Shown here in pieces: positions 1 to 64,000 of a stretch of DNA of 64,000 nucleotides. This stretch comes from Planctomycetota bacterium (GTDB lineage: Bacteria; Planctomycetota; B15-G4), in contig BQJR01000002.1 of the NCBI GenBank assembly GCA_021604805.1, positions 62,001-126,000 of the forward strand, given 5' to 3'. The translations under genes and the position numbers were made by a program. Under the pieces are notes generated by a model. That model ran no database searches. It was not told the DNA's origin and saw only the letters and a list, made by a program, of their open reading frames with translations. The first letter of the stretch is position 1. Every line of letters begins with the position of its first letter.

Positions 1-2
1 AG

Positions 3-1187
3 CCGCTGCTGACACTCTGGCGCCACGTGCACCCCACGCCCGATGCCGACACGGGTGAGCGCGATGGATGGGATCCGACTCCGGAGATCTCGGTGTACGA
101 GGCGCTCATCGAACACGACCAGGCCGTGGCGATCAGTTGGGTCGAACCCGCAGACGGCGCGCGGCTCGTCGCGCTCGGCCGAGCCGACGTCAACCTCCAC
201 GAGCTGAGTCCCGCGGACGGCCCCACGCCCGTGCACCCCTTCGACGGTAAGCACGCCGACCTCCTCGGCTACAAGCGTGCGCTCGAAGCGATCGGGAAGG
301 ACGCCAGCCGCACGCCCGCGCAGAATCGGGCCGCGCACTTCTGGCTCTCGCTCGATCTCGCCACGTCGCTGGCCGACCCGGAGGAGAACGGCAACGAGGT
401 CGCCGACGCGATCAAGGTCCCGCGGCGGCTCGTCAACGTGGATCCCATGCGACGCAAGTGGCTCACGGAGTTGTTGCAGACCCGCTGGAAAGCGCGCGCG
501 AACTGCGCCGCCGCGGGCGCCCCCTTCGACCTGCTCTTCGGCGGCGTGACCGGCGAGGCCTTCGGGCTCTCGAACGACGTGGCCGACCTCGTGTTCGCGC
601 TGATGCACAACAACTTCGGTGGGAACCTGCGCGATGCGTGGCAGCCGGCGGTCGAGTTCGCCTGTGGGTCGCTGCGTCGACCGGGCGTGGGGCAGCGCCT
701 CAACGTGGAGCCGAACTCCTTCCTCATGGCGTCCTTCGCGGAGGTCATCGACTTTGCTTCCATGAACGCCTTGTCCGGCGAACCGCAGCGCTACGAAGAC
801 CTCACCCTGCTGCGCAAGATCTTCGTGTCGATGATCGAGCCCTTCACCGACAACTACCTCGCGGAGGGCCGTCCGCCCTACATGGAGTTCTACGACTACG
901 GCAACCTGGAAGACGAACCCGGTTCCGTCGCTCGCGGAGCGTGGACCCCCGAGCGCATCACGGCTCACATCGCGCGGGTCGAGGCCTTCACCTACGCGGA
1001 ACTCGCGCAGTACTGGGGCACGCTCCTCGCCAAGGCCCTGGCCGAGGAAACCTGCGTGCAAGACTGCAAGACCTGGGGCGAGCGGCACATGCCTCCGCGC
1101 AGCAAGTCGGACAAGCAAGAAGCCGCACGCCTGGTGCGCCGCGCGCTCCGACCTGACAAAGAAGAGGAAGGCGGGTCCTGCGCCTAA
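3..1187 (+). CDS. Hypothetical protein, 5' end outside window
   Basis: I do not recognise this protein. The reading frame is open to the left edge of the window, and the first possible internal start is a GTG at 27, so the true start is probably upstream. About 394 residues are visible. They look soluble and mildly acidic, with no signal peptide or membrane segment in the visible part, and the tail ends in a basic then acidic stretch with a terminal GGSCA. A Trp/Asn-rich central part (MHNNFGG, DAWQPAVEFACG) may be a conserved core. The TAA stop overlaps the stop of the convergent sigma factor gene. No function is assigned. Confidence 0.75.
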   Translation, partial: PLLTLWRHVHPTPDADTGERDGWDPTPEISVYEALIEHDQAVAISWVEPADGARLVALGRADVNLHELSPADGPTPVHPFDGKHADLLGYKRALEAIGKDASRTPAQNRAAHFWLSLDLATSLADPEENGNEVADAIKVPRRLVNVDPMRRKWLTELLQTRWKARANCAAAGAPFDLLFGGVTGEAFGLSNDVADLVFALMHNNFGGNLRDAWQPAVEFACGSLRRPGVGQRLNVEPNSFLMASFAEVIDFASMNALSGEPQRYEDLTLLRKIFVSMIEPFTDNYLAEGRPPYMEFYDYGNLEDEPGSVARGAWTPERITAHIARVEAFTYAELAQYWGTLLAKALAEETCVQDCKTWGERHMPPRSKSDKQEAARLVRRALRPDKEEEGGSCA

Positions 1188-1741
1188 GCCCGGCCCACTC
1201 CCAGTTCCTTCAGGCGCGTGAACAGCCACGCGCGGATCATCTGCCAGCGACGCTCGAGGGTCCGTTCGGCGATGCCGAGCACTTCGCTGCACTCCTTCAT
1301 CGTGCAGCCGCCGAAGAAGCGCAGCTCCACGAAGCTGCGCATCTGGGCGTCGCGTTGCTCGAGCTCTTCGAGCAGGGTGGCCATGTCGAGCATCTCGATG
1401 GCCTGTTCGTCGAGCTCGACGAGCAGGCCGTCGTCCTCGAGTGAGAGGCGTTCGCCTGGGGCCTTGCGCTTGGCGGCGTTGCGCGCGTGCGCGTGGTCGA
1501 TCAGGATCTGGCACATGGCGCGCGAAGCGGTGGCGAGGTAGTGCCCGCGACTCTTCCACTTGCGCTCGATGCGGTCGAGCTTGATGAACGCCTCGTTGGC
1601 CAGCGCCGTGGCCTGCAGCGTGTGGCCGGGCCGCTCGCCACGCATCCAATGACCCGCGACCTTGCGCAGCTCGGTGTAGAGTTCTTGCGTGAGTTCGTCG
1701 AAGGCCTGGTCGTCGGCCCTGTCGCTGCCCGTGGTCATCAT
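1184..1741 (-). CDS. ECF-like RNA polymerase sigma factor (TIGR02999-type)
   Basis: A 185-residue sigma factor of the ECF-like group common in planctomycetes and relatives. Region 2 holds the family-typical ELYTELRKVAGHWM, then RPGHTLQATALANEAFIKL, and an HYLATASRAMCQILIDHAHARN helix typical of this subfamily. Region 4 carries ELRFFGGCTMKECSEVLGIAERTLERRW, a helix-turn-helix for -35 recognition. I chose the ATG at 1741 because AGGGAG lies just upstream. A longer frame reaches 1945, but it overlaps the neighbouring signalling gene and adds low-complexity Arg/Ser sequence. A TAGAGT box lies at 1792-1797 on the same strand. It follows the two-component operon on the same strand, but no anti-sigma factor is adjacent. 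Its stop overlaps that of the convergent upstream gene. Confidence 0.9.
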   Translation of the reverse strand: MMTTGSDRADDQAFDELTQELYTELRKVAGHWMRGERPGHTLQATALANEAFIKLDRIERKWKSRGHYLATASRAMCQILIDHAHARNAAKRKAPGERLSLEDDGLLVELDEQAIEMLDMATLLEELEQRDAQMRSFVELRFFGGCTMKECSEVLGIAERTLERRWQMIRAWLFTRLKELGVGRA

Positions 1742-1838
1742 TCGCTCCCTGACGGCGGACCCGGGCGAGCGCCCCTCCGAGTCCGCTCGGAACTCTATCA
1801 CGGGTTCGCAGCCGGGCCCCTCGGAGGAGCCGCGACGA

Positions 1839-2945
1839 TCACGTCGCCGACGGTTGAGTTCGCTGAGACTCGAGCGCGGTCGGGGTTCCGAGCGACACGT
1901 GGAGCGTGGCCGACTGGCCTTCGGCGACGAGCCGCACGTCGCCACCGAAGGCGCGCATGATCTCGCGCCCCACAGCCAGGTTCATGTCGCCGCCCGTGAC
2001 GCGATCGCCTTCCTTCACAGGCGCGAGCGCTGCGAAGGGATCCGCGTCGGCGTCGAACGCGGACGCGTCCACGAGATCACAGTGCAGACGGAGCTGCGGA
2101 ACGGACTCGCCCGCCTCGCCCTCCACCGCGACGCTCGCACCGCGCTTCGCGTAGCGCACCAAGCCGTCGATCAGAGAGCCCAGCCCGTGGAACAACAGGT
2201 CGCGGTCGAGCCGCATCGGCTGCGGGTCGCCGCTGAACTCGCCGTAGAGCACCACCCCCTTCGACGCGGCGGCTTCGGCACAGCTCAACACGGCCTCCTG
2301 CACGGCGTCGGCGGGATTCACGCTGCTGAGTTCGAGAGGCAAGCCACCGCTGCGGAGTTGGCACCACAGCAAGCTGCGGTCGGCCAAGTGCGCGAGGCTC
2401 GCGGCGCTGCTGCGGATCAAGCGGCAGTAGTCTTGGCGCTCGTCTTCACTCAACTCCGTGCCGCTCACGAGCATCTCGGCGATGGGCAGCAGTCCGTTGA
2501 GCGGCGTGCGGATCTCGTGTGAGAGCAAGGTGAGCATCGCGCTCTTGGATTCATCGAGGTCTTCTGCGACTTGCAGGCGATGGAACACCTTCACCTTCGC
2601 GAGGAGCTCCTGGCTGTCGAAGGGTTTGGTCACGTAGTCGTCGGCGCCGGCCGCGTAGCCTTCGAGGCGCTCGCTGGTCATCGCCTTCGCCGAGAGCAAG
2701 ATGATCTTGAGGTGCGCGAGCTGAGGCATGCTGCGGATGCGACGACAGGTCTCGTAGCCGTCGAGGCCCGGCATCATGATGTCGAGCAACACGATGTCGA
2801 CCTCGTGCTCGGCGAGCCACTCGAGCGCAGCGCCACCTGAGTCCACGCTGTGGAAGACGCAGGATTCCCCCAAGGACTCCTCGATGATCTCGAGGTTCAC
2901 GGGGTTGTCGTCCACTCCCAACACACGGCAGGTGGAAACGGTCAT
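1839..2945 (-). CDS. Response-regulator receiver / HisKA hybrid with degenerate ATPase domain
   Basis: A 368-residue signalling protein. Residues 1-120 form a receiver domain with the acidic pair D12/D13, phosphoacceptor D55 (LLDIMMPG) and K107 (TKPF). A HisKA dimerisation helix follows with H143 in LSHEIRTPLN. The C-terminal part should be a HATPase_c domain but is eroded: the N-box lacks its Asn (LGSLIDGLVRYAKRG), no G1 DxGxG is visible, and the G2 region reads GGDMNLAVGREI instead of GTGLGLAI. I therefore infer it accepts phosphate but may not make it. GGAG lies seven bases before the ATG. The start overlaps the stop of the upstream membrane kinase gene by four bases, so the two are translationally coupled and probably form a phosphorelay. 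Confidence 0.85.
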   Translation of the reverse strand: MTVSTCRVLGVDDNPVNLEIIEESLGESCVFHSVDSGGAALEWLAEHEVDIVLLDIMMPGLDGYETCRRIRSMPQLAHLKIILLSAKAMTSERLEGYAAGADDYVTKPFDSQELLAKVKVFHRLQVAEDLDESKSAMLTLLSHEIRTPLNGLLPIAEMLVSGTELSEDERQDYCRLIRSSAASLAHLADRSLLWCQLRSGGLPLELSSVNPADAVQEAVLSCAEAAASKGVVLYGEFSGDPQPMRLDRDLLFHGLGSLIDGLVRYAKRGASVAVEGEAGESVPQLRLHCDLVDASAFDADADPFAALAPVKEGDRVTGGDMNLAVGREIMRAFGGDVRLVAEGQSATLHVSLGTPTALESQRTQPSAT

Positions 2946-4312
2946 CGGGGTTCTCCGTGCGAAGCCGCGGGCATGTGCGGCGCTTCGGTCATGACGGACG
3001 CGGTTGCTGGTTCAGGTGCCGAGGCGGGTTGCAACGGGATCTCGAACACGACGCGCGTCCCGCTCTGCCCGCTGCGGTTCTCGGCCCAGATGCGCCCGCG
3101 GTGCGCCTCCACGATCTGACGTGAGATCGCGAGGCCCAGGCCGGTGCCGCCTGCGCCGCTCTTGCGCGAGCTCATCGCGAAGCGCTCGAACACGCTGTCG
3201 AGCTCGGCCTCGGGGATGCCGATCCCTTGGTCCTCCACACTGACACGGAAGGCGGCCTCGTCGGACTCGATCGCGACAAGGATCGTGGTGCCTTCGGGGG
3301 AGTACTTCACGGCATTGGAGATCAGGTTGCGCACGACCTGTCGCACGCGCTTGGAGTCGATCGTGGCGAGCACCGGGTCGGCGCCCGCGAACTCGAGGTC
3401 CATCGCCTGCTGGCTGAGAAGGCTCTCGAAGTCGTCCACGACCGAACCGACCAGCGCTGTCGCGTCCACGCGCGCCGGCACGACCAGGAAGTCACCCGAC
3501 GCCATCGCCGCGCAGTCGAGCAGCTCGTCGACGATGCTCAGCATCTGCGCCCCGCTCTGCCCGATGCGATCGAAGTAGTGCTCCAGCTTCTCGCGATCCG
3601 CGTCACTCGCGCGCTGTTTGCCGAAGTCGGCGAAGCTCATCACGCCGTGCATCGGCGTGCGCAATTCATGGGACATGTTCGCGAGGAACACGTCCTTGGC
3701 ATTGCTCGCGGCTTCGGCGCGCTCCTTCGCCTGCTGCAGCTCGGCGGTGCGCAAGCGCACTTCCTCGCGCAACCTCTCGGGGCCTTGCAGCGACAGGATC
3801 AACGGCGTCACCTTGTACAGCGCGATCACCGTGCCGATGGAGACCAGGGCAGTGAAGGCCTTCGAGAGCCCGAGCAGGCGGTAGGCGGGCCACCAGAACA
3901 TCGTGGCGTCGAGCGCGTGTCCGATCCCGCACGCGACGATGAACGCCACGAACAGAAGGATGAGCCCGGAGAACGGCACGTCTCTGCGTTTGCGCACCAC
4001 GGCGGCGAGCAAGAAGGGGATCATCGTGTACGCGAGCCAGATCACGGCGTCGCTCACGATGTGGAGCCAGCCGAGCGGGGCCGGCCAGGTGCCGCAGTTC
4101 CAGCGCGCCGGGAAGCCCTCCGTGCTGAGCAGGCTGGCTGTCGACGGTGTCGTGCCGAGCTCACAGCCCATGCCCGGTTCACAGTTGGCGGCGTGGGTGC
4201 TGGCCATCGTGCTCGTGGCCGACCAGCTCGCGAGTGTGAGAGCCGCCACGGCTCCCAGCCCCACCAGGACCCAGGTCCGGCGCGAGTGGGTCGATTCAGA
4301 GTTCGAAGACAT
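2942..4312 (-). CDS. Membrane histidine kinase with ethylene-receptor-like sensor domain
   Basis: A 456-residue kinase. An N-terminal membrane segment and a short Cys-containing loop are followed by three membrane helices that match the ethylene-receptor (ETR1) sensor pattern: SDAVIWLAY with D88, then FIVACGIGH with C128 and H132, then KAFTALVS. In plant ETR1 the corresponding Cys and His bind the copper cofactor. A short coiled coil leads to HisKA (MSHELRTPMHG, H215) and a complete HATPase domain (NLISNAVKYSPEG, EDQGIGIP, GGTGLGLAISRQI). The ATG at 4312 is preceded by GGGGGAG at seven bases. An alternative ATG at 4354 lacks such a site. The gene overlaps the downstream REC-HisKA gene. The ligand is inferred by family resemblance only. 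Confidence 0.85.
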   Translation of the reverse strand: MSSNSESTHSRRTWVLVGLGAVAALTLASWSATSTMASTHAANCEPGMGCELGTTPSTASLLSTEGFPARWNCGTWPAPLGWLHIVSDAVIWLAYTMIPFLLAAVVRKRRDVPFSGLILLFVAFIVACGIGHALDATMFWWPAYRLLGLSKAFTALVSIGTVIALYKVTPLILSLQGPERLREEVRLRTAELQQAKERAEAASNAKDVFLANMSHELRTPMHGVMSFADFGKQRASDADREKLEHYFDRIGQSGAQMLSIVDELLDCAAMASGDFLVVPARVDATALVGSVVDDFESLLSQQAMDLEFAGADPVLATIDSKRVRQVVRNLISNAVKYSPEGTTILVAIESDEAAFRVSVEDQGIGIPEAELDSVFERFAMSSRKSGAGGTGLGLAISRQIVEAHRGRIWAENRSGQSGTRVVFEIPLQPASAPEPATASVMTEAPHMPAASHGEPR

Positions 4313-4739
4313 GCACAGACTCCCCCGATGAGTGGAACCCGCGAACGCGGGCAAGCCAGAACTTCGTCAGCGCCTTGCCCCCCACTGAACCGTGCAGCCT
4401 GCAATCCCTGGCCACGACGCTCGAAGCGCCGACCTGCCCGCCACACCAGAGCTACCGGTCGGAGCGCTCGCGACAAAAGCACCTGCGGCGCCGCCGACTC
4501 ACGCGAGCCTGTCCAGGTTTCGGGTTCGCGGGCGAGTCGGGCTGCGCAGCTGGGCGTCGCGTTGCTCGAGTTCTTCGAGCAGCGTGTGGCCGGGCCCGCG
4601 AGAGTTTGTCGCGCGAAGCGCCTCGGCCCGGAAAATCTCGCGTACCGTGGCTGCGAGCGGCGGAGCCATCCGCTGCGTCACGGCCCTCGGCGCTGCTCGG
4701 GCAGAGCAACCAGGCCGCAACGCCAACGGGAGTCTCAGC
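4313..4739. other. Gene-free stretch between divergent kinase operon and FG-GAP pseudogene
   Basis: This stretch of about 430 bases has no convincing intact gene. It separates the leftward kinase operon from the rightward FG-GAP pseudogene and contains the 56-base sigma-gene relic at 4541-4596. A TACCGT hexamer at 4643-4648 resembles the -10 boxes seen elsewhere in the window and could have served the FG-GAP gene. Nothing else recognisable was seen. Confidence 0.5.
4541..4596 (-). pseudogene. Relic of an ECF-like sigma factor gene
   Basis: About 45 bases from 4541 match the intact sigma gene at 1334-1380 with only a few differences. They are followed directly by an 18-base match (4579-4596) to positions 1615-1632 of the same gene. 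Translated on the minus strand, the join reads GPGHT followed by LLEELEQRDAQLRS. The intact factor has RPGHT and LLEELEQRDAQMRS separated by about 80 residues. It therefore looks like an old paralogue reduced by an internal deletion between short repeats, with both flanks lost. No start, stop or helix-turn-helix remains. Confidence 0.6.
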
Positions 4740-6211
4740 ATGGCAAGACCGTCCAAGGGAATCGCTGCGTCCTGCGCGATCGCCGCGCTCTGGCTCGCGA
4801 CGGCGAGCGCCGCGCAAGACATGCAAGTGGGCAGGCGCTTGCCCGAGTTGCGTCCGGTCGCGAACCCCACGGTCAAAGACATGACCGCTCTCGAGCAGGC
4901 CTTGCGCGCTCAACCGGCGGCAGTCAGTGCTCTCTCGGGCGGCGCTTCACTCGCGGGACTGTTCGGCGGGAGCGAAGGCAGCTTCGACAACTTCGGTCGC
5001 CTCGTGGACGTACACGGGTCGAAGATCATCGTGGCCGACGACAACGACGCGTACGTGTTCAACACGGACACCCTGAGCTTCGAGTCGGGCGGACTCCTGG
5101 CGGACTCTGGCTTCCCTGCCGCCAGCGTTCACGACGTGGCCATCTTCGATGACCAAGTCATGATCACGTTCTACTCTTCCACGTTCACCACGCAGGCCGT
5201 GGCGACCAAGACCTTCGACGGTCTGGATTAGGTCCACACGATCGCCGTCATGTTGCCTGCTGGCATGGACCCGCAGGTCGAACTCGACAACACCCTGTCC
5301 CACATCATGTCGGCCTCGCTCAACATCCCGGGCAACTCCACTGTGTTCGGGATGTACGCCGAAACCGCGATCATCACGGTCGGGATCCTTGAGTACACAG
5401 AGATGGGTGTCGAGCTGGCGCTTGGTCGCACCCACCCATCGGGAGCCGTGGGCCAGCCCTTTTCCCGCGATCTGCTAGCGTGTTTCGAAGCGGGCGTAGC
5501 TCGCGACGTGCACCACTTGCGCAGTTGGTCGACCTTGACGGACCTCGGGAACTTGGCCTCGGGCACCACCGCTGAACGCTTCGGCGACGCGATGGCGATC
5601 GATGACGGCGCCGCGTGGATCGGCGCACCCGACTCCGATGATGCCGCGCTCGACGGCGGTGTCGTGTTCAACTTCGTGAACTCTGGTGCGGGCAGCTTGG
5701 TCTTCGACGGCAGCTTCGCGTCGGATGAACCGGGCGATCACTTCGGCCGCGCGATCGCGACCTACGGCGACATCGCCGTGATCTCCGAGCGCAACGCCGA
5801 CCTCGTGAGCGGCGGCAGCGGCGTGGGCGCTGTGCGCGTGGCGCGTCGCACAGCGGGCTCGCGCCGCCCTTGCCGAACGACGCCATCACCGGCCCGCTCG
5901 GTTTCCCCATCGGCAGCACACTCCCCGGCGCGCCCATCGGGATTCGAGTGAGCGGCGCGAAGCCGTCGTCGCCCGGATTCATGGTGCTCGGGTTGGGCCA
6001 ACTCAACTTGCCGTTCAAAGCCGGCGTGATGTTGCCGACGCTCGACCTCGTGAAGATGTTGCCGACGAACGCGAGCGGTGAGCTCAGTCTCAACACCGCG
6101 TGGCCGGCCGGCAGCCCGGCCTTCACGATGTACATGCAGTACTGGATCAGTGATGCCGCCGGGCCCTCGGGTTTCAAGGCGACCCAAGGCTGGAGCGTGC
6201 GGCAAGACTAA
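4740..6211 (+). pseudogene. FG-GAP repeat exported protein, broken by a stop and a frameshift
   Basis: The gene starts at ATG 4740 after GGGAG with a clear signal peptide (MARPSKGIAAS...ATASAAQ). The frame stops at an in-frame TAG at 5229-5231 but continues at once in the same frame to about 5840 with FG-GAP-like repeats (FGDAMAIDDGAAWIGAP, FGRAIATYGDIAVIS). Between about 5840 and 5870 the frame changes, and the C-terminal beta domain (PIGIRVSG, QYWISDAAGPSGF, QGWSVRQD) is encoded in another frame up to 6211. The intact homologue at 55788-57386 ends in a comparable domain. One nonsense change plus a frameshift, probably with loss of some repeats, make this a pseudogene unless the sequence contains errors. 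Confidence 0.75.
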
Positions 6212-6292
6212 ACGCCCGTTGGCGCGGCGTGCGCCCGTGTGGGCGAGTGGCACGGTGAACGCGGAAGCTCCGCGGACGCGTCGCGTGGTCGT

Positions 6293-7039
6293 TCAGTCCG
6301 CGCGCGCAGCCTTCGTGCGACAGACATACACCGTGTTCAGGTCGTCGCGATCGAGGAGCGGGTTGAAGAACTCCACGGCGTGCGCGTCGGCGGAGGCGAA
6401 GCTCTTCCCGAGACGCGCGGTGAAGGCGTCGTCCGGAGGCTCGGAAGACCACAGCGCGAAGACGCCGCCGGGATGCAGGTGCTCGCTGAGCAGCGCGAGG
6501 CCCGCCGGCTCGTAGAAGTCGGCGTGGCTGCCGTGCAGCAGGCCCGCGGGTGAGTGGTCGATGTCGAGCAACACGGCGTCGAAGCGGCGGCCGGGCGACG
6601 TGCCGTCGAAACCCAGGTCGGGCTCGCGGGCGCGCGCGAAGAAGTCGGCGTGCTGGAAGCGGCAACGTGGGTCGTCGCGCAACTCGGCACCCGCGGGCAC
6701 GAGCGCGCGTTCGTGCCAACCGATCACTTCGGCGAGCGCTTCCACCACCACCACCTCGGTGACGCTCGCGTGCGCCAAGGCGGCGACCGCGGTGTAGCCG
6801 AGCCCCAAGCCGCCCACGACCACGTGACGCGCGCGATCGCCGAGCGGCGCGAGACCGAGGTCCGCGAGCGCCAACTCCGACGCGTTCACCAAGCTCGACA
6901 TCAGGAACTCGCCGTTGATCTTCACCTCGTAGACCTCAGCACCTTCCAGTGACAACGCGCGGCGGCGCCGCAGGATCAGCTCGCCGTAGGGCGTCTGCGC
7001 GAAGTCGAGTTCTTCGAAGTTGAGACCCACGGCGCTCAC
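6293..7039 (-). CDS. Spermidine-synthase-like SAM-dependent methyltransferase fold protein
   Basis: A 248-residue soluble protein with the Rossmann core of the spermidine synthase/methyltransferase superfamily: a glycine-rich loop VVVGGLGLGYTA near residue 75, an acidic strand end EVVVVEALAEV, then CRFQHADFF and FDAVLLDIDHSP. This resembles a family of uncharacterised spermidine-synthase-like proteins rather than true SpeE, because the canonical GGGDG motif is replaced by GGLGLG. The predicted start is a GTG at 7039 with no good Shine-Dalgarno site. An 11-base word (CTGTTACAACC on this strand, 7059-7069) lies upstream and recurs at 38617-38627. Substrate unknown. Confidence 0.75.
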   Translation of the reverse strand: MSAVGLNFEELDFAQTPYGELILRRRRALSLEGAEVYEVKINGEFLMSSLVNASELALADLGLAPLGDRARHVVVGGLGLGYTAVAALAHASVTEVVVVEALAEVIGWHERALVPAGAELRDDPRCRFQHADFFARAREPDLGFDGTSPGRRFDAVLLDIDHSPAGLLHGSHADFYEPAGLALLSEHLHPGGVFALWSSEPPDDAFTARLGKSFASADAHAVEFFNPLLDRDDLNTVYVCRTKAARAD

Positions 7040-7177
7040 TCACAGGGAAAGGTGACCCGGTTGTAACAGCGCGACGCCGATTCCCACGCTGCCGGGCAGC
7101 ACGCTGGCGCGCGGCGAGGCGCATCGGCGATGCTCGTGCGCTGCAGCCTTCGCCCCAGCGCCTCGCGACGCCCCGCC

Positions 7178-7630
7178 GTGCTCGAAGTCTTCGTCGACGC
7201 CGATGCTTGCCCCGTGAAGGACGAGATCTATCGCGTGGCCTACCGCTACACGCTCACGGTGCACGTGGTCGCGAACCAGTCGATGTCCGTGCCCGAACCC
7301 GAGCACTTCCGCGCGGTGCTCGTGGGCGACCGCTTCGACGAGGCCGACGACTGGATCGCCGAACACGCCGGCGCGAAGGACATCGTGATCACCGCCGACA
7401 TCCTGCTCGCCGCGCGCTGCCTCGCAACCGGCGCGCGCGTACTCGGCCCACGCGGTCGCGTGTTCAAAGACGAAACCATCGGCGAGGCCGTCGCCGCGCG
7501 CGAAGCCCAACAGTACCTGCGCGAGATGGGCCTCAACGCGGGCGGCCCGCCCCCACTCGAGGAGCGCGACCGCTCACGCTTCGCGCAACGCCTCGACCAA
7601 CTCGTGCAGGACATCCGCAACGGGAAGTGA
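7178..7630 (+). CDS. YaiI/YqxD family (UPF0178) protein
   Basis: A conserved 150-residue protein with the family signature FVDADACPVKDEIYRVA at its N-terminus, VVANQS, DDWIAEH, DIVITADILLAA and GPRGRVFKDETIG. The DADACPV segment and later acidic residues suggest a PIN-like or nuclease-related metal site, but the biochemical role of the family is not established. The GTG at 7178 gives the usual family length. An ATG at 7130 in the same frame would add 16 residues and lies ten bases after a weak GGCGAGG, so the start is uncertain. It is divergent from the methyltransferase-like gene. Confidence 0.85.
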   Translation: MLEVFVDADACPVKDEIYRVAYRYTLTVHVVANQSMSVPEPEHFRAVLVGDRFDEADDWIAEHAGAKDIVITADILLAARCLATGARVLGPRGRVFKDETIGEAVAAREAQQYLREMGLNAGGPPPLEERDRSRFAQRLDQLVQDIRNGK

Positions 7631-7791
7631 GCGCGCAATGGCACCGCTTGTGCCGTCACGCACGGGGCAGGCGCCGGGGCACGCTGAACTGTCGAGTGCG
7701 GCAACAGCGATCGCCGGTAGCGTGAAGCCGAACGACGCACGCTCCGAAGAGGCGGGCGTCACGCTCTCCCGGCCTTTCACGAGACGCTTCG

Positions 7792-10700
7792 ATGACGCTT
7801 CCCGCGGCACTTCTCCACGCCCGCTGGCTGCGCGTGCCAGCCCTGCTGTTCCTGGTCGTGAGCGCGCTCGCGCTGCCCGCAGCGGCTCAGACGGCGCGCA
7901 CGCTCGTGCTGCTCGAGGACGACAGCCCCACGCTTGGCGAGTTGCGCAGCGCAGCGAGTGACCTGCGCGCGCGCGGCGTGCGCATCACGGGGCTGCTGCC
8001 GCCACGCGCCCTCATCGCGCAGCTCGATCCCGAGACCTCTGTCGCGCTGATCCAGGATCCGCGCGTGCGTGCCGCGAGTCGCGGCACGATCCCGCTCAGT
8101 TTCGCCGAGGGAGAAGGCGAGCCCGCGCGCCACGCGCTGTGCGTCTGGAACGCGCTGCAAGGAGATCAGGTCGTCGCCGTGCGCGCCCAGCCGAACGCTC
8201 CCGAGCTCCCGCACTTCGGCGAGGGCGCGAGTTCGTTCGCGCGCGCGAACGCCCACGCCGCCACACGTCACGCCGCGCACTGGGCGCGCGAGTCCGAGCG
8301 CTGGACGACGTCCTTGCTCGCGCGCCAAGGCTTCCACGTGGAGCCGCCACCGATGCCGCCGGGCGCACTCGGCGACGTCGACCCGGGCGCCTTCGGCTTC
8401 TACGACACGAGCCTCTACCTGAGCGGCGAGATCGCGCTGGGCGTGTTCTACGTGCCTGCCGGCGCGAACACCTGGAGCGCCGCCGAACAAGTCGCCTTCA
8501 ATGCGCGCCTCCTCGAAGCCGGCGACACGCTCGCGCTCGTGGAGCCCAATGCTCACGTGAGTTTCCTCTACGTGTTCGAAGGCATGACAGCCTTGCCCGA
8601 CGACCTGCGCGCCTACGCGAACTCCTTGCGCGCCGCAGTGGGCAGCGACTGGGCCATCGTGGCGCAGTGCGACAAGAACTTCGCCGGCGCCTCGGCGTTG
8701 AACCTCGGACCGCGCACGATCCTCACGCCGCTCAACAACGTCGGTGTCATCCGTCACGAGTTCTGCCACTTGTTCGGGAGCCTCGACCAGTACAGCAGCG
8801 GCAGCCCGGCGGCGAGCTTGGCGGGTTATCTCGGCGTGTCGAACTCGAACGCGCAGCGCAACGACGGGCTCGGCTTCTTCGGCGGTCAAGGCGAAGGGCG
8901 CGTGGACATCATGACGTCGCCGAGCTCGGTGGAGTTCCGCCCGAGCACACGCGGTCAACTCGGCTGGCGCGACAGTGACGGCGACGGGCTGCTCGACCCG
9001 CGCGACACGCATCCCGACACACGCCTCGACGCGCCCGCGAGCAATCCGCTGCAGATCAGCGGCTACGTGGTGGACCAAGCGCTGCCGATCCTGCACCACA
9101 ACGAGCTCTTCGGGAGTGTCACGTTGAACACCGTGAGCGCGCTCGAGCAGCGTGTCGACGGCGGACCGTGGCTCCCCGTGAGCGCCGCCGACGGCGCCTT
9201 CGATTCCCGCGACGAGTCGTTCAGCTTCGAGCTGCCGCCGCTCACCACGGGCAAGCACCTGCTCGAGCTGCGCGCGACGAACTCGGTGGGCAACGTGGAG
9301 CCCTCGCCCGCGCGACGTGTGTTGCAGATCACGGGCGGCGGCATCGCGCTGCACGCTCCTCGGAACGGCGCAACCGTCACGCGGCGCGCCTCGGGCGAGG
9401 TCGCCTTCAGCGGGCTCGCGCAGCCGCCGATCGCCGCGTTCACGCTGAGCCCGGAGCGACAAGTCGGCCCGTCGACATCGAGCGTGGCGCAGCACGAAGT
9501 GCAGCTCGACGGCTCGGCCAGTTTCGATCCCGAGGGCCACGCGCTCGAGTGGCGCTGGGACCTCGACGGCGACGGCACCTGGGACACACCGTTCACCGCG
9601 TCGCCCACACTTACACATGCGTTGCCACTCGCCGCCGGGCCGCCGAGCTTCGGTCAACACGACTTCGGCGAGGCCGCGCTGGCGACGGCGATCACGAGCA
9701 CGCACGCCTTCGTGGCCGAGTTCGGTGGCGACGTGCGCGTGCTCGACACAAGTGACCCGAGCGCCACGCAACTCGTGAACACGATCCCCGCCACTGCGCG
9801 CGACCTCGCCCTGAGCGGCACGCGCTTGCTCGTCGCCGAGGGCAACGCCGGGCTGACGCTCCACGACCTGAGCGCGCCCGCCGCGCCGCAAGCGCTCGGC
9901 ACGCTGTCCACGCCCGGCACCGTGTTCGGCGTGACCGTGAACGGTGACCACGCCTACCTCGCCGACTCGGTGGCCGGCTTGCTCGTGGTCGACATCAGCG
10001 ACCCGCGCGCGCCCACGATCACAGGCAGCCGCGACCTCCCCGGGACGGCGAGCGGTGTCGAGTACGCCAATGGTCACGCCTACGTGCTCTCGGACTTCGC
10101 GGGCGTGCACGTCGTGCGCGTCACGAATCCTGCGGTCCCCGGCTTGGCCTCCACGCTCGCCTCAGGCGCCGACGTACAAGCCGTGGCTGTGGACGGCTCG
10201 CTCGCGGTCGTGGCGACCGACGCCGGCGGCGCCTTCGTGTACGACATGAGCGCGCACGCCAACCCGCAACTGCTCGACGTCTTCGCCACGCAAGGCGACG
10301 CGCTGTCCGTCGCACTCGACGACGACACGGCCTACGTGGGCACCGACCACTCCGCCATCGAGCTGCTCGACATGAGCACGCCCGCGGCGCCCGTGCGCGT
10401 GGCCGTGGCCGACGTGTTCGGCGCGAGCCACCCGCTCGACCTCGTGCTCGACGGCGCGCGCTTGCACGTGGCGAACCAACGCGGCCACGAAATCATCGAC
10501 CTGAGCGGCACGCCCGTGAACGTGGCCACGAACACGCTGCACCAAGTGCGCCTGCAAGTGCGCGACACGCAAGACGGCGCCACGGCCGAGACCGCGCGCC
10601 AAGCCTGGTCGCTCACCTACGACACACCGCCCGCGCTCGCCAGCGTGGCCTGGCGCGGCTCGGAGACCACGCTCGTGCCCACCATCTTCGGCCAACTCCC

Positions 10701-11967
10701 CACCGACGCGATCTTCGCGATGCAGTTCGTGGGCACGCTGGCCTACCTCGCCGAGGGCGAAACCGGGCTGCGCATCGTGGACGTGTCCGATCCCGCCGCG
10801 CCGAGCACCGTGAGCACGCACGCCACGCTCGACTCCGCGAACGACGTGCTCGTTGCACAGGACATCGCGTACCTGAGCGACCTCCAGCAAGGCCTGCGCC
10901 TCGTCGACGTGAGTGACCCCGCCGCGCCCTTTGAGCTGGGCAGCTACGTGCCCGGCGGCTTCGCCTTCAGCGTGGAAGTGTCAGGTGACGTGGCCTACTT
11001 CGGCGGCACCTTCGGCCTCGTGATCCTCGACGTGAGCGATCCCACGTCGCCCACGCTGCTCGGCAGCGAACCCAACGTGGTCGTGCCGCTCGACATGCTG
11101 CGCGTGGGCGACTTGCTGCTGTGCGCGAGCACGAGCGCCGGGCTCAGCGTGGTCGACGTGAGCGACCCGACCTCGCCCGTGCTGTTGAGCGTGTACCCGA
11201 GCACCGAAGCGCGCAGCGTCGCGCTGAGCGGCAACTTGGTTCAACTCGCGTCCGGCTCACAAGGTCTGCTCGCGCTCGACATCAGCGACCCGACGCAGCC
11301 CGCGCTCGTGGGCACGCTGCCCACGTCCACCCCGCTGCGACGCGTGCTCGTGCACGACGGCGTGGCCTACCTCGCGGGACAAGCCGGCGGCGTGCTGCTC
11401 GCCGACGTGAGCACGCCGAGCGCGCCGCGCTGGTTGGGCGGCACGCCGAGCGAGGGCCAAGTGTTCGCCGTGGGTCTCTCGCAAGGCGCACTCTTCGCCG
11501 GCGACGACGTGGCCGGCCTGCAGGCGTACCGGCTGCGCATGTCGCAGCGCCACCGGTGGGAGCTCACCGACTTCGTCGACCAGGACTTCGGCACGACTTG
11601 GGACGGCCTGCTGCGCTTCCGCGTCGACATGGGCAACGACGGCAGCTGGGACAGCGCGTTCACGCCCGCGGACGAAGTCGCCGAAGCGCTCGCCGTGATC
11701 CCCGAGGGCTTGCAGGACTACGAGGTGCTCGTGGAGCTACGCGATCGTTTCGAGGGCACGACGCAACGGCTGCTCGAGCTCGAGATCAATCCTTACGCCT
11801 GCCTCGGCGGACCGTTCGCGGGGAACCTGCGGCTGCCGACACTGCCCGTGCAACCGCCCGCGCCCGGTGCGCTCGGCCCGCTCGTCGGTCCCACGCACGA
11901 GGGCGGCACGACCGCTGGGCCTTTCCTGCCGGGTTCTCCCTGCTGGCGGCTCGAGGTCCGCGACTGA
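7792..11967 (+). CDS. Exported metzincin-like metalloprotease with LVIVD repeat propeller
   Basis: A 1391-residue protein with a signal peptide (LLFLVVSALALPAAAQ). Residues 322-332 read HEFCHLFGSLD, which fits the metzincin zinc motif HExxHxxGxxD with Asp as third ligand, as in snapalysin. Met374 in DIMTSP sits where a Met-turn is expected. A calcium-type DSDGDGLLDPRDTHPD loop follows, then Ig/PKD-like segments (LDGSASFDPEGH). From about residue 620 to 1260 there are many LVIVD-type repeats (DISDPRAP, DVSDPAAP, each with a VxGxxAYLA strand) forming one or two beta propellers, interrupted near residue 910-960. The tail is a short PKD-like and Pro-rich end. It is probably secreted or surface located; the protease assignment is inferred from the motif. 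Confidence 0.8.
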   Translation: MTLPAALLHARWLRVPALLFLVVSALALPAAAQTARTLVLLEDDSPTLGELRSAASDLRARGVRITGLLPPRALIAQLDPETSVALIQDPRVRAASRGTIPLSFAEGEGEPARHALCVWNALQGDQVVAVRAQPNAPELPHFGEGASSFARANAHAATRHAAHWARESERWTTSLLARQGFHVEPPPMPPGALGDVDPGAFGFYDTSLYLSGEIALGVFYVPAGANTWSAAEQVAFNARLLEAGDTLALVEPNAHVSFLYVFEGMTALPDDLRAYANSLRAAVGSDWAIVAQCDKNFAGASALNLGPRTILTPLNNVGVIRHEFCHLFGSLDQYSSGSPAASLAGYLGVSNSNAQRNDGLGFFGGQGEGRVDIMTSPSSVEFRPSTRGQLGWRDSDGDGLLDPRDTHPDTRLDAPASNPLQISGYVVDQALPILHHNELFGSVTLNTVSALEQRVDGGPWLPVSAADGAFDSRDESFSFELPPLTTGKHLLELRATNSVGNVEPSPARRVLQITGGGIALHAPRNGATVTRRASGEVAFSGLAQPPIAAFTLSPERQVGPSTSSVAQHEVQLDGSASFDPEGHALEWRWDLDGDGTWDTPFTASPTLTHALPLAAGPPSFGQHDFGEAALATAITSTHAFVAEFGGDVRVLDTSDPSATQLVNTIPATARDLALSGTRLLVAEGNAGLTLHDLSAPAAPQALGTLSTPGTVFGVTVNGDHAYLADSVAGLLVVDISDPRAPTITGSRDLPGTASGVEYANGHAYVLSDFAGVHVVRVTNPAVPGLASTLASGADVQAVAVDGSLAVVATDAGGAFVYDMSAHANPQLLDVFATQGDALSVALDDDTAYVGTDHSAIELLDMSTPAAPVRVAVADVFGASHPLDLVLDGARLHVANQRGHEIIDLSGTPVNVATNTLHQVRLQVRDTQDGATAETARQAWSLTYDTPPALASVAWRGSETTLVPTIFGQLPTDAIFAMQFVGTLAYLAEGETGLRIVDVSDPAAPSTVSTHATLDSANDVLVAQDIAYLSDLQQGLRLVDVSDPAAPFELGSYVPGGFAFSVEVSGDVAYFGGTFGLVILDVSDPTSPTLLGSEPNVVVPLDMLRVGDLLLCASTSAGLSVVDVSDPTSPVLLSVYPSTEARSVALSGNLVQLASGSQGLLALDISDPTQPALVGTLPTSTPLRRVLVHDGVAYLAGQAGGVLLADVSTPSAPRWLGGTPSEGQVFAVGLSQGALFAGDDVAGLQAYRLRMSQRHRWELTDFVDQDFGTTWDGLLRFRVDMGNDGSWDSAFTPADEVAEALAVIPEGLQDYEVLVELRDRFEGTTQRLLELEINPYACLGGPFAGNLRLPTLPVQPPAPGALGPLVGPTHEGGTTAGPFLPGSPCWRLEVRD

Positions 11968-12077
11968 GGCGCGCAGGCGGGTCTCGCACCTGAACCCGTT
12001 GCGAGTCGTCGAGATCGCGAGTGGCGGCCCGCGGAGCCGGGCGTCGTTCCTGGGGATGTCCCTTCGGAATCCACGCC

Positions 12078-14183
12078 ATGCGCCCTCGCTCCGCCCCCAC
12101 GCTTCAGCCCTTCTGTTCGCTCGCTGGCCTCTTCGCCGCGCTGCTCCTCGCAAGCCCGCTGCAGGCCGACACGCTGCGCGTCCCCAAGGACTTCGCCACG
12201 ATCCAAGCGGCGGTAGATGCTGCCGAGGGCGGCGACACGATCCTGATCTCGTCGGGCACTTACACCGAGAACGTGTCGGTGCAGGAGCACGCCGGTGGCC
12301 TCATCCTGCGCGGCAAGGGCAAGGTGCTCCTGCGCGCGCCCAACGGTGACGGGTACGCGCTGCGACTCGGCCTGTCGGATGGCCTGCGCGTCGAGGGGCT
12401 GCGCTTCGAGTCGTCCGAGTACGGTCTCAGCGTGGGCCAGTGCAACGACGTGGAGCTGAGCGACCTGCGCTTCGACGACATCGACGAGGACGCGATTCGG
12501 ATCCTCGCGTCCACGCGGGTGAGCGTGCGCGACACGCGCATCGACGCCTCCGACGGCGGCGTGTACCTGCAGTCGAGCAGCGTGATCTCGCTCGACGGCC
12601 TCGTGCTCAAAGATGTGCTCGACGGCGTGCGCTTGTCGACCTCCTGCTCGGTGATCCACGTGGCCAACTGCCGCATGCAAGCGCGCCCGAACAGCGAGGG
12701 TTCCGGGATCCTCGCCGAGGAGAGCCCGCTGGAGATCCAGTTGCGCGGCAATCGCATCAGCGGCTTCAGCGTGGGCCTCGTCGCGCAGGGCAACAGCGTG
12801 ATGGTGCTCGACAACGTGATCAACAACTGCGACGTCGGCCTGAGGCTCGGCGAGACCAACAAGACCAACCTGATCCAGGCGGTCGGCAATCGCGTGAGCA
12901 AGATCGCGGGCGTGGGCATCGCGCTCAACGGCAACCTCATGCTCCTGCGCGACAACCGCGTGAGCAAGGCGAACACCGGGATCGTCGTTTCGCAGAGCTG
13001 CTTCGGCAACGTGCTGCACGACAACCGGGTGACGAACTCGAAGACGACCGCGCTGCACCTCAACGGCAACACGAACGCGTTCGCCGGCAACGTGTTCAAG
13101 AACAGTGGCGACGACGACATCGACGGGACCGGCTTCGGCAACCAGTTCCGGCGCCACGAAGCGCACCCCGACGGCGAGACCCTGCGCGTGCCGAAAGACT
13201 TCGCCACGATCTCCGCCGCGATCGCCGCCGCCGACGACGGCGACACCGTGCTCATCTCGTCAGGCACCTACAACGAAGCGCTCAGCGTGGACGACATGAC
13301 CGGCCTGACCCTGCGCGGCAAGGGCAAAGTGATCGTCACCCAGTTCGGTGGCACCGCGCTGAACCTCAACGACAGCAGTGACATCCTGGTCGACAACTTG
13401 CGCCTCGAAGACTCGAGCCTCGGGCTGCGCCTCACCGACTGCGCGGGCGTGACCGTGCTCGACTGTCACTTCGAAGGCAACGCCACCGGGATCGGCTCCA
13501 CCAGCGGCGCCTCGCTGTTCGTGCACGACGTGCGCGCCGTGAACCAGGTGAGCGCCGTGGCCGTGAACAGCACCGCGCGCGTCGTGATCGACGACTCGTC
13601 GATCCAAGGTGAAGGAGATGGCGAAGGCTCTTCGGGCGTCGTCGCCTCCAACGCCACGGTGCTGAGCATGAGCGGGAACCGGGTGTGGGATCACAGTTCG
13701 GCCGTGATCGGCGAAGACCGCAACGTGGGCGTGGGCGACAACCGCGTGGGGACGTCGAGCAACGGCATCGCGGTCTCGGCGGAGGGCGGGCTCGTGCATG
13801 CCAACCGCGTGTCGAAGTGCGGCCGCGGTATCGAGACCACCAACGACCATGCGGGCGACGCGCAAGTCGTGGGCAACCGCGTCATCGGCTGCAGCGACCG
13901 CGGCATGCTCCTGGGCGCAGCGCAAGCGATCATCGCCGAGAACACGGTGAAGAAGTCGGGCCTGCACGGTCTGCAACACCCGAGCGTGCAGCAGGTCTTG
14001 GTGACGGGCAACCGCATGCTCGCCAATGGCACCGACGGCCTCGAGACCCAAGGCGCGCAGCACTCACTCTACGTGGGCAACAAGGCCTGGAAGAACAAGA
14101 GCCTCGACCTGCGCGTCACCGACTTCGACAACAACGCCTTCCACGCGAACCAGGTGAAGGCGACGAACCTCGAAGAGTTCTGA
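12078..14183 (+). CDS. Exported right-handed beta-helix (PbH1) protein with internal duplication
   Basis: A 701-residue protein with a signal peptide (FAALLLASPLQA). The mature part consists of two homologous halves, roughly residues 30-360 and 366-700. Each opens with TLRVPKDFATIxAA, then GDTxLISSGTY and LTLRGKGKV, and continues with NxIxxC/NxV-type parallel beta-helix turns (GNRISGF, DNRVSKANTGI, GNRVIGCSDRGM). This is the NosD/pectate-lyase-like fold used in polysaccharide binding or cleavage, but no catalytic residues can be named from the sequence alone. The ATG at 12078 directly precedes the signal peptide. Longer frames upstream are not supported. Confidence 0.8.
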   Translation: MRPRSAPTLQPFCSLAGLFAALLLASPLQADTLRVPKDFATIQAAVDAAEGGDTILISSGTYTENVSVQEHAGGLILRGKGKVLLRAPNGDGYALRLGLSDGLRVEGLRFESSEYGLSVGQCNDVELSDLRFDDIDEDAIRILASTRVSVRDTRIDASDGGVYLQSSSVISLDGLVLKDVLDGVRLSTSCSVIHVANCRMQARPNSEGSGILAEESPLEIQLRGNRISGFSVGLVAQGNSVMVLDNVINNCDVGLRLGETNKTNLIQAVGNRVSKIAGVGIALNGNLMLLRDNRVSKANTGIVVSQSCFGNVLHDNRVTNSKTTALHLNGNTNAFAGNVFKNSGDDDIDGTGFGNQFRRHEAHPDGETLRVPKDFATISAAIAAADDGDTVLISSGTYNEALSVDDMTGLTLRGKGKVIVTQFGGTALNLNDSSDILVDNLRLEDSSLGLRLTDCAGVTVLDCHFEGNATGIGSTSGASLFVHDVRAVNQVSAVAVNSTARVVIDDSSIQGEGDGEGSSGVVASNATVLSMSGNRVWDHSSAVIGEDRNVGVGDNRVGTSSNGIAVSAEGGLVHANRVSKCGRGIETTNDHAGDAQVVGNRVIGCSDRGMLLGAAQAIIAENTVKKSGLHGLQHPSVQQVLVTGNRMLANGTDGLETQGAQHSLYVGNKAWKNKSLDLRVTDFDNNAFHANQVKATNLEEF

Positions 14184-14231
14184 GTGCGGCGCGAGCTCAG
14201 CGCGGCTCGCCGACTCGAGGTCCCGGTGCCG

Positions 14232-14237
14232 TAGAGT
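14232..14237 (+). promoter_or_regulatory. TAGAGT -10-like box, 8 bp before start codon
   Basis: TAGAGT lies eight bases before the ATG at 14246, with no Shine-Dalgarno sequence between. With normal -10 spacing, transcription would begin at or next to the start codon, giving a leaderless mRNA. The same hexamer precedes the sigma gene (1792-1797, minus strand). No clear -35 element is visible. Confidence 0.4.
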
Positions 14238-14245
14238 GTGCGTCC

Positions 14246-15835
14246 ATGGAGCGCGCCGGGTCTTCGAAGCACACGGAGGTGACACGCGTCGACACGTTGG
14301 TGGTCGGCGCCGGTTTCGGTGGGCTCGCCGCAGCACTGACGCTCGCCGAGCACGGGCAATCGGTGCGTCTGCACGAGCGACTGCGCTACCCCGGTGGCTG
14401 CGCCAGCAGCTTCGAGCGCGAGGGCTTCCGCTTCGAGGCGGGCGCCACGCTGTTCTCCGGCTTGGAGCGCGGCCAACTCTTCGGCGACTGGATCGCGCGC
14501 CACAAGCTCGACGTGCAGGTCGACTGGATCGACCCGCTCGTGGAGTTCCGCTGCGGCGCGCGCGTGCTCCGCGTGCCCCGCCGACGCGAGGGATTGCTCG
14601 AGGCACTGTGCGCGGAACCCGGCGCACCCGAAGCCCGTCTGCGCGCCTTCTTCGCCGAGCAACGCCGCGTGGCCGACACGCTGTGGGAGCTGCTCGACCG
14701 CCCCGAGCTCCTGCCACCCTTCGACCTGCGCGCCCTGCTGCAGCACTGCAAAGGCCTGCCCCGCTACCTGCGCCTGCTGCGCCATGTCGGTCGCTCGCTG
14801 CTGCGCGTGTTGCGAGGCTTCGAGTTGCACGAGTACCGACCGCTGCTCGAGTACCTCGAAGGCGCCTGCCAGATCACCGTGCAGTGCGGCGTGGCCGAGG
14901 CCGAAGCGCCCTTCGCGTTGGCCACCATGGACTACTACTACCGCGGCACGGGGCACGTGCGCGGCGGCATCGGCGAACTCGCCTGGGGGCTCACGCGCGC
15001 GCTCGAACAATGTGGCGGCGACGCGCGCTTCGCCGACGCGGTGCAGGGCGTCACACGGCTCGACGCGCGCAGCGCCTCCGACCCACGCTGGGAGGTGCGC
15101 ACGCGCAGCGGGAGCGTGCGTTGCCGCGACCTGCTGCTCAACATGCTCCCTCACGACGCCGGCGACTTGCTCCGCGAGAGTGGCGCGGAGCACGCAACGC
15201 TGCAGCGCGCCTTGCAGCGCAGCAGCGCGCGGGTCGACGCGGGCTGGGGCGCCTGCATGCTCTACCTCGTGGCGCGCGCACCAGTCGGCGCCGACGACGC
15301 CGCACATCACCTGCAACTCGTGCAAGACGCGAACGCGCCCTACCGCGACGGCAACCACTTGTTCTGCTCGATCAGCGGCGCCCACGACGGCGACCGCGCG
15401 CCGCCGGGACGTCGCACACTCACGGTGTCCACGCACGTGCAACCGACCGAACTGCGCGCGCTCTCGGACCCAGCGCAGGGTGAACGCGTGGCCGCCATCC
15501 AGCAACACATGCGCGCAGGGCTGGCCACGCTCGCTCCCGAATGGTGGCAGGGTGTGGAGCACGAGCTGAGCGCGTCACCGCGAACCTTCCAGCGATTCAC
15601 CGGACGACACGCAGGCTTGGTGGGCGGCGTGCCGCGTCGCGCAGGCTTGCGCCCGTACTTCGCACTCTTCGACAGCCCGCGAGCACCCGGCCTGCAACTC
15701 GTGGGCGACTCACAGTTCCCCGGGCAGAGCACGCTCGCCGCAGCCCTCGGCGGAGCGCGCGCCGCAGCGCGCGTCTTGCGCACGCGTGCCCCCGCGCACT
15801 CGTCGGTTGCGGGAGGTATGCTACCCGGCCCATGA
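14246..15835 (+). CDS. CrtI-like FAD-dependent desaturase/oxidoreductase
   Basis: A 529-residue flavoprotein of the phytoene desaturase/carotenoid isomerase/retinol saturase superfamily. The N-terminal dinucleotide-binding motif VVGAGFGGLAAALTLAEHG is followed by the family second motif (YPGGCASSFEREGFRFEAG). The C-terminal FAD motif reads LVGDSQFPGQSTLAAALGG. The middle has a substrate-binding insertion, including GTGHVRGGIGELAWGL. It may act on carotenoid or squalene-type polyenes, or on a lipid; no other carotenoid gene is in the window, so the substrate is open. The ATG at 14246 is preceded by a TAGAGT box rather than a ribosome site. The stop overlaps the ATG of the following SGNH gene, implying co-transcription. 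Confidence 0.8.
   Translation: MERAGSSKHTEVTRVDTLVVGAGFGGLAAALTLAEHGQSVRLHERLRYPGGCASSFEREGFRFEAGATLFSGLERGQLFGDWIARHKLDVQVDWIDPLVEFRCGARVLRVPRRREGLLEALCAEPGAPEARLRAFFAEQRRVADTLWELLDRPELLPPFDLRALLQHCKGLPRYLRLLRHVGRSLLRVLRGFELHEYRPLLEYLEGACQITVQCGVAEAEAPFALATMDYYYRGTGHVRGGIGELAWGLTRALEQCGGDARFADAVQGVTRLDARSASDPRWEVRTRSGSVRCRDLLLNMLPHDAGDLLRESGAEHATLQRALQRSSARVDAGWGACMLYLVARAPVGADDAAHHLQLVQDANAPYRDGNHLFCSISGAHDGDRAPPGRRTLTVSTHVQPTELRALSDPAQGERVAAIQQHMRAGLATLAPEWWQGVEHELSASPRTFQRFTGRHAGLVGGVPRRAGLRPYFALFDSPRAPGLQLVGDSQFPGQSTLAAALGGARAAARVLRTRAPAHSSVAGGMLPGP
15817..15822 (+). promoter_or_regulatory. TATGCT -10-like box upstream of SGNH hydrolase
   Basis: TATGCT lies nine bases before the ATG at 15832, inside the 3' end of the preceding gene. 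It fits the TAnnnT pattern seen before several starts here and could provide an internal leaderless promoter in addition to readthrough from the oxidoreductase gene. Because it is within coding sequence, the evidence is weaker than for the intergenic cases. Confidence 0.3.
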
Positions 15836-16923
15836 CGCCCGCCTCAGCAACTCCCGCGCGCCGGCAACGCCGCCGACGCAGTCGTCTCGGCCTCGCGCTC
15901 TTCCTGCTCGCCACCTGCGTGGTGGTCGGTGAGGTCGTGGTGCGCTTCGTCCCCGCCGACGCCTTCGCCGAGGATCGCCTGGTCCACGACTGGGAAGACA
16001 TGCGCTACGAAGGCCACCCTTACTTGGCCTACACGCCGCGCAAGAACTGGATCGCCGGCGACCCCGCCAAGCCGCGCACGCAGCACAACAGCCACGGCTT
16101 CCGCGGCCCCGAGATCACGCGCGAGAAACCCGAAGGCACCTTTCGCGTGGCCTGCCTCGGCGGCAGCAGCACCTACGGCCACGGTCCCAGCTCCAACCGC
16201 GCCACCTGGCCCTTCCAGTTGCAGCTGCTGCTCGAGAAGGAGCGCGGCGGCAAACCGGTGGAGGTGCTCAACGCGGGCACCAGTGGCTACAGCAGCTTCG
16301 AGAGCCTGATCAACCTCGCGATCCGTGTGGTCGAGTACGACCCCGACGTGGTGCTGGTCTACCACTCGATCAACGACGTGCGCCTCTGGCGTTGGCCCGG
16401 CATCGAAGCGGACAACAGCCACTTCCGCGCCGTGTGGCCCACGCTGCAGCGTTCCGCGCTCACCGACTGGCTCGAGCAGAGTCGACTGTTCCTGTTCCTG
16501 CGCGCCACCTTCACCGACGCCGCCAACGAGGACCTCGGCTCGTGGGTGATCAAGGACTTCGGTCAGAAGCCGGCCATGAGCAAGACCTTCCAGAAGGAAG
16601 GGCCCGGTTACTTCGAGCGCAACTTGCGCAGCATCGTCGCTCTGTGTCGCTTGCGCGGGATGGACGTGCTCTTCGGCAAGCAGGCTTACTTCCGCGACGA
16701 CCTCAAGAACAACGCCGACCGCGGCGGCATGCGCGTGGCTTCGGAAACGCTCGCCAAGGTGGGCCGGCAACTCAAGGTCCCCTACATCGACGTCGACAGC
16801 ACGATCCCGCAGGCGCGCACCTTCTTCACCAATGATGTGCACGTCACCGATGCCGGCGCCAAGATGATCGCGCGCGCCTGGGCTCGAGCGATCATCGAAG
16901 GCGGGTTGCTTCCGCACGACTGA
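15832..16923 (+). CDS. Membrane-anchored SGNH/GDSL hydrolase family protein
   Basis: A 363-residue protein with a basic N-terminus (RRQRRRRSRLG) and one hydrophobic anchor (LALFLLATCVVVGEVVV). The extracytoplasmic part has SGNH blocks: a nucleophile-like GGSSTYG, an oxyanion block NAGTSGYSS, HSINDVRLW near the third block, and a C-terminal NDVHVTDAGAKMIA supplying Asp-x-His. These proteins typically deacylate or deacetylate lipids or polysaccharides; the substrate is unknown here. The ATG overlaps the TGA of the CrtI-like gene, indicating translational coupling. It may modify the same lipid or envelope product, but that link is inference. Confidence 0.8.
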   Translation: MTPASATPARRQRRRRSRLGLALFLLATCVVVGEVVVRFVPADAFAEDRLVHDWEDMRYEGHPYLAYTPRKNWIAGDPAKPRTQHNSHGFRGPEITREKPEGTFRVACLGGSSTYGHGPSSNRATWPFQLQLLLEKERGGKPVEVLNAGTSGYSSFESLINLAIRVVEYDPDVVLVYHSINDVRLWRWPGIEADNSHFRAVWPTLQRSALTDWLEQSRLFLFLRATFTDAANEDLGSWVIKDFGQKPAMSKTFQKEGPGYFERNLRSIVALCRLRGMDVLFGKQAYFRDDLKNNADRGGMRVASETLAKVGRQLKVPYIDVDSTIPQARTFFTNDVHVTDAGAKMIARAWARAIIEGGLLPHD

Positions 16924-16977
16924 GCGGCGCGCGAAGGCCGCGCCACCTCGGCACGGCCTTGCGGTTCTGGAGGCAGG

Positions 16978-16997
16978 CGTCACAATCGACGCCGCTG
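16978..16997 (+). promoter_or_regulatory. Conserved upstream word shared by tandem paralogues (copy 1)
   Basis: The word CGTCACAATC(G/A)ACGC(C/T)GCTG occurs here, 46 bases before the ATG at 17044, and again at 19976-19995, 43 bases before the ATG at 20039. Both are followed by ACACGGGGAG just before the start codon. CACAAT may be the -10 element. The conservation shows that the duplication included the promoter region, and that this part is constrained or recently copied. Confidence 0.4.
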
Positions 16998-17043
16998 TGC
17001 AGCTCGCTGCGCGGCTCGGAACCCAGGGACACGGGGAGCAGCG

Positions 17044-19938
17044 ATGCCGAAGCGCAGCGCGTCGAAGGGCGGGACCTCCCGCGGAGTGATCGTGGGCCTG
17101 CTGGGCGTGGGCTTGATCGCGGTGTTGGCGATCTTGTGGTTGCTGGAGGATCGCGGCCACGAAGCACCGCGCGCCACGCTGCCCGGCGCGGCGCAGGCCA
17201 GCGGGTCGTCGCTCCCGCAGGGGTCGGCGAACACGGAGCGCGAGCAACCGCGCGCGCTCGAGAAGGCGGCGGTCGTCACGCCAGAGCCGGAACCCGAGTG
17301 GCCCGACGGCGTGGTGCGCATCGAGCTGAGCGGCCGCGTGGTCGACGAGTTCGGCGCGCCCTGGCCCGGCGCCGAGGTGCTCTTCGTGGCCGACCATCTC
17401 ACGCTGAAGGCAATGCCCGAGCTCGACGCGGGTGTGCCCGGGAATCCGGTCGCGCACTACCCGCGCACGCTCACCGATGCGCAGGGGCGCTTCGTGTTGC
17501 ACGGGCCGCGGCAGTCGCGGCGCGGGCGGGCCGGCACGCGCGGGCAGCTCGACCCCGTGATCGCGATCACCGCCGAGGGCATGGCTTGGCAAGGTCACGC
17601 AGCGCGCGGCTTCACCGGCGAGTCGATGGACCTGGGCGACCTCGCGCTCGTGCACCCCGGCGCGAGCTTCGAGCTGCGCACGGTCGACGAGGACGGCGAG
17701 CCCGTCGCGGGCGTGGTCGTGGGGATGGCGTCGGCAGGCGGGCAGTCCTTCGCTGACGACGACCCGCAACCGCCGACGCAACTCGTCCACCGCGACTACG
17801 GCATCACCGATGAGAACGGCTCCTTGCTCGTGGAGCATCTCTGGTGGACGCGGCTCACGCTCCACCTTGAGAAGCCCGGCTATGTCGCGCCGATGCCGTC
17901 GGTGAATCTCGACACGGGCGGACACGTGGATCTCGGCGAGCTCGTACTCACCGGCGGCCGCAACTTCAGCGGGCTCGTGGTCGACGCCGCGGGGCAGCCC
18001 GTGGACCGAGCGGGCGTGGTGATCGTGGCCAGCGTCATGCTCGACCTCGTCCGCAACGACGGCACCGAAGGCATCGACGCCGCGACTACGCTCTTCGAAC
18101 CCTTCCAGACCAAGGCGCCCTTCACGCACACCGGTGCCGACGGTCGCTTCGAACTGCAGGGCGTGGTCGCCGGCATCAGTCACGAAGCCGCGCTGCTCGC
18201 TTCGGCTCCGGGTTACCGAGTGTCCGCGCTCGAAGGTGTGTTCCTCGACCAGGGTGAGCGCACGATCGTGTTGCAACGCGCGGGCGCCCTCGACGTGGAG
18301 CTGCGCAACGCCGCCACCGATGCGTCGATCGACAACGCGACACTGCGCGCGCTGCAACACACCGGCTTCCCCGACGTGCGCCCGGCAGAGCGCGGCTACA
18401 ACTCGGCCGTGCGCCCCTACGCGGAACTCACCGTAGAAGGCACACGCGTGTTCGACGCCGGCCCGCTCGACGTGTCGCTCTTCGCCGCCGCGCCCGGCTT
18501 CCTCGCGCAACGCGTGCTCCCGCCGCGCCTCGATCCGGGCGAGCAGCGCTCGCTCACGATCCGTCTCGTGCCCGACGACGGTCTGCGCGGACGGGCGCTC
18601 GACGAGCGCGGCGAACCCGTCGTCGACGCGCTCATCGAGCTCAACGCGGCGGCGCCTTTCGGCAGGCTCTGGGGCGCGCAAGAAGTGCGCACCGACGCGC
18701 GCGGCGAGTTCGTCCTCCCCGCGCTGCTGCCGGGCACCTGGAGCGGCAAGGCCAGCAAACCCGGTCATGCCGAGGCCGAGATCGCCGCCTTCGACAGCAC
18801 GCAGTCGCGCGCCGCCTGGGAGCTGCGCCTGCCACGCGGCGCGCGCGTGCACGGCCTGCTGCGCGACGCCGCCGGCGAGCCCACCATCGCGCGCTGGTTG
18901 AAAGCCACGCGCGAGCCCGGCACGCCGCACGCGCTCACGGAATGGGCGCGCGCCGACCGTCACGGTCGCTACGAGTTTCCCGGCCTGCAACCCGGCGACT
19001 GGCTGCTCGAGAGCGCGCCCGGCATCGAACACTGGATCAGCGTGAAGGCCGGCGACGAGCTCGAGCTCGACTTGCAGTTCGCGCCCACGCTGCTGCTCGT
19101 GGGCACCACGCGTCGCGGGTCGAATGTGCTGTCGCAAGTAAAGGTGGAAGCCGAGCGCAACGATCTGGAAGACGGCGAACACGCGCGCAGCGTCTCCACG
19201 CGCAGCCGCGGCGACGGCAACTACGTGCTCGAAGTCGTGGAAGCCGGCAACTACGGCGTGTACTTCCGCACGCTCGACGGCACGCGCCTGAGTCGCGAAG
19301 TGCTGCTGCAACCCGGCGCGCCCACGCGTCTCGACGTGGACTTCGGCCTGGGCGCGATCGCGGGCCGCGCGGTGCTCACGACTCCGGGCGCCACGCTCCC
19401 CGACAACGCCAGGGTCGGCCTACGGCGCGGCGAGGCGCAAGAGCGCGTGGACAGCAGCGGCTTCGACGAGCACGGCCGCTTCCGCTTCGAGCCGCTGATC
19501 GCAGGCAGCTACACGCTCGAGGTCAACACGGAGCTGTTGCAAGCGTTCACGTTGGGACCGATCGAACTGGCCTACGGCGAGCAGCGCGAGGACCTCGAGT
19601 TGAAGCTCGAGCTGGGCGCCGCGCTGAACGGCCGAGTGTTCGAGTCGGGTTCACCCGGTTTCCAAGGCTTCGTCCACCTGCGCCGCATCGACGGGCCCGA
19701 GCTCTACAGGGTCGATTCCGTCAGCTCGCGCTCGGGGTACTACAACTTCCGCAGCCTGCCACCCGGCGACTACCAGCTCGACATCACCACCTTCGCGGAA
19801 CCCGAGCTCGGTCACGGCGAGGGTCAACGCGGCGAACCCGGAGCGGGCCTCCCGTTCTTCGCGCGCGAGACGATCACGCTCAACGCCGGCGAGAAGCACC
19901 GGCTCGAGATCGAAGTGCCGCGCGACGCGGGGAACTGA
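17044..19938 (+). CDS. Membrane-anchored carboxypeptidase-regulatory-like repeat protein (copy 1)
   Basis: A 964-residue protein with an N-terminal basic segment (MPKRSASKGG) and one membrane helix (VIVGLLGVGLIAVLAILWLL). The rest is predicted outside the cytoplasm as a chain of about eight CarboxypepD_reg-like/CnaB-like beta-sandwich repeats. They are recognisable as GRVVDEFGAPWPGAEVLF, DAQGRFVLHG, GLVVDAAGQPVDRAGV, GRALDERGEPVVDALIEL and DARGEFVLPALLPG. Such domains act as adhesive or structural modules with no known catalysis. GGGGAG lies five bases before the ATG. The next gene is a full-length paralogue in the same orientation with a similar leader, so this is a tandem duplication. Confidence 0.8.
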   Translation: MPKRSASKGGTSRGVIVGLLGVGLIAVLAILWLLEDRGHEAPRATLPGAAQASGSSLPQGSANTEREQPRALEKAAVVTPEPEPEWPDGVVRIELSGRVVDEFGAPWPGAEVLFVADHLTLKAMPELDAGVPGNPVAHYPRTLTDAQGRFVLHGPRQSRRGRAGTRGQLDPVIAITAEGMAWQGHAARGFTGESMDLGDLALVHPGASFELRTVDEDGEPVAGVVVGMASAGGQSFADDDPQPPTQLVHRDYGITDENGSLLVEHLWWTRLTLHLEKPGYVAPMPSVNLDTGGHVDLGELVLTGGRNFSGLVVDAAGQPVDRAGVVIVASVMLDLVRNDGTEGIDAATTLFEPFQTKAPFTHTGADGRFELQGVVAGISHEAALLASAPGYRVSALEGVFLDQGERTIVLQRAGALDVELRNAATDASIDNATLRALQHTGFPDVRPAERGYNSAVRPYAELTVEGTRVFDAGPLDVSLFAAAPGFLAQRVLPPRLDPGEQRSLTIRLVPDDGLRGRALDERGEPVVDALIELNAAAPFGRLWGAQEVRTDARGEFVLPALLPGTWSGKASKPGHAEAEIAAFDSTQSRAAWELRLPRGARVHGLLRDAAGEPTIARWLKATREPGTPHALTEWARADRHGRYEFPGLQPGDWLLESAPGIEHWISVKAGDELELDLQFAPTLLLVGTTRRGSNVLSQVKVEAERNDLEDGEHARSVSTRSRGDGNYVLEVVEAGNYGVYFRTLDGTRLSREVLLQPGAPTRLDVDFGLGAIAGRAVLTTPGATLPDNARVGLRRGEAQERVDSSGFDEHGRFRFEPLIAGSYTLEVNTELLQAFTLGPIELAYGEQREDLELKLELGAALNGRVFESGSPGFQGFVHLRRIDGPELYRVDSVSSRSGYYNFRSLPPGDYQLDITTFAEPELGHGEGQRGEPGAGLPFFARETITLNAGEKHRLEIEVPRDAGN

Positions 19939-19975
19939 AGTGGGCTGCTCGCGCGCTTGCGGGGCCGCGAGTCTT

Positions 19976-19995
19976 CGTCACAATCAACGCTGCTG
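19976..19995 (+). promoter_or_regulatory. Conserved upstream word shared by tandem paralogues (copy 2)
   Basis: Second copy of the 20-base word described at 16978-16997, differing at two positions and lying at almost the same distance from its start codon. It is probably part of the promoter or untranslated leader carried along in the tandem duplication. Confidence 0.4.
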
Positions 19996-20038
19996 CGCCT
20001 AGCGATGAGCTCGGAGGAAGCGACACGGGGAGGCGGTG

Positions 20039-22987
20039 ATGTCGAAGCGAAGCGCGTCGAAAGGTGATCACGCTCGCGGTCTGTTGATCGGCCTGCTGGG
20101 GCTGGGAGTGCTCGTCGTGCTGGCGATCTTCTGGCTGTTGGACGAGCGTGGCGACGAGGCAGCCCATGCGTCCCGACCCGACGTGGCGCGCGACAGTGAG
20201 ACGTCCTCGCCCGACTTGCTGATCGAAGCGGCGCGCAACGAACCGCGCGCGCTCGACGAGTCACCGATCACGGAGGCAGCTTCGAGCGGACGCAACTGGC
20301 CCGCGGGCGTGATCCCGATTCGCCTGAGCGGGCGCGTCGTCGATGAACGCGGCGCTCCCTGGCCCGGCGCCAGAGTGCTCTTCGTGGCCGACGGACACAC
20401 GATGTCCACGCTGCCCAAGGAGGAGCGCTTAGGGCTGGCCGACGGCTTCGCGCAGCTTCCCCGCACCCGCACAGATCAGGACGGGCGCTTCGAGATCGAG
20501 GGTCCCTGGCAGTCGCGGCGCGAGCACGCGAGCAGCCACTCGCACATGGATCCGATGGTCGCGATCACCGACGACGAGATGGCTTGGCAAGGTCACAGCG
20601 CGGCGGGTTTCCTCGGCGAGTCGGTGGACCTCGGCGATCTCGTGCTGCGCATGCGCGGCTCGAGCTTCAGCCTGCGCGCCGTCGACGAACAGGGCACACC
20701 GCTCGCGGGCGTGACAGCGACCTACAACGGCGGCCGTCTCCGCGCCCGCACCGACGACGACCCGTTACCGCCCCACCGAGTCGAACACCACCTCGCGGGG
20801 CCGTCAGGCAGTGATGGTCGGTTGCTCGTCGAGCACCTGTGGCCCGCCACGCCGAACATGAAGCTGGAAGTCGCCGGACGCGAAACCACGCTCGTGAAAG
20901 TTGAACTCGAGTACGGCAAGCACGTGGAACTCGGCGACGTGCTGATCCCGCGCGGTCGATCGATCCGCGGCGCGGTGTTCGACACCAGCGGGCAAGCGCT
21001 GCCCGACGCGCTCGTCCGCCCGATGCGCAACAGTTCAGGCACCGAGCTCGACCAGCGCTCGCCGCAAGCGCGCGATGTCGCCGCTGTCACCACGCCGTCC
21101 GCGCGCGACGAGACCTCCGCGACCTCCGACGCTCACGGCCGCTTCGTGCTCACCGGACTCCCGTCGAAAGATGCCGAGGTCGCGCTGCTCGCCACGGCTC
21201 CCGGATTCCGCAGCGCGCTGCTCCGCGACGTCGCGCTCGACAGTGAAGAGGTCACGTTCACACTCGAGCGCGCCGCGAGCTACAGCGTGAGCGTGCTCAG
21301 CGCGCGCGACGGCAGCGCGCTCCACGAGGCCTCCGTGCTCGCGATGCAACGCACCGGCATCCCCGAAAAACCGCCGGCCGACGGCATCTCCGAATGGCTC
21401 TGGCGGCCGTTCCTTCCGCTCGACGTGGAGTCGGGCTCCTTCGTGGACAGCGGCCCGTTGGGCGTGACGCTCTTCGTGGCGGCGGCCGGTCACCGCGCGC
21501 GCCGACTCGATCTCGAACCCGCGGCGCCCGGCGCGTCGGAGACCGTGATCGTGGAGCTCGAGCCCGCACTCAGCGTGCGCGGTCAAGTGCTCGACGACCA
21601 AGGCGAGCCGGTGCGCAACGCCCGACTCGAAACCACACCCGCAGCGCCCTACGAACGGATGTTCGAGAACACCGAGCGTCACAGCGACGAGCAAGGTCGC
21701 TTCGAGTTCCCGCTGCTGCAAGCGTCGAGCTGGGTGCTGCGAGCCAGCAAGCCCGGCTACCTCGAGACCACCCTCGACCCGCTTCCCTGGGACCTGATCG
21801 AGGAGCCACTGGAGGTGGTCTTGGAGCGCCAGGCGCAGCTGCGCGGTCGACTCCTCGCCGCCGACGGTTCGCCCGCTGTCGGCGAGTGGGTGCGCGCCAC
21901 ATCGCGCAAGGAGCTCGACGCGATGGCGGCCGCCGAAGCTGATCCCGAGGTCCGGCCGGAGACGCTGAGGGGGCGTTGGTTCATGCTGCCGCGCAGCTGG
22001 GCGCGCGCTGATCGCAACGGCGAGTTCACCTTCACGAGTTTGCATCCTGGCGACTGGCGCATCGAAGCGGCTCCCGGCGTCGACCTCTGGGTCACCGTGG
22101 AGCTCGACAGCGTGATCGACTTGGCGTTGCAACTCGAGCCCGGCACGCTGCTGCACGGTGTGACACGTCAAGCCGGGCTCCCGCTCGCACAAGTCCTCGT
22201 GAGTGCGAAGCGCGTCGAAGAGAACCCGAACGTGCGCGTCAACAGCACCACGACGCGCAGCGCCGCCGACGGGAACTACCAACTCACGCTTCCCGGAGCC
22301 GGTCACTACGACGTGCTCTTCAACGCCTCGGCCGGCACGACTCTCAAACGCAACGTGGAACTGCGCGCAGCCTCGACTGCGGAACTCAACGTGGAGTTCG
22401 GCACGGCGGCGATCGGCGGACGCGCCTTCTTCGGGCCGGAACGAGGCGCACCGCCCGAGCGCGCCAGAGTGAGCCTGCATCTCAACGAGGCGCACGTCGA
22501 CAGCTCCGACCTGGATGCCGAGGGTCGCTTCCTGTTCGAGCCGCTCGAACCCGGCGACTACCACTTGAAGTTCTCCGGGAGCCTCGTCCAGCCCACCGAA
22601 TTCGGTCCGATCAGCTTGGGCGACGGCGAGCGGCGCCTGGACCTCGAGGTGTTCGCCGAGCGTGCCGCGCAGGTCTCCGGACTCGTGCGCCGGAAAGACG
22701 GCACGGGCTTCGAGGGCTACCTGCATCTCCGGCGAATCGACGGCCCCGAGCACTACCTGATCGCTGGACTCTCACTCGACAACGAGTGGTACTGGTTCAG
22801 CAGCCTGCCACCCGGCGAGTGGCGCCTCGACCTCGCGGACTTCTATGAGCAGGAAATGGGACGCGGACCAGGACTGCGCGGCGAGCCCGGCGTGGAACTG
22901 CCGCTGATCGCGACCGAGTTCGTCACGCTGAGCGCGGGACAAGATCTTCGACTCGACATCACGGCGCCGCCGCTCAGCGATCACTGA
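20039..22987 (+). CDS. Membrane-anchored carboxypeptidase-regulatory-like repeat protein (copy 2)
   Basis: A 982-residue paralogue of the preceding protein. The N-terminus (MSKRSASKGDHARG then a membrane helix ending AIFWLLDERG) is closely similar, and the same order of beta-sandwich repeats follows (GRVVDERGAPWPGARVLFV, GAVFDTSGQALPDALV, GQVLDDQGEPVRNARLET), ending in GYLHLRRIDGPEHY, matched in copy 1 by GFVHLRRIDGPELY. The middle repeats have diverged more than the ends. GGGGAGG lies five bases before the ATG at 20039, so I prefer it over the GTG three bases earlier. The protein is probably anchored in the inner membrane with the repeats in the periplasm or envelope space. The stop is six bases from the stop of the convergent antiporter gene. 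Confidence 0.8.
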   Translation: MSKRSASKGDHARGLLIGLLGLGVLVVLAIFWLLDERGDEAAHASRPDVARDSETSSPDLLIEAARNEPRALDESPITEAASSGRNWPAGVIPIRLSGRVVDERGAPWPGARVLFVADGHTMSTLPKEERLGLADGFAQLPRTRTDQDGRFEIEGPWQSRREHASSHSHMDPMVAITDDEMAWQGHSAAGFLGESVDLGDLVLRMRGSSFSLRAVDEQGTPLAGVTATYNGGRLRARTDDDPLPPHRVEHHLAGPSGSDGRLLVEHLWPATPNMKLEVAGRETTLVKVELEYGKHVELGDVLIPRGRSIRGAVFDTSGQALPDALVRPMRNSSGTELDQRSPQARDVAAVTTPSARDETSATSDAHGRFVLTGLPSKDAEVALLATAPGFRSALLRDVALDSEEVTFTLERAASYSVSVLSARDGSALHEASVLAMQRTGIPEKPPADGISEWLWRPFLPLDVESGSFVDSGPLGVTLFVAAAGHRARRLDLEPAAPGASETVIVELEPALSVRGQVLDDQGEPVRNARLETTPAAPYERMFENTERHSDEQGRFEFPLLQASSWVLRASKPGYLETTLDPLPWDLIEEPLEVVLERQAQLRGRLLAADGSPAVGEWVRATSRKELDAMAAAEADPEVRPETLRGRWFMLPRSWARADRNGEFTFTSLHPGDWRIEAAPGVDLWVTVELDSVIDLALQLEPGTLLHGVTRQAGLPLAQVLVSAKRVEENPNVRVNSTTTRSAADGNYQLTLPGAGHYDVLFNASAGTTLKRNVELRAASTAELNVEFGTAAIGGRAFFGPERGAPPERARVSLHLNEAHVDSSDLDAEGRFLFEPLEPGDYHLKFSGSLVQPTEFGPISLGDGERRLDLEVFAERAAQVSGLVRRKDGTGFEGYLHLRRIDGPEHYLIAGLSLDNEWYWFSSLPPGEWRLDLADFYEQEMGRGPGLRGEPGVELPLIATEFVTLSAGQDLRLDITAPPLSDH

Positions 22988-22993
22988 CGGGCG

Positions 22994-24208
22994 CTAGTGC
23001 GTGCCGGTAACTTCCGCCGGCGCAGCGCTGTCGCCCCCCGGCGCAACGCCGCCCAACTCCGTCCCGCCCAAGTGATGCACGAGTGAGTTCCACAGCGGGC
23101 TCAGCAGCAGCGTGCAGCCGATCACGCCGAGGATGCCTTGGTAGGCGTACTCGGAGATGATGCCGCCTGCGCGACCGACGGCGGCGAGCACGAAGCTGAA
23201 CTCACCCACCGGCGCGAGCAGCGCGCCGATCGACCAGGCCGTGGGCCAGCGACGTCCGAGCAGCTTCAGGATGCCGGCGTTGATCAAAGTGTTCAGCACC
23301 ATCGTGGCGACGACGAGGATCGACACCATGAGCCAGTGCTCGAGCAGGAAGTCGAGGTCGATGAGCAGGCCGACCGACACGAAGAAGAGCGCCACGAGCA
23401 ACACGCGGAAGGGTTCGAGGCTGCGGTGTACCCAATCGGTTTCGTTGGCGGCGGCCACGACCACGCCGGCCACGAAGGCGCCCAGCGCGGTGGACAAACC
23501 GAGCGTGGCCGTCACCCAAGCGAAACCGAAACAGAGCAGGAAGGCGGCGAAGACTTGCAGCTCGTGATCGTCGCGGAGCCACTTGCCGAAGGGCAGGCTG
23601 AGTCGGTCGCGACGCGCGATCGCGGTGAGCAGCGCGCCCAGCAACACGGCGCCGAACACCTGCTTGCCGAGCGTGAGCATCGAGGGCGTCTCGCCGGCGA
23701 AAGTGCTCAGGATCACGAGCATCGGCACGATGGCCATGTCTTGCGCGATGAGGATGCCGAGCGCGTCGCGCCCGCGCGGTGAGTTGAGTTCGCGCTTGCC
23801 CTGCAGCAGCGAGACGACCACCGCCGTGCTGCTGAGGCTGATCGCGAAGCCGATCAACAAGATGCGCGGCATGGGCCAGTCGAGCCACATGCCGAGCGCG
23901 AAGGCGCTGGCCACGCTGGCCGTGATCTGCAGCGCCGTGCCGCCCACCGCCACGCGCCAACCGCGCGCGAGGTGCGGGAAGGACACTTCCATCCCCACGA
24001 AGAAGAGCAGCAGCACCACGCCCACGTCGCCGAGTCGCGCGAGCGTGGCTTCGTCGTCGAACAGTCCGAGCACGTGCGGACCGAGCAGCACGCCGCCGAT
24101 CAGGTAAGCGATCACGTGCGGCTGCTTCACCGCGCGCATCAGGATCCCGACGAGCAACACGCCGGCCAGCGCGGCGATGATCGTCGGGAGCAGCGGATCC
24201 ATGTGCAT
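22994..24208 (-). CDS. CPA2-family cation:proton antiporter (Kef-type membrane domain)
   Basis: A 404-residue integral membrane protein with about twelve helices and the sodium/hydrogen exchanger fold: GVLLGPHVLGLF near the N-terminus, LLLFFVGMEV, ISLSSTAVVVSLL, LGILIAQDMAIVPML (the QD pair of the ion-binding helix), and GAFVAGVVVA. It exchanges K+ or Na+ for protons across the inner membrane. There is no C-terminal TrkA-N/RCK domain, so ligand gating by nucleotides or glutathione, as in KefB/C, is not expected. The ATG at 24208 lies ten bases after TACCGT (24219-24224). An ATG at 24202 and a GTG at 24220 are alternatives. It follows the OPT transporter gene on the same strand. Confidence 0.85.
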   Translation of the reverse strand: MHMDPLLPTIIAALAGVLLVGILMRAVKQPHVIAYLIGGVLLGPHVLGLFDDEATLARLGDVGVVLLLFFVGMEVSFPHLARGWRVAVGGTALQITASVASAFALGMWLDWPMPRILLIGFAISLSSTAVVVSLLQGKRELNSPRGRDALGILIAQDMAIVPMLVILSTFAGETPSMLTLGKQVFGAVLLGALLTAIARRDRLSLPFGKWLRDDHELQVFAAFLLCFGFAWVTATLGLSTALGAFVAGVVVAAANETDWVHRSLEPFRVLLVALFFVSVGLLIDLDFLLEHWLMVSILVVATMVLNTLINAGILKLLGRRWPTAWSIGALLAPVGEFSFVLAAVGRAGGIISEYAYQGILGVIGCTLLLSPLWNSLVHHLGGTELGGVAPGGDSAAPAEVTGTH

Positions 24209-24218
24209 GACGACGCCC

Positions 24219-24224
24219 ACGGTA
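24219..24224 (-). promoter_or_regulatory. TACCGT -10-like box upstream of antiporter
   Basis: On the minus strand TACCGT lies ten bases before the ATG at 24208, and no ribosome-binding site is visible. This fits the TAnnnT-near-start pattern of this window and would give an mRNA with little or no leader. Confidence 0.35.
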
Positions 24225-24278
24225 GCGCGTGGGTGTGTGGGTCAGCAGCTCGAACTCAGCTCGGTGGGCGCCCTGCGA

Positions 24279-26138
24279 TCAGCCGATGCTGAACCACTCG
24301 GCGTCGAAGAGCTTGAAGGCCTCGCTGAGCACGACCCACAGGATGCTCACGACGGCGCCCGCGGCGAACACCGACGCGCCTGCGAGCATCGTGTCGTTGC
24401 CGGCTTCCTCGGTGGCTTCGGCCAACTCGGCGTCGCGCTTGCCGCGGGTGTAGAACCACGTGACGATCACCTTGATCAGTCCGCCTCCGAAGATCGCGGC
24501 GGACGCTTCCACGCCCACGAGCATGCCGATGCCGATACCGAAGAGTGACGGCATCAAGCTCGCCGTCTTGGGCCACACGGTCAGGTAGGCGTAGCCGCAG
24601 CCCACGATGCTGAGCGCGATGACGGCGGTCCAGATGCCTTCGTAGGCGGGCATGCCTTCGGCCATCGTGCGCGCGACGCCGGCCCAGACCTGCGCGCCGG
24701 GCGCCTTGAGCGTGGAGTCGGGGCCGAGACCGAGCTTGGCGTAGAGCATCAGCAACACGGGCACCGCCACGAGCGCGCCCACGATCGAGCCCACGAGCTG
24801 CACCGAGGTTTGGTGCACGGGGTTCGCGTCGACCAGGTGTCCCGTGCGGTAGTCCTGCATCATGTCGACGGCCACCGCGGCGAGCGTGCCGCCCACCACC
24901 GCCATGCCGAGCAGCGCCGTCACGTTGCTGTCGACCAGCGTGGCGAAGCCCGCGAGGAACACAATCGCCACCAGACGCACCGGGTTGATGTCGGTGTCAC
25001 CGGACACACGCCCGTTCACGATGCACAGCGGCCAGGCCACGGCGATCACGAGCAAGGTCACGGGCCACGGCATGCCGAACACGGCCTGAGCGCCGATCGA
25101 AACGAGCGTCGCGCCGACCAGGAGCAGCACGCCCATCAGCCCTTTGTAAGCCTTCGGCGAGGTGTAGTTCGTGGCCCCCGGCGTGAAGCCCGGCGGCACC
25201 ACAGCGGGTGTGCGGAAGAGGTACGCGAACACGATCGCCGCAAGCGTGGGCAGCGTGAGCACCGCGATCGACATCCACACTTTCCAGTCGCCGAACATGC
25301 GCGCGAAGTTTTCGCCGTCGGGGACCACGGCCGTCTCAAGCATGGGCAGCAACAAGAAAGGCACACCCAATGCGCCGATCAACATGCCGAGTCCGATGCG
25401 CGGGCCGACCACGAGTCCGATGCCGTAGTAGAGCGGGTCGCCGCCGATGCCGACGCTGCGCGCGACACCTTGGAAGGGTTCGAGTTCGTGAGTGACGTCG
25501 CTGATCACGGGCTTGGGTGCCGCGCCGCCGGCGGTCACGATCTCAGCGATGCGCTGCGGCGACGTCCACACCACGAGTTTCAGCGTGGCCCACACCGCCG
25601 CGATCGAGCCCCAGAGCTTGAGCATGTACACGGGCTTGTTGCGTTCGCCCGGCGCCACCTCTTTGGTGACGGTGCGCTGGATGACCGCGCAGGCCGTGCC
25701 CGACGGAAAGAAGTAGCGCACCATTGTCTTGCGCACGCTCGAGCCCACGATCGCGCCCACGAAGCCCATGGCCGCGAAGAGCGCCGTGAGCGTGACGGGG
25801 TCGGGGTCGAAGTCGGGATCGATCAGGTACACGGCGGCGTAGCTCGCCATGGCGAAACCGATCGAGCCGCCGGCGCTGGCCATGGTCTGGCCGAGGTTGA
25901 TCGAGTGCACGCTGGGTTTGCGACCGCGGCCCAGGATGCCCAGCACCAACACCGACCCCAGCACCGCGATGATCGAGCCCGTGTCGCCCCAGCCGATGAG
26001 CAGCGTGGTGTAGATGTTCGCGGCGGCGAGGGCGCCGGCCAGGATCGCGAAGGTGATCCACTCGCTGGCGCGCAGGTTCGGGAAGAAGCGGCCGTCGTTC
26101 TCGAGACGCGTGTCGCCGCTGGGTCGGGGGTCGCTCAT
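24279..26138 (-). CDS. OPT family oligopeptide/metal-chelate transporter
   Basis: A 619-residue polytopic membrane protein of the OPT/YSL family, with roughly fifteen hydrophobic segments. Typical family features include NIYTTLLIGWGDTGSIIAVL near the N-terminus, LGQTMASAGGSIGFAMA, FFPSGTACAVIQRTV, a GIGLVVGPRIGLGMLIGA helix and QDYRTGHLVDANPVHQ. Members carry peptides or metal-siderophore-like chelates, using the proton gradient. The start at 26138 is preceded by GGAG at seven bases. The frame extends to 26678, but that extension is Ala/Arg/Ser-rich and antisense to the next gene's promoter, so I reject it. The antiporter follows with a 70-base gap. Confidence 0.85.
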   Translation of the reverse strand: MSDPRPSGDTRLENDGRFFPNLRASEWITFAILAGALAAANIYTTLLIGWGDTGSIIAVLGSVLVLGILGRGRKPSVHSINLGQTMASAGGSIGFAMASYAAVYLIDPDFDPDPVTLTALFAAMGFVGAIVGSSVRKTMVRYFFPSGTACAVIQRTVTKEVAPGERNKPVYMLKLWGSIAAVWATLKLVVWTSPQRIAEIVTAGGAAPKPVISDVTHELEPFQGVARSVGIGGDPLYYGIGLVVGPRIGLGMLIGALGVPFLLLPMLETAVVPDGENFARMFGDWKVWMSIAVLTLPTLAAIVFAYLFRTPAVVPPGFTPGATNYTSPKAYKGLMGVLLLVGATLVSIGAQAVFGMPWPVTLLVIAVAWPLCIVNGRVSGDTDINPVRLVAIVFLAGFATLVDSNVTALLGMAVVGGTLAAVAVDMMQDYRTGHLVDANPVHQTSVQLVGSIVGALVAVPVLLMLYAKLGLGPDSTLKAPGAQVWAGVARTMAEGMPAYEGIWTAVIALSIVGCGYAYLTVWPKTASLMPSLFGIGIGMLVGVEASAAIFGGGLIKVIVTWFYTRGKRDAELAEATEEAGNDTMLAGASVFAAGAVVSILWVVLSEAFKLFDAEWFSIG

Positions 26139-26417
26139 GCTCAGGCTCCGGGGTTCGGCTGGGCCCGGAGCGACTCCTCCGGGGCGCGATGTTTGTCGCA
26201 GCCTGGCCGCGCACGCGCAAGGGGCGGACGCCGCCAGACCCGCCGACACGCGGCGGTCTGCGGGCCTGCGCGGGGGTCGAGCCGCGGCTCGCGTCAGCTG
26301 GGAACTGCGGGCGGCGACTGAGCGTCTCCCCACCTCAGCCCGGCCAAGTTGCGCCGAATCGCCAGGACCGCTTTCCGGCGTGCTGATGACGCCATCCACA
26401 CAGCTCGCCCGCGCTGC

Positions 26418-26423
26418 TACGCT
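26418..26423 (+). promoter_or_regulatory. TACGCT extended -10-like box upstream of TPR gene
   Basis: TGC-TACGCT, an extended -10-like element, lies 16 bases before the ATG at 26440. Transcription from it would start after the in-frame ATG at 26386, which favours the downstream start codon. Confidence 0.35.
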
Positions 26424-26439
26424 GCGCGCGTCCCGTCCC

Positions 26440-27978
26440 ATGCCGAGTCTTCTGATGCTGTTCGCCACGCTGCTCCTCGCGCTCAGTCCCAGCGCGCTGC
26501 CCGCCGCCGGGCCCGCGGTCACGCCGCCGATCCTCGCCCTCACCGACGACGCCGTGTTCGCGAGCGCGCGTACCAAGCTGCGCCAGGGTGCGGCCGACGT
26601 CGCCGTCAGCGAACTCAACGCACTGCTCGACGCGACCAGCGACCCCGACGTGAAACGGCAAGCCGCCGACCTGCTCACCGACGCCTACCTCGCGCTCGGC
26701 GACCCCATCGCTGCGCTCGACATGCTCGAAGGCGTGATGGACGAACAACCCGCGCACGTGGACTTCGAGCTCGCCAACGGCCGCGCCTTCGTGGCCTGGA
26801 CCAACCAGATGATCGCGAGCGGCGCCACCCAGGAAGACATCGACCTCACGCGCCTCGACGCGCTCTCCAGCTTCGAGAACGCCGCCGAACTCTCGCCCGC
26901 GGGCGACCACCGCGCGCTCATCGGCGAGGCCTACCTCTACCTTTATCACTTCGGCGACCACGCGCACGCTCTGGAGATGGCCAGCGCCGGTCTCGAAGCC
27001 AGCCCCGACGACGCCGAGCTGCTGCTGCTGCGCGGCTGCGCGGGCGTGTACGAGACCTACAACGCGAGCGTGGCCGGCGACACCGAGCGCGCCGACGCGT
27101 CGTGGAACACCGCGGTGGCCGACCTGCGCGCCGCCGCCGAAGGCTTGCCGCGCGAGCGTCTCGAGCCCTGGGGTCAACTCGCCTATCTCTACGAGTCCAA
27201 GGGCGACGGCGTGCAGGCCGTGCGCGCCGCGCTCGAGATCGCCGACCGCCAACCCGAGCCCGACTTCGACAACCTCTACCGTCTCGCCAAGAAGTACAGC
27301 TTCGAGCGCAACTGGAACGCCAGCTCACTCGCGCTCCAGAAGATGACGGCGCTCAGCGCCATCGAACTCACGCGCCGCGTGCGCGCCGAGTCGGAACTCG
27401 ACATGGTCGCCACCGAACTCTCCTGGTCGGTGGGTCCCTTTGTGCAGCGCAACGACCGCGCCACCGCGCTCGGCATCCTGCGCGCGCTCACCCGCGCCGA
27501 AACCAACGCCATCGACGTCTGGCACAACTACGCCGTGCTGCTCGACGAAACCGGCGCCAACGCCGACGCCAAGGTGGCCTACGAGAAGCGCATCGAACTC
27601 GACCCGCGCAACCCGCGCGCCTACAACGACCTGGCCTCCCTGCTGCACCGCTCGATGGCCACCGGCGACAACGCCGACGAGGTGCGCGCCGAGGCTCGCG
27701 AGCTCTACGCCAAGTGCATCGAGCTGGCCACCGAACAACTCGCCGAAGAGAACCTGGCCGACGCGCGTCGCAACGAACTCACGACGGCGCGCACGCTGGC
27801 CACGAACAGCCTCGACGAGATCACACCCAAGTCGCCCGAACGCGCGCTGGGCGGATTGCTCGACGGCCTGCTCGAAGGCCTGGGCGAAGCCGCCGACGGT
27901 GCCTCGGGCGAAGGTGCTGGCGGTGAAGGCGGCGCGCCCGCCGAGGGCGCGGGCTCGGCAGGCGAGACCAACAGCTGA
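26440..27978 (+). CDS. Exported tetratricopeptide-repeat protein
   Basis: A 512-residue protein with a signal peptide (LLMLFATLLLALSPSALPAAG) and an almost wholly helical mature part. TPR-like units are visible early (ALGDPIAALDMLEGVMDEQP) and most clearly near residues 360-430 (WHNYAVLLDETGANADAKVA, then RNPRAYNDLASLLH). The tail is low-complexity Gly/Ala/Glu. It probably serves as a protein-interaction scaffold in the periplasm. I chose ATG 26440 because a TACGCT box lies just before it and the signal peptide starts there. ATG 26386 would add 18 residues with three arginines and cannot be excluded. The amidohydrolase gene follows after 29 bases, probably in the same transcript. Confidence 0.75.
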   Translation: MPSLLMLFATLLLALSPSALPAAGPAVTPPILALTDDAVFASARTKLRQGAADVAVSELNALLDATSDPDVKRQAADLLTDAYLALGDPIAALDMLEGVMDEQPAHVDFELANGRAFVAWTNQMIASGATQEDIDLTRLDALSSFENAAELSPAGDHRALIGEAYLYLYHFGDHAHALEMASAGLEASPDDAELLLLRGCAGVYETYNASVAGDTERADASWNTAVADLRAAAEGLPRERLEPWGQLAYLYESKGDGVQAVRAALEIADRQPEPDFDNLYRLAKKYSFERNWNASSLALQKMTALSAIELTRRVRAESELDMVATELSWSVGPFVQRNDRATALGILRALTRAETNAIDVWHNYAVLLDETGANADAKVAYEKRIELDPRNPRAYNDLASLLHRSMATGDNADEVRAEARELYAKCIELATEQLAEENLADARRNELTTARTLATNSLDEITPKSPERALGGLLDGLLEGLGEAADGASGEGAGGEGGAPAEGAGSAGETNS

Positions 27979-28007
27979 GCACTTCAGCCCGCGTCACCCT
28001 GAGCCTC

Positions 28008-30035
28008 ATGACGCTGCTGTTCACGACGCTGCTCGCGGCGTCAGCGGCGGCGGCGGTGCAAGCGCCTGCGCCGCCCGAGCGGCTCGACGACGTCGACACG
28101 GCCTTCGTGGGCGTCACACTGCTCACGATGCAGGCCGCCGACGACAGCGCGCCGGCCCGCCCCGATCACACGGTGATCGTGCGCGGCGGACGCATCGTCG
28201 ACATGGGGCCGAGCGACTCGATCACGCTGACCGAAGGCACGCGTGTGATCGACGGCGCCGGCCGCTGGTTGATGCCCGGCCTCAGCGACGCCCACGTGCA
28301 CGTGTGGACGCCCGACGAGCTGCTGCTCTACCTCGCGAACGGCGTCACGACCGTGCGCAACATGTGGGGCACGCCGATCCAGCTGGGCTTCCGCGCGAGC
28401 ATCGCCGCGGGGGAACTCGTCGGGCCACAGATCCTCACCTCGGGCGAGATCCTCGACGGCCCGAACCCGATCTGGAACAACAGCATCGTCGTCGACAACC
28501 CAGAGCAAGCGCGCGCCACGGTCGCCGCGCAGAAAGCGATGGGCTACGACTTCCTCAAGGTCTACGACCGCATGCCGGCCGACGCCTACGAGGCGCTCGT
28601 CGACGCCGCGCGCGAACACGAGCTGCCCGTGTGCGGACACGTGCCGCACGCCGTGGGCCTGGACGGCGCCCTGCGCGCGGGTCAGCTCAGCGTGGAACAC
28701 CTCACGGGTTTCGACGCGCACCGCACGCCGGAAGGCCTGGCCGACAGCGCCGCGCTCGACGAGCTCGCCGCACGCATGCGCGCCTCGAACGTGTGGAGCT
28801 GCCCCACGCTGATCGTGTTCACCAAGTTCGTGCCCGCCGAGACCAGCAACGCCTGGTTCGAGCGCCCCGAGATGGCCTTCGTGTCGCCGACCACCAAGGC
28901 CACCTGGGACCCGAGCGCCGACTTCCGCCTGCGCAACATGACCGCCGCCGACTTCGCGCGCATGGAGTCGAGCCACGACAACAGTCGCGCCTTGGTGAAG
29001 GCGCTGCACGATCGCGGCGTGGGCGTGTTGCTCGGCACCGACGCGCCGAACCCCTTCGTGGTGCCCGGCTTCTCGATCCACGAAGAGCTCGCCTTCCTCG
29101 TGCAGGCCGGCCTCACGCCCTACGAAGCACTGGTGGCCGGCACGCGCAACTTGGCCCTCGCGCACGAACGCGCCGACAGCTTCGGCACCATCGCACCAGG
29201 CCTGCGCGCCGACCTGCTCTTGCTCGACGCCGACCCGCTGCAAGACGTGGGCGCACTCGAAGAACGCGCAGGCGTGATGGCCGACGGTCGTTGGTATCCC
29301 GAAGCCGACCTGCGCGCGCGCCTCCAAGAGCTCGCCGCGATCTACAGCACGCCTCCCGACTTCCTCGCGAACTTCGCGCCGCTGCCCGACCTGGGCGGCT
29401 TCGCCGGACGCTTCGAGGTGCGCTTCAACGACGCCCCGCTCGCCATGGAGCGCGTGGCCTCCAACGCCGACGCCACGCACAACCGTGTGCAAGTCGGCTA
29501 CGACCCGCGCTCGGCCTTCGCCTTCGAGATCGGCCAGCAGCGCGAGTCGGGCGCCGACCAGCGCGTGGAAGTGCGCGGCTACCTCGAGTCCGGCTCGGGC
29601 AGCGCGATCTTCGAACGCTCAGCCGGCTTGTTGCGCGCTCGCGGCGAAGGCATCTACGCCGCGCTCGACCTGCAACGCGCGCTGCCGGAGACGACCTACC
29701 TCTCCTTCCCGTCCTTCGGCACCGAGGCGCGCTTGCACACGCGACTGCGGCGCCTGGAGATCGGCGAAGACCTCGAGGTCGAGGTCGTGTCGATCGCCAT
29801 CACGCAACTCATCGAGGTGAGTGACACGCACCTCAAGGTCGAGCGCCTCGACGACCGCGAGGTCGAGACCGGCATCGGCACTCGCCTGGCGCAGACCTTC
29901 GCGCTCGACTCGCACTCGGTCAGCGGCGCAGGCAGCGTTCACAGCACGCTCTGGCTCGACGCCGAGACCGGCCGTCCGCTGGGCCTCGAACAGGCCGAAC
30001 AACTCGGATCGATCCTGGCGCTGCGCCAGGAGTGA
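28008..30035 (+). CDS. Exported amidohydrolase-superfamily metal-dependent hydrolase
   Basis: A 675-residue protein with a signal peptide (LFTTLLAASAAAAVQA). Residues 55-430 carry the amidohydrolase barrel of the imidazolonepropionase/prolidase-like group: metal ligands H96 and H98 in SDAHVHVW, a likely carboxylated Lys in DFLKVYDR, His in VCGHVPH and VEHLTG, and catalytic Asp in LLGTDAPN. Substrate is probably a peptide, amide or cyclic imide. About 240 extra C-terminal residues form a beta-rich domain of unknown role, with no sorting signal. The gene lies 29 bases after the TPR gene and converges on the formylglycine-generating enzyme gene with a seven-base gap. Confidence 0.8.
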   Translation: MTLLFTTLLAASAAAAVQAPAPPERLDDVDTAFVGVTLLTMQAADDSAPARPDHTVIVRGGRIVDMGPSDSITLTEGTRVIDGAGRWLMPGLSDAHVHVWTPDELLLYLANGVTTVRNMWGTPIQLGFRASIAAGELVGPQILTSGEILDGPNPIWNNSIVVDNPEQARATVAAQKAMGYDFLKVYDRMPADAYEALVDAAREHELPVCGHVPHAVGLDGALRAGQLSVEHLTGFDAHRTPEGLADSAALDELAARMRASNVWSCPTLIVFTKFVPAETSNAWFERPEMAFVSPTTKATWDPSADFRLRNMTAADFARMESSHDNSRALVKALHDRGVGVLLGTDAPNPFVVPGFSIHEELAFLVQAGLTPYEALVAGTRNLALAHERADSFGTIAPGLRADLLLLDADPLQDVGALEERAGVMADGRWYPEADLRARLQELAAIYSTPPDFLANFAPLPDLGGFAGRFEVRFNDAPLAMERVASNADATHNRVQVGYDPRSAFAFEIGQQRESGADQRVEVRGYLESGSGSAIFERSAGLLRARGEGIYAALDLQRALPETTYLSFPSFGTEARLHTRLRRLEIGEDLEVEVVSIAITQLIEVSDTHLKVERLDDREVETGIGTRLAQTFALDSHSVSGAGSVHSTLWLDAETGRPLGLEQAEQLGSILALRQE

Positions 30036-30042
30036 GGCGGCC

Positions 30043-31320
30043 TCAGCGGTTCTCAGCAGGCGGCGGGCCGTCCCACACGGCGCGGAAGCCGAGGTGGCTC
30101 ATGGCGGAGTCGGGCGTCGTCGCCATCTTCGCGCTGGGGCGATACGAGCTGCAGTAACTCGCGTGACACAAGAAGGAGCCGCCCTTCTGCACGTAGCTGC
30201 GTTCGGCGAACGGGTTGCGCGGGTCTTTGGTGCTGTCGGGTCCGCGCGGGTCCACGCAGCAGCCGCCGGGGTCGAGCGCTTCGCTGCGCAGCGCGTAGGT
30301 GTCGAGGCGGAACTGGTCGGCGGTCCACTCCCAGACGTTGCCGGACATCTCGTAGAAGCCGAGCTCGTTGGGCGGGAAGCTGCGCACGGGCGCCACGCCC
30401 GTGAAGCCGTCGAGGCCCTTGTCGATCACGGGGAACTCGCCTTGCCAGATGTTCGCGCGGTGCGCGCCGCCGGGTTCGAGCTCGTGACCCCAAGCGAAGC
30501 GTTCGCCGTCGTGGCCGAAGCGCGCGGCGGATTCCCACTCGGCTTCCGTGGGCAGACGTTTGCCGGCCCACGCGCAGTACGCGTTCGCGTCGTCCCAGGA
30601 CACGTGCACCACGGGATGATCGTGGAGGCCTTCGAGGTCGCTCTCGGGCCCGAAGGGGTGACGCCAGCTCGCGCCCGTCGTCCACACCCACCACTGGCCG
30701 TAGTTCGCGAGCCCTTCAACCTGTGAAGGCGAGCGGAACACCATCGTGCCGGGCGCGAGGTCGCTCTCCGGCGGACGCTCGCTGCCGGGCGGGAGCTGCT
30801 TGGCGAGTTCCTCCCACTCCACGGGGCGTTCGGCGGTCGTGAGGTAGCCGGTGGCCTCGGTGAACTCGGCGAACTGCGCGTTCGTGACCTCGGTGCTGTC
30901 CATCCAGAAGCCGCTCACGCGCACGCGGTGCACCGGTTGTTCGTCGGGGCGTGCGTCGTGGCCGTCCCAACCCATCTCGAACTCGCGGGTGGGCACCCAA
31001 CGCATGCCGGGCGGCGCTGGGGTCACGATCTCCGGGTGCGCGCCGGTCGCGTGGGTCGCGGCCGAGTCGTCGTCGCCGGGCGAGCAGGCCCCGAGCACCG
31101 AGGTGAAGGCGACGACCGCCACGCTCGCGAAGGCGAGCGCGGCCGTGCGGGCCGCCGAGCGCGCGAAGGATGCCGTGCGTGCGAGCGACGCCCTGCGCGT
31201 TTGCGCGGCCGTGCGTGCGTGCGACGTCACCCGCGCGACGCGGCATGACGCGCGGGGCTCCACAGATCTCGAAGACGAAGACACGGCAGCTCCAGGGCGT
31301 TCCATCAGCGACGCGCGCAT
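30043..31320 (-). CDS. Lipoprotein formylglycine-generating enzyme (SUMF1 family)
   Basis: Up to 425 residues. The N-terminus is basic and Ala-rich, then a hydrophobic stretch ends in a lipobox, SVLGAC, with C79 the likely lipidated residue. The body is a complete FGE-sulfatase domain (TREFEMGWDGHDARPDEQP, TEVTNAQFAEF, GKRLPTEAEWESAAR, GNVWEWTADQF). C385 and C390 in GGSFLCHASYC match, in spacing and context, the two copper-binding active-site cysteines of true FGEs, which many paralogues lack. It should convert a sulfatase cysteine to formylglycine. No sulfatase is encoded nearby. The start is uncertain: the n-region is too long for a normal lipoprotein signal, and a GTG at 31230 would shorten it to a better length. 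Confidence 0.85.
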   Translation of the reverse strand: MRASLMERPGAAVSSSSRSVEPRASCRVARVTSHARTAAQTRRASLARTASFARSAARTAALAFASVAVVAFTSVLGACSPGDDDSAATHATGAHPEIVTPAPPGMRWVPTREFEMGWDGHDARPDEQPVHRVRVSGFWMDSTEVTNAQFAEFTEATGYLTTAERPVEWEELAKQLPPGSERPPESDLAPGTMVFRSPSQVEGLANYGQWWVWTTGASWRHPFGPESDLEGLHDHPVVHVSWDDANAYCAWAGKRLPTEAEWESAARFGHDGERFAWGHELEPGGAHRANIWQGEFPVIDKGLDGFTGVAPVRSFPPNELGFYEMSGNVWEWTADQFRLDTYALRSEALDPGGCCVDPRGPDSTKDPRNPFAERSYVQKGGSFLCHASYCSSYRPSAKMATTPDSAMSHLGFRAVWDGPPPAENR

Positions 31321-31487
31321 CTTCGCGCGAGGCGCTCCCGATGCAAAGCGCGCGTCTCACAAGCTGAACCTGTCAGCGCCATCACCGGCCGGTATTGGAG
31401 GCATCCGCGCGCAGGAACGATGTTGTGTGTGTCGCGAGCGAGATCAGATTCGCGGCGCACCACTCCCCTCTCTCCCGGAGCCTTCCC

Positions 31488-32027
31488 ATGCTCAGCGTCG
31501 GCCAACGATTCCCCGACTTCCGCCTCAAGGCCGTGACCTCCACCGACCTCGAGAACGCCTTCACGACCCTCGACCAGGACAGCTTCCCCGGCAAGTGGCG
31601 GCTCGTGTTCTTCTACCCGAAGGACTTCACCTTCGTGTGCCCCACCGAGCTGTCGGGCTTCGGCAAACTCCTCGGCGAGTTCGAAGACCGCGACTGCCAG
31701 ATCCTCGCGGCCAGCACCGACAGCGAGTGCGTGCACCTCGCCTGGCGCCGTGATCACGACGACCTGCGCGAGCTGCCCTACCCGATGCTGTCGGACATCC
31801 GTCGCGACCTGTCCACCGAGCTCGGCATCCTCGAGCCCGAAGAGCTCGTGTGCCACCGCGCGACCTTCCTCGTCGATCCCGAAGGCATCATCCGCTACGC
31901 CGAGATGAGCGACCCGAGCGTCGGCCGCAACCCCGACGAAGTGCTGCGCGTGCTCGACGCCCTGCAGACCGGCGAGCTGTGCCCGTGCAACTGGAAGAAG
32001 GACGACGCCACGCTGCAAGTGGGCTGA
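31488..32027 (+). CDS. ahpC: Peroxiredoxin, AhpC/Prx1 family
   Basis: A 179-residue thioredoxin-fold peroxidase that reduces H2O2 and alkyl peroxides. The peroxidatic Cys lies in FYPKDFTFVCPTELSGF and the resolving Cys in the C-terminal GELCPCNW. The CPC pair is a slight variation on the usual CPA. The lack of a longer GGLG/YF tail suggests a robust, non-sensitive form. CCCGGAG lies seven bases before the ATG at 31488. The ahpD gene follows about 100 bases downstream behind a nearly identical leader, so the two likely act together. No adjacent ahpF is present, consistent with AhpD as the electron donor. Confidence 0.9.
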   Translation: MLSVGQRFPDFRLKAVTSTDLENAFTTLDQDSFPGKWRLVFFYPKDFTFVCPTELSGFGKLLGEFEDRDCQILAASTDSECVHLAWRRDHDDLRELPYPMLSDIRRDLSTELGILEPEELVCHRATFLVDPEGIIRYAEMSDPSVGRNPDEVLRVLDALQTGELCPCNWKKDDATLQVG

Positions 32028-32128
32028 GTCCTGACGCCATGCCGCGGCCGGGGGCGTTCTCTCCCGGCTCCCCCCGCGCACCCGGTCGCGGCTCTTCTCC
32101 CTCTCCTCTCTTTTCCCGGAGCTGTCTC

Positions 32129-32671
32129 ATGAACCTCGACGCACTCAAAGCGGCGCTGCCCGAGCACGCCAAGGACCTCAAACTCAACCTCGGCGCGGTG
32201 TTGCGCTCCGAGCACCTCAGCGAGGCGCAAGTTTGGGGCGCGGCGCTCGCTTCGGCGTACGCTGCGCGTCATGGCGACACGATCCGCGCGCTCGAAAACG
32301 AAGCTGCCGCGCATCTCGACGAAGCGGGTTTGCGCGCCGCGCGCGCGGCGTCGTCGATCATGGCGATGAACAACGTGTACTACCGCTTCACGCATCTCGT
32401 GCACGACGACGACGTCACCAAGCTGCCGGCACGACTGCGCATGCAGGTCATCGCGAAGCCCGGCGTGCCCGCGCAGGATTTCGAGCTGTGGTCCCTGGCC
32501 GTGTCGGCGATCAACGGTTGCGGCATGTGCATGGACTCGCACACTCAGAAAGCACGCGGCGAAGGCCTGAAACCCGAGGCCGTGCAAGACGTGATCCGCG
32601 TCGCCGCCGTGGTGCACGCGGTGGCGGTCACGCTGGAGGGCGAGGCGGCGCGGGCCACCGCAGCCGCCTGA
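32129..32671 (+). CDS. ahpD: Alkylhydroperoxidase AhpD
   Basis: A 180-residue all-helical protein of the AhpD/carboxymuconolactone decarboxylase-like family. The active site CxxC reads AINGCGMCMDSHTQKA with the conserved following His. The upstream helix AMNNVYYRFTHL is also typical of AhpD. In other bacteria AhpD recycles AhpC using lipoamide as electron source, and the adjacent ahpC supports that role here. CCCGGAG lies seven bases before the ATG. The pyrimidine-rich leader (CTCTTTTCCCGGAG) resembles that of ahpC. Confidence 0.9.
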   Translation: MNLDALKAALPEHAKDLKLNLGAVLRSEHLSEAQVWGAALASAYAARHGDTIRALENEAAAHLDEAGLRAARAASSIMAMNNVYYRFTHLVHDDDVTKLPARLRMQVIAKPGVPAQDFELWSLAVSAINGCGMCMDSHTQKARGEGLKPEAVQDVIRVAAVVHAVAVTLEGEAARATAAA

Positions 32672-32900
32672 GTCCGTGGTACCGTGCCGCGACCTCGGGT
32701 CGCGCTCGTCGCGCGGCGCGCGGGTCGATGCTCCGGTCGGGTCGCTCCGCAGAGGAGCGGCGCGAAGGAGCCGAGGCCGCGCGCCTCGCGGCGCGCGCGC
32801 AGGCCGTCAGGCGCTGCAGATCTGCGCGCTCCGAAACGACGTCGAGCCACGTTGCTGCGCGCTCTTCTCCTTCCACTGCGACTCTCCCCCGCGACCGACC

Positions 32901-35135
32901 ATGAACACGCCCGCCTCCGCGCCGCGCCCGTCCGCCCTGCTGCTGTCCGTTTCGCTCCTCGCGCTGCTCAGTGCGCCGCTCAGCGCGCCACTCAGCGCTC
33001 AAGGCGACCCACAATCCGCGGGCCTCTCGCGCGAGCAGATGTGGGTCGCACCCACGGCCGAAGACTGGGCCAAGCCGGTGCTGATCACCTGGCAGCGCAC
33101 CTGGGAGGACGCCGTGGCCGTGTCGCGCGAGAGTGGTCGTCCGATCCTGGCCTGCATCAACATGGACGGCGAGATCGCCTCCGAGCACTACGCCGGCATC
33201 CGCTACCGGCAGCCCGAGGTCGCCGCGACCTTCGAGCCGTACGTGAGCGTGATCGCCTCGGTGTACCGGCACACGGCGCGCGACCACGACGAGAACGGCG
33301 AGCGCGTGGAGTGCCCGCGCTTCGGCGGCGTGACCTGCGGCGAACACATCGCCATCGAACCGATCCTCTACGAGCAGTACCTCGACGGGCGTCGCATCGC
33401 GCCGCGGCACATCATGATCGAGCTCGACGGCAGCGAGACCTACGACGTGTTCTACGCCTTCGACACGGCCTCGGTGTTCGAGACCGTGAAGCGCGGCATC
33501 AGCGAGCGCGCGCCCGTGCCGATCCGCGAGCGCGAAGCCGACCGTTCGCTCGACGAGCGCGTGGCCAGCGCACATGTCGACGATCGTCGCGCGGTGGAGC
33601 AGGCCTTCCGCGAAGGCAACGTGGAAGTGCGCCGTCGACTGCTCAAGGCGGCGAGCGAACAAGGTGCGAAGGTGCCGATCGAGTTGCTGCGTCTCGCCAT
33701 CTTCGGCATCGACGTGGAACTCGCGAGCAGCGCGCGCACAGCGCTCACGCAATCCACGGATCCGCAAGCCGTGGAGCTGTTGAGCGAAGCGCTGCGCACG
33801 CCCTTGCCGCCCGCCGAACGTAGCGCGCTCATCGCGGCGCTGTCCCGCCTCGGCGAACACTCCGAACTGGCGCGCAGCCTCGCCACGGTGCACACGGGTT
33901 TGAGCGGCGAGAGCGACGGCACCCTCGACCCGAGCGCCTGGGCGCGCGCGCTGCAGTCGGGTGGCGCCAGTTACGCCGCCGATGCGCAAGCCGCGCAACT
34001 CGAACTGCGCCGCAGCGAGCGTCTCGAAGCGCAAGCCGACGTGCTCGAGTCGCAGGACATCGACGCGCACCTGGAGCTGGCCGAGTCCTTCCTCGCGCTG
34101 GCCTCGGAGCAGACCGAACGTGAAGCCGAGTTCGCGCGCTTCCTCTTCATGGACGCGCAACGCACGGTGCAACAGGCCGTGGAGTTGGGCGCCAGCGGCT
34201 GGCGCGTGGACACGGCGCTGGCCACCACAGCTTGGTACCTCGGCGAGCCCGAGGAAGCGCGTCGTCGCGCCACGGCGGCGGTGGAAGCGGGCATCCCGCC
34301 GGACCAGCAAGGCTGGCACACGATGGTCGCGCTGGCGCTCTTCGCGCAGTCGCGACAAGAAGACATCCGCGCGGCCTTCCGCGCCAAACAGAGCTGGCCG
34401 CCGCGTTGGCTCGCCGACGTGAACGCCGCCTGCGAGGTCTTGCTGCGTCACCCGCACGGCACCCCCGAACAGGCCGTGGCCTACCACGATTTCCTGCGCG
34501 CCCTGCGCGCCGAGGGCCAAGCTTGGGGCGTGATCCGAGAGGCCTTCCGACGCTTCCCCGACAGCGCCGAAGTGCACGCGCGCCTGCGTCGCGGGCTGCT
34601 GCTCGACAAGGGACACCAAGCGCTCGAAGCCTTCTACACGCGCGAACTCGAGCGCGACGACGCGCCCGACACGCTGCGCTGGTTCGCAGGCTACGCGTCA
34701 CAACTGGTGGCGGAGTTCGAGCGACGCGCCGGGCGCGACGCAGCCGCCGTGAAAGCCTACGAACGCGCGTTGCAGCATTTCGCCGTCGATCGGGAACAAC
34801 GCCCCGAGTCGCTCGACAACATCGATCACCAGATCGTGCTCGTGCGCGGTGGCTTGGCGCGCTTGGCGCTCGAAGCCGGCGACCTCGAAGGCGCCTACGA
34901 CCAACTCGCGAACGCCTTCGCGCTGCGCCCCGAGTCGGCGGCCAGCCAGGACGGCATGAACCTCACGGCCGTGGACACGGCCAAGATGTTGCGCGCCCAG
35001 AGCATCGCCGCAAAGCGCTACGCGCTGACTGAAGCGCTCGACACGGCACTCGCCGAACTGGGCGACATCGACCCGAGCTTGCTCGAGCTGCCCGCCTACG
35101 AACGCGAGGTCCCGATCCCGCAGGACGGCAACTGA
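32901..35135 (+). CDS. Exported thioredoxin-like/TPR-like protein of unknown function
   Basis: A 744-residue protein with a signal peptide (LLLSVSLLALLSAPLSAPLSAQ). Residues about 50-180 resemble a thioredoxin-like domain: WEDAVAVSRESGRPILACINM, then a strand and an HIMIELDGSETYDVFYA segment. The usual CxxC is absent, with only one Cys at the expected site, so redox activity is doubtful. The remainder is helical, with HEAT/TPR-like repeats rich in ALxxAL patterns. It may be an envelope assembly or stress protein. A TACCGT-like box is about 200 bases upstream, and the start has no strong ribosome site. It converges with the ABC permease gene 25 bases away. Confidence 0.65.
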   Translation: MNTPASAPRPSALLLSVSLLALLSAPLSAPLSAQGDPQSAGLSREQMWVAPTAEDWAKPVLITWQRTWEDAVAVSRESGRPILACINMDGEIASEHYAGIRYRQPEVAATFEPYVSVIASVYRHTARDHDENGERVECPRFGGVTCGEHIAIEPILYEQYLDGRRIAPRHIMIELDGSETYDVFYAFDTASVFETVKRGISERAPVPIREREADRSLDERVASAHVDDRRAVEQAFREGNVEVRRRLLKAASEQGAKVPIELLRLAIFGIDVELASSARTALTQSTDPQAVELLSEALRTPLPPAERSALIAALSRLGEHSELARSLATVHTGLSGESDGTLDPSAWARALQSGGASYAADAQAAQLELRRSERLEAQADVLESQDIDAHLELAESFLALASEQTEREAEFARFLFMDAQRTVQQAVELGASGWRVDTALATTAWYLGEPEEARRRATAAVEAGIPPDQQGWHTMVALALFAQSRQEDIRAAFRAKQSWPPRWLADVNAACEVLLRHPHGTPEQAVAYHDFLRALRAEGQAWGVIREAFRRFPDSAEVHARLRRGLLLDKGHQALEAFYTRELERDDAPDTLRWFAGYASQLVAEFERRAGRDAAAVKAYERALQHFAVDREQRPESLDNIDHQIVLVRGGLARLALEAGDLEGAYDQLANAFALRPESAASQDGMNLTAVDTAKMLRAQSIAAKRYALTEALDTALAELGDIDPSLLELPAYEREVPIPQDGN

Positions 35136-35160
35136 GCAGGCACGCGGCGCGGAGGCAGCG

Positions 35161-37803
35161 TCACTCGTAGCGCAGCACGTTCGACACGCGCAGGCGTTGC
35201 GCGCGCAGCACCGGCACCGCGACCGCCAGCAGCGACACGAGCACCGAGCCTCCCAGCACCGCACTCACCGCCGCCCCCGACACGCCGTAGCTCAGCTCGA
35301 GATTGCTCACGTCGGTGAGCGCGCTCACGCACACCGAAGCCAGCGGGATGCCGAGCGCGAGACCGAACAAGCCGCCGAGCACACCGACCACGAGAGCTTC
35401 GGCCAGCAGCATCGAACCGAGTTGCCCGGCGGTGAGGCCGACCGCGCGCAGCAAGCCGATCTCGCGACGTCGTTCGAGCACGGCGATGACCATCGCGTTG
35501 AGGATGCCGACCGCGGCGAGCAAGACCGTGAGCAGCAGGATCGCGTAGAAGATCGCGAAGTCCCGGTCGAGATCGGTCACGTAGTGCGCGGTGATCTGTT
35601 CGCCGGTGCGCAGCTCGAGCACGTTCTCGGCGCCGAGCGCCTCGTGGGCGACTTCGCGCAGCTGACCGAGCCGGCGATCGCTCAGCCCCGGCGCCCAGGT
35701 CACGAAGTGATCGCCCAGACCGGCGCTGTCCACGCACCAATCGTTGCGCAGGTTGTTCGACGAGATCACGCCGAACACGCGGTCGTCGGGGGCGAAGCCG
35801 TAGGCGTCGGTGATGGCCAGCACGCGGTAGTCTTCGATGCCGCGGGCCGAGCGCGTGGCCAGTCGCACGTTGTCGCCGGGGAGCACGTCGAGGTCGTCGG
35901 CGCAGCGTGTGGAGAGCAGGATCGTGCGGTCGCGCGTGAAGGCCTCGCGCAGCTCGGCGTCGCCAGAGAGTGGGCCGCGGGCGAGCATCGAGCTGTCGAG
36001 TCCGCGCACCACGAACGAACTGCTGACTTCGGCGTTGAGCGCGGAGAGTTCGGCGAACTCCGGGGCTGCGGCGCGCAGTACGTCGAGCTGCTTGGCACCT
36101 TCGGGTGTGATCTTGATGTACACGCGGTCGCCGAGCGCGCGCGCACCGAACTCGCGCGTTTCGTTCTTGAGGCTCTCGAGCACGGACACGATCACGAAGA
36201 TCGCGGTGAACACGAGCATCAAGCCGGACACCGTGCCGAACAGTCGGTGACGCGCCGCCGCCAAGCTCTGGCGCGCGAGCGTGGCGCCCGGGCCCGGCAG
36301 CAAACCGAGCGCGGCGCGCGCCAACCAAGCGAGCAAGCCCGGCGCCAACAACAGCACCGACATCGCCACGGCCACGAGCCCGAAACTCTTGAGCAAGGCG
36401 TGGTAGAGCGACTCGGGCAGGAAGGCCTCCGACGGCGTACCCAGGCTCCACGCCACGGGCACGGCGGCGAGCAACCCGATCAAGACCGAGCGTCGCAGGC
36501 CGCTGAACGGGTCGCGTGAGAGCTCGATCACGCCGCGTCGAAGCGCTTCGATCACCGAGAGCCGCGATGCGCGCAAGAACGGATAGAGCACGCCGAGCAG
36601 GCAGAACACCACGCCCACGCTCATCACGCTGATCACGCCTGTCCACGGGATCTCACGGATCTCGAGCGGGCGACCGAAGCCGAGCGTGGTGATCTTGAGC
36701 GACACGAGCGTGTCGACGAGCAGCTTCGCGAGCAGCAGCGCACTCACGGCGCCGGCGAGGCTCAGCATCAGACCTTCCACGAGGAAGACGACGAAGAGTC
36801 GCCCGTTCGTGAGCCCCAGCGAGCGCAACAAGCCGAGCGAACGCACGCGCTCCACCAGCGACATGCTCATCGTGTTGAAGATGATGTAGAGCCCGAGCAA
36901 CAGCGCGAGGAAACCGCACATGCGGACGCCGCTGCGGAAGGCTTGTTCTTCGGGCGCGAGGCCGGCGAGCGCGCGCTTGGGCGTGCTCAACACGTAGCGG
37001 TCACTGAGCCGGCGGGAGAGCGACGGGTAGTCGGTGCGCGCCGTGTCGAAGTCGGCCCAGAAGCGCGGCGTGAAGGCGTTGCCGAGCAGCGCGCGGCCAG
37101 CGTCGATGGACACGAGCGCGCGCGCTTTGTGGAAGCCGAGCCGCGTGGGCGCCAGGATCCCGACCACGCGGAACTCGGTGACGACCGGCGCGGCGGAGGG
37201 GGCATCACGACCGCTGCCTGCGCGCGCGTTGCCGCCGCGAGCGCTTGGCTTGCCGCTCTGCTGCGCGCTCATCACGCCGTCGATGCACGTGGTCACGGGC
37301 CCGCGACGACGGCTGCGCGCTTGCACGTTCACGCTGTCGCCCACAGCGAGGTCGAGACGTTGCGCCAAGCCTGCCGTCACCAACATCTGCGGCCCGCCCA
37401 GCTCGAAGTCGATGTCGACGCCTTCGTGGAGTTCGTAGCCGGCGTGCGCGCTGCGCATGGCGGCGTCGAGCGCCATGATCTCGGTGTCGGCGGAGGCTCG
37501 TCCCTTGGACACGGCGAAACGGCCGGTGGCGAGCGCGGCCACGTCGAGCAGCAGGTCTTCGCCGGCGAGGTCGCGCAGCAAGGCGTCGTAATTCTCGGCC
37601 AGGCGCAGGTCGGGTTGGATCAGCAGATCCGCCTCGGGGTTCTCCGGCGCGCGTCGCGCTTCGTGACTCAGCAGCGTGTTGTGATCGACCACGAGCACGG
37701 CCACCACCGTGGCGATGCCGAGCGCGATGCCGAGCACCGAAGCCAGCGTGCGCCAGGGTTGACCGGCGAGGTTGCGCCAAGCCAGCAGCAGGGTGAGTTT
37801 CAT
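35161..37803 (-). CDS. ABC transporter permease, two-FtsX-domain (MacB/LolC-type)
   Basis: An 880-residue permease. The N-terminus (LAWRNLAGQPWRTLASVLGIALGIATVV) and the first membrane helix are typical of MacB/LolCE-like proteins, followed by a periplasmic MacB_PCD-like domain. The first FtsX core (LLLGLYIIFNTMSMSLVERVRSLGLLRSLGL) lies near residues 300-420 and the second (LLTVLLAAVGILNAMVIAVLERRREIGLLRAVGL) near 755-870. Eight to ten membrane helices fit a complete DUF214-type protein that forms a transport unit alone. It is encoded 46 bases after the ATP-binding gene, so both form an operon. These systems move lipoproteins, lipids or peptides by mechanotransmission; the substrate is not known. 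Confidence 0.85.
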   Translation of the reverse strand: MKLTLLLAWRNLAGQPWRTLASVLGIALGIATVVAVLVVDHNTLLSHEARRAPENPEADLLIQPDLRLAENYDALLRDLAGEDLLLDVAALATGRFAVSKGRASADTEIMALDAAMRSAHAGYELHEGVDIDFELGGPQMLVTAGLAQRLDLAVGDSVNVQARSRRRGPVTTCIDGVMSAQQSGKPSARGGNARAGSGRDAPSAAPVVTEFRVVGILAPTRLGFHKARALVSIDAGRALLGNAFTPRFWADFDTARTDYPSLSRRLSDRYVLSTPKRALAGLAPEEQAFRSGVRMCGFLALLLGLYIIFNTMSMSLVERVRSLGLLRSLGLTNGRLFVVFLVEGLMLSLAGAVSALLLAKLLVDTLVSLKITTLGFGRPLEIREIPWTGVISVMSVGVVFCLLGVLYPFLRASRLSVIEALRRGVIELSRDPFSGLRRSVLIGLLAAVPVAWSLGTPSEAFLPESLYHALLKSFGLVAVAMSVLLLAPGLLAWLARAALGLLPGPGATLARQSLAAARHRLFGTVSGLMLVFTAIFVIVSVLESLKNETREFGARALGDRVYIKITPEGAKQLDVLRAAAPEFAELSALNAEVSSSFVVRGLDSSMLARGPLSGDAELREAFTRDRTILLSTRCADDLDVLPGDNVRLATRSARGIEDYRVLAITDAYGFAPDDRVFGVISSNNLRNDWCVDSAGLGDHFVTWAPGLSDRRLGQLREVAHEALGAENVLELRTGEQITAHYVTDLDRDFAIFYAILLLTVLLAAVGILNAMVIAVLERRREIGLLRAVGLTAGQLGSMLLAEALVVGVLGGLFGLALGIPLASVCVSALTDVSNLELSYGVSGAAVSAVLGGSVLVSLLAVAVPVLRAQRLRVSNVLRYE

Positions 37804-37849
37804 CGCGCGCCTCGTGTGTGGGCTGGCGGGAGCAGAGGTGGGAACACGC

Positions 37850-38611
37850 TCAGATCCCGAGAGTGCTGAGTGAGCTCGCGATGTTCTCGGGGGTCACGGC
37901 CGCGCCGGCGAGGCGCTGCGCTTCGTGGAGTTCGCCGTCCTTCAAGAAGTGCACTTCGTCGCTGAAGGCTGCGTCGCGCGCGTTGTGTGTGACGAGCAGG
38001 ATCGTCTGCCCGCGCTCGTCGCAGGAACGCCGGAAGAGCTCCATCACTTCTTGGCCGGCGGAGCTGCTGATGTTGCCGGTGGGTTCGTCGGCCATCAGGA
38101 TCGCGGGATTCGAGATGAGCGCGCGCGCGATCGACACGCGTTGCATCTCGCCGCCGCTCAGCTGGTAGGGATAGCTGCGCTCTTTGCCTTGCAAGCTGAA
38201 GGTCTCGATGAGTTCTTCGAGCGTGCTGCCGACTTGCTCACCGGCGCCGCCACCAGCACCGATGAGCAGCGGCAGGCGCACGTTCTCGGCCACGTTGAGG
38301 TTGGGGATCAGGTTGTAGAACTGGAACACGAAGCCCACGGTGTCGCGGCGCAAGAGCGTGCGCCGCTTCTCGTTGAGCGCGTAGAGATCGTGGCCGTCGA
38401 GTTCCACGCGCCCGCCCGAAGGCGGCTCGAGCCCCGAGACCATGTGCAGCAAGGTGGACTTGCCCGAGCCCGAAGGCCCCATGATCGTGACGAAGCGTCC
38501 GCGCGGCACGCTGAAGCTGGCTTCGCGCACCACCGGGAAGCGTCCTTCCGCGCTGCCGAAGAACTTGTAGAGCTTCTCGACCTTCAGGATGGCTTCGTCT
38601 GTGGGCGTCAT
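37850..38611 (-). CDS. ABC transporter ATP-binding protein (MacB/LolD-type)
   Basis: A 253-residue ATPase with Walker A GPSGSGKST, Q-loop FQFYNLIPNLN, signature YQLSGGEMQRVSIARAL, Walker B ILMADEPTGN and switch His in LVTHNARD. The residues after the Walker B motif read NISS rather than the family-typical NLDS, changing the D-loop Asp. The N-terminal part (LYKFFGSAEGRFPVVREASF) follows the MacB subfamily. The start at 38611 has no ribosome-binding site, but TACAAC lies six bases before the ATG within the word CTGTTACAACC (38617-38627). It is the first gene of the two-gene operon with the permease. Confidence 0.9.
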   Translation of the reverse strand: MTPTDEAILKVEKLYKFFGSAEGRFPVVREASFSVPRGRFVTIMGPSGSGKSTLLHMVSGLEPPSGGRVELDGHDLYALNEKRRTLLRRDTVGFVFQFYNLIPNLNVAENVRLPLLIGAGGGAGEQVGSTLEELIETFSLQGKERSYPYQLSGGEMQRVSIARALISNPAILMADEPTGNISSSAGQEVMELFRRSCDERGQTILLVTHNARDAAFSDEVHFLKDGELHEAQRLAGAAVTPENIASSLSTLGI

Positions 38612-38777
38612 GGACGGGTTGTAACAGACGTGCGCGCGGGGCGTTGCGGCGTGAACTCGCGCGGGGCGAAGGATGGGCGCGGGACGACTGCGAAGGCGTA
38701 CCGAGAGCACGAGCAGCGAACGAGCGCGCGCAGACGACGCGTGGCGGACAAACGAGCGCGCGTGGCCAGAGCGAAGT

Positions 38778-40073
38778 TCAGCCCAAGAGGGCGAGCGAGC
38801 TGCCGAACACGAGCAGCGCGCACCAGGCCACGAAGAACATCGCGGCCAGCAGCGGGTGTCGGCGCCGCACGGCGCCCACAGCCAGCGCCGACCACGGCCC
38901 GCCGAGCGGCAGCGTGTCGCTGAGCCCGCTCCACAAACCGTAGAGCAACACTGCCGACGCGAACTCCGGCGCACCCAGCTGCGCGCGCAACGACACCAGC
39001 GCGAGCGCGCTGAGGAGCAAACTCGTGAACACACCCGCGGCGCGCGCGCTGCCGAACGCGTCGCGATCATTCGAGTAGTCGTAGCGCTCGTCGCGAGCGT
39101 AGGGCGCGCCGCCGAGCGCCGGGAAGAACACGCCCGCGAGCGCACACATGGTGGCGGCGACGAGGCCCGAGTCCCACACGCGGAACTCGAGCGCGAGACC
39201 GTGCCTGCGCGCGACGAGCCCTTGCGCAAGAGCGCGTGACGACATGTGCACAGCGGCCGCACCCACACCGAGGAGCAGGGCAGGAGCGCGCCAAGCCGAG
39301 AGAGAGATCCCTCCCCAGAGCCCCCCCGACGCGGCAAGCGGGAACAGCACCGCGCCCACGAAGAGCGTCACGCAGCAGGCTGCCCCGAGCCCGCGACTCG
39401 CAGGCGCACTCGGCGCGACCTCCGTGTCGAGCGGGCGTTGCAACACGAAGGTCCGCACACCGAAGTGCGGCAGTCGCCAGAACAGCGCGGGCCAACGCCA
39501 CCCGAAGCGGCGCAGTTGCTGCGCGGGCGTCCAGCGTCGGTATCCGCCGGCGTGGGCGAGACGCCAACTCGGCGAGCGATAGGCATCGCTGTCACCGACC
39601 ACAAGGCGCTGACAACCGGCGCGACGCAGAGCGGCGTGGACTTCGTCGAAGAAGACTTGGATCGCACGCCCGGGCGCAGGACGTTCTCCGCGCGGCGCCG
39701 CGAGCGTCCACCCCATCACGCCGAGACGCTCGGGGCCGAGTGTCACCACGCGCGTGAGTTGCACGAAGACCACGCGCGCCTCGCGGTCCACGAGCACCCA
39801 ACCCTCGGGCGCGCGCGTGCAGCGGATCAAACGATCGAAGGGAAAGCCGAGCAGCTGGTCTGCGAGCGCGAGCACGGCGGGCCAATCGTCGGGTTGCAGA
39901 CGACGGATCCGGAGCTCGCCGAGGGCTGCGAACGTGATGTCGTCTGTCGGAGTGGATCGCCTGCCCGACGCAGGACTGGGAGCGCTGCGCGCTCGCGCTT
40001 CCGCGACGTGATTCGGTCGCTCACGCGCGCGCTGGAGCGGGGTCAGCGTGGAGGAGCGTGGCTCGGCACCCAT
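38778..40073 (-). CDS. GNAT-like domain fused to a probably inactive site-2-protease-like membrane domain
   Basis: A 431-residue protein from ATG 40073. Residues about 50-185 resemble a GNAT acyltransferase (LRIRRLQPDDWPAVLALADQ, QRLVVGDSDAY, AHAGGYRRW). Residues 230-431 contain about six membrane helices. The segment RALAQGLVARRHGLALEFRVW resembles the archaeal-type S2P zinc motif region HELAHxLVARRxGLxxEFRxW, but both His and the Glu of HExxH are replaced, giving RALAQ at 280-284. The later LPLGGPWSALAV lacks the Asp of the second zinc motif. I therefore call it a pseudoprotease fused to a GNAT-like domain, by inference from pattern. A GTG at 40097 is an alternative start; TACCAC lies six bases before 40073. 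Confidence 0.55.
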   Translation of the reverse strand: MGAEPRSSTLTPLQRARERPNHVAEARARSAPSPASGRRSTPTDDITFAALGELRIRRLQPDDWPAVLALADQLLGFPFDRLIRCTRAPEGWVLVDREARVVFVQLTRVVTLGPERLGVMGWTLAAPRGERPAPGRAIQVFFDEVHAALRRAGCQRLVVGDSDAYRSPSWRLAHAGGYRRWTPAQQLRRFGWRWPALFWRLPHFGVRTFVLQRPLDTEVAPSAPASRGLGAACCVTLFVGAVLFPLAASGGLWGGISLSAWRAPALLLGVGAAAVHMSSRALAQGLVARRHGLALEFRVWDSGLVAATMCALAGVFFPALGGAPYARDERYDYSNDRDAFGSARAAGVFTSLLLSALALVSLRAQLGAPEFASAVLLYGLWSGLSDTLPLGGPWSALAVGAVRRRHPLLAAMFFVAWCALLVFGSSLALLG

Positions 40074-40107
40074 GACTGGGTGGTACCACAGCCTCACCGG
40101 AGCGGTC

Positions 40108-40116
40108 TGCTACGAT
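40108..40116 (+). promoter_or_regulatory. Extended -10-like box TGC-TACGAT
   Basis: TGC followed by TACGAT lies 35 bases before the ATG at 40152 and fits an extended -10 promoter. Unlike the leaderless cases, the gene it serves also has a Shine-Dalgarno site, so a normal 5' leader is expected. Confidence 0.35.
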
Positions 40117-40151
40117 CCGGCACGTTCCATCACTTCCACGGGAGTCCCGCC

Positions 40152-40712
40152 ATGTTCCGCCTGCCGCTACTGAGTGTTGCCCTGATCCTGTTCGCGCTGC
40201 CGCAACCGAGCACGGCTGGTGACCCCGTGGGCGATCCCGTGCGCATCTTCGAGGTGTCAGGCAGCGGCAAGACGCAACACATCCACGGCAACGGTCTCGG
40301 CGACAAGACCTTCGTGACCAAGATCAACAAGAAGTCGATCGTGAGTTGCGTGACCGGCGTGGACTTCGGCGACTGCCAACTGATCCCGAACACCAAGGAC
40401 GGCAAGGTCTACCTGTACATCTACGACAGCGGCAACTGGGGCATCGCGCTCGATCCTGATCCGAGCGAAGCCACGGTGACTTTCATGGAAGGTCTCACCG
40501 ACGGCAAAGGCAAGTTCATGTTCATCGGCTCCGACCCGACCACGGGCGTGCAGTACATCGCCGAAGGCAAGGCCAAGCTCGACAAGGCACTCGGCGACGA
40601 CCTGATCCCCACCAAGGTGTCGGGCAAGCTGCGCGCCATCGATGTGGCCGGCGGGCACACGGCCGTGTCGAGCTTCAAGTCGGTCGGCAAGGCGCTCGAG
40701 ATCGAACTCTGA
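40152..40712 (+). CDS. Small exported protein of unknown function
   Basis: A 186-residue protein with a signal peptide (LPLLSVALILFALPQPSTAG). The mature domain is beta-rich: VRIFEVSGSGKTQHIHGNGLG, a pair of cysteines close together in SCVTGVDFGDCQL that could form a disulfide, and a Lys-rich C-terminal part (GKAKLDKALGDDLIP). No catalytic motif is apparent. GGGAG lies seven bases before the ATG and a TGCTACGAT box is 35 bases upstream. It stands between two leftward ABC-related regions and is not in an operon. I do not recognise it. Confidence 0.75.
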   Translation: MFRLPLLSVALILFALPQPSTAGDPVGDPVRIFEVSGSGKTQHIHGNGLGDKTFVTKINKKSIVSCVTGVDFGDCQLIPNTKDGKVYLYIYDSGNWGIALDPDPSEATVTFMEGLTDGKGKFMFIGSDPTTGVQYIAEGKAKLDKALGDDLIPTKVSGKLRAIDVAGGHTAVSSFKSVGKALEIEL

Positions 40713-40731
40713 ACGCGGCACGGGACGCGCG

Positions 40732-41961
40732 CTAAGCGCGGTCGCGCAACACCTGCGCCGGGTCGAGGCGCAGCAGGCTGAGCAGCGGCCAGGCCAGCAC
40801 GGACAGCGAGAGCAGGCCGACCCACAAGGCCGACATGAAGAGGTGTTCGGGGACGAACACCGGGAACAACACCGAGGTGCCTTCGAGCGCACCTGGGAGG
40901 CGCGCGCCGAGGGCTGACACGTCGAGGCCGTACTCGGCGAGAACGCCGCTCACCACGAACCACGCGAGACCGCCGCCCAACGCCAGGCCCGCCGCGGCGA
41001 GCAGCGTCATCTCGAGCAACACGAGGCGCGCCACGGCCCACGGGCGCAGGCCCAGCGAGAGCAGCATCCCGAACTCGCGACGCCGCTCGAAGACCGACAT
41101 GCTCACCGCGTTGAGCGTACCGAGCCCCACGAGCACGAAGAGCACCAGCGTGCGCACGCGTTCCACGAGCGAGAGCATGTCGAGGGCGGAGCGCAACTCG
41201 GGCGCGGTCTGCGACCAGCTGCGGATGTCGTGTCCGCTCAACTCGGGCAGCGCGCGCAGGCGGCTCGCCAACGCCTCGGCGGTGAGCGGGTCGACGCAAC
41301 GCAGCGCGATGTCGTCGGCCTCCGCACTCACGTCGAGCAACACCCGCGCGTGTCGACGCTGCAGGTACACGGCGGCGCCGTCGATCGAGGGCGCGCCGCT
41401 GTGGAACAACCCGTCGACCTTGAACGCTTCGGCGTGCAGTGAACCGTCGCGACCTTCCACGAGCAGTGCGAGTTGATCGCCGAGTGAGAGTTCGAGCGCG
41501 GCGGCCAGCGTGTCGCCGAGCACCACGGGCGGCAGCGTCCCGATCGGACGCTTGCCGAGGAACTCTCCGCTCAAGAGCAAGTCGGGCAGCGTGAAGGCAC
41601 GCGACTCGCGTTCCACGTCCACGCCGAGCACGGACACGGCCGCGGAGCCGCGTGCGCTGCGTGCGAAGGCGCGACCGTGAACGCGCGGGGCAGCGGCGAG
41701 CACGTCGGATTGGGCTTCGAGCACGCTGCAGAGCGCGTCGATGTCGTGGAGTCCTCGCGATGTGTCGGCGGCGGTCAGCGTGAGATGACCGAGCTGCAGG
41801 CCGAGTCCCGACTCGAGGCGCTGCTCCACGAAGCCTGCTTGCAGAGCCTTCAGGAACACGAGCACGAAGAGTCCGCCCGCGAGCGCGAGCACCACCAGCG
41901 CCGAACGGCGTGGGTGGCGGCGCAACGAACGCCAAGCGAAACGCAAACGACTCAGCGCCAT
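40732..41961 (-). CDS. ABC transporter permease, LolC/LolE-like
   Basis: A 409-residue four-helix permease. The N-terminal helix region (FAWRSLRRHPRRSALVVLALAGGLFVLVFL) and a periplasmic domain are followed by the FtsX core (LGTLNAVSMSVFERRREFGMLLSLGLRPWAVARLV) and two final helices. The fold matches LolC/E and related exporters. It is the last gene of a three-gene operon (ATPase, LolA-like carrier, permease) and overlaps the carrier gene by ten bases. Only one permease is present, so it probably works as a homodimer. Function in lipoprotein or lipid handling is inferred from the carrier. Confidence 0.85.
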   Translation of the reverse strand: MALSRLRFAWRSLRRHPRRSALVVLALAGGLFVLVFLKALQAGFVEQRLESGLGLQLGHLTLTAADTSRGLHDIDALCSVLEAQSDVLAAAPRVHGRAFARSARGSAAVSVLGVDVERESRAFTLPDLLLSGEFLGKRPIGTLPPVVLGDTLAAALELSLGDQLALLVEGRDGSLHAEAFKVDGLFHSGAPSIDGAAVYLQRRHARVLLDVSAEADDIALRCVDPLTAEALASRLRALPELSGHDIRSWSQTAPELRSALDMLSLVERVRTLVLFVLVGLGTLNAVSMSVFERRREFGMLLSLGLRPWAVARLVLLEMTLLAAAGLALGGGLAWFVVSGVLAEYGLDVSALGARLPGALEGTSVLFPVFVPEHLFMSALWVGLLSLSVLAWPLLSLLRLDPAQVLRDRA

Positions 41962-42860
41962 GCGCGCAGCCCCTCCAACTCGAAGCGCGCGGGATCCTGC
42001 GGCAAGTCGGTCTCAAACTGACTGACGCGCAGCTCGCTGCGGCTGGTCCCGCGCCCGTCTTCGGCGAGCCAACGACGCGGGCTACCGTCTTCGTGTTCGC
42101 GGAAGCGCAGACGCCGCAACAATTCACCGTGACGGTCGAAGGCGTCCATGCGCAACGGAGCGGCGTCGGCCACGCGCACCGAGAGTTCCACGCGTGCGTA
42201 GAGCGAGTGGCCCGGCGCGCGCGGCCTGAGCATCACGACCTGCACGGGTTCCGGGTCGGCGGCGTCGTCGAGAGCGCGTGCGCCGAGCCACTCGGCACGG
42301 AAGTGTTCGCGTTGCCCCATCAGCAAGCCGAGGTCTTCGAGCGAGAGGTCGCTGCCGAACAAGCGTTGACCGGCGGCGCCCGCGGGCAGCTCGAGCAGCA
42401 GGTCGGCGCGCGGGAACCACGCCGCGAGTCCGCCCGGGTGCAACAGATAGGTCGTGCCGCGATGACGACCGCTGCCGACGGCGCGCACCAACGTGCGATC
42501 GGGCGCGAGGTGATGCACGCGCAGCACGACCTCGCGATCGTTGCCGTCGCGCGTGATGTGAAGCCGGCCGGACATCAGGAAGGAACGCGCGAAGAGATCG
42601 CCGTCGAGCCGCGCGAGGAGCTCAGCGGCGCGCGGGTCGTCGGGCCGCTCGTCGCGCACGGGGAGCGCAGCGGCGGGTGCGGCGGGTGCGGCGGGTGCGG
42701 CGGGTGCGGCGGGCATGGCGACCGCGGACCTCTGTCGCGCGGTAGGCGCGGGCTCGACTGCGGCTGCGACGGGTGCGGCAAGCGTGAGCTCGGGAGCGGC
42801 TGCGAGCCACGTTGCGAGTGCGAAGACGAGCGTCAGGCGGCGCGACGAGTGCGAGCTCAT
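41952..42860 (-). CDS. LolA-like outer membrane lipoprotein-sorting protein family
   Basis: A 302-residue protein with a signal peptide ending near AAPELTLA, then a Pro/Ala linker encoded by a 9-base tandem repeat. The mature region is the TP0789/LolA-like beta fold of uncharacterised lipoprotein-sorting proteins: RSFLMSGRLHITRDGN, YLLHPGGLAAWF, GSDLSLEDLGLLMGQ, and a C-terminal WLAEDGRGTSRSELRVSQF. These proteins carry a hydrophobic ligand in an open barrel. The start overlaps the ATPase stop by four bases and the end overlaps the permease start by ten, so the three are tightly coupled and probably one system. Confidence 0.75.
   Translation of the reverse strand: MSSHSSRRLTLVFALATWLAAAPELTLAAPVAAAVEPAPTARQRSAVAMPAAPAAPAAPAAPAAALPVRDERPDDPRAAELLARLDGDLFARSFLMSGRLHITRDGNDREVVLRVHHLAPDRTLVRAVGSGRHRGTTYLLHPGGLAAWFPRADLLLELPAGAAGQRLFGSDLSLEDLGLLMGQREHFRAEWLGARALDDAADPEPVQVVMLRPRAPGHSLYARVELSVRVADAAPLRMDAFDRHGELLRRLRFREHEDGSPRRWLAEDGRGTSRSELRVSQFETDLPQDPARFELEGLRAWR
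42671..42715 (+). repeat. 9-bp tandem repeat in the LolA-like gene, five units
   Basis: The unit CGGCGGGTG is repeated five times, the last copy slightly changed. On the coding (minus) strand it specifies an Ala-Ala-Pro repeat between the signal peptide and the folded domain. It is a candidate for copy-number variation by slippage that would change the linker length without breaking the frame. Confidence 0.8.
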
Positions 42861-43603
42861 GCGCGAGTCTCTCCGCGGACGAGCGCGCCGTCGTCGAGGC
42901 GCAAGACGCGCTGCGCGAACTCCTCGAGGAGCGGGTCGTGCGTGGCGACGAGCACGGCCATGCCGCGCTCCTCGGCCACGTCGCGGAGCAGGGCGCCGAG
43001 TTCGCGGCTCGACGCGGAGTCGAGGTGCGCGGTGGGTTCGTCGGCGAGCAGCGCGGCGGGGTCACCGGCCAAGGCACGCGCGAGCGCCACGCGTTGACGT
43101 TCGCCACTGCTGAGCGCGTCGGGGAATCGATGCGCGAAGGCAGCCGCCCCCACACGTTCGAGCGCAGCCTGCACCCGCGCGCGACGTTCACCCGCCGACA
43201 CACCACGCCAGGCCAACGGCAAGTCCACGTTCTCGTCGACACGCAAGGCGGGGCTCAGGTTGTGCTCGGCGAACACGAGGCCCAAGCGCGCGAGACGCAA
43301 GTCGGCGCGCGCCGCGCGCGAGAGAGCACTGGTGGCGCGACCGTCGATGAGCACTTCACCGCTGTCGGGCGTGTCGAGCGTGGCCAGCAGGTGCAGCAGA
43401 CTCGTCTTGCCAGAGCCCGAGGGGCCGGTGACGAGCACGCGTTCGCCCGCGTGCAGCGCCAGGCTCACGTGGTCGAGCGCGATCACGCTGCGCTCGCCGT
43501 CGCGATGCCGACGCGACAGCGCGCGCCCCTCGAGCACCGCGCCGAGCGCGACTGTCGCGGGAAGTTCGCTGCTCACAGTGCTGCACTCGCCGGGCGCCGT
43601 CAT
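42857..43603 (-). CDS. ABC transporter ATP-binding protein, LolD-like with altered motifs
   Basis: A 248-residue ATPase. Walker A (GPSGSGKTS) and Walker B (ALLADEPTAHLD) are intact, and the switch His is in VATHDPLLEE. The signature reads LSSGERQRVALARAL rather than LSGGQ, and in GLVFAEHNLSPALR the usual Q-loop Gln (VFQxxNL) is Ala. The first feature is a common variation, the second less so. It is the first gene of an operon with a LolA-like carrier and a LolC/E-like permease. A TACGAT box lies eight bases before the ATG with no ribosome site, suggesting a leaderless message. Confidence 0.85.
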   Translation of the reverse strand: MTAPGECSTVSSELPATVALGAVLEGRALSRRHRDGERSVIALDHVSLALHAGERVLVTGPSGSGKTSLLHLLATLDTPDSGEVLIDGRATSALSRAARADLRLARLGLVFAEHNLSPALRVDENVDLPLAWRGVSAGERRARVQAALERVGAAAFAHRFPDALSSGERQRVALARALAGDPAALLADEPTAHLDSASSRELGALLRDVAEERGMAVLVATHDPLLEEFAQRVLRLDDGALVRGETRA

Positions 43604-43611
43604 GGCTGGGC

Positions 43612-43617
43612 ATCGTA
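43612..43617 (-). promoter_or_regulatory. TACGAT -10-like box, 8 bp before start of LolD-like gene
   Basis: On the minus strand, TACGAT is followed by eight bases and then the ATG at 43603. No Shine-Dalgarno motif fits in this space. It is one of the best examples of the TAnnnT-near-start pattern, because it is intergenic and heads an operon. Confidence 0.45.
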
Positions 43618-43721
43618 CTCAGCTCGGGCGCTGCGGTGCGCACCACAGGGCATCGCCCACGCCAGAAAGTCTCGCCTCGCGCGCGGCTTCGTGCTCGACA
43701 GCTTGCCCGCGCGCGATCTAT

Positions 43722-43741
43722 ATGTCACTTTATGGTGACAT
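43722..43741 (+). promoter_or_regulatory. Palindromic operator at the arsR-type gene start
   Basis: ATGTCAC and GTGACAT form a perfect 7-base inverted repeat around the spacer TTTATG, overlapping the start codon of the ArsR-family gene. The surroundings are AT-rich in an otherwise GC-rich region. TATATG (43719-43724) could be a -10 element with TCGACA 18 bases upstream. Size and place fit an autoregulatory ArsR operator that blocks RNA polymerase. Confidence 0.6.
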
Positions 43742-44180
43742 GTTAAGCCCGACACCCACCGACATCTCCAGCGCAGCGACCTCTCGCAGGTCTTCGCGGC
43801 GCAACTCGAGTGCGCGTTCCACCGGCTCGACGCCCAAGCGTGGCGACGACAACGTGTGGAAAGCGCTCGCCGACCCCACCCGCCGCGCGCTGCTCGACAT
43901 GCTGGCCAAGGCGCCTGCCACCACCGGCGAGTTGGTCGACGCTTTCGACACGCTCAGTCGCACCGGCGTGATGAAACACCTCGACATCCTGGAGCGCGCC
44001 GGCCTGCTGGTCGTCACCCGCGACGGTCGCGTGCGCTGGAACCACCTGAACCCGGTGCCGATCCAGCGGCTGCACGATCGCTGGGTGAGCAAGCACGTGC
44101 GCGGCACCGCGTCGGCGCTGCTGCGCTTGAAGGACCACGTGGAAGCGGGCGTCGCGCCGAAGCGACGTCGTCGCTCGTGA
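43740..44180 (+). CDS. ArsR/SdpR-type HTH transcriptional regulator
   Basis: A 146-residue regulator. After a Ser/Thr/Arg-rich N-terminal tail comes a winged helix: VWKALADPTRRALLDMLAK, TTGELVDAF, SRTGVMKHLDILERAGLL, VTRDGRVRWNHLN and a C-terminal dimer helix. It belongs to the subgroup that partners SRPBCC proteins. No metal-binding Cys pair of the CVC type is visible, so arsenic sensing is unlikely. ATG 43740 directly follows the palindromic operator; an in-frame ATG at 43722 would put the operator in the coding sequence. The downstream SRPBCC gene is in the same direction, and the two probably form a repressed operon. Confidence 0.85.
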   Translation: MLSPTPTDISSAATSRRSSRRNSSARSTGSTPKRGDDNVWKALADPTRRALLDMLAKAPATTGELVDAFDTLSRTGVMKHLDILERAGLLVVTRDGRVRWNHLNPVPIQRLHDRWVSKHVRGTASALLRLKDHVEAGVAPKRRRRS

Positions 44181-44277
44181 TCTCTCGCAACCCACGCGTG
44201 GCGCACACGCCCCTGCGTTGCGCAAGGCCCGCGAGTCACTCGTCAACCCGAAGTCCCCCACTCACAAGGACATCACC

Positions 44278-44745
44278 ATGAGCGCCACGACCATGGAGAC
44301 CCGCGCCGTCAGCTACACCTTTGAGGTGCGCATCGAGGCCCCGAAGCAGAGTGTCTGGGACGCCCTCACCGAAGGCATCAACGCGTGGTGGTTGCCCGAC
44401 TTCCACATGATGGGTGCGGATTCGGTCGTGCGCTTCGAGGCGCGCGCCGGCGGTCAACTCATCGAGGAGCGCGCCGACGGCAGCGGCCTGCTCTGGTACA
44501 CGGTGAGCATGTGCACGCCCGGAACCTGTCTCTACATGCACAGCTTCACGGCGCCGGAATGGGGCGGCCCACACACGACACTGCTCAAGCTCGCGCTCGA
44601 GGAGGACAGCGGCGCCACCGTGCTGCGCGTGACCGACTCGCTCGTCGGACATGTCACCGACAGCACTGCGAACACCATGCAGGAAGGTTGGACGCAACTC
44701 TTCAGCGAGGGGCTCAAGGCGCACTTGGAATCGCGGGCGAGCTGA
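44278..44745 (+). CDS. SRPBCC/AHSA1-like ligand-binding protein
   Basis: A 155-residue START/Bet v 1-like protein with the family pattern SYTFEVRIEAPKQSVWDALT, then WWLPDFHMMGADS, GGQLIEERADGSGLLWYTV and a C-terminal helix (NTMQEGWTQLFSEGL). These proteins enclose a hydrophobic cavity and often pair with ArsR-type regulators, but the ligand is unknown. AAGGA lies eight bases before the ATG at 44278. An upstream ATG at 44218 is less well placed. The regulator lies 97 bases upstream, so I infer co-regulation through the operator at 43722. Confidence 0.85.
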   Translation: MSATTMETRAVSYTFEVRIEAPKQSVWDALTEGINAWWLPDFHMMGADSVVRFEARAGGQLIEERADGSGLLWYTVSMCTPGTCLYMHSFTAPEWGGPHTTLLKLALEEDSGATVLRVTDSLVGHVTDSTANTMQEGWTQLFSEGLKAHLESRAS

Positions 44746-44823
44746 TCCGCGTCGGCGCGCGACACGCGGCGCGCGCTTTGGCAGGCTGGAGCGCTCGTCG
44801 TCCGCCCGCACTTGGAGCGCCCC

Positions 44824-47658
44824 GTGATCTCGCGCCCACTCGTCTGCCTCGCCCTGTTCGCGCTGCTTCCGCTCGCCTGCGGGCTGAACGACTCACACCA
44901 CAGCGCCTCGAGCGAAGCGCTGGCCGCCGCGGAAGCGAGCTCCGCAGCGACGACCTCGCGCGACACGCCGCAAGCTTCGCGCGCGACTCCCGACGACACG
45001 CCCTTGCGCGCCACGAGCTGGCTCACGCTCGCCGCGGTCGATGCACGCGGACGTCGCCCGCTGCGCCCAGACGTCGTGCTGCAACGCTACCTGCTCGACC
45101 CGCAGAGTCCCGCCCCGCAAGCAGGTGACGAGCTCGTGGGTGAACTCGGCGACGCCAAGACCTGGACCGCGCGGGAGGTCAACGATCGCGGTGGTCCCGC
45201 CGACGCCGGTCGCGTGGCCTGGGCCTTCACCGAACTGCACGCACCCCACTCTGGCGTGTGGCTCGCGCAACTCTCGGGCGCCGCGCAACTGATCGTGAAC
45301 GGACAACCCGTGTTCGGCGACTACTACGGCCTCGGCCGCGACGCACTGCCCGTGCTGCTGCGCGCGGGCGCGAACTCCGTGTTCGTGCACGGCGTGCGCG
45401 GCGCCTTCCGACTGAGCTTCGAAGCGCCGCAGACCGAACTCGAGTTCGTGAAGCGCAACGACCGCCTACCCGATCTCGTGCGCGATCGTCACCGCGCAGG
45501 CCCGGTGAGCCTCGCCCTGCGCAACGCGGGCAGCGCCTGGCAGCACGACCTCGAAGTCGTGCTGCTCGCCGACACGCTCTTCGAGGAGACGCGCACCGTC
45601 GTGCAGCCGGGCCTCGCGCCGCTCGAAGTCGCGCGCGTGCCGATCGTGCAACGCGTGCGCGACAACGCGCACTTTCCCGCAGCCGTCGAGAGTTGGGAGC
45701 GGCACGCTGAGCTGCGTCACGAGCCCAGCGGTGAGTTGCTCGCGCGACACAGCTTCACCTTGCGCTTGCTCGCGCCCGAAGCGCCGCGTCGCGAGACCTT
45801 CGTGTCGCGCCTCGACGGCACGGTGCAGTCCTTCGGGTTGCGCGAACCGGTCGGTGCGGCGGGCAAAGCGACCGGTGCCAAGAAGCGCGCGTCCGAGAAC
45901 GTGCACGAGTCACTCACGGACAGCGCGCAACCTGCGCTCTCCGAGAGCGTGTTGCCCAGCGGCCCTCCCGGCGCTGGCCTCGTGCTCAGCCTGCACGGCG
46001 CCAGCGTGGGCGACATGGCGCAGATCAAGGCCTACGCCTCGCAGCCCGACTTCTGGATCGTGTCGGCCACCAACCGCGGCAAGTTCGGTTTCGACTGGCA
46101 AGACTGGGGCCGCGAAGACGCCTACGAGGTGCTCGAGCGCGCGCTGCAACTCAGCGGCGTGGCGCGCGATCGCGTGATGCTCACCGGGCACTCGATGGGC
46201 GGACACGGCACGTGGCACTTGGCGGCCAACGACCCCGACGGCTTCGCGGCCGTGGCGCCGTCGGCGGGCTGGGTGTCCTTCGACAGCTACGGCTCGCGAC
46301 CCGAGGGCGCGCTGCGCGCACTCTGGCACGCCGCCGACGCGGGCTCCGACACGCTCGCGTTGCTCGACAACCTCACGCCGCAACCGATCTTCGTGCTGCA
46401 CGGCACGGCCGACGACAACGTGCCCGCCAGCGAAGCGCAGACCATGCTCGACGCCTTGCGCGCGGCAGGTGCGTCGCCCGGTTCGCACATGCAGGACGGC
46501 GCCGGCCACTGGTGGGATGGCGACGCAGCGCCCGGCGCCGACTGCCTCACCTGGCCCGGCATCTTCGAGCTGTTCCGCGAGAGCGAACGCGAGCGCGCGC
46601 CGTCGGCATTGAGTTTCACGAGCGTGCATCCCAGCGTGGACAGCCGCCATCACTGGGTGTCGCTGCTGCAACCGGAACGCTACGGCGAGCGCATGCACAT
46701 CAGCGGCAGTTGGAGCGACGACGGCCTCGTGCAACTCGAGGTCGGCGAGCACGGCAACGTGGCGCGCTTGCAGGTGCATCGCATCGGGGCGCGCTCGCTG
46801 AACAAGTTGCGCGTCGACGGGCAGAACATCGCGATCCCGCCCGGCGCGCGCGAGAAGGTCGACCCGATCGTGGCGCGTCACGACGGCGCTTGGCGCTTTG
46901 TAGAGGCCGCGACCCTCCCAAGCTCCAGCGACTCGACGAGTCCCAAGAAAACACCCGCCGAAGGCGGGCCCTTCAAGCGCGCGTTCGACGAGCGCTTTGT
47001 GTTCGTCGTCGGCACCGCCGGCGACGACGCCATGGACGCCGCGCTGCTCACCCGCGCGCGCGCGCTCGCCACCGAGTGGAACTACCGCGCGAGCGGTCGC
47101 GCCGCGATCGTCGAAGACACGCGCTGGCTCGAGGGTCGGCGCCTACTCGCGACACCGACCGGTGAGCCCGTCGGCCGCCCGATCCTGCTCGGCAACGCCG
47201 AGACGAACAAAGCTTGGGCCACGCTGCTCGGCGGAAGCGTTCCCGGCGGACGCGTCGCGGGTGTCGGTGGCGACGCCGACAGCAGCGCGGGCGGCGCAGG
47301 CAGTGCACGCAGCGCAGGCGCAAGCGGCGGCGTCTCGAGCGTGCCGCTGCAAGTCGCGAACGAGCGTGTCTTCGTCGGCGAGCACGAGTTGCGCGGCGAC
47401 GATCTCGTCGCCGCCTTCGTGGCCCCCACCGCGCGCGGGCTCGTGGGCGCTATCGGCTTCAGCGGCGTGCGGGCGACGCGCGTCGCCAACGTGCTCGCGC
47501 CCTTCGTGTCAGGCGCGGGCTTCCCCGACTACCTCGTGTTCGACAGCACGGCGCTCACTCTCGGCGACGAAGGCGTGCGCGCCGCCGGCTGGTTCAGCGC
47601 CGACTGGCAACTCCAGGATTGCGCCGGCAAGGACTGCCCGCCGAGGGCCACGCGTTGA
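44824..47658 (+). CDS. Lipoprotein alpha/beta hydrolase (prolyl oligopeptidase/PHB depolymerase-like)
   Basis: A 944-residue protein with a lipoprotein signal (LALFALLPLACG, lipobox Cys at residue 19 or so). The N-terminal beta domain is followed by an alpha/beta hydrolase core: an oxyanion region LVLSLHGASVGD, nucleophile Ser in LTGHSMGGHGTW, acid Asp in VLHGTADDNVP and His in DGAGHWWDGD. The C-terminal part (GNAETNKAWATLL, FSGVRATRVANVL) forms a separate domain. It probably hydrolyses peptides or polyesters at the cell surface. The GTG at 44824 follows GGAG at six bases. A TTG at 44812 is inside the ribosome-binding region and is rejected. Confidence 0.75.
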   Translation: MISRPLVCLALFALLPLACGLNDSHHSASSEALAAAEASSAATTSRDTPQASRATPDDTPLRATSWLTLAAVDARGRRPLRPDVVLQRYLLDPQSPAPQAGDELVGELGDAKTWTAREVNDRGGPADAGRVAWAFTELHAPHSGVWLAQLSGAAQLIVNGQPVFGDYYGLGRDALPVLLRAGANSVFVHGVRGAFRLSFEAPQTELEFVKRNDRLPDLVRDRHRAGPVSLALRNAGSAWQHDLEVVLLADTLFEETRTVVQPGLAPLEVARVPIVQRVRDNAHFPAAVESWERHAELRHEPSGELLARHSFTLRLLAPEAPRRETFVSRLDGTVQSFGLREPVGAAGKATGAKKRASENVHESLTDSAQPALSESVLPSGPPGAGLVLSLHGASVGDMAQIKAYASQPDFWIVSATNRGKFGFDWQDWGREDAYEVLERALQLSGVARDRVMLTGHSMGGHGTWHLAANDPDGFAAVAPSAGWVSFDSYGSRPEGALRALWHAADAGSDTLALLDNLTPQPIFVLHGTADDNVPASEAQTMLDALRAAGASPGSHMQDGAGHWWDGDAAPGADCLTWPGIFELFRESERERAPSALSFTSVHPSVDSRHHWVSLLQPERYGERMHISGSWSDDGLVQLEVGEHGNVARLQVHRIGARSLNKLRVDGQNIAIPPGAREKVDPIVARHDGAWRFVEAATLPSSSDSTSPKKTPAEGGPFKRAFDERFVFVVGTAGDDAMDAALLTRARALATEWNYRASGRAAIVEDTRWLEGRRLLATPTGEPVGRPILLGNAETNKAWATLLGGSVPGGRVAGVGGDADSSAGGAGSARSAGASGGVSSVPLQVANERVFVGEHELRGDDLVAAFVAPTARGLVGAIGFSGVRATRVANVLAPFVSGAGFPDYLVFDSTALTLGDEGVRAAGWFSADWQLQDCAGKDCPPRATR

Positions 47659-47733
47659 CAGCGCACGGCATCCCGCCGCGACACTGAGGAACACATCGCA
47701 GGCCGGCGCGAGGTCGCGCCCGCGTCGTCGCGA

Positions 47734-48414
47734 TCAGCTCTCCGCCGCGCGCGCCGCTTGTGCGGCCCGCGAAGGCATCGGCGCCTGATCACTTGCCGCC
47801 GTCGACGCACTCTTCGGCGCGCCCGCGTCTTGCGGCTTGCGCTCGAAGCCCGCCAGGTCGAGCACGCGCGACACGTGCCGCACGCGCTCCTGCATCGAGA
47901 GCGAGGCCACCGGGATGTACGGCACGGCGAACCATTCGAGCAGCAGCTTCACCATGCCGTCGATGCGCACGACCTCTTCCCAGTTGGCGTCTTCGCGCAC
48001 GCCGTCGTCGGCGAGCAACTCGCGATGCGGACGCACGAAGAACACGAGGCCCTTGCGCACGCCGCGCATGTACTCGATCAGCCCGGAGTCGTTGATCAGC
48101 TCGGGCAGGATCGTGGAGTGGTGCGCCGCGTAGGCCAAGTTGCAGAAGGAGCGGTCGCTCACGAAGCAGCCTTTGAGTTCGGTCTCGGCCGCGAGCTGAC
48201 GCAAGAAGACTTCGCGCTGATAGCGGTCGACCACGCCGAGGTTGCTGCGGATCGAGTCGAGCTGCGCTTCCATCTCGGCCAACACGCCGCGCGCGACTTC
48301 GCTGATCATCGGCAAGCCGTAGGCGTCACGGATCCAGCGCGCGAGGGTCGTCTTGCCAGTGCTGTGGGCACCGACGAGGTAGATCGGCGTTGCGGGCGGA
48401 GGCGGGGCGATCAT
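47734..48414 (-). CDS. NadR-like AAA/P-loop nucleoside kinase
   Basis: A 226-residue P-loop protein of the AAA_28 family, related to the ribosylnicotinamide kinase domain of NadR. The Walker A motif is LVGAHSTGKTTLARW. MISEVARGVL and SDRSFCNLAYAA are typical second and third motifs, and RKGLVFFVRPHRE lies in the lid region. It should phosphorylate a nucleoside-like substrate; ribosylnicotinamide is the precedent, but the substrate is not shown. The tail (QDAGAPKSASTAASDQAP) is disordered. The cytidine deaminase gene is 40 bases upstream on the same strand, so the two are probably co-transcribed and linked to nucleoside salvage. Confidence 0.75.
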   Translation of the reverse strand: MIAPPPPATPIYLVGAHSTGKTTLARWIRDAYGLPMISEVARGVLAEMEAQLDSIRSNLGVVDRYQREVFLRQLAAETELKGCFVSDRSFCNLAYAAHHSTILPELINDSGLIEYMRGVRKGLVFFVRPHRELLADDGVREDANWEEVVRIDGMVKLLLEWFAVPYIPVASLSMQERVRHVSRVLDLAGFERKPQDAGAPKSASTAASDQAPMPSRAAQAARAAES

Positions 48415-48454
48415 GGTGAGCTCGCGAGCTTGGGGTTCGTTGCGTGAAGACGGT

Positions 48455-48895
48455 TCAGTCGGTGCGCGCGGCGCGCGGGTTCGCAGCGCTGGCGTGTTCG
48501 GCCACGTCGGCGGTGAGTTGTGCCGGGCCGAAGGCTTCGGGCAGCAGCGTGGACAAGGTCAGCGTGCGGTGCGGACCGGTTTCGTCGGCGAGGTGCAGCG
48601 TGAGGTCGGGCGCGAACTCGTTGAGCACTTGGCGACAGGCACCGCAGGGCGCCACGCCGCCGCGCGAGATCACGGCGATCTGGGTGAAGCGCGTGACGCC
48701 GTCGGCAACCGCGCGGAACACCGCCACGCGCTCGGCGCAGCAGCTCAAGCCATAGGAGGCGTTCTCCACGTTGGCGCCGAGGTGCACGCCGCCGTGTTCG
48801 TCGAGCAGCGCGGCCCCCACGCGGAACGCGGAGTAGGGCGCGTGGGCCCGGGTGCGCGCCTCCCGCGCGGCGTTCACGAGTTGCTCCGGTGTCAT
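48455..48895 (-). CDS. cdd: Cytidine deaminase
   Basis: A 146-residue zinc enzyme that deaminates cytidine to uridine. The substrate loop VENASYG is present, the catalytic Glu is in SCCAERVAVF, and the zinc ligands are that Cys plus the PCGACRQVL pair. Length and motifs fit the homotetrameric Cdd class. The ATG at 48895 is preceded eight bases upstream by a TACCCT box. It diverges from the uridine phosphorylase gene, and the two enzymes act consecutively (cytidine to uridine to uracil plus ribose-1-phosphate). Confidence 0.92.
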   Translation of the reverse strand: MTPEQLVNAAREARTRAHAPYSAFRVGAALLDEHGGVHLGANVENASYGLSCCAERVAVFRAVADGVTRFTQIAVISRGGVAPCGACRQVLNEFAPDLTLHLADETGPHRTLTLSTLLPEAFGPAQLTADVAEHASAANPRAARTD

Positions 48896-48903
48896 CGGCG
48901 GCG

Positions 48904-48909
48904 AGGGTA
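48904..48909 (-). promoter_or_regulatory. TACCCT -10-like box, 8 bp before start of cdd
   Basis: On the minus strand, TACCCT lies eight bases before the ATG at 48895, with no ribosome-binding site. It repeats the pattern found before several other genes and suggests a leaderless cdd transcript. Confidence 0.4.
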
Positions 48910-49088
48910 CTCCATCGGGGCGGGCCGTGTCGCGGGGCGAGGCCGGGTGCGGCCCGGAGCCTTCCGCGACACGCGAGAGGCGGGCCGGCACAGGCTCGAT
49001 GGCGCGTGGAGGGCGGCGTACAGGCGCGGCGCGTGCGCCGCATCGCCCACGTATGGCAGCATGCGGGATCGCTTCGAAGGAGTGGACC

Positions 49089-49919
49089 GTGAGCAACATC
49101 AGCGCCGACGGCATGCAGGACGCAGAGGGCCGGCAGTACCACATCGGCCTCGCCCCGGGCGAAGTCGCGCCCATGGTGATGATGGTCGGCGACCCGCACC
49201 GCGCCACGCGCGTGTCGAAGCGCTTCGACAGCGTGCGCGTGGAACGGAGCTGTCGCGAGTACACGAGTTACACCGGCACGCACGAAGGCTTGGAGCTCAC
49301 CGTGCTCGGCACGGGCATCGGTTCCGACAACACCGAGATCGCCGTGCAGGAACTGCTGCATTGCGTGGAGAAGCCGACGCTGTTGCGCGTGGGTAGTTCC
49401 GGCGGCTTGCGCGAGGAGGCCAAGATCGGACACGTGGTCGTGAGCACCGGCGCCGTGCGCCTCGAGTCCACGTCACTCGGGTTCGTGCAGGAGGGCTACC
49501 CGGCCGTCGCGCATCACGAAGTCGTGTTGGCAGCGATCACTGCGGCCGAGCGCGCCGGGCATCCTTATCACGTGGGGCTCACGGCAACCGCCGCGGGCTT
49601 CTACGGCTGGCAAGGTCGCACCGACCAACCGATCAAGTCGCGCCACGCAGGTCTGCCCGCCGAACTCGGCGAACGCAACGTGCTCAACATGGAAATGGAG
49701 GCGTCCACACTGCTCACGATGGGCACGCTGGCCGGCATCCGCGCGGGCTGCGTCTGCGCCGTGTTCGGCAACCGCTTCGAGAACCGCTTCGCCGAGCACG
49801 ACGAAAAGTACGCCGCCGAAGCGCGCGCGATCGACATCGGTCTGGGCGCCCTGCACGTGCTGGCGGAGATGGACGCGGCGGCGGGCGGCGGGCGGTTTCA
49901 CTTGCCGGCGCGCAGCTGA
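49089..49919 (+). CDS. udp: Nucleoside phosphorylase, uridine phosphorylase-like
   Basis: A 276-residue enzyme of the PNP/UDP family that splits nucleosides with phosphate. Phosphate-binding residues are suggested by MVGDPHRATRV and by the later LLRVGSSGGLR. GTGIGSDNTEIAVQEL matches the uridine-phosphorylase-type glycine loop. The substrate region includes NMEMEASTLLTMG. Uridine preference is a family-level inference. The GTG at 49089 follows AAGGAG at six bases, which settles the start. It is divergent from cdd, giving a two-step pyrimidine salvage locus. Confidence 0.85.
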   Translation: MSNISADGMQDAEGRQYHIGLAPGEVAPMVMMVGDPHRATRVSKRFDSVRVERSCREYTSYTGTHEGLELTVLGTGIGSDNTEIAVQELLHCVEKPTLLRVGSSGGLREEAKIGHVVVSTGAVRLESTSLGFVQEGYPAVAHHEVVLAAITAAERAGHPYHVGLTATAAGFYGWQGRTDQPIKSRHAGLPAELGERNVLNMEMEASTLLTMGTLAGIRAGCVCAVFGNRFENRFAEHDEKYAAEARAIDIGLGALHVLAEMDAAAGGGRFHLPARS

Positions 49920-49935
49920 CCACCCCCCGGCCCGC

Positions 49936-50604
49936 TCACACCTCCGTCAAGATCTCCGCGTACGGCAAGCGTGACTTGGGCAGGGCCGCGTTGAAGTCGC
50001 GTTCGGTGTCGTGATAACCGAGCGGCACCACGACCAGGCTCGAGTAGCCCTTCTCGCGCAGGCCAAACTCCTCGTCGAGCACTTTGATCTCGATGCCTTC
50101 CATCGGCGTGGCGTCGATGCCGAGCGTGGCGACACCGAGCAGGAACTGACCGATGTTCAGGTAGACCTGCTTGTCCATCCAGTGCTGCACGTCTTTGAAG
50201 TCTTGCTTGTGCAGGTCGACGAACATGCCGCGACCGGCGTGCATCTGCGGCTTGTAGGTTGCGGGGTCGCCGGCGAAGCGGCCGTCGCTCTCCTCTTGCT
50301 TCAAGACCTTGAGCAAGTAGTCCTCTTCGATGGCGAGGCGGCTCGCGAACACGACCACGTGCGACGCGTCCATGATCGACGCGCGGTTGAACGGGTAGAG
50401 CCGCTCGGTGGCCTTCGCGACGCGCGCCTTGCCCTCCTCGCTCGACGCCAAGATGAAGTGCCACGGCTGCGAGTTCGTGCTCGACGGGCTGAAGCGCAGC
50501 AGCTCGCGGATCTTGGCGACGTCGGCGTCGGGGATCTTGCGCGTGGCGTCGTAGGCCTTGGCCGTGTGGCGCGTCTTCGCGAAGTGCGTGATGTCGTGGT
50601 CCAT
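49936..50604 (-). CDS. NAD(P)H nitroreductase, NfsB-like
   Basis: A 222-residue FMN-dependent oxidoreductase of the NfsB/NfnB group. FMN-binding residues are in KTRHTAKAYD and LLRFSPSSTNSQPWHF; GIDATPMEGIE and VPLGYHDTERD are further family motifs. It reduces nitro compounds and quinones using NAD(P)H. The ATG at 50604 gives the usual family length; frame extension to 50712 would enter the divergent promoter. It is divergent from an HxlR-family regulator gene, a common arrangement for electrophile-responsive nitroreductases. Confidence 0.88.
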   Translation of the reverse strand: MDHDITHFAKTRHTAKAYDATRKIPDADVAKIRELLRFSPSSTNSQPWHFILASSEEGKARVAKATERLYPFNRASIMDASHVVVFASRLAIEEDYLLKVLKQEESDGRFAGDPATYKPQMHAGRGMFVDLHKQDFKDVQHWMDKQVYLNIGQFLLGVATLGIDATPMEGIEIKVLDEEFGLREKGYSSLVVVPLGYHDTERDFNAALPKSRLPYAEILTEV

Positions 50605-50739
50605 GGCGAGCGAGTCCTGTCGTGAGGTGGGGCTGGTCAACCGACCGAGGTGCGCTACAGTGCCCGCGCACATCACAACTGACAAGTACCAACATATTTG
50701 TAAGTAATGCACACCCGTGTCTGTATCGAGGCCTCAGCG
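50605..50739. promoter_or_regulatory. Divergent nitroreductase/HxlR control region
   Basis: The 135-base spacer contains an AT-rich core at about 50671-50710. Two copies of AAGTA (50684-50688 and 50702-50706) lie 18 bases apart in the same orientation. TACAGT at 50656-50661 and CTGACA near 50678 are promoter-like. HxlR-type regulators often bind TACT/AGTA-type sites next to their own gene, so this core is a plausible binding region for both promoters. Confidence 0.4.
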
Positions 50740-51132
50740 ATGACCCGTAAGTACAACTGGAAGACCGGCTGCGACGTGGAAGCCACGCTCAGCGTGATCG
50801 GTGGCCGCTGGAAGCCGGTGCTCGTCTGCCACCTGCTGCAAGGCCGCAAGCGCTTCGGCGAGCTGCGTCGACTGACCCCGAACGCCACCGAGCGGATGAT
50901 CACGCTGCAGCTGCGCGAGCTCGAGGCCGACGGCGTGGTCGCGCGCCACGTGTTCGCCGAAGTGCCGCCGCGCGTGGAATACGAACTCACCGACTTCGGC
51001 CGCTCACTCGACGGCTTGCTCGAACAGATGCAGACCTGGGGACGCGCGTTCAAGGCGCGACGTCTCGCGGAGGAACCTGAAGCCGAGCCCGAAGCCGAGC
51101 CCGAAGCCGAGCCAGCCTCGAAGCGCGCCTAG
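50740..51132 (+). CDS. HxlR-family winged-helix regulator
   Basis: A 130-residue regulator with the family signature TGCDVEATLSVIGGRWKPVLVCHLLQGRKRFGEL, the conserved first Cys, RMITLQLRELEADGVVARH and a PPRVEYELTDFGRSL wing. The Cys suggests thiol-based sensing of electrophiles or oxidants, as in related YodB/HypR-type proteins. The ATG at 50740 follows GAGG at eight bases. An ATG at 50707 lies in the AT-rich control region and is rejected. The C-terminus has an EPEA repeat coded by tandem DNA repeats. It probably controls the divergent nitroreductase. The TAG stop overlaps the TAG of the convergent TetR gene. Confidence 0.87.
   Translation: MTRKYNWKTGCDVEATLSVIGGRWKPVLVCHLLQGRKRFGELRRLTPNATERMITLQLRELEADGVVARHVFAEVPPRVEYELTDFGRSLDGLLEQMQTWGRAFKARRLAEEPEAEPEAEPEAEPASKRA
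51079..51114 (+). repeat. 12-bp tandem repeat at the HxlR gene 3' end
   Basis: Three near-identical GAAGCCGAGCCC units encode an acidic Glu-Pro-Glu-Ala tail. Variation in copy number would change tail length in steps of four residues without a frameshift. The role of the tail is unknown. Confidence 0.8.
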
Positions 51133-51737
51133 CCGGCGCCCGGCCGCCGGTCGACCATGCACAGCGCGAGCTCCACGCTGCTGCGGATGACTTCGTCTTG
51201 CGGGAGCGAGAAGTCGATGCGCTGATTGCACATCAAGCACAGTGCACCATGCAGACAACTCCAGATCGACGTGGCCGCGAGGCGCACGTCCTTCGCATCG
51301 GAACCTGGGCAACCCCAGGCTTCGGCGAGCGCTTCCTGGAACAGCCCGAGGTTGAGCACCGCGCGTTTGTACATCTCGCTCGGGTAACGCTCCATCTGCT
51401 CGGGCGGCAGGCTGAACATGATCTCGTAGAACTCGCGGTTCTCGAGACCGAAGGCCATGTATGCGCGGCACATGCGTTCGATGCGCACGCGTGGTGAGCT
51501 CGCCTTCGATGCGGCCGCTGTGCTCAAGCGTTCGAAGAGTCGGCCCATGCCTTCGTCGATGAGCGCGTGCACGAGCGCGTCTTTGTTGTCGAAGTGCAGG
51601 TACACAGCGGTGGGCGCGCAGGGCACTTGCCGCGCGACCTTGCGCAGACTGAACGCGGCCCAACCGTCGCGCTGCAACAAGCGACGCGCTTCCTCGAGCA
51701 TGCGCGGCTTGAGCTCGGGGTTCGCGGGTCGGGCCAT
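51129..51737 (-). CDS. TetR-family transcriptional regulator
   Basis: A 202-residue regulator. The N-terminal helix-turn-helix reads RRLLQRDGWAAFSLRKVARQVPCAPTAVYLHFDNKDALVHALI, then a mostly helical ligand domain with several Cys (CLHGALCLMC). The ligand is unknown. It is divergent from the fadA-fadB operon across a 397-base control region and is therefore the best local candidate for its regulator, as TetR- and FadR-like proteins commonly repress beta-oxidation. It shares a four-base CTAG stop overlap with the convergent HxlR gene. Confidence 0.87.
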   Translation of the reverse strand: MARPANPELKPRMLEEARRLLQRDGWAAFSLRKVARQVPCAPTAVYLHFDNKDALVHALIDEGMGRLFERLSTAAASKASSPRVRIERMCRAYMAFGLENREFYEIMFSLPPEQMERYPSEMYKRAVLNLGLFQEALAEAWGCPGSDAKDVRLAATSIWSCLHGALCLMCNQRIDFSLPQDEVIRSSVELALCMVDRRPGAG

Positions 51738-51851
51738 CGGGACTTGCGCTCTCGGGAAGGCTGCGAGTGTGCCGCAGACGGACGGGCATTCCGCGCGTCG
51801 GCTCGCTGAGTCGCCGCCTGCCCGCAGCAGCGCTCCAAAGGCCCGGTCTCT

Positions 51852-51868
51852 TCTCCCCTGGGGGGAGA
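51852..51868. repeat. Perfect 17-base palindrome TCTCCCC-TGG-GGGGAGA
   Basis: TCTCCCC and GGGGAGA are exact inverted repeats around a three-base centre. It lies 115 bases upstream of the TetR gene in the divergent region. TetR-family operators are often palindromes of about this size, so it could be the binding site of the adjacent regulator. A hairpin role is also possible. Confidence 0.4.
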
Positions 51869-51907
51869 GCCCTTCGACACCACGACTCCGGGGTGTGCGT
51901 CTGGGTG

Positions 51908-51954
51908 AAAAAAGGGACCGGTCGGCCTGCGGGAGGGACAGGACCGACCGGCCC
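51908..51954 (-). terminator. Candidate rho-independent terminator on the minus strand
   Basis: CCGGTCGG (51918-51925) pairs with CCGACCGG (51944-51951), and GGG (51914-51916) pairs with CCC (51952-51954) around a single bulged base at 51917. On the minus strand this 11-pair stem is followed directly by six T residues (51913-51908). The arrangement fits an intrinsic terminator for leftward transcription. The loop is 18 bases, which weakens it somewhat. Confidence 0.5.
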
Positions 51955-51992
51955 GGCGTCGACTCGGGGGAGAGAGAGACCAGGAGTTGACG
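51908..51992 (-). ncRNA. Candidate small leftward RNA or attenuated tetR leader
   Basis: A promoter-like pair at 51999-52026 would start transcription near 51992. The terminator at 51908-51954 would end it about 85 bases later. No open frame of note lies within. It could be a small RNA, or the attenuated 5' leader of the TetR gene, whose start is a further 170 bases along. This is inference from signals only; no RNA family is recognised. Confidence 0.3.
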
Positions 51993-51998
51993 GGGATT

Positions 51999-52026
51999 AC
52001 TTTACACTGTTCAGCATGGTGGTCAA
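51999..52026 (-). promoter_or_regulatory. Promoter-like pair TTGACC-16-TAAAGT
   Basis: On the minus strand TTGACC (52026-52021) and TAAAGT (52004-51999) are separated by 16 bases, close to the sigma-70 consensus. They lie in a rare AT-rich pocket. It points away from fadA, toward the terminator and the TetR gene. Confidence 0.45.
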
Positions 52027-52134
52027 GCCGCGCGGTAGGCACAATCTCAAGCGCGGTGCTGGTTGGCCGGACCGCCCCCACACCGGCCCGGAACTGGCCC
52101 AGACCGTCCGAATTCTCACGTTTCGAGCCTGTTC

Positions 52135-53448
52135 ATGCCTTCTCAGCCTTCGCGCTCGCTGGTCATCGCCGCCGGATTGCGCACCCCCTGGGCCCGCGCA
52201 GGCGGCGCCTTCGCCGGAGAAGACGCCGGGCACCTCGCCGCGCGCGTGATGCGCGAGTTGATTGCGCGCAGCGGCCTCGACCCGGCCGCGCTCGACGAAG
52301 TCATCGTGGGTTGCGTCGGGCCGAGCCACGACCAGGCCAACGTGGCGCGCGTGGCGGCGTTGCGCGCGGGCGTTCCTGCGAACGTGCCCTCGCGCACCGT
52401 GGGTCGCAACTGCGCAAGCGGCATCGAGGCCGTGACCACCGCCGTCACCGAGATCCTCGCGGGCGTGGGCGACACCTATCTCTGCACCGGCGTGGAAGTC
52501 ATGTCGGCCTACCCGCTGCTGCAGAGTCGCGGCATGACCAAACTCTTCAGCAACTTGATGACGGCCAAGAGCGTGGGCGCCAAGCTCTCCGCGCTCGCGA
52601 CCTTCCGGCCTTCCTTCCTCACGCCGCGCGTCGCACTGCTCGAAGGTTTGCGCGATCCGATCTCCGGTCTGCTCATGGGCGAGACGGCCGAAGTCGTCGC
52701 GCGCGACTTCGGCATCACGCGCGAACAAGCCGACGCCTACGCCGCGCGCAGTCACCACCGCGCCCGCGACGCGCGTGACAGCGGACGTCTCGCCCAAGAG
52801 ATCCTGCCCGTGCTCGGACTCGGCGCGCACCCCAAAGCCTCCGCGCTCGAACACGACGACGGCATCCGCGACGAACAGAGCCCGCAAGCGCTCGCCAAGC
52901 TGCGCCCCTACTTCGAGAAGCCCGACGGCATCGTCACCGTGGGGAACGCCTGCGGCATCACCGACGGCGCCTGCGCGCTGCTCATCACCACCGAAGAGAA
53001 AGCGCGCGCGCTGGGCTTGAAGCCACTCGCGCGCCTGCGCAGCTGGGCCTGGGCCGGACTCGACCCCGCGCGCATGGGCCTCGGCCCCGTGTACGCCGCC
53101 TCCCGCGCCCTCGCCGACGCCGGCTGCTCGCTCGCCGACATGGGCGTGGTGGAGATCAACGAGGCCTTCGCCGCCCAAGTGCTCGGCTGCGAAGCCGCCT
53201 TCGGCTCGGATCGTTTCGCGCGCGAACAACTCAACCTGCCGCGCGCTCTCGGGGAGCTCGACATGTCGCGCACGAATCCCAACGGGGGTGCCATCGCGCT
53301 GGGCCATCCGCTCGGCGCCACGGGCTCGCGTCTGCTGCTCACCACCGCGCTCGAACTCGCGCACGGTGATCATGAACTCGGCCTCGCCAGCTTGTGTATT
53401 GGCGGCGGGCAAGGCGGCGCCGTGGTGCTCGAAAGGGTGGCAGCCTGA
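52135..53448 (+). CDS. fadA: Acetyl-CoA acyltransferase (thiolase), FadA/FadI-type
   Basis: A 437-residue thiolase for the last beta-oxidation step, splitting 3-ketoacyl-CoA with CoA. The acyl-accepting Cys is in SRTVGRNCASGIEA, NEAFAAQ is present, the catalytic His is in GGAIALGHPLGATGSR and the second Cys is in LCIGGGQGGA. The length above 430 residues fits the FadI-like/trifunctional beta subclass. The ATG at 52135 begins the conserved N-terminal strand; the longer frame has no conserved sequence. The stop overlaps the fadB ATG by one base (TGATG), so the two subunits are translationally coupled. The TetR gene is divergent. Confidence 0.92.
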   Translation: MPSQPSRSLVIAAGLRTPWARAGGAFAGEDAGHLAARVMRELIARSGLDPAALDEVIVGCVGPSHDQANVARVAALRAGVPANVPSRTVGRNCASGIEAVTTAVTEILAGVGDTYLCTGVEVMSAYPLLQSRGMTKLFSNLMTAKSVGAKLSALATFRPSFLTPRVALLEGLRDPISGLLMGETAEVVARDFGITREQADAYAARSHHRARDARDSGRLAQEILPVLGLGAHPKASALEHDDGIRDEQSPQALAKLRPYFEKPDGIVTVGNACGITDGACALLITTEEKARALGLKPLARLRSWAWAGLDPARMGLGPVYAASRALADAGCSLADMGVVEINEAFAAQVLGCEAAFGSDRFAREQLNLPRALGELDMSRTNPNGGAIALGHPLGATGSRLLLTTALELAHGDHELGLASLCIGGGQGGAVVLERVAA

Positions 53449-55649
53449 TGGACATCCGCGACTTCCCCGCGCCCGACGACGCCCCCGCACCCGGCGCGTG
53501 CGTGAAACTCGAGCGCCCCGAAGCAGGCCTCGTGGTGCTGCGTCTCGATCCTCCGCATCGCAAACTTCCTGTGCTCGACGCGCCCATGCTGCGCGACCTC
53601 GACGACGCCCTCAACGCGCTCGCCGCCGACAGCACGCTGCGCGCGCTCGTGATCACCGGACGCGACCCGCGCAGCTTCGCCGCCGGCGCCGACGTGCAGA
53701 GCATCGCGCAAGTCACCGACGCTGCCGTGGTCGAACGCTTGGTGCACGCGGTGCACCGCATGTTCCGCACACTGGAACGCCTGCCCGCGCGCACGGTTTG
53801 CGCAGCGGGCGGCGCGGTCCCCGGGGGCGCCTTCGAGCTCGCACTCTCCTGCGACCTGATCCTGCTCAGCGACGACCCCGGCACGCGCATCGGCTTGCCC
53901 GAAACCAAGCTCGGCATCCTCCCCGGTTGGGGTGGCACACACCGACTCACGCGTCGCGTGGGTGTACCGACCGCGCTCGACCTGATCCTGGCCGGCAAGC
54001 TCGTGGATCCGAAGCGCGCGAAGCGGCTCGGCATGGTCGACCGTCTCACGAAGCCGGAGTTCTTGGAGCGCATCGCCTGCGACCTCGCCATGGGCCGGCT
54101 GCCGTTCAAGCCGCACGCGCGCGGCGCCAAGCACTGGCTCGTGGATCGCAACCCGCTCGCGCGCTGGGTGATCGGACGCACGGCGCGGAAGCAGTTGCAG
54201 GCGCGCACGAACGGTCACTACCCCGCGCCTGAGATCGCGCTCGAGATGATCTTGCGCGCGCCCGGCGTGTCGATGTTGCGCGCGGCGGAGCTCGAAGCCT
54301 CGGCGGTGGCGCCGCTGGCCGTGAGTCCGGTGTGCAAGGCGCTCGTGGGGATCTTCTTCGCGAGCGAGGAAGCCAAGAAGACCGCGCGGCTCCCGAACGG
54401 CGAGCAAGCCGCCAAGCTCGAACGCGGCGCGGTGATCGGCGCCGGCGTGATGGGCGGCGCGATCGCATCGCTCATGGCCGAGAAGGGCGTGTCCACGCGG
54501 CTCATCGATCAAGCTCCCGAAGCGCTCGACGCCGCCGAACGCGCACACCGCAAGGCGATCGCCAAGAAACTCGCGAAGCGCCGCACGAGTCGCGCGGCCG
54601 CCGACCACGCCATCGACTCACTCGACACGTCGCGCGGGATGCGCGGGCTCGCGCGCTGCGAACTCGTGCTCGAAGCCGTGGCCGAACGCCTCGAAGTGAA
54701 GCAGGCCGTGTTCGGCGCCGTCGCGGAACAAGTGAGCGCCGAAGCGATCCTGGCCACGAACACGTCGTCGCTCTCGGTCGACGCCATCGCGGCGAACTTG
54801 CCGCATCCCGAACGCGTGGTCGGGCTGCACTTCTTCAACCCGGTGCGCGCGATGCCGTTGGTGGAAGTCGTGCGCGGCGCGGCCACGTCGCCCGACGTGT
54901 TGGCGCGCACGTGCGCGTTGGCGGTGCGTCTCGGCAAGACACCCGTGGTCACTGCTGACCGCCCGGGCTTCATCGTGAACCGCTTGCTCGGCCCCTACCT
55001 CGACGAAGCGCTGCGTCTCGCGGCGGGCGGCGCGCCGGTCGCACGCATCGACGCCGCGCTGCTCGACTTCGGCATGCCCATGGGACCGTTCCGTCTGCTC
55101 GACGAGGTCGGCCTCGACATCGCGCGTCACGCCGCCGCTTCCTTGCACGCGGCCTACGGCGAGCGCATGCAACCCAGCGACGCGCTCGAACGCTTGCCCG
55201 GTGCCGACGGCGACAGCCGCCTGGGCCGCAAGACCAAGCACGGCTTCTATCGTTTCGACGACAACCCGCGCGCCGACCCCGAGCTCGCCGACGACCTCGC
55301 CGCGCTCGTGAAGCAGCAAGACTTCGCCGCGCTCAGCGAGGAGCGCATCGCCGAACGCCTCGTGCTCGTGATGCTCAACGAGGCCGCTCGCCTGCTCCAC
55401 GAAGGTGTGGTCGACAGCGCTGGCGAACTCGATCTCGCCACGGTGTTCGGGATGGGCTTCGCGCCCTTCCGCGGCGGCCTGCTGCATCACGCGGATGCCG
55501 TCGGGCTCGAGCGGGCCGTCGAGCAACTCCGCGCCCTCGCCGAGGAAGCCGCTGTGATCGCGCGCGCCCCCGGGGCTGCCGAGCGCTTCGCACCCTGCGA
55601 GCTGCTGCGCGACATGGCCGAGCGGGACAGCCGCTTCTTCCCGGACTGA
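53448..55649 (+). CDS. fadB: Fatty oxidation complex alpha subunit (enoyl-CoA hydratase / 3-hydroxyacyl-CoA dehydrogenase)
   Basis: A 733-residue two-enzyme protein. Residues 1-200 form a crotonase domain with oxyanion-hole and acidic residues: FAAGAD, then Glu in PGGAFELALSCDLILL and Glu in RIGLPETKLGILPGWGG, both catalytic positions retained. From about 325 the dehydrogenase has the NAD-binding VIGAGVMGGAIA, catalytic His in VVGLHFFNPVRAMPLVE and the GFIVNRLLGPY region. Two C-terminal helical domains follow. Together with the thiolase it forms the alpha-beta complex that oxidises fatty acyl-CoA. Length matches FadB/FadJ. No adjacent acyl-CoA dehydrogenase or synthetase is in the window. Confidence 0.93.
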   Translation: MDIRDFPAPDDAPAPGACVKLERPEAGLVVLRLDPPHRKLPVLDAPMLRDLDDALNALAADSTLRALVITGRDPRSFAAGADVQSIAQVTDAAVVERLVHAVHRMFRTLERLPARTVCAAGGAVPGGAFELALSCDLILLSDDPGTRIGLPETKLGILPGWGGTHRLTRRVGVPTALDLILAGKLVDPKRAKRLGMVDRLTKPEFLERIACDLAMGRLPFKPHARGAKHWLVDRNPLARWVIGRTARKQLQARTNGHYPAPEIALEMILRAPGVSMLRAAELEASAVAPLAVSPVCKALVGIFFASEEAKKTARLPNGEQAAKLERGAVIGAGVMGGAIASLMAEKGVSTRLIDQAPEALDAAERAHRKAIAKKLAKRRTSRAAADHAIDSLDTSRGMRGLARCELVLEAVAERLEVKQAVFGAVAEQVSAEAILATNTSSLSVDAIAANLPHPERVVGLHFFNPVRAMPLVEVVRGAATSPDVLARTCALAVRLGKTPVVTADRPGFIVNRLLGPYLDEALRLAAGGAPVARIDAALLDFGMPMGPFRLLDEVGLDIARHAAASLHAAYGERMQPSDALERLPGADGDSRLGRKTKHGFYRFDDNPRADPELADDLAALVKQQDFAALSEERIAERLVLVMLNEAARLLHEGVVDSAGELDLATVFGMGFAPFRGGLLHHADAVGLERAVEQLRALAEEAAVIARAPGAAERFAPCELLRDMAERDSRFFPD

Positions 55650-55787
55650 GGCTGAGAACGAGGCGACAATCCGCTTTCAGGACCGCGCTCCTCCCCAAGT
55701 CCGAAAGCCCTGATAGACTCTCCGACCAGCATCCCGCTGCGGTGTCTCCTCACCGCGCGGACCGGGCTCCCTCCCAACCAGCTCTCC

Positions 55788-57386
55788 ATGATTTGCACCT
55801 CGCTCCAGCTCTTGCTGGCGGGGCTGCTCAGCGCTCCCATGGCTGCAGCACAGGCCGTGGATGTCACTGAGCAGGCCACCGTCCGCGCTGCCACCCCCGC
55901 CGCTTTCGCGGGCCTCGGCCGCAGCTTGGCGCTCAACGGGAACCTCGCCCTGGCAGGCGCACCAGGAGTGGCGCCCAACGAACCGTCCCAGGGCAGCGCG
56001 GTTCTCTTCGAAGTCACCAACGGAAGCTGGTCGGAACTCCAGGAACTGAGCCCCAGTGGTTCGTCGCCGACCAAGAGCTTCGGCTGCTCAGTGGCTGCGA
56101 GCAACAACACGATGATCGTGGGCGACAGTCTCGCCGACGACTGTGGCGCGGTCTACGTGTTCACGCGCGCGGGCCCCGAGTCGACGATCTGGAGTCAGCA
56201 GGCGCGACTCCTCCCCGCTGATGGCGCGCCCTTCGATCGCTTCGGAAGCGCGGTGGCGATCTCGGGAAACACGGCGCTGATCGGCGCACCGCTCGACGAC
56301 GACGGCGGCGATCGCACCGGCTCCGCCTACGTGTTCGTGCGCACCGGCAACTCGTGGACGCAACAAGCCAAGTTGCACGCGGCCGTGCCCGAAGCCGAAG
56401 CGCGCTTCGGCTCCGCCGTCGCGCTGGACGGCAACCAAGCCTTGATCGGCGCGCCGCACGCGACCTTCCCGAACAACTTCCCGGGCTTCGCGCGCGTCTT
56501 CATGCGTACCGGCAGCGTGTGGAACGGCGTGGCTGACCTGCAACCGAGCACAGCGCTCGCAGGCGACGGCTTCGGCACTTCGGTGGCACTCAACGCCGGA
56601 CAGGCACTCGTGGGCGCTCCCTACCACGACGCGCACGGCAGCCAATCCGGCGCCGCCTTCGTCTACGAGTTCGTCGCAGGCAACTGGGTCGAGCGCGCCA
56701 CCTTGCTCGACGCGAACGGCGCGAGTGGCGACCAGGCGGGACAAGCGGTCGCCACGGTGGGCGGCGTGGCCTTCGTGGGCGCGCCCTACGTCGACAACAC
56801 GAAGGCCGACACCGGTCGCCTGCATGTCTGGCAACGGGTCAACGGAAGCTGGCAGCAGCGCAGCTCCGTGGAACCCACAACGGCCGACGGTGGCGACGCC
56901 TTCGGGCAGGCAGTGGCCGCCTCGTCCTCACGCCTGATCGTGGGCAGCCCCGGCGACGACGAACCCAGCAACGCTGGCTCGCTCACTGCCTTCCTCGCCG
57001 ACATCGTGGAACAGCAGGTGTTCTTCGACCTCGGCCTCGGCTTGCCCGGCTTCTTCGGCCAAGCCGTGCTCGACGGCATCGGCACACTCGAACCGGACTC
57101 CTCGCTCTCACTCTCGCTGACCGGCGCGCAGCCCGTCTCCCACGCCTTCGTGTTCCTCGGCTTCACGCAAGCGAACACGCCGCTCAGGGGCGGCACGCTC
57201 GTGCCTTCGATCGACATCGCGCTCAAGCCGATCTTCCTCGGCTTCGAAGGCGGCTTCTTCCTCGAGGGGCAGTGGCCCGTCGGCATCCCCGCCGGCTTCG
57301 AGACCTACCTGCAAGCGTGGTGGGTCGATCCGGGCGGCGTGCTCGGAGTGGCCTCGAGCAACGCGCTCAAAGCGGTCGCTCCCTGA
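55788..57386 (+). CDS. Exported FG-GAP repeat protein
   Basis: A 532-residue protein with a signal peptide (LQLLLAGLLSAPMAAAQA). Residues 30-400 contain about six FG-GAP-type beta-propeller blades, each marked by FGxSVAxxGNxALIGAP (for example FGSAVAISGNTALIGAP and FGTSVALNAGQALVGAP), followed by GSAYVFVRTGNSW. The C-terminal 120 residues are a separate beta domain ending in YLQAWWVDPGGVLGVASSNAL, also present in the pseudogene at 4740-6211. A TAGACT box lies at 55714-55719. The function is probably in surface adhesion or protein interaction; none is demonstrated for this type. Confidence 0.82.
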   Translation: MICTSLQLLLAGLLSAPMAAAQAVDVTEQATVRAATPAAFAGLGRSLALNGNLALAGAPGVAPNEPSQGSAVLFEVTNGSWSELQELSPSGSSPTKSFGCSVAASNNTMIVGDSLADDCGAVYVFTRAGPESTIWSQQARLLPADGAPFDRFGSAVAISGNTALIGAPLDDDGGDRTGSAYVFVRTGNSWTQQAKLHAAVPEAEARFGSAVALDGNQALIGAPHATFPNNFPGFARVFMRTGSVWNGVADLQPSTALAGDGFGTSVALNAGQALVGAPYHDAHGSQSGAAFVYEFVAGNWVERATLLDANGASGDQAGQAVATVGGVAFVGAPYVDNTKADTGRLHVWQRVNGSWQQRSSVEPTTADGGDAFGQAVAASSSRLIVGSPGDDEPSNAGSLTAFLADIVEQQVFFDLGLGLPGFFGQAVLDGIGTLEPDSSLSLSLTGAQPVSHAFVFLGFTQANTPLRGGTLVPSIDIALKPIFLGFEGGFFLEGQWPVGIPAGFETYLQAWWVDPGGVLGVASSNALKAVAP

Positions 57387-57400
57387 AGCGAGTCAGCCGC

Positions 57401-57406
57401 TAAGCT
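57401..57406 (+). promoter_or_regulatory. TAAGCT -10-like box, 6 bp before start codon
   Basis: TAAGCT is separated from the ATG at 57413 by six bases, with no ribosome-binding site. The spacer to the upstream gene is only 26 bases, so this is a compact leaderless promoter candidate. Confidence 0.4.
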
Positions 57407-57412
57407 CCCGGG

Positions 57413-58594
57413 ATGACGAGTTCCCGGAGCAGTCGTCCGCGCCTGATCAGCCTCGACGTGCTGCGCGGCGCGGTGATGATCCTGATGGCGCTGGACCACG
57501 CGCGCGACTTCATGGGAGACATCCGGCTCTCGCCTGAGAACCTCGCGACGACGTCGGGCGCGCTGTTCTTCACGCGCTGGGTCACGCACTTCTGCGCGCC
57601 GGTGTTCGTGTTGCTCGCCGGGCTCTCGGCGTTTCTCTACGGCAGCGCCGCTGAGCGCACGCGCGCACAACTGTCGCGCTTCCTGTTCACGCGTGGCGCG
57701 TGGTTGTTGCTGCTCGAGTTCACGCTGGTGAACAACGCGTGGCGCTTGGAGATCCCGCAGACCGTCTGGATCTTCCAGGTCATCGCGGTGCTCGGCGTGG
57801 GCATGATGCTGCTCGCGCCGCTCGTGGGCTTGCCTGCGCGTTGGGTCGGGATCTTGGGCGCGGCGTGCATCGCGGGCCACGCGCTGTTGCCGCCGAACGG
57901 CGCCGCGAACCCTGCCGACACGTCGCTCTGGCTCACGATCCTGAACGGCGGCTTCCGCGCCTGGCGCTTCGACAACGGGAACGGCCTGCTCACGATCTAC
58001 GCCGTGTTGCCCTGGTTCGGCGTGATCGCGCTGGGCTACGGGCTGGGACCACTCTTCCGCGCCGAGGCTCGGCTTCGACGTCGCTCGCTGCTCGCCATGG
58101 GCCTCGGCTTCAGCGCGCTCTTCGTGCTGCTGCGCGCCACGAACAGCTACGGCGACCCGATCCCCTTCGCCGCGCAGGACCGCAGCGCCGGCGACCTGAT
58201 CGCCTTCCTCAACACGAACAAGTATCCCGCCTCGCTGCAGTACCTGTTGATGACGCTGGGCCCGAGCCTCGTGGCGCTGGCGCTGCTCGAAGGCGCGCGC
58301 GGTGCCGTCGCCAACGTGCTCGCCACCTTCGGACGCGTGCCGCTGCTCTACTACGTGGCGCACGTGTACTTGCTGCACGGCGCGGCGCGCCTCACCTACG
58401 GCTTGATGTACGGCGACTACGCGTCGCCCACGCAGCTCGGCTCGTCGCCACAGGGTTTCCCTACCTGGTTCGGCTTCGGCCTGCCCGTGGTCTACCTCTC
58501 GTGGATCACCACGGTGATGCTGCTCTACCTTCCGTGCCGCGCCTTCGCGCGCCTGAAACAACGCAAGCGAAGTTGGTGGCTCAGCTACCTGTGA
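57413..58594 (+). CDS. DUF1624/HGSNAT-like membrane acyltransferase
   Basis: A 393-residue protein with about ten membrane helices. The N-terminal SLDVLRGAVMILMALDHARDFMGD is the hallmark of the DUF1624/heparan-alpha-glucosaminide N-acetyltransferase family. Its His is thought to take part in acyl transfer across the membrane. Further conserved parts are THFCAPVFVLLAGLSAFL and PLLYYVAHVYLLHGAARL. It probably acetylates an envelope sugar using cytosolic acyl-CoA. The family function in bacteria is poorly established. The 3' end overlaps the convergent lipoprotein gene by 14 bases. Confidence 0.8.
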   Translation: MTSSRSSRPRLISLDVLRGAVMILMALDHARDFMGDIRLSPENLATTSGALFFTRWVTHFCAPVFVLLAGLSAFLYGSAAERTRAQLSRFLFTRGAWLLLLEFTLVNNAWRLEIPQTVWIFQVIAVLGVGMMLLAPLVGLPARWVGILGAACIAGHALLPPNGAANPADTSLWLTILNGGFRAWRFDNGNGLLTIYAVLPWFGVIALGYGLGPLFRAEARLRRRSLLAMGLGFSALFVLLRATNSYGDPIPFAAQDRSAGDLIAFLNTNKYPASLQYLLMTLGPSLVALALLEGARGAVANVLATFGRVPLLYYVAHVYLLHGAARLTYGLMYGDYASPTQLGSSPQGFPTWFGFGLPVVYLSWITTVMLLYLPCRAFARLKQRKRSWWLSYL

Positions 58595-59162
58595 GCGCGT
58601 GCATCAAGCGCCGCGCAGGATCCACCACTTGCCACGGGAGCCAGCGTGAATCGAGGTCGGTCCACTCGAAACCGTTCTCGCCGGCGAGCTGAATCACCGA
58701 GTCGGTGCGCAGCGTGTGCTCGTCGAGCAAGGCGCGCGGGATCTTCAGGTGTCGTGGTCCCGGATCGTAACTCGTGACGGCTTCGGGGAAGCTGCGCTCC
58801 CACAACCACGCGGGTTCGCTCGGGTCGGCCTGTTCATCGTCGTCGAGATCGAGGTAGACGAGACAACGGTACTCGCTGAGCAGACCGACGCCCTCCTTCG
58901 TGCTCGCCACGTCGACGGCAGCGGGATACACGGCGTGCAACGCGGGGTCGTACACGGCGCTGGCCGCCTCGAAACGCATGCTCAGACTCAGCGTGTTCAT
59001 GTGGGAACGACTGCGACCGTCGACGAAGCTGCGCCAGCTCTGGCCCCAGTCGCGCCCGGCGTCGAGGATCCCGTAGGACACTTGCTGGCACGCGCCCACG
59101 AGCAACACGCCCGCGAACAAGGCGGCCACGACGACTCCGCGCCGAACAGATCGTGCACGCAT
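58581..59162 (-). CDS. Lipoprotein with EF-hand-like loop, copy A
   Basis: A 193-residue protein with lipobox LLVGAC at residues 20-25. The central DLDDDEQADPSE fits the 12-position EF-hand loop (Asp 1, Asp 3, Asp 5, Asp 9, Glu 12) and is followed by PAWLWE. AAGGGAG lies six bases before the ATG. The next gene upstream has the same order of parts, including an acidic loop then PTWLWQ, so they are diverged paralogues. Calcium binding at the envelope is inferred. The last 14 bases overlap the convergent DUF1624 gene. Confidence 0.75.
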   Translation of the reverse strand: MRARSVRRGVVVAALFAGVLLVGACQQVSYGILDAGRDWGQSWRSFVDGRSRSHMNTLSLSMRFEAASAVYDPALHAVYPAAVDVASTKEGVGLLSEYRCLVYLDLDDDEQADPSEPAWLWERSFPEAVTSYDPGPRHLKIPRALLDEHTLRTDSVIQLAGENGFEWTDLDSRWLPWQVVDPARRLMHALTGS

Positions 59163-59233
59163 CAGGACTCCCTTCCGGTTGAAGACTCCCTAGTGAACGC
59201 ACTGGCCTCCGAGGCGTCAACCAACGCCGCCAC

Positions 59234-59815
59234 TCAGAGTCCCTCGAGCAGTTCGTAGAGCCAGGAGCGCTTCGGCGGCGCGACAGCCCGAAGCCGCGGC
59301 CCCGGCACTTCCACCGACCACGAAGGGCCGCGCAGGATCATCGAGCTGTGGAACTGAGAGGTGTCCAAGCCCTCGCGCGCGAAATCGATCGGCATGATGC
59401 TCACGCGACTGAGCAAGTCGCCTTCGGCAGACCAGGTCCACTGCCAGAGCCAGGTGGGCTCCTCGGGGGTGCAGCTGCCGTCGGCGTTGGCGTCGAGCTC
59501 GAGCGTGGCGAACAACCTGAGCGCTTCCTCGCCGAGCGAGAACACCGCGTCGAGTTCTGGCGCCTCGACGCGCCCGGTGCGCGCGTCGTACCGCGCGGGT
59601 TGCATGTCGTGGTACAGCCCCCCTTCGGAATTGCCAACCCACAAGTGCTCGCGCGCGTCACCGTCGTACCAAGCGCGCAGGGCGCGAGAGCCCTCGTACC
59701 AGGTGAGGACGGCGCTCTGACGCCAACCGCCGAAGTACGGCACGTGCCACACCAGCAACGGTCCCAACGTGAGCACCACGACCAGGCTCGCCGCAGCCAT
59801 TGTTCGCTTGCGCAT
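59234..59815 (-). CDS. Exported protein with EF-hand-like loop, copy B
   Basis: A 193-residue protein with an N-terminal hydrophobic segment (AAASLVVVLTLGPLLVW) that may be a signal anchor; there is no lipobox. The loop DANADGSCTPEE matches the EF-hand pattern (Asp 1, Asn 3, Asp 5, Gly 6, Glu 12) and is followed by PTWLWQW, as in copy A. GGGGGA lies before the ATG at 59815; a TTG three bases upstream is not needed. It is in the same orientation as copy A with a 71-base gap. Function unknown. Confidence 0.72.
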   Translation of the reverse strand: MRKRTMAAASLVVVLTLGPLLVWHVPYFGGWRQSAVLTWYEGSRALRAWYDGDAREHLWVGNSEGGLYHDMQPARYDARTGRVEAPELDAVFSLGEEALRLFATLELDANADGSCTPEEPTWLWQWTWSAEGDLLSRVSIMPIDFAREGLDTSQFHSSMILRGPSWSVEVPGPRLRAVAPPKRSWLYELLEGL

Positions 59816-59893
59816 CAACGTGTCCCCCTTCTCGCTCTCGACGGCGCGTTACGCGTTCCACTCAGGCGCAGCGCGCTCGACGCCCCGCGCGCT

Positions 59894-60421
59894 TCACGGC
59901 GACTCTTCGAGGCGCACCGCGCCCGACTCCAGCTTGCTGATCCACTCGCGACTGGGTTTGTAGAGCTGGCCGATGCGCTCGTAGAAACCCTTGCTGTGCA
60001 CGCTCGTGCCGAAGCGCGAGAAGTCCCAGTGGTGCACCCACTCATGGTAGAGCGTGTCGAGCAGGGTGCGCAACGCGACGGGTTGCGCGCGCACCGCCGT
60101 GCGCGTGTAGACCTCGAGTGGTCCGGCAGGATCGCAGAGACCGTGCAGCTCGTAGACCACGCGTCCGCCGCGACGCTTGTGCGGGCGTGGACGATCGCGC
60201 AACAGCACACGCTTGGGCGGCACTCCCATCGCGGCCGAGAGTCGATTCACCAGGCCTTGGCAGGCGCGACTCAACTCCGGGATCTTGCCGCTCTCCACGT
60301 AGCTCGCGCGCGCGCGCAACAACTCCACGAGGTCGTAGGCCAGCGCTTCACCGTGACGCTTCAGTTCGCGCCGCGGCAGGCGGGCGCGATCCATACGACG
60401 AAAAGAGCGTTCGGGCAGCAT
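59894..60421 (-). CDS. SprT-like zinc metallopeptidase family protein
   Basis: A 175-residue basic protein. The zincin motif HEWVHHWDF (H126, E127, H130) is followed 12 residues later by H142 in SVHSKGFYERI. This matches the SprT layout HExxH-xn-HxxxFY, where the third His completes the zinc site. The N-terminal half is helical with many Arg. SprT-like proteins process DNA-protein crosslinks or act as general proteases; the specific target here is unknown. The ATG at 60421 is supported by a TAGGCT box six bases upstream. It sits between the EF-hand-like pair and phoU. Confidence 0.65.
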   Translation of the reverse strand: MLPERSFRRMDRARLPRRELKRHGEALAYDLVELLRARASYVESGKIPELSRACQGLVNRLSAAMGVPPKRVLLRDRPRPHKRRGGRVVYELHGLCDPAGPLEVYTRTAVRAQPVALRTLLDTLYHEWVHHWDFSRFGTSVHSKGFYERIGQLYKPSREWISKLESGAVRLEESP

Positions 60422-60427
60422 CCCGCG

Positions 60428-60433
60428 AGCCTA
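60428..60433 (-). promoter_or_regulatory. TAGGCT -10-like box, 6 bp before start of SprT-like gene
   Basis: On the minus strand TAGGCT is followed by six bases and then the ATG at 60421. No ribosome-binding site is present. It is intergenic and a further example of the short-spacing TAnnnT pattern. Confidence 0.4.
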
Positions 60434-60503
60434 GCAGCCGCGCGCGAACACTCCCAGCGGCCGGCCCCGCGGCTCGGTCCCGCGCGGCGCAGTCCCGCGC
60501 GGC

Positions 60504-61169
60504 TCAGTCCTCGGGCGGCGCGCCGTGACGCATGACCACGGCTTCCACCATGAAGACCACGTCTTCGGCGATGTTGGTCGCCAAATCGGCCACGCGCTCC
60601 AGGTGCAGCGAAGCCGTGAGGTAGTCGAGCGCCGCGTCGAGCACTTCGGGGTCGCGACGCATGCGGTCCATCAGGATGTCGAAGTGACGCCGGTTGAGCT
60701 CGTCGACCTCGTCGTCCTTGGCGCAGACACGTCGGGCCAGGTCCGGATCTTGACGCACGAGTGCGTCGAGGCTGTCGCGCAACATCCAACGCGCCGTGGT
60801 CGTCATGTCTTCGAAGGCCAGCGGCAAGTTGAGTGGCTCGTGCGAACTCAGGTCGACGGCGCGCTCGGCCAAGTTCACCGCCAGGTCGCCGATGCGCTCG
60901 AGGTCGTTGTTGATCTTCATCGCCGAGGTGATGAAGCGCAGGTCGCCGGCCACGGGCTGGTGCAGCGCGAGCAGCTTGAGGCACTCTTCGTCGATCGTGA
61001 GCTCGAGCTCGTCGATCATGGCGTCGTCGGCGATCACCTTGCGCGCGAGGTCGGCCTTACGCTCCACGAGCGCGCGGCTGGCTCGGGCGAGCGCCTCCTC
61101 CACGCGACCGCCGAGGGCCAGGATGTGGTCGTTGAGCTTGGTCAGATCGCGGTGCAAGTGGCGGAGCAT
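60504..61169 (-). CDS. phoU: Phosphate signalling protein PhoU
   Basis: A 221-residue all-helical protein with two PhoU repeats. The family signatures are ALHQPVAGDLRFITSAMKINNDLERIGDLAVNLAERA in the first half and LTASLHLERVADLATNIAEDVVFMVEA in the second, with metal-binding acidic residues in the ERxxD helices. PhoU keeps PhoR inactive when phosphate is plentiful, normally together with the Pst transporter, which is absent from this window. The ATG at 61169 gives the usual length; the frame extends to 61250 without conservation. It follows phoR on the same strand. Confidence 0.92.
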   Translation of the reverse strand: MLRHLHRDLTKLNDHILALGGRVEEALARASRALVERKADLARKVIADDAMIDELELTIDEECLKLLALHQPVAGDLRFITSAMKINNDLERIGDLAVNLAERAVDLSSHEPLNLPLAFEDMTTTARWMLRDSLDALVRQDPDLARRVCAKDDEVDELNRRHFDILMDRMRRDPEVLDAALDYLTASLHLERVADLATNIAEDVVFMVEAVVMRHGAPPED

Positions 61170-61305
61170 CACTGAACTCGAGGGCGGGACTTCGGTCACG
61201 GGGCCGAAGCTTGCCAGGATGCGAGCATGTCGTGAAGACCCGGCGCACACATCGTGAGGACGACGTGAAGAGAAAGCAAGTCACGCCGCTCGATGCGGCG
61301 GCGAC

Positions 61306-63060
61306 TCACGCGCTCGGAAGGCGCAACCGGAAGCACGAGCCGGCTCCGGTTGCCGACTCGATCGACACCTCGCCGCCGTGCGCGCGCGCCACGTTGCGCA
61401 CGATCGAGAGACCCAGACCGGTGCCGCCCAGCGCGCGCGAACGATCTTTGTCCACGCGGTAGAAGCGCTCGAAGATGCGCTCTTGCTCGTGGCGCGCGAT
61501 GCCCGGCCCTTCGTCGCGGACGGCGAGACAGTGTTGTGCGCCGTCGCTCGTGAGCGTGAGGTCCACCGGGTGTCCGGGCGGCGAGTACTTCACCGCGTTG
61601 CTCAACAAGTTGTCGATCGCAGTGGCCAGCGCCTTGCGATCCCCCGACACGCGCAGCGGCCCTTCGGCGGGATGCAAGCGCACCTCGACCCCATGATGTT
61701 CCGCATCCGACGCAGCACGACGCGCACACTCCGAAGCGAGCGCGCCGAGTTCCACGGACTCGTGATCCACCGGACGCGTGCCCGACTCGATGCGCGCCAA
61801 GTCGAGCAAGTCGCTCACGATGTCGGTGAGCCGCTCCGTGTTCTGCGAGGCCTTCTTGAGGAAGCGCACGCGTTGCGCGTGCGGCATGTCGGCGTCCTCG
61901 ATCACGGCTTCCACGTAACCGCGCATCGAAGTGAGCGGCGTCTTCAACTCGTGCGACACGTTGGCCACGAAGTCGGTGCGCACCTTCTCGAGGCGACGGA
62001 TCTCCGTGAGGTCGCGCAGCACGAGCACGGCCACACGCGGCCCCTTGCCCGAGGCCGCCGGATTCGCGGAGAGCCCCACCACGCGTTCACCCAGGCCCGG
62101 CACGTCGAGGCTGAACTCGTCTTCTACGCGTTCGTTGCGCACCGCGGCGCGCACGCCCGCCAGGATCTCAGGCACGCGCGTGATCTCGGCCAGACGTTTG
62201 TTCACCGGGTCGCCGCGAGGGTCGATCAACCAACGACGCGCCGCGCGGTTCGCGAGCACCACGCGCTGTTCGTCGTCGACGGCGAGCACCCCCTCCTCCA
62301 TCGCCGAGAGCACGGCTTCCTTCTGCGTGACCTCTTCGAGCAACACCGCTTGTCGCCGCTGCAACTGCGCAGCCATGTCGTTGACGGCGGCGGCCAGGTT
62401 GCCGATCTCGTCGTTGCTCTCCACAGGCAAGCGCGCCGTGGATTCCCCGCGACCGAGCGCCGAGAGCAGTTCACTGATGCGACCGAGCGGCCCCGAAACA
62501 CGTCGCGCCAAGATCAAAGACAGCACCAAGCCCGCGAGCAGCGCCACCAGCGCGCCGGTGCGGATGGCCTTGCCCAAACTGGCGAGGTCGTCGTCGATGC
62601 CGCGTACGGGGAGCGCGATGCGCGCGTAGCCGATGTGCTGGCCGTCGGAGCCGATCACACGCTCGGCGGCGTAGCGCATCAGCGTGTCGAGCGTGCTGCT
62701 GCGACGCTCGTGGATCGTGCCGGGCTGCTCGACCTCGGCGCGGTGCGCGTGGTTCGCCATGCGCGCGACCTGCTCGTGCGAGTCGGCCAACACCGAGCCG
62801 TCGGCGGCGAGCAGCGTGATGCGGCGCGCGAGGTGACGACCCGCGGCTGCGTCGGCCAGCATCTGCAAGCGCGGCCGGTCTCCAGCTTCGATCACGGGCG
62901 CGACCGCGAGCGCCATCCCGAAGGAGTCGTCGAGCAACTGCTGATCGATCTGCGCGATGCGGCGTTCCTTGAGGTTCCTCGCCGCGAGCCCCTCCACCAA
63001 CAGCGTGGTGGTGACGACGACCAAGATCGCGCCCAGGAAGATCTTCCACGCGAAACGCAT
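61306..63060 (-). CDS. phoR: Phosphate-regulon-type sensor histidine kinase PhoR
   Basis: A 584-residue membrane kinase. Two membrane helices (residues 5-25 and about 168-190) enclose a periplasmic sensor of about 140 residues. HAMP (RRVSGPLGRISELLSALGRGEST), then a PAS-like domain (VLSAMEEGVLAVDDEQRVVLAN), HisKA (VANVSHELKTPLTSMRGYVE) and a complete HATPase (NLLSNAVKYSPPG, VRDEGPGIA, GGTGLGLSIVRNV) follow. The periplasmic domain is larger than in E. coli PhoR and resembles that of Gram-positive PhoR. The phosphate role is inferred from its place between phoB and phoU. Confidence 0.88.
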   Translation of the reverse strand: MRFAWKIFLGAILVVVTTTLLVEGLAARNLKERRIAQIDQQLLDDSFGMALAVAPVIEAGDRPRLQMLADAAAGRHLARRITLLAADGSVLADSHEQVARMANHAHRAEVEQPGTIHERRSSTLDTLMRYAAERVIGSDGQHIGYARIALPVRGIDDDLASLGKAIRTGALVALLAGLVLSLILARRVSGPLGRISELLSALGRGESTARLPVESNDEIGNLAAAVNDMAAQLQRRQAVLLEEVTQKEAVLSAMEEGVLAVDDEQRVVLANRAARRWLIDPRGDPVNKRLAEITRVPEILAGVRAAVRNERVEDEFSLDVPGLGERVVGLSANPAASGKGPRVAVLVLRDLTEIRRLEKVRTDFVANVSHELKTPLTSMRGYVEAVIEDADMPHAQRVRFLKKASQNTERLTDIVSDLLDLARIESGTRPVDHESVELGALASECARRAASDAEHHGVEVRLHPAEGPLRVSGDRKALATAIDNLLSNAVKYSPPGHPVDLTLTSDGAQHCLAVRDEGPGIARHEQERIFERFYRVDKDRSRALGGTGLGLSIVRNVARAHGGEVSIESATGAGSCFRLRLPSA

Positions 63061-63091
63061 CGCGCCTCTCGAGTTGGTGACCGCGCGCGGC

Positions 63092-63790
63092 TCAGCCGGT
63101 CGCTTCAGAGAAACGATAACCGATGCCGCGGACCGTCTCGATCAGGTCGCGATGTTCACCGAGCTTCTTGCGGATCGCGCGGATGTGCACGTCCACGCTG
63201 CGGTCGGTGACGATCGTGTTGGGTCCCAACGCGAAGGACAAGATCTGCTCGCGCTCGAACACGCGCCCGGGGCGCGCGGCCAGGAAGTGCAGGATGCGGA
63301 ACTCGGTGGCCGTGAGCGGGATCTCTTCCTCGGCCACGCTCACCTTGTGACGCGTGGGGTCGACCTCGAGCAAGCCGCGCGCCACCACGCGCTTCTCGTC
63401 GGTGGCGGCATCGAGCACCGAGCGACGCATCACGGCCTTCACGCGCGCCGCGACTTCCTTCGGGCTGAAGGGCTTGGGCACGTAGTCGTCGGCGCCCATG
63501 CCGAGGCCGAGGACCACGTCGGCCTCCTCGCCCTTGGCCGTGACCATGATGATCGGGATGCCGCGCGTGGCGTCGTCTTGCTTGAGCCGACGACAGATCT
63601 CCAGGCCGTCGAGGCCCGGCAGCATCAAGTCGAGCAAGATCAGGTCCGGCACCTTGCGACGGATGCGCGCGAGAGCCGACACGCCTTCGGGAGCAGATTC
63701 GACCTCGTAGCCTTCGCGCTCGAGGGAGTACTCGAGGAGTTCGCGGATGTCCGCTTCGTCCTCGACGATGAAGATCTTTTGTTTGGCCAT
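63092..63790 (-). CDS. phoB: OmpR/PhoB-family response regulator PhoB
   Basis: A 232-residue regulator. The receiver domain has EDEAD at the start, phosphoacceptor Asp in LILLDLMLPGLDG, Thr in MVTAKGEEADV and Lys in VPKPFSP. The C-terminal winged helix (LTATEFRILHFLAARPGRVFEREQIL, TDRSVDVHIRAIRKKLGEHRDLIETVRGIGYRF) is of the OmpR/PhoB type. It is the first gene of a phoB-phoR-phoU set, with 31 bases before phoR. I did not find a clear Pho box or ribosome-binding site upstream. Confidence 0.92.
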   Translation of the reverse strand: MAKQKIFIVEDEADIRELLEYSLEREGYEVESAPEGVSALARIRRKVPDLILLDLMLPGLDGLEICRRLKQDDATRGIPIIMVTAKGEEADVVLGLGMGADDYVPKPFSPKEVAARVKAVMRRSVLDAATDEKRVVARGLLEVDPTRHKVSVAEEEIPLTATEFRILHFLAARPGRVFEREQILSFALGPNTIVTDRSVDVHIRAIRKKLGEHRDLIETVRGIGYRFSEATG

Positions 63791-63894
63791 GGGTGCGACA
63801 GCTCACCGCGCAGGCGTGAGAGTCCGATGAGGAACTGGCGAATCTTCGCGGTTCGAGGGCGCTGGTGCGAGTGAGGACCGCACGCGAGCTTCAC

Positions 63895-64000
63895 TCAGCG
63901 TGTGGGCTCGAGCACCTCGTAGAGCACGAATTCGCTGTTCCTGGCGCGTTCTGCGAAGCGCTCGGGGTGCGGCTCGATCACGCTCGCCAGCACCTCGCGG
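63895..64000 (-). CDS. Partial gene, C-terminal end only
   Basis: On the minus strand a frame is open from the right edge and ends at a TGA at 63895-63897. Thirty-four residues are visible, ending NSEFVLYEVLEPTR, with an amphipathic mix of charged and hydrophobic residues (VIEPHPERFAERAR) typical of a folded protein end. The rest lies outside the window, so no family can be named. It precedes phoB on the same strand with a gap of about 100 bases. Confidence 0.5.
   Translation of the reverse strand, partial: REVLASVIEPHPERFAERARNSEFVLYEVLEPTR

Follow-up and report, generated by a model that had tools for sequence, protein, structure and literature searches.

A putative ethylene-receptor-like two-component system with a phosphotransfer-like partner in a planctomycete bacterium

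Introduction

Does a histidine kinase gene of a planctomycete encode a sensor of the ethylene-receptor type, and to which partner would such a sensor signal? The question is raised by a locus in a stretch of 64,000 nucleotides (GCA_021604805.1, contig BQJR01000002.1, positions 62,001 to 126,000; hereafter the window), where a sequence-only reading had recognised a histidine kinase with an ethylene-receptor-like three-helix sensor. Planctomycete affiliation of the window is consistent with two PSD1 (PF07587) genes and a TIGR02999 sigma factor.

Bacterial ethylene receptors outside the cyanobacteria have already been published (PMC11819568; PMC7700396), and AzoEtr1 of Azospirillum brasilense was reported to bind 14C-ethylene; the stop of its kinase gene is overlapped by the start of a response-regulator gene (PMC11819568). 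The importance of seven residues for ethylene binding as well as the roles of C65, H69, D25 and K91 in AtETR1 have been described (PMC11819568; PMC6586836). Pseudo-kinase phosphotransferases are likewise an established kind of protein, ChpT being one with a degenerate CA domain (PMC9981736). A search of the open literature for planctomycete ethylene receptors returned nothing relevant.

Results

Kinase architecture and sensor family

The following features of the window are central to the argument.

2942-4312, minus strand: histidine kinase gene, 456 aa (Pfam, translation, hydropathy)
4214-4270, minus strand: extra N-terminal hydrophobic segment of the kinase, residues 15-33 (hydropathy)
4094-4096, minus strand: Cys73, just N-terminal of sensor helix 1 (Cys in 40 of 45 aligned rows)
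3788-4075, minus strand: ETR1_N sensor domain, residues 80-175 (PF25487 and residue alignment)
1839-2945, minus strand: partner gene, 368 aa, with REC 8-119, HisKA 134-192 and a degenerate CA domain (Pfam, motif table, model)
1184-1741, minus strand: ECF sigma factor (TIGR02999/PF07638), about 100 bp downstream of the partner

The kinase frame opens with an ATG at 4312 and closes with a stop at 2942-2944, and an alternative in-frame TTG at 4354 would lengthen the product to 470 aa. Its order is hydrophobic segment (15-33), Cys-containing linker, ETR1_N (80-175), coiled coil, HisKA (206-269) and HATPase_c (319-428), with Cys44 and Cys50 preceding the ETR1_N domain. HisKA and HATPase_c are intact, the H, N, G1, F and G2 boxes all being present (Pfam, motif table); H215 is the predicted phosphoacceptor, and the codon composition of the gene is native to the genome. 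Hydropathy places membrane segments at approximately 88-106, 112-130 and 146-174, in addition to the fourth at 15-33, which was absent from the sequence-only reading and may represent either a signal peptide or a further anchor.

A profile search of the sensor part matched PF25487 (ETR1_N) over positions 2-97 of 97 with E 8.1e-34 and 116 bits against a cut-off of 27. ETR1_N was the sole Pfam match in the membrane part and NCBIfam gave kinase-core matches only, so that no unrelated sensor family competes, and membership of the window sensor in the ETR1_N family is practically certain. Together with the intact kinase domains, this match upholds the initial view of the protein as a kinase with an ethylene-receptor-like sensor. 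The motif order that had been claimed, SDAVIWLAY with D88, FIVACGIGH with C128 and H132, and KAFTALVS with K151, is found as described and lies far beyond chance. Conservation of Asp, Cys and His was also borne out and reaches further than proposed, as all seven residues of the AtETR1 ethylene-binding set (D25, Y32, I35, P36, I62, C65, H69) are kept in the alignment as D88, Y95, I98, P99, I125, C128 and H132, and the helix-3 Lys is retained as K151. The alignment comprised AtETR1, AzoEtr1 (L103, A. brasilense Sp 7) and relatives, and its AtETR1 row was cross-checked against AzoEtr1, the residues of which have been described (PMC11819568). Cys73 had not been mentioned before; the N-terminus of AtETR1 contains disulfide-forming cysteines (PMC6586836), and by analogy C73 may have such a role.

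Three transmembrane helices with the Cys/His pair on the second are indicated by hydropathy and recur in an AlphaFold2 model of residues 60-205, which is of modest confidence (mean pLDDT 68, pTM 0.40) and was built on three aligned sequences only. In this weak monomer model the three helices run on into the coiled coil, with D88 on helix 1, C128 and H132 (positions 69 and 73 of the modelled fragment) on helix 2 and K151 on helix 3. A spacing of four residues within one helix is in itself enough to turn C128 and H132 to the same side. Searches of the PDB by sequence and by fold found no solved structure of an ETR1_N domain.

The overlapping partner gene

The ATG of the partner overlaps the kinase stop as ATGA. 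A coupled REC-HisKA partner had been described, which holds for REC and HisKA; the description missed a C-terminal ATPase-like domain that lacks catalytic motifs. As read from the sequence, the receiver is intact: it has the acidic pair, the phosphoacceptor Asp (within LLDIMMP) and the expected Ser and Lys. HisKA retains HEIRTPL with its phosphoacceptor His143. The C-terminal region gave no HATPase_c match in Pfam. Compared with kinases, it has lost the N-box asparagines (GSLIDGLVRY vs RNLISNAVKY), and neither a G1 box nor a G2 box remains (GGDMNLAVG vs GGTGLGLAI for the latter). The frame is nevertheless open over 368 aa, with a GC3 of 0.86 similar to that of neighbouring genes. A structural model of the partner adopts the DHp-CA fold; its confidence is low near the ATP lid, and its best PDB match is DivL, a non-canonical DHp-CA protein; the kinase-dominated alignment favours this outcome, and the model is counted as consistency only.

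A DHp with its phosphoacceptor His followed by a CA without ATP-binding motifs is the pattern of ChpT and Spo0B, and the partner looks like a protein working as these phosphotransferases do, although it is not filed as a member. Because the ATP-binding motifs are lost while the phosphoacceptor His is intact, its DHp most plausibly acts as a phosphotransfer station or docking platform; the phosphotransferase assignment proper is tentative, with the odds somewhat against it.

A two-gene module with exchangeable sensors

When the kinase core alone was compared with 118 relatives, five close matches beyond the window were obtained (L112, L113, L121, L122, L123; E below 1e-48), none of which carries ETR1_N. 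Their sensors are diverse: membrane/HAMP in L112 and L123, PAS in L121 and none recognised in L113 and L122. A homologous REC protein lies directly downstream in four of the five, and in three of these (L112, L113, L123) it is a REC-DHp-CA homologue directly next to the kinase; L121 has no adjacent partner. In L122 (L122:4734-6767, genome G011) the gene after the kinase homologue, which it overlaps by ATGA, encodes REC-GGDEF-EAL rather than REC-DHp-CA. The partner used as an independent query also recovered L112 and L113. Used alone in a phylum-wide search, the DHp-CA of the partner drew mainly generic kinases, and the result was set aside. The kinases that belong to other ETR1_N proteins stand further off, reaching at most about 126 bits as compared with 212-216 for L112 and L113.

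As the kinase core and REC partner recur in the phylum with different sensors, ETR1_N was probably grafted onto a resident kinase/receiver module. All three REC-DHp-CA homologues have an altered first N-box Asn and G2 box and keep part of the CA motifs (G1 and one N-box Asn); kinase activity may therefore have existed in the family in the past or may persist in it. Judged by these motifs, CA decay is a trend of the partner family and furthest advanced in the window. Related layouts among ETR1_N proteins of the phylum are the fused ETR-HK-REC-HK of L100 and L101 and, in L086, an ETR-HK-REC adjoining a REC-HK.

Neighbouring genes

The ECF sigma gene is a possible third gene of the transcript; no sigma-factor match was present beside the other ETR1_N loci scanned. 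Upstream of the kinase, a segment at 4541-4596 repeats parts of this gene (46 bp at 93% from 1334-1379 and 18 bp at 100% from 1615-1632) and looks like what is left of a sigma-factor copy after an internal deletion. The divergent upstream gene (4392-6211, plus strand) is apparently split over successive frames, with ORFs ending at 5231, 5951 and 6211, and is possibly a frameshifted gene for a secreted repeat protein. The convergent neighbour at 27-1187 (plus strand) belongs in the wider locus (L106:9368-11185) to a 606-residue frame with no Pfam matches. Another histidine kinase/receiver pair is located at the far end of the window (61306-63790, minus strand).

Distribution and phylogeny of the sensor

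Profile searches detected ETR1_N in 3 of 58 relatives, close and distant ones included, and in 41 of the 392 genomes of a phylum-wide sample. Its presence in a planctomycete had been considered notable: the domain is there, and the implied rarity was overstated. Among the six genomes of its own family, a full match occurred only in the window's own genome (G000) and a weak one in G002, where an orphan 145-residue ETR1_N-like frame without kinase (L085:6014-6451), with the key Asp changed to Gly and Ile residues changed, is perhaps a decayed or repurposed copy. Plasmid records bearing ETR1_N include Azospirillum, cyanobacteria, Rhizobium and Novosphingobium, and the viral contigs searched held no virus-borne copy. 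Kinase-only matches diluted a scan of genome contigs made with the full kinase as query, in which ETR1_N was present only in L035 and L036 (Bacteroidota).

Further ETR1_N proteins differ in layout. The window's own genome holds a second one on contig 3 at about 839 kb (L083:5633-7726), a 698-aa ETR1_N-PAS-GGDEF-EAL protein with all seven binding residues kept and Leu in place of the pre-helix Cys. This paralogue and the partner in L122 offer hints of a cyclic-di-GMP output of the sensor family here, which is no evidence for the window pair. In L098 (L098:3544-6966) ETR1_N lies at residue 633 of a 1141-residue frame that is probably overlong, and in L124 (L124:604-1368, genome G047) a 254-residue frame consists of ETR1_N and a coiled coil without kinase; G047 also has a homologue of the window module without ETR1_N.

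A tree of 45 ETR1_N domains, in which deep branching is tentative because the domain is short, separated two groups. The first (98/89) united AtETR1, cyanobacteria, AzoEtr1 and a few sequences of the window's phylum, the second (97/90) 33 rows including the window, nearly all of the same phylum plus two Bacteroidota.

Discussion

The evidence is best explained by a bacterial ethylene-receptor-like two-component system, to which as a whole we assign a probability of roughly 0.6. In such a system the dimeric sensor would hold Cu(I) between C128 and H132, and ethylene or a similar small unsaturated gas would bind the copper and shift helix packing, which would raise or lower autophosphorylation of H215. 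The phosphoryl group would then pass from H215 to the receiver of the partner, which is very likely the direct target of the kinase; this proposed pairing rests on the overlap of the genes and on conservation. By analogy with ChpT and Spo0B, the partner DHp would serve as phosphotransfer station, or as a platform on which a response regulator from another locus would dock. CopA-type copper ATPases are nearly universal, and the one encoded in this genome could supply copper to the sensor, in a permissive sense only. A more far-reaching form of the proposal is a gas-sensing phosphorelay, in which an ethylene-type copper sensor placed on a resident module, within a phylum-dominated ETR1_N clade, would drive a phosphate shuttle through REC, DHp and pseudokinase; this form we consider doubtful.

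Among known systems, AzoEtr1/AzoRRetr1 resembles the window system in its ETR1_N domain, where the seven residues and the helix-3 Lys are identical, in its HisKA-type kinase and in its overlapping regulator gene (PMC11819568). However, AzoEtr1 includes a PAS domain and is paired with a 135-aa regulator that consists of REC only, whereas the window kinase is devoid of PAS, is paired with a REC-DHp-degenerate CA protein and possesses the extra N-terminal hydrophobic segment; moreover, the two sensors fall into different clades. AtETR1 and SynEtr1 (slr1212) likewise feed a histidine kinase from a three-helix sensor with the Asp/Tyr/Ile/Pro/Ile/Cys/His set, but the window protein lacks a GAF domain and its sensor, with a putative ligand, falls in the other clade, made up mostly of sequences from the window's phylum. 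Plant subfamily 2 ethylene receptors also bear an additional hydrophobic segment ahead of the three sensor helices, whereas that of the window could be a cleaved signal peptide; an independent origin of the two is likely, because L018 and other close relatives have no such segment. The nearest modules (L112, L113, L123) have kinase cores 39-42% identical over the aligned region and a homologous partner directly downstream, yet carry HAMP/membrane or no recognised sensors in place of ETR1_N and a less decayed partner CA. ChpT and Spo0B (PMC9981736) resemble the window partner in combining a DHp with intact His and a functionally degenerate CA, but in the window the DHp is fused to its own receiver, and the likeness is one of motif pattern.

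As to the ligand, we lean towards ethylene on the strength of the residue set. The separation of the window clade from that of the tested receptors means that ligand specificity may differ, and it could be assumed that ETR1_N here senses copper(I), oxygen or redox state, or another small gas, the residue set being kept as a metal site. In favour of this are, besides the distinct clade, the occurrence of the domain in many genomes of the phylum, the lack of evidence for ethylene in the habitat and the Cys-rich N-terminus (C44, C50, C73), in which the Cys73 position is nearly always Cys. Yet the equivalents of Y32, I35, P36 and I62, which go beyond the copper ligands, are kept in nearly all members, and AzoEtr1 with the identical seven residues binds ethylene (PMC11819568), which leaves a non-ethylene ligand rather improbable. 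An origin of the sensor by recent horizontal transfer from cyanobacteria would fit its patchy occurrence in its own family, with one full and one weak match among six genomes, but the window sensor is placed in a mostly same-phylum clade and therefore probably is no cyanobacterial import; native codon composition disfavours such a transfer as well, which thus appears very improbable.

The partner could also be an ordinary hybrid-type kinase or a decaying gene, with the kinase signalling via other regulators and the overlap reflecting operon packing. Its CA domain is indeed the most decayed of its family, and DHp-CA proteins are so abundant in the phylum that loose matches are common. Against this stand the intact frame with a GC3 like that of its neighbours, the complete REC and H-box motifs and the pairing of kinase and REC-DHp-CA in three other genomes, two of them recovered independently from each side, so that this explanation is considered unlikely.

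Conclusions

The window system joins the bacterial ethylene-receptor-like kinases and has an unusual partner. While bacterial receptors with ETR1_N were already known, the two-gene module with exchangeable sensors is newly found, and the sensor swap on this kinase/receiver module shows ETR1_N, as it appears, spreading as a plug-in part. In the partner, the idea of a pseudokinase phosphotransfer protein that carries its own receiver can be put to the test. If ethylene is bound, gas-hormone sensing would reach a large bacterial clade outside the group of plants, cyanobacteria and Azospirillum, and ethylene would become a serious candidate for a signal in these bacteria.
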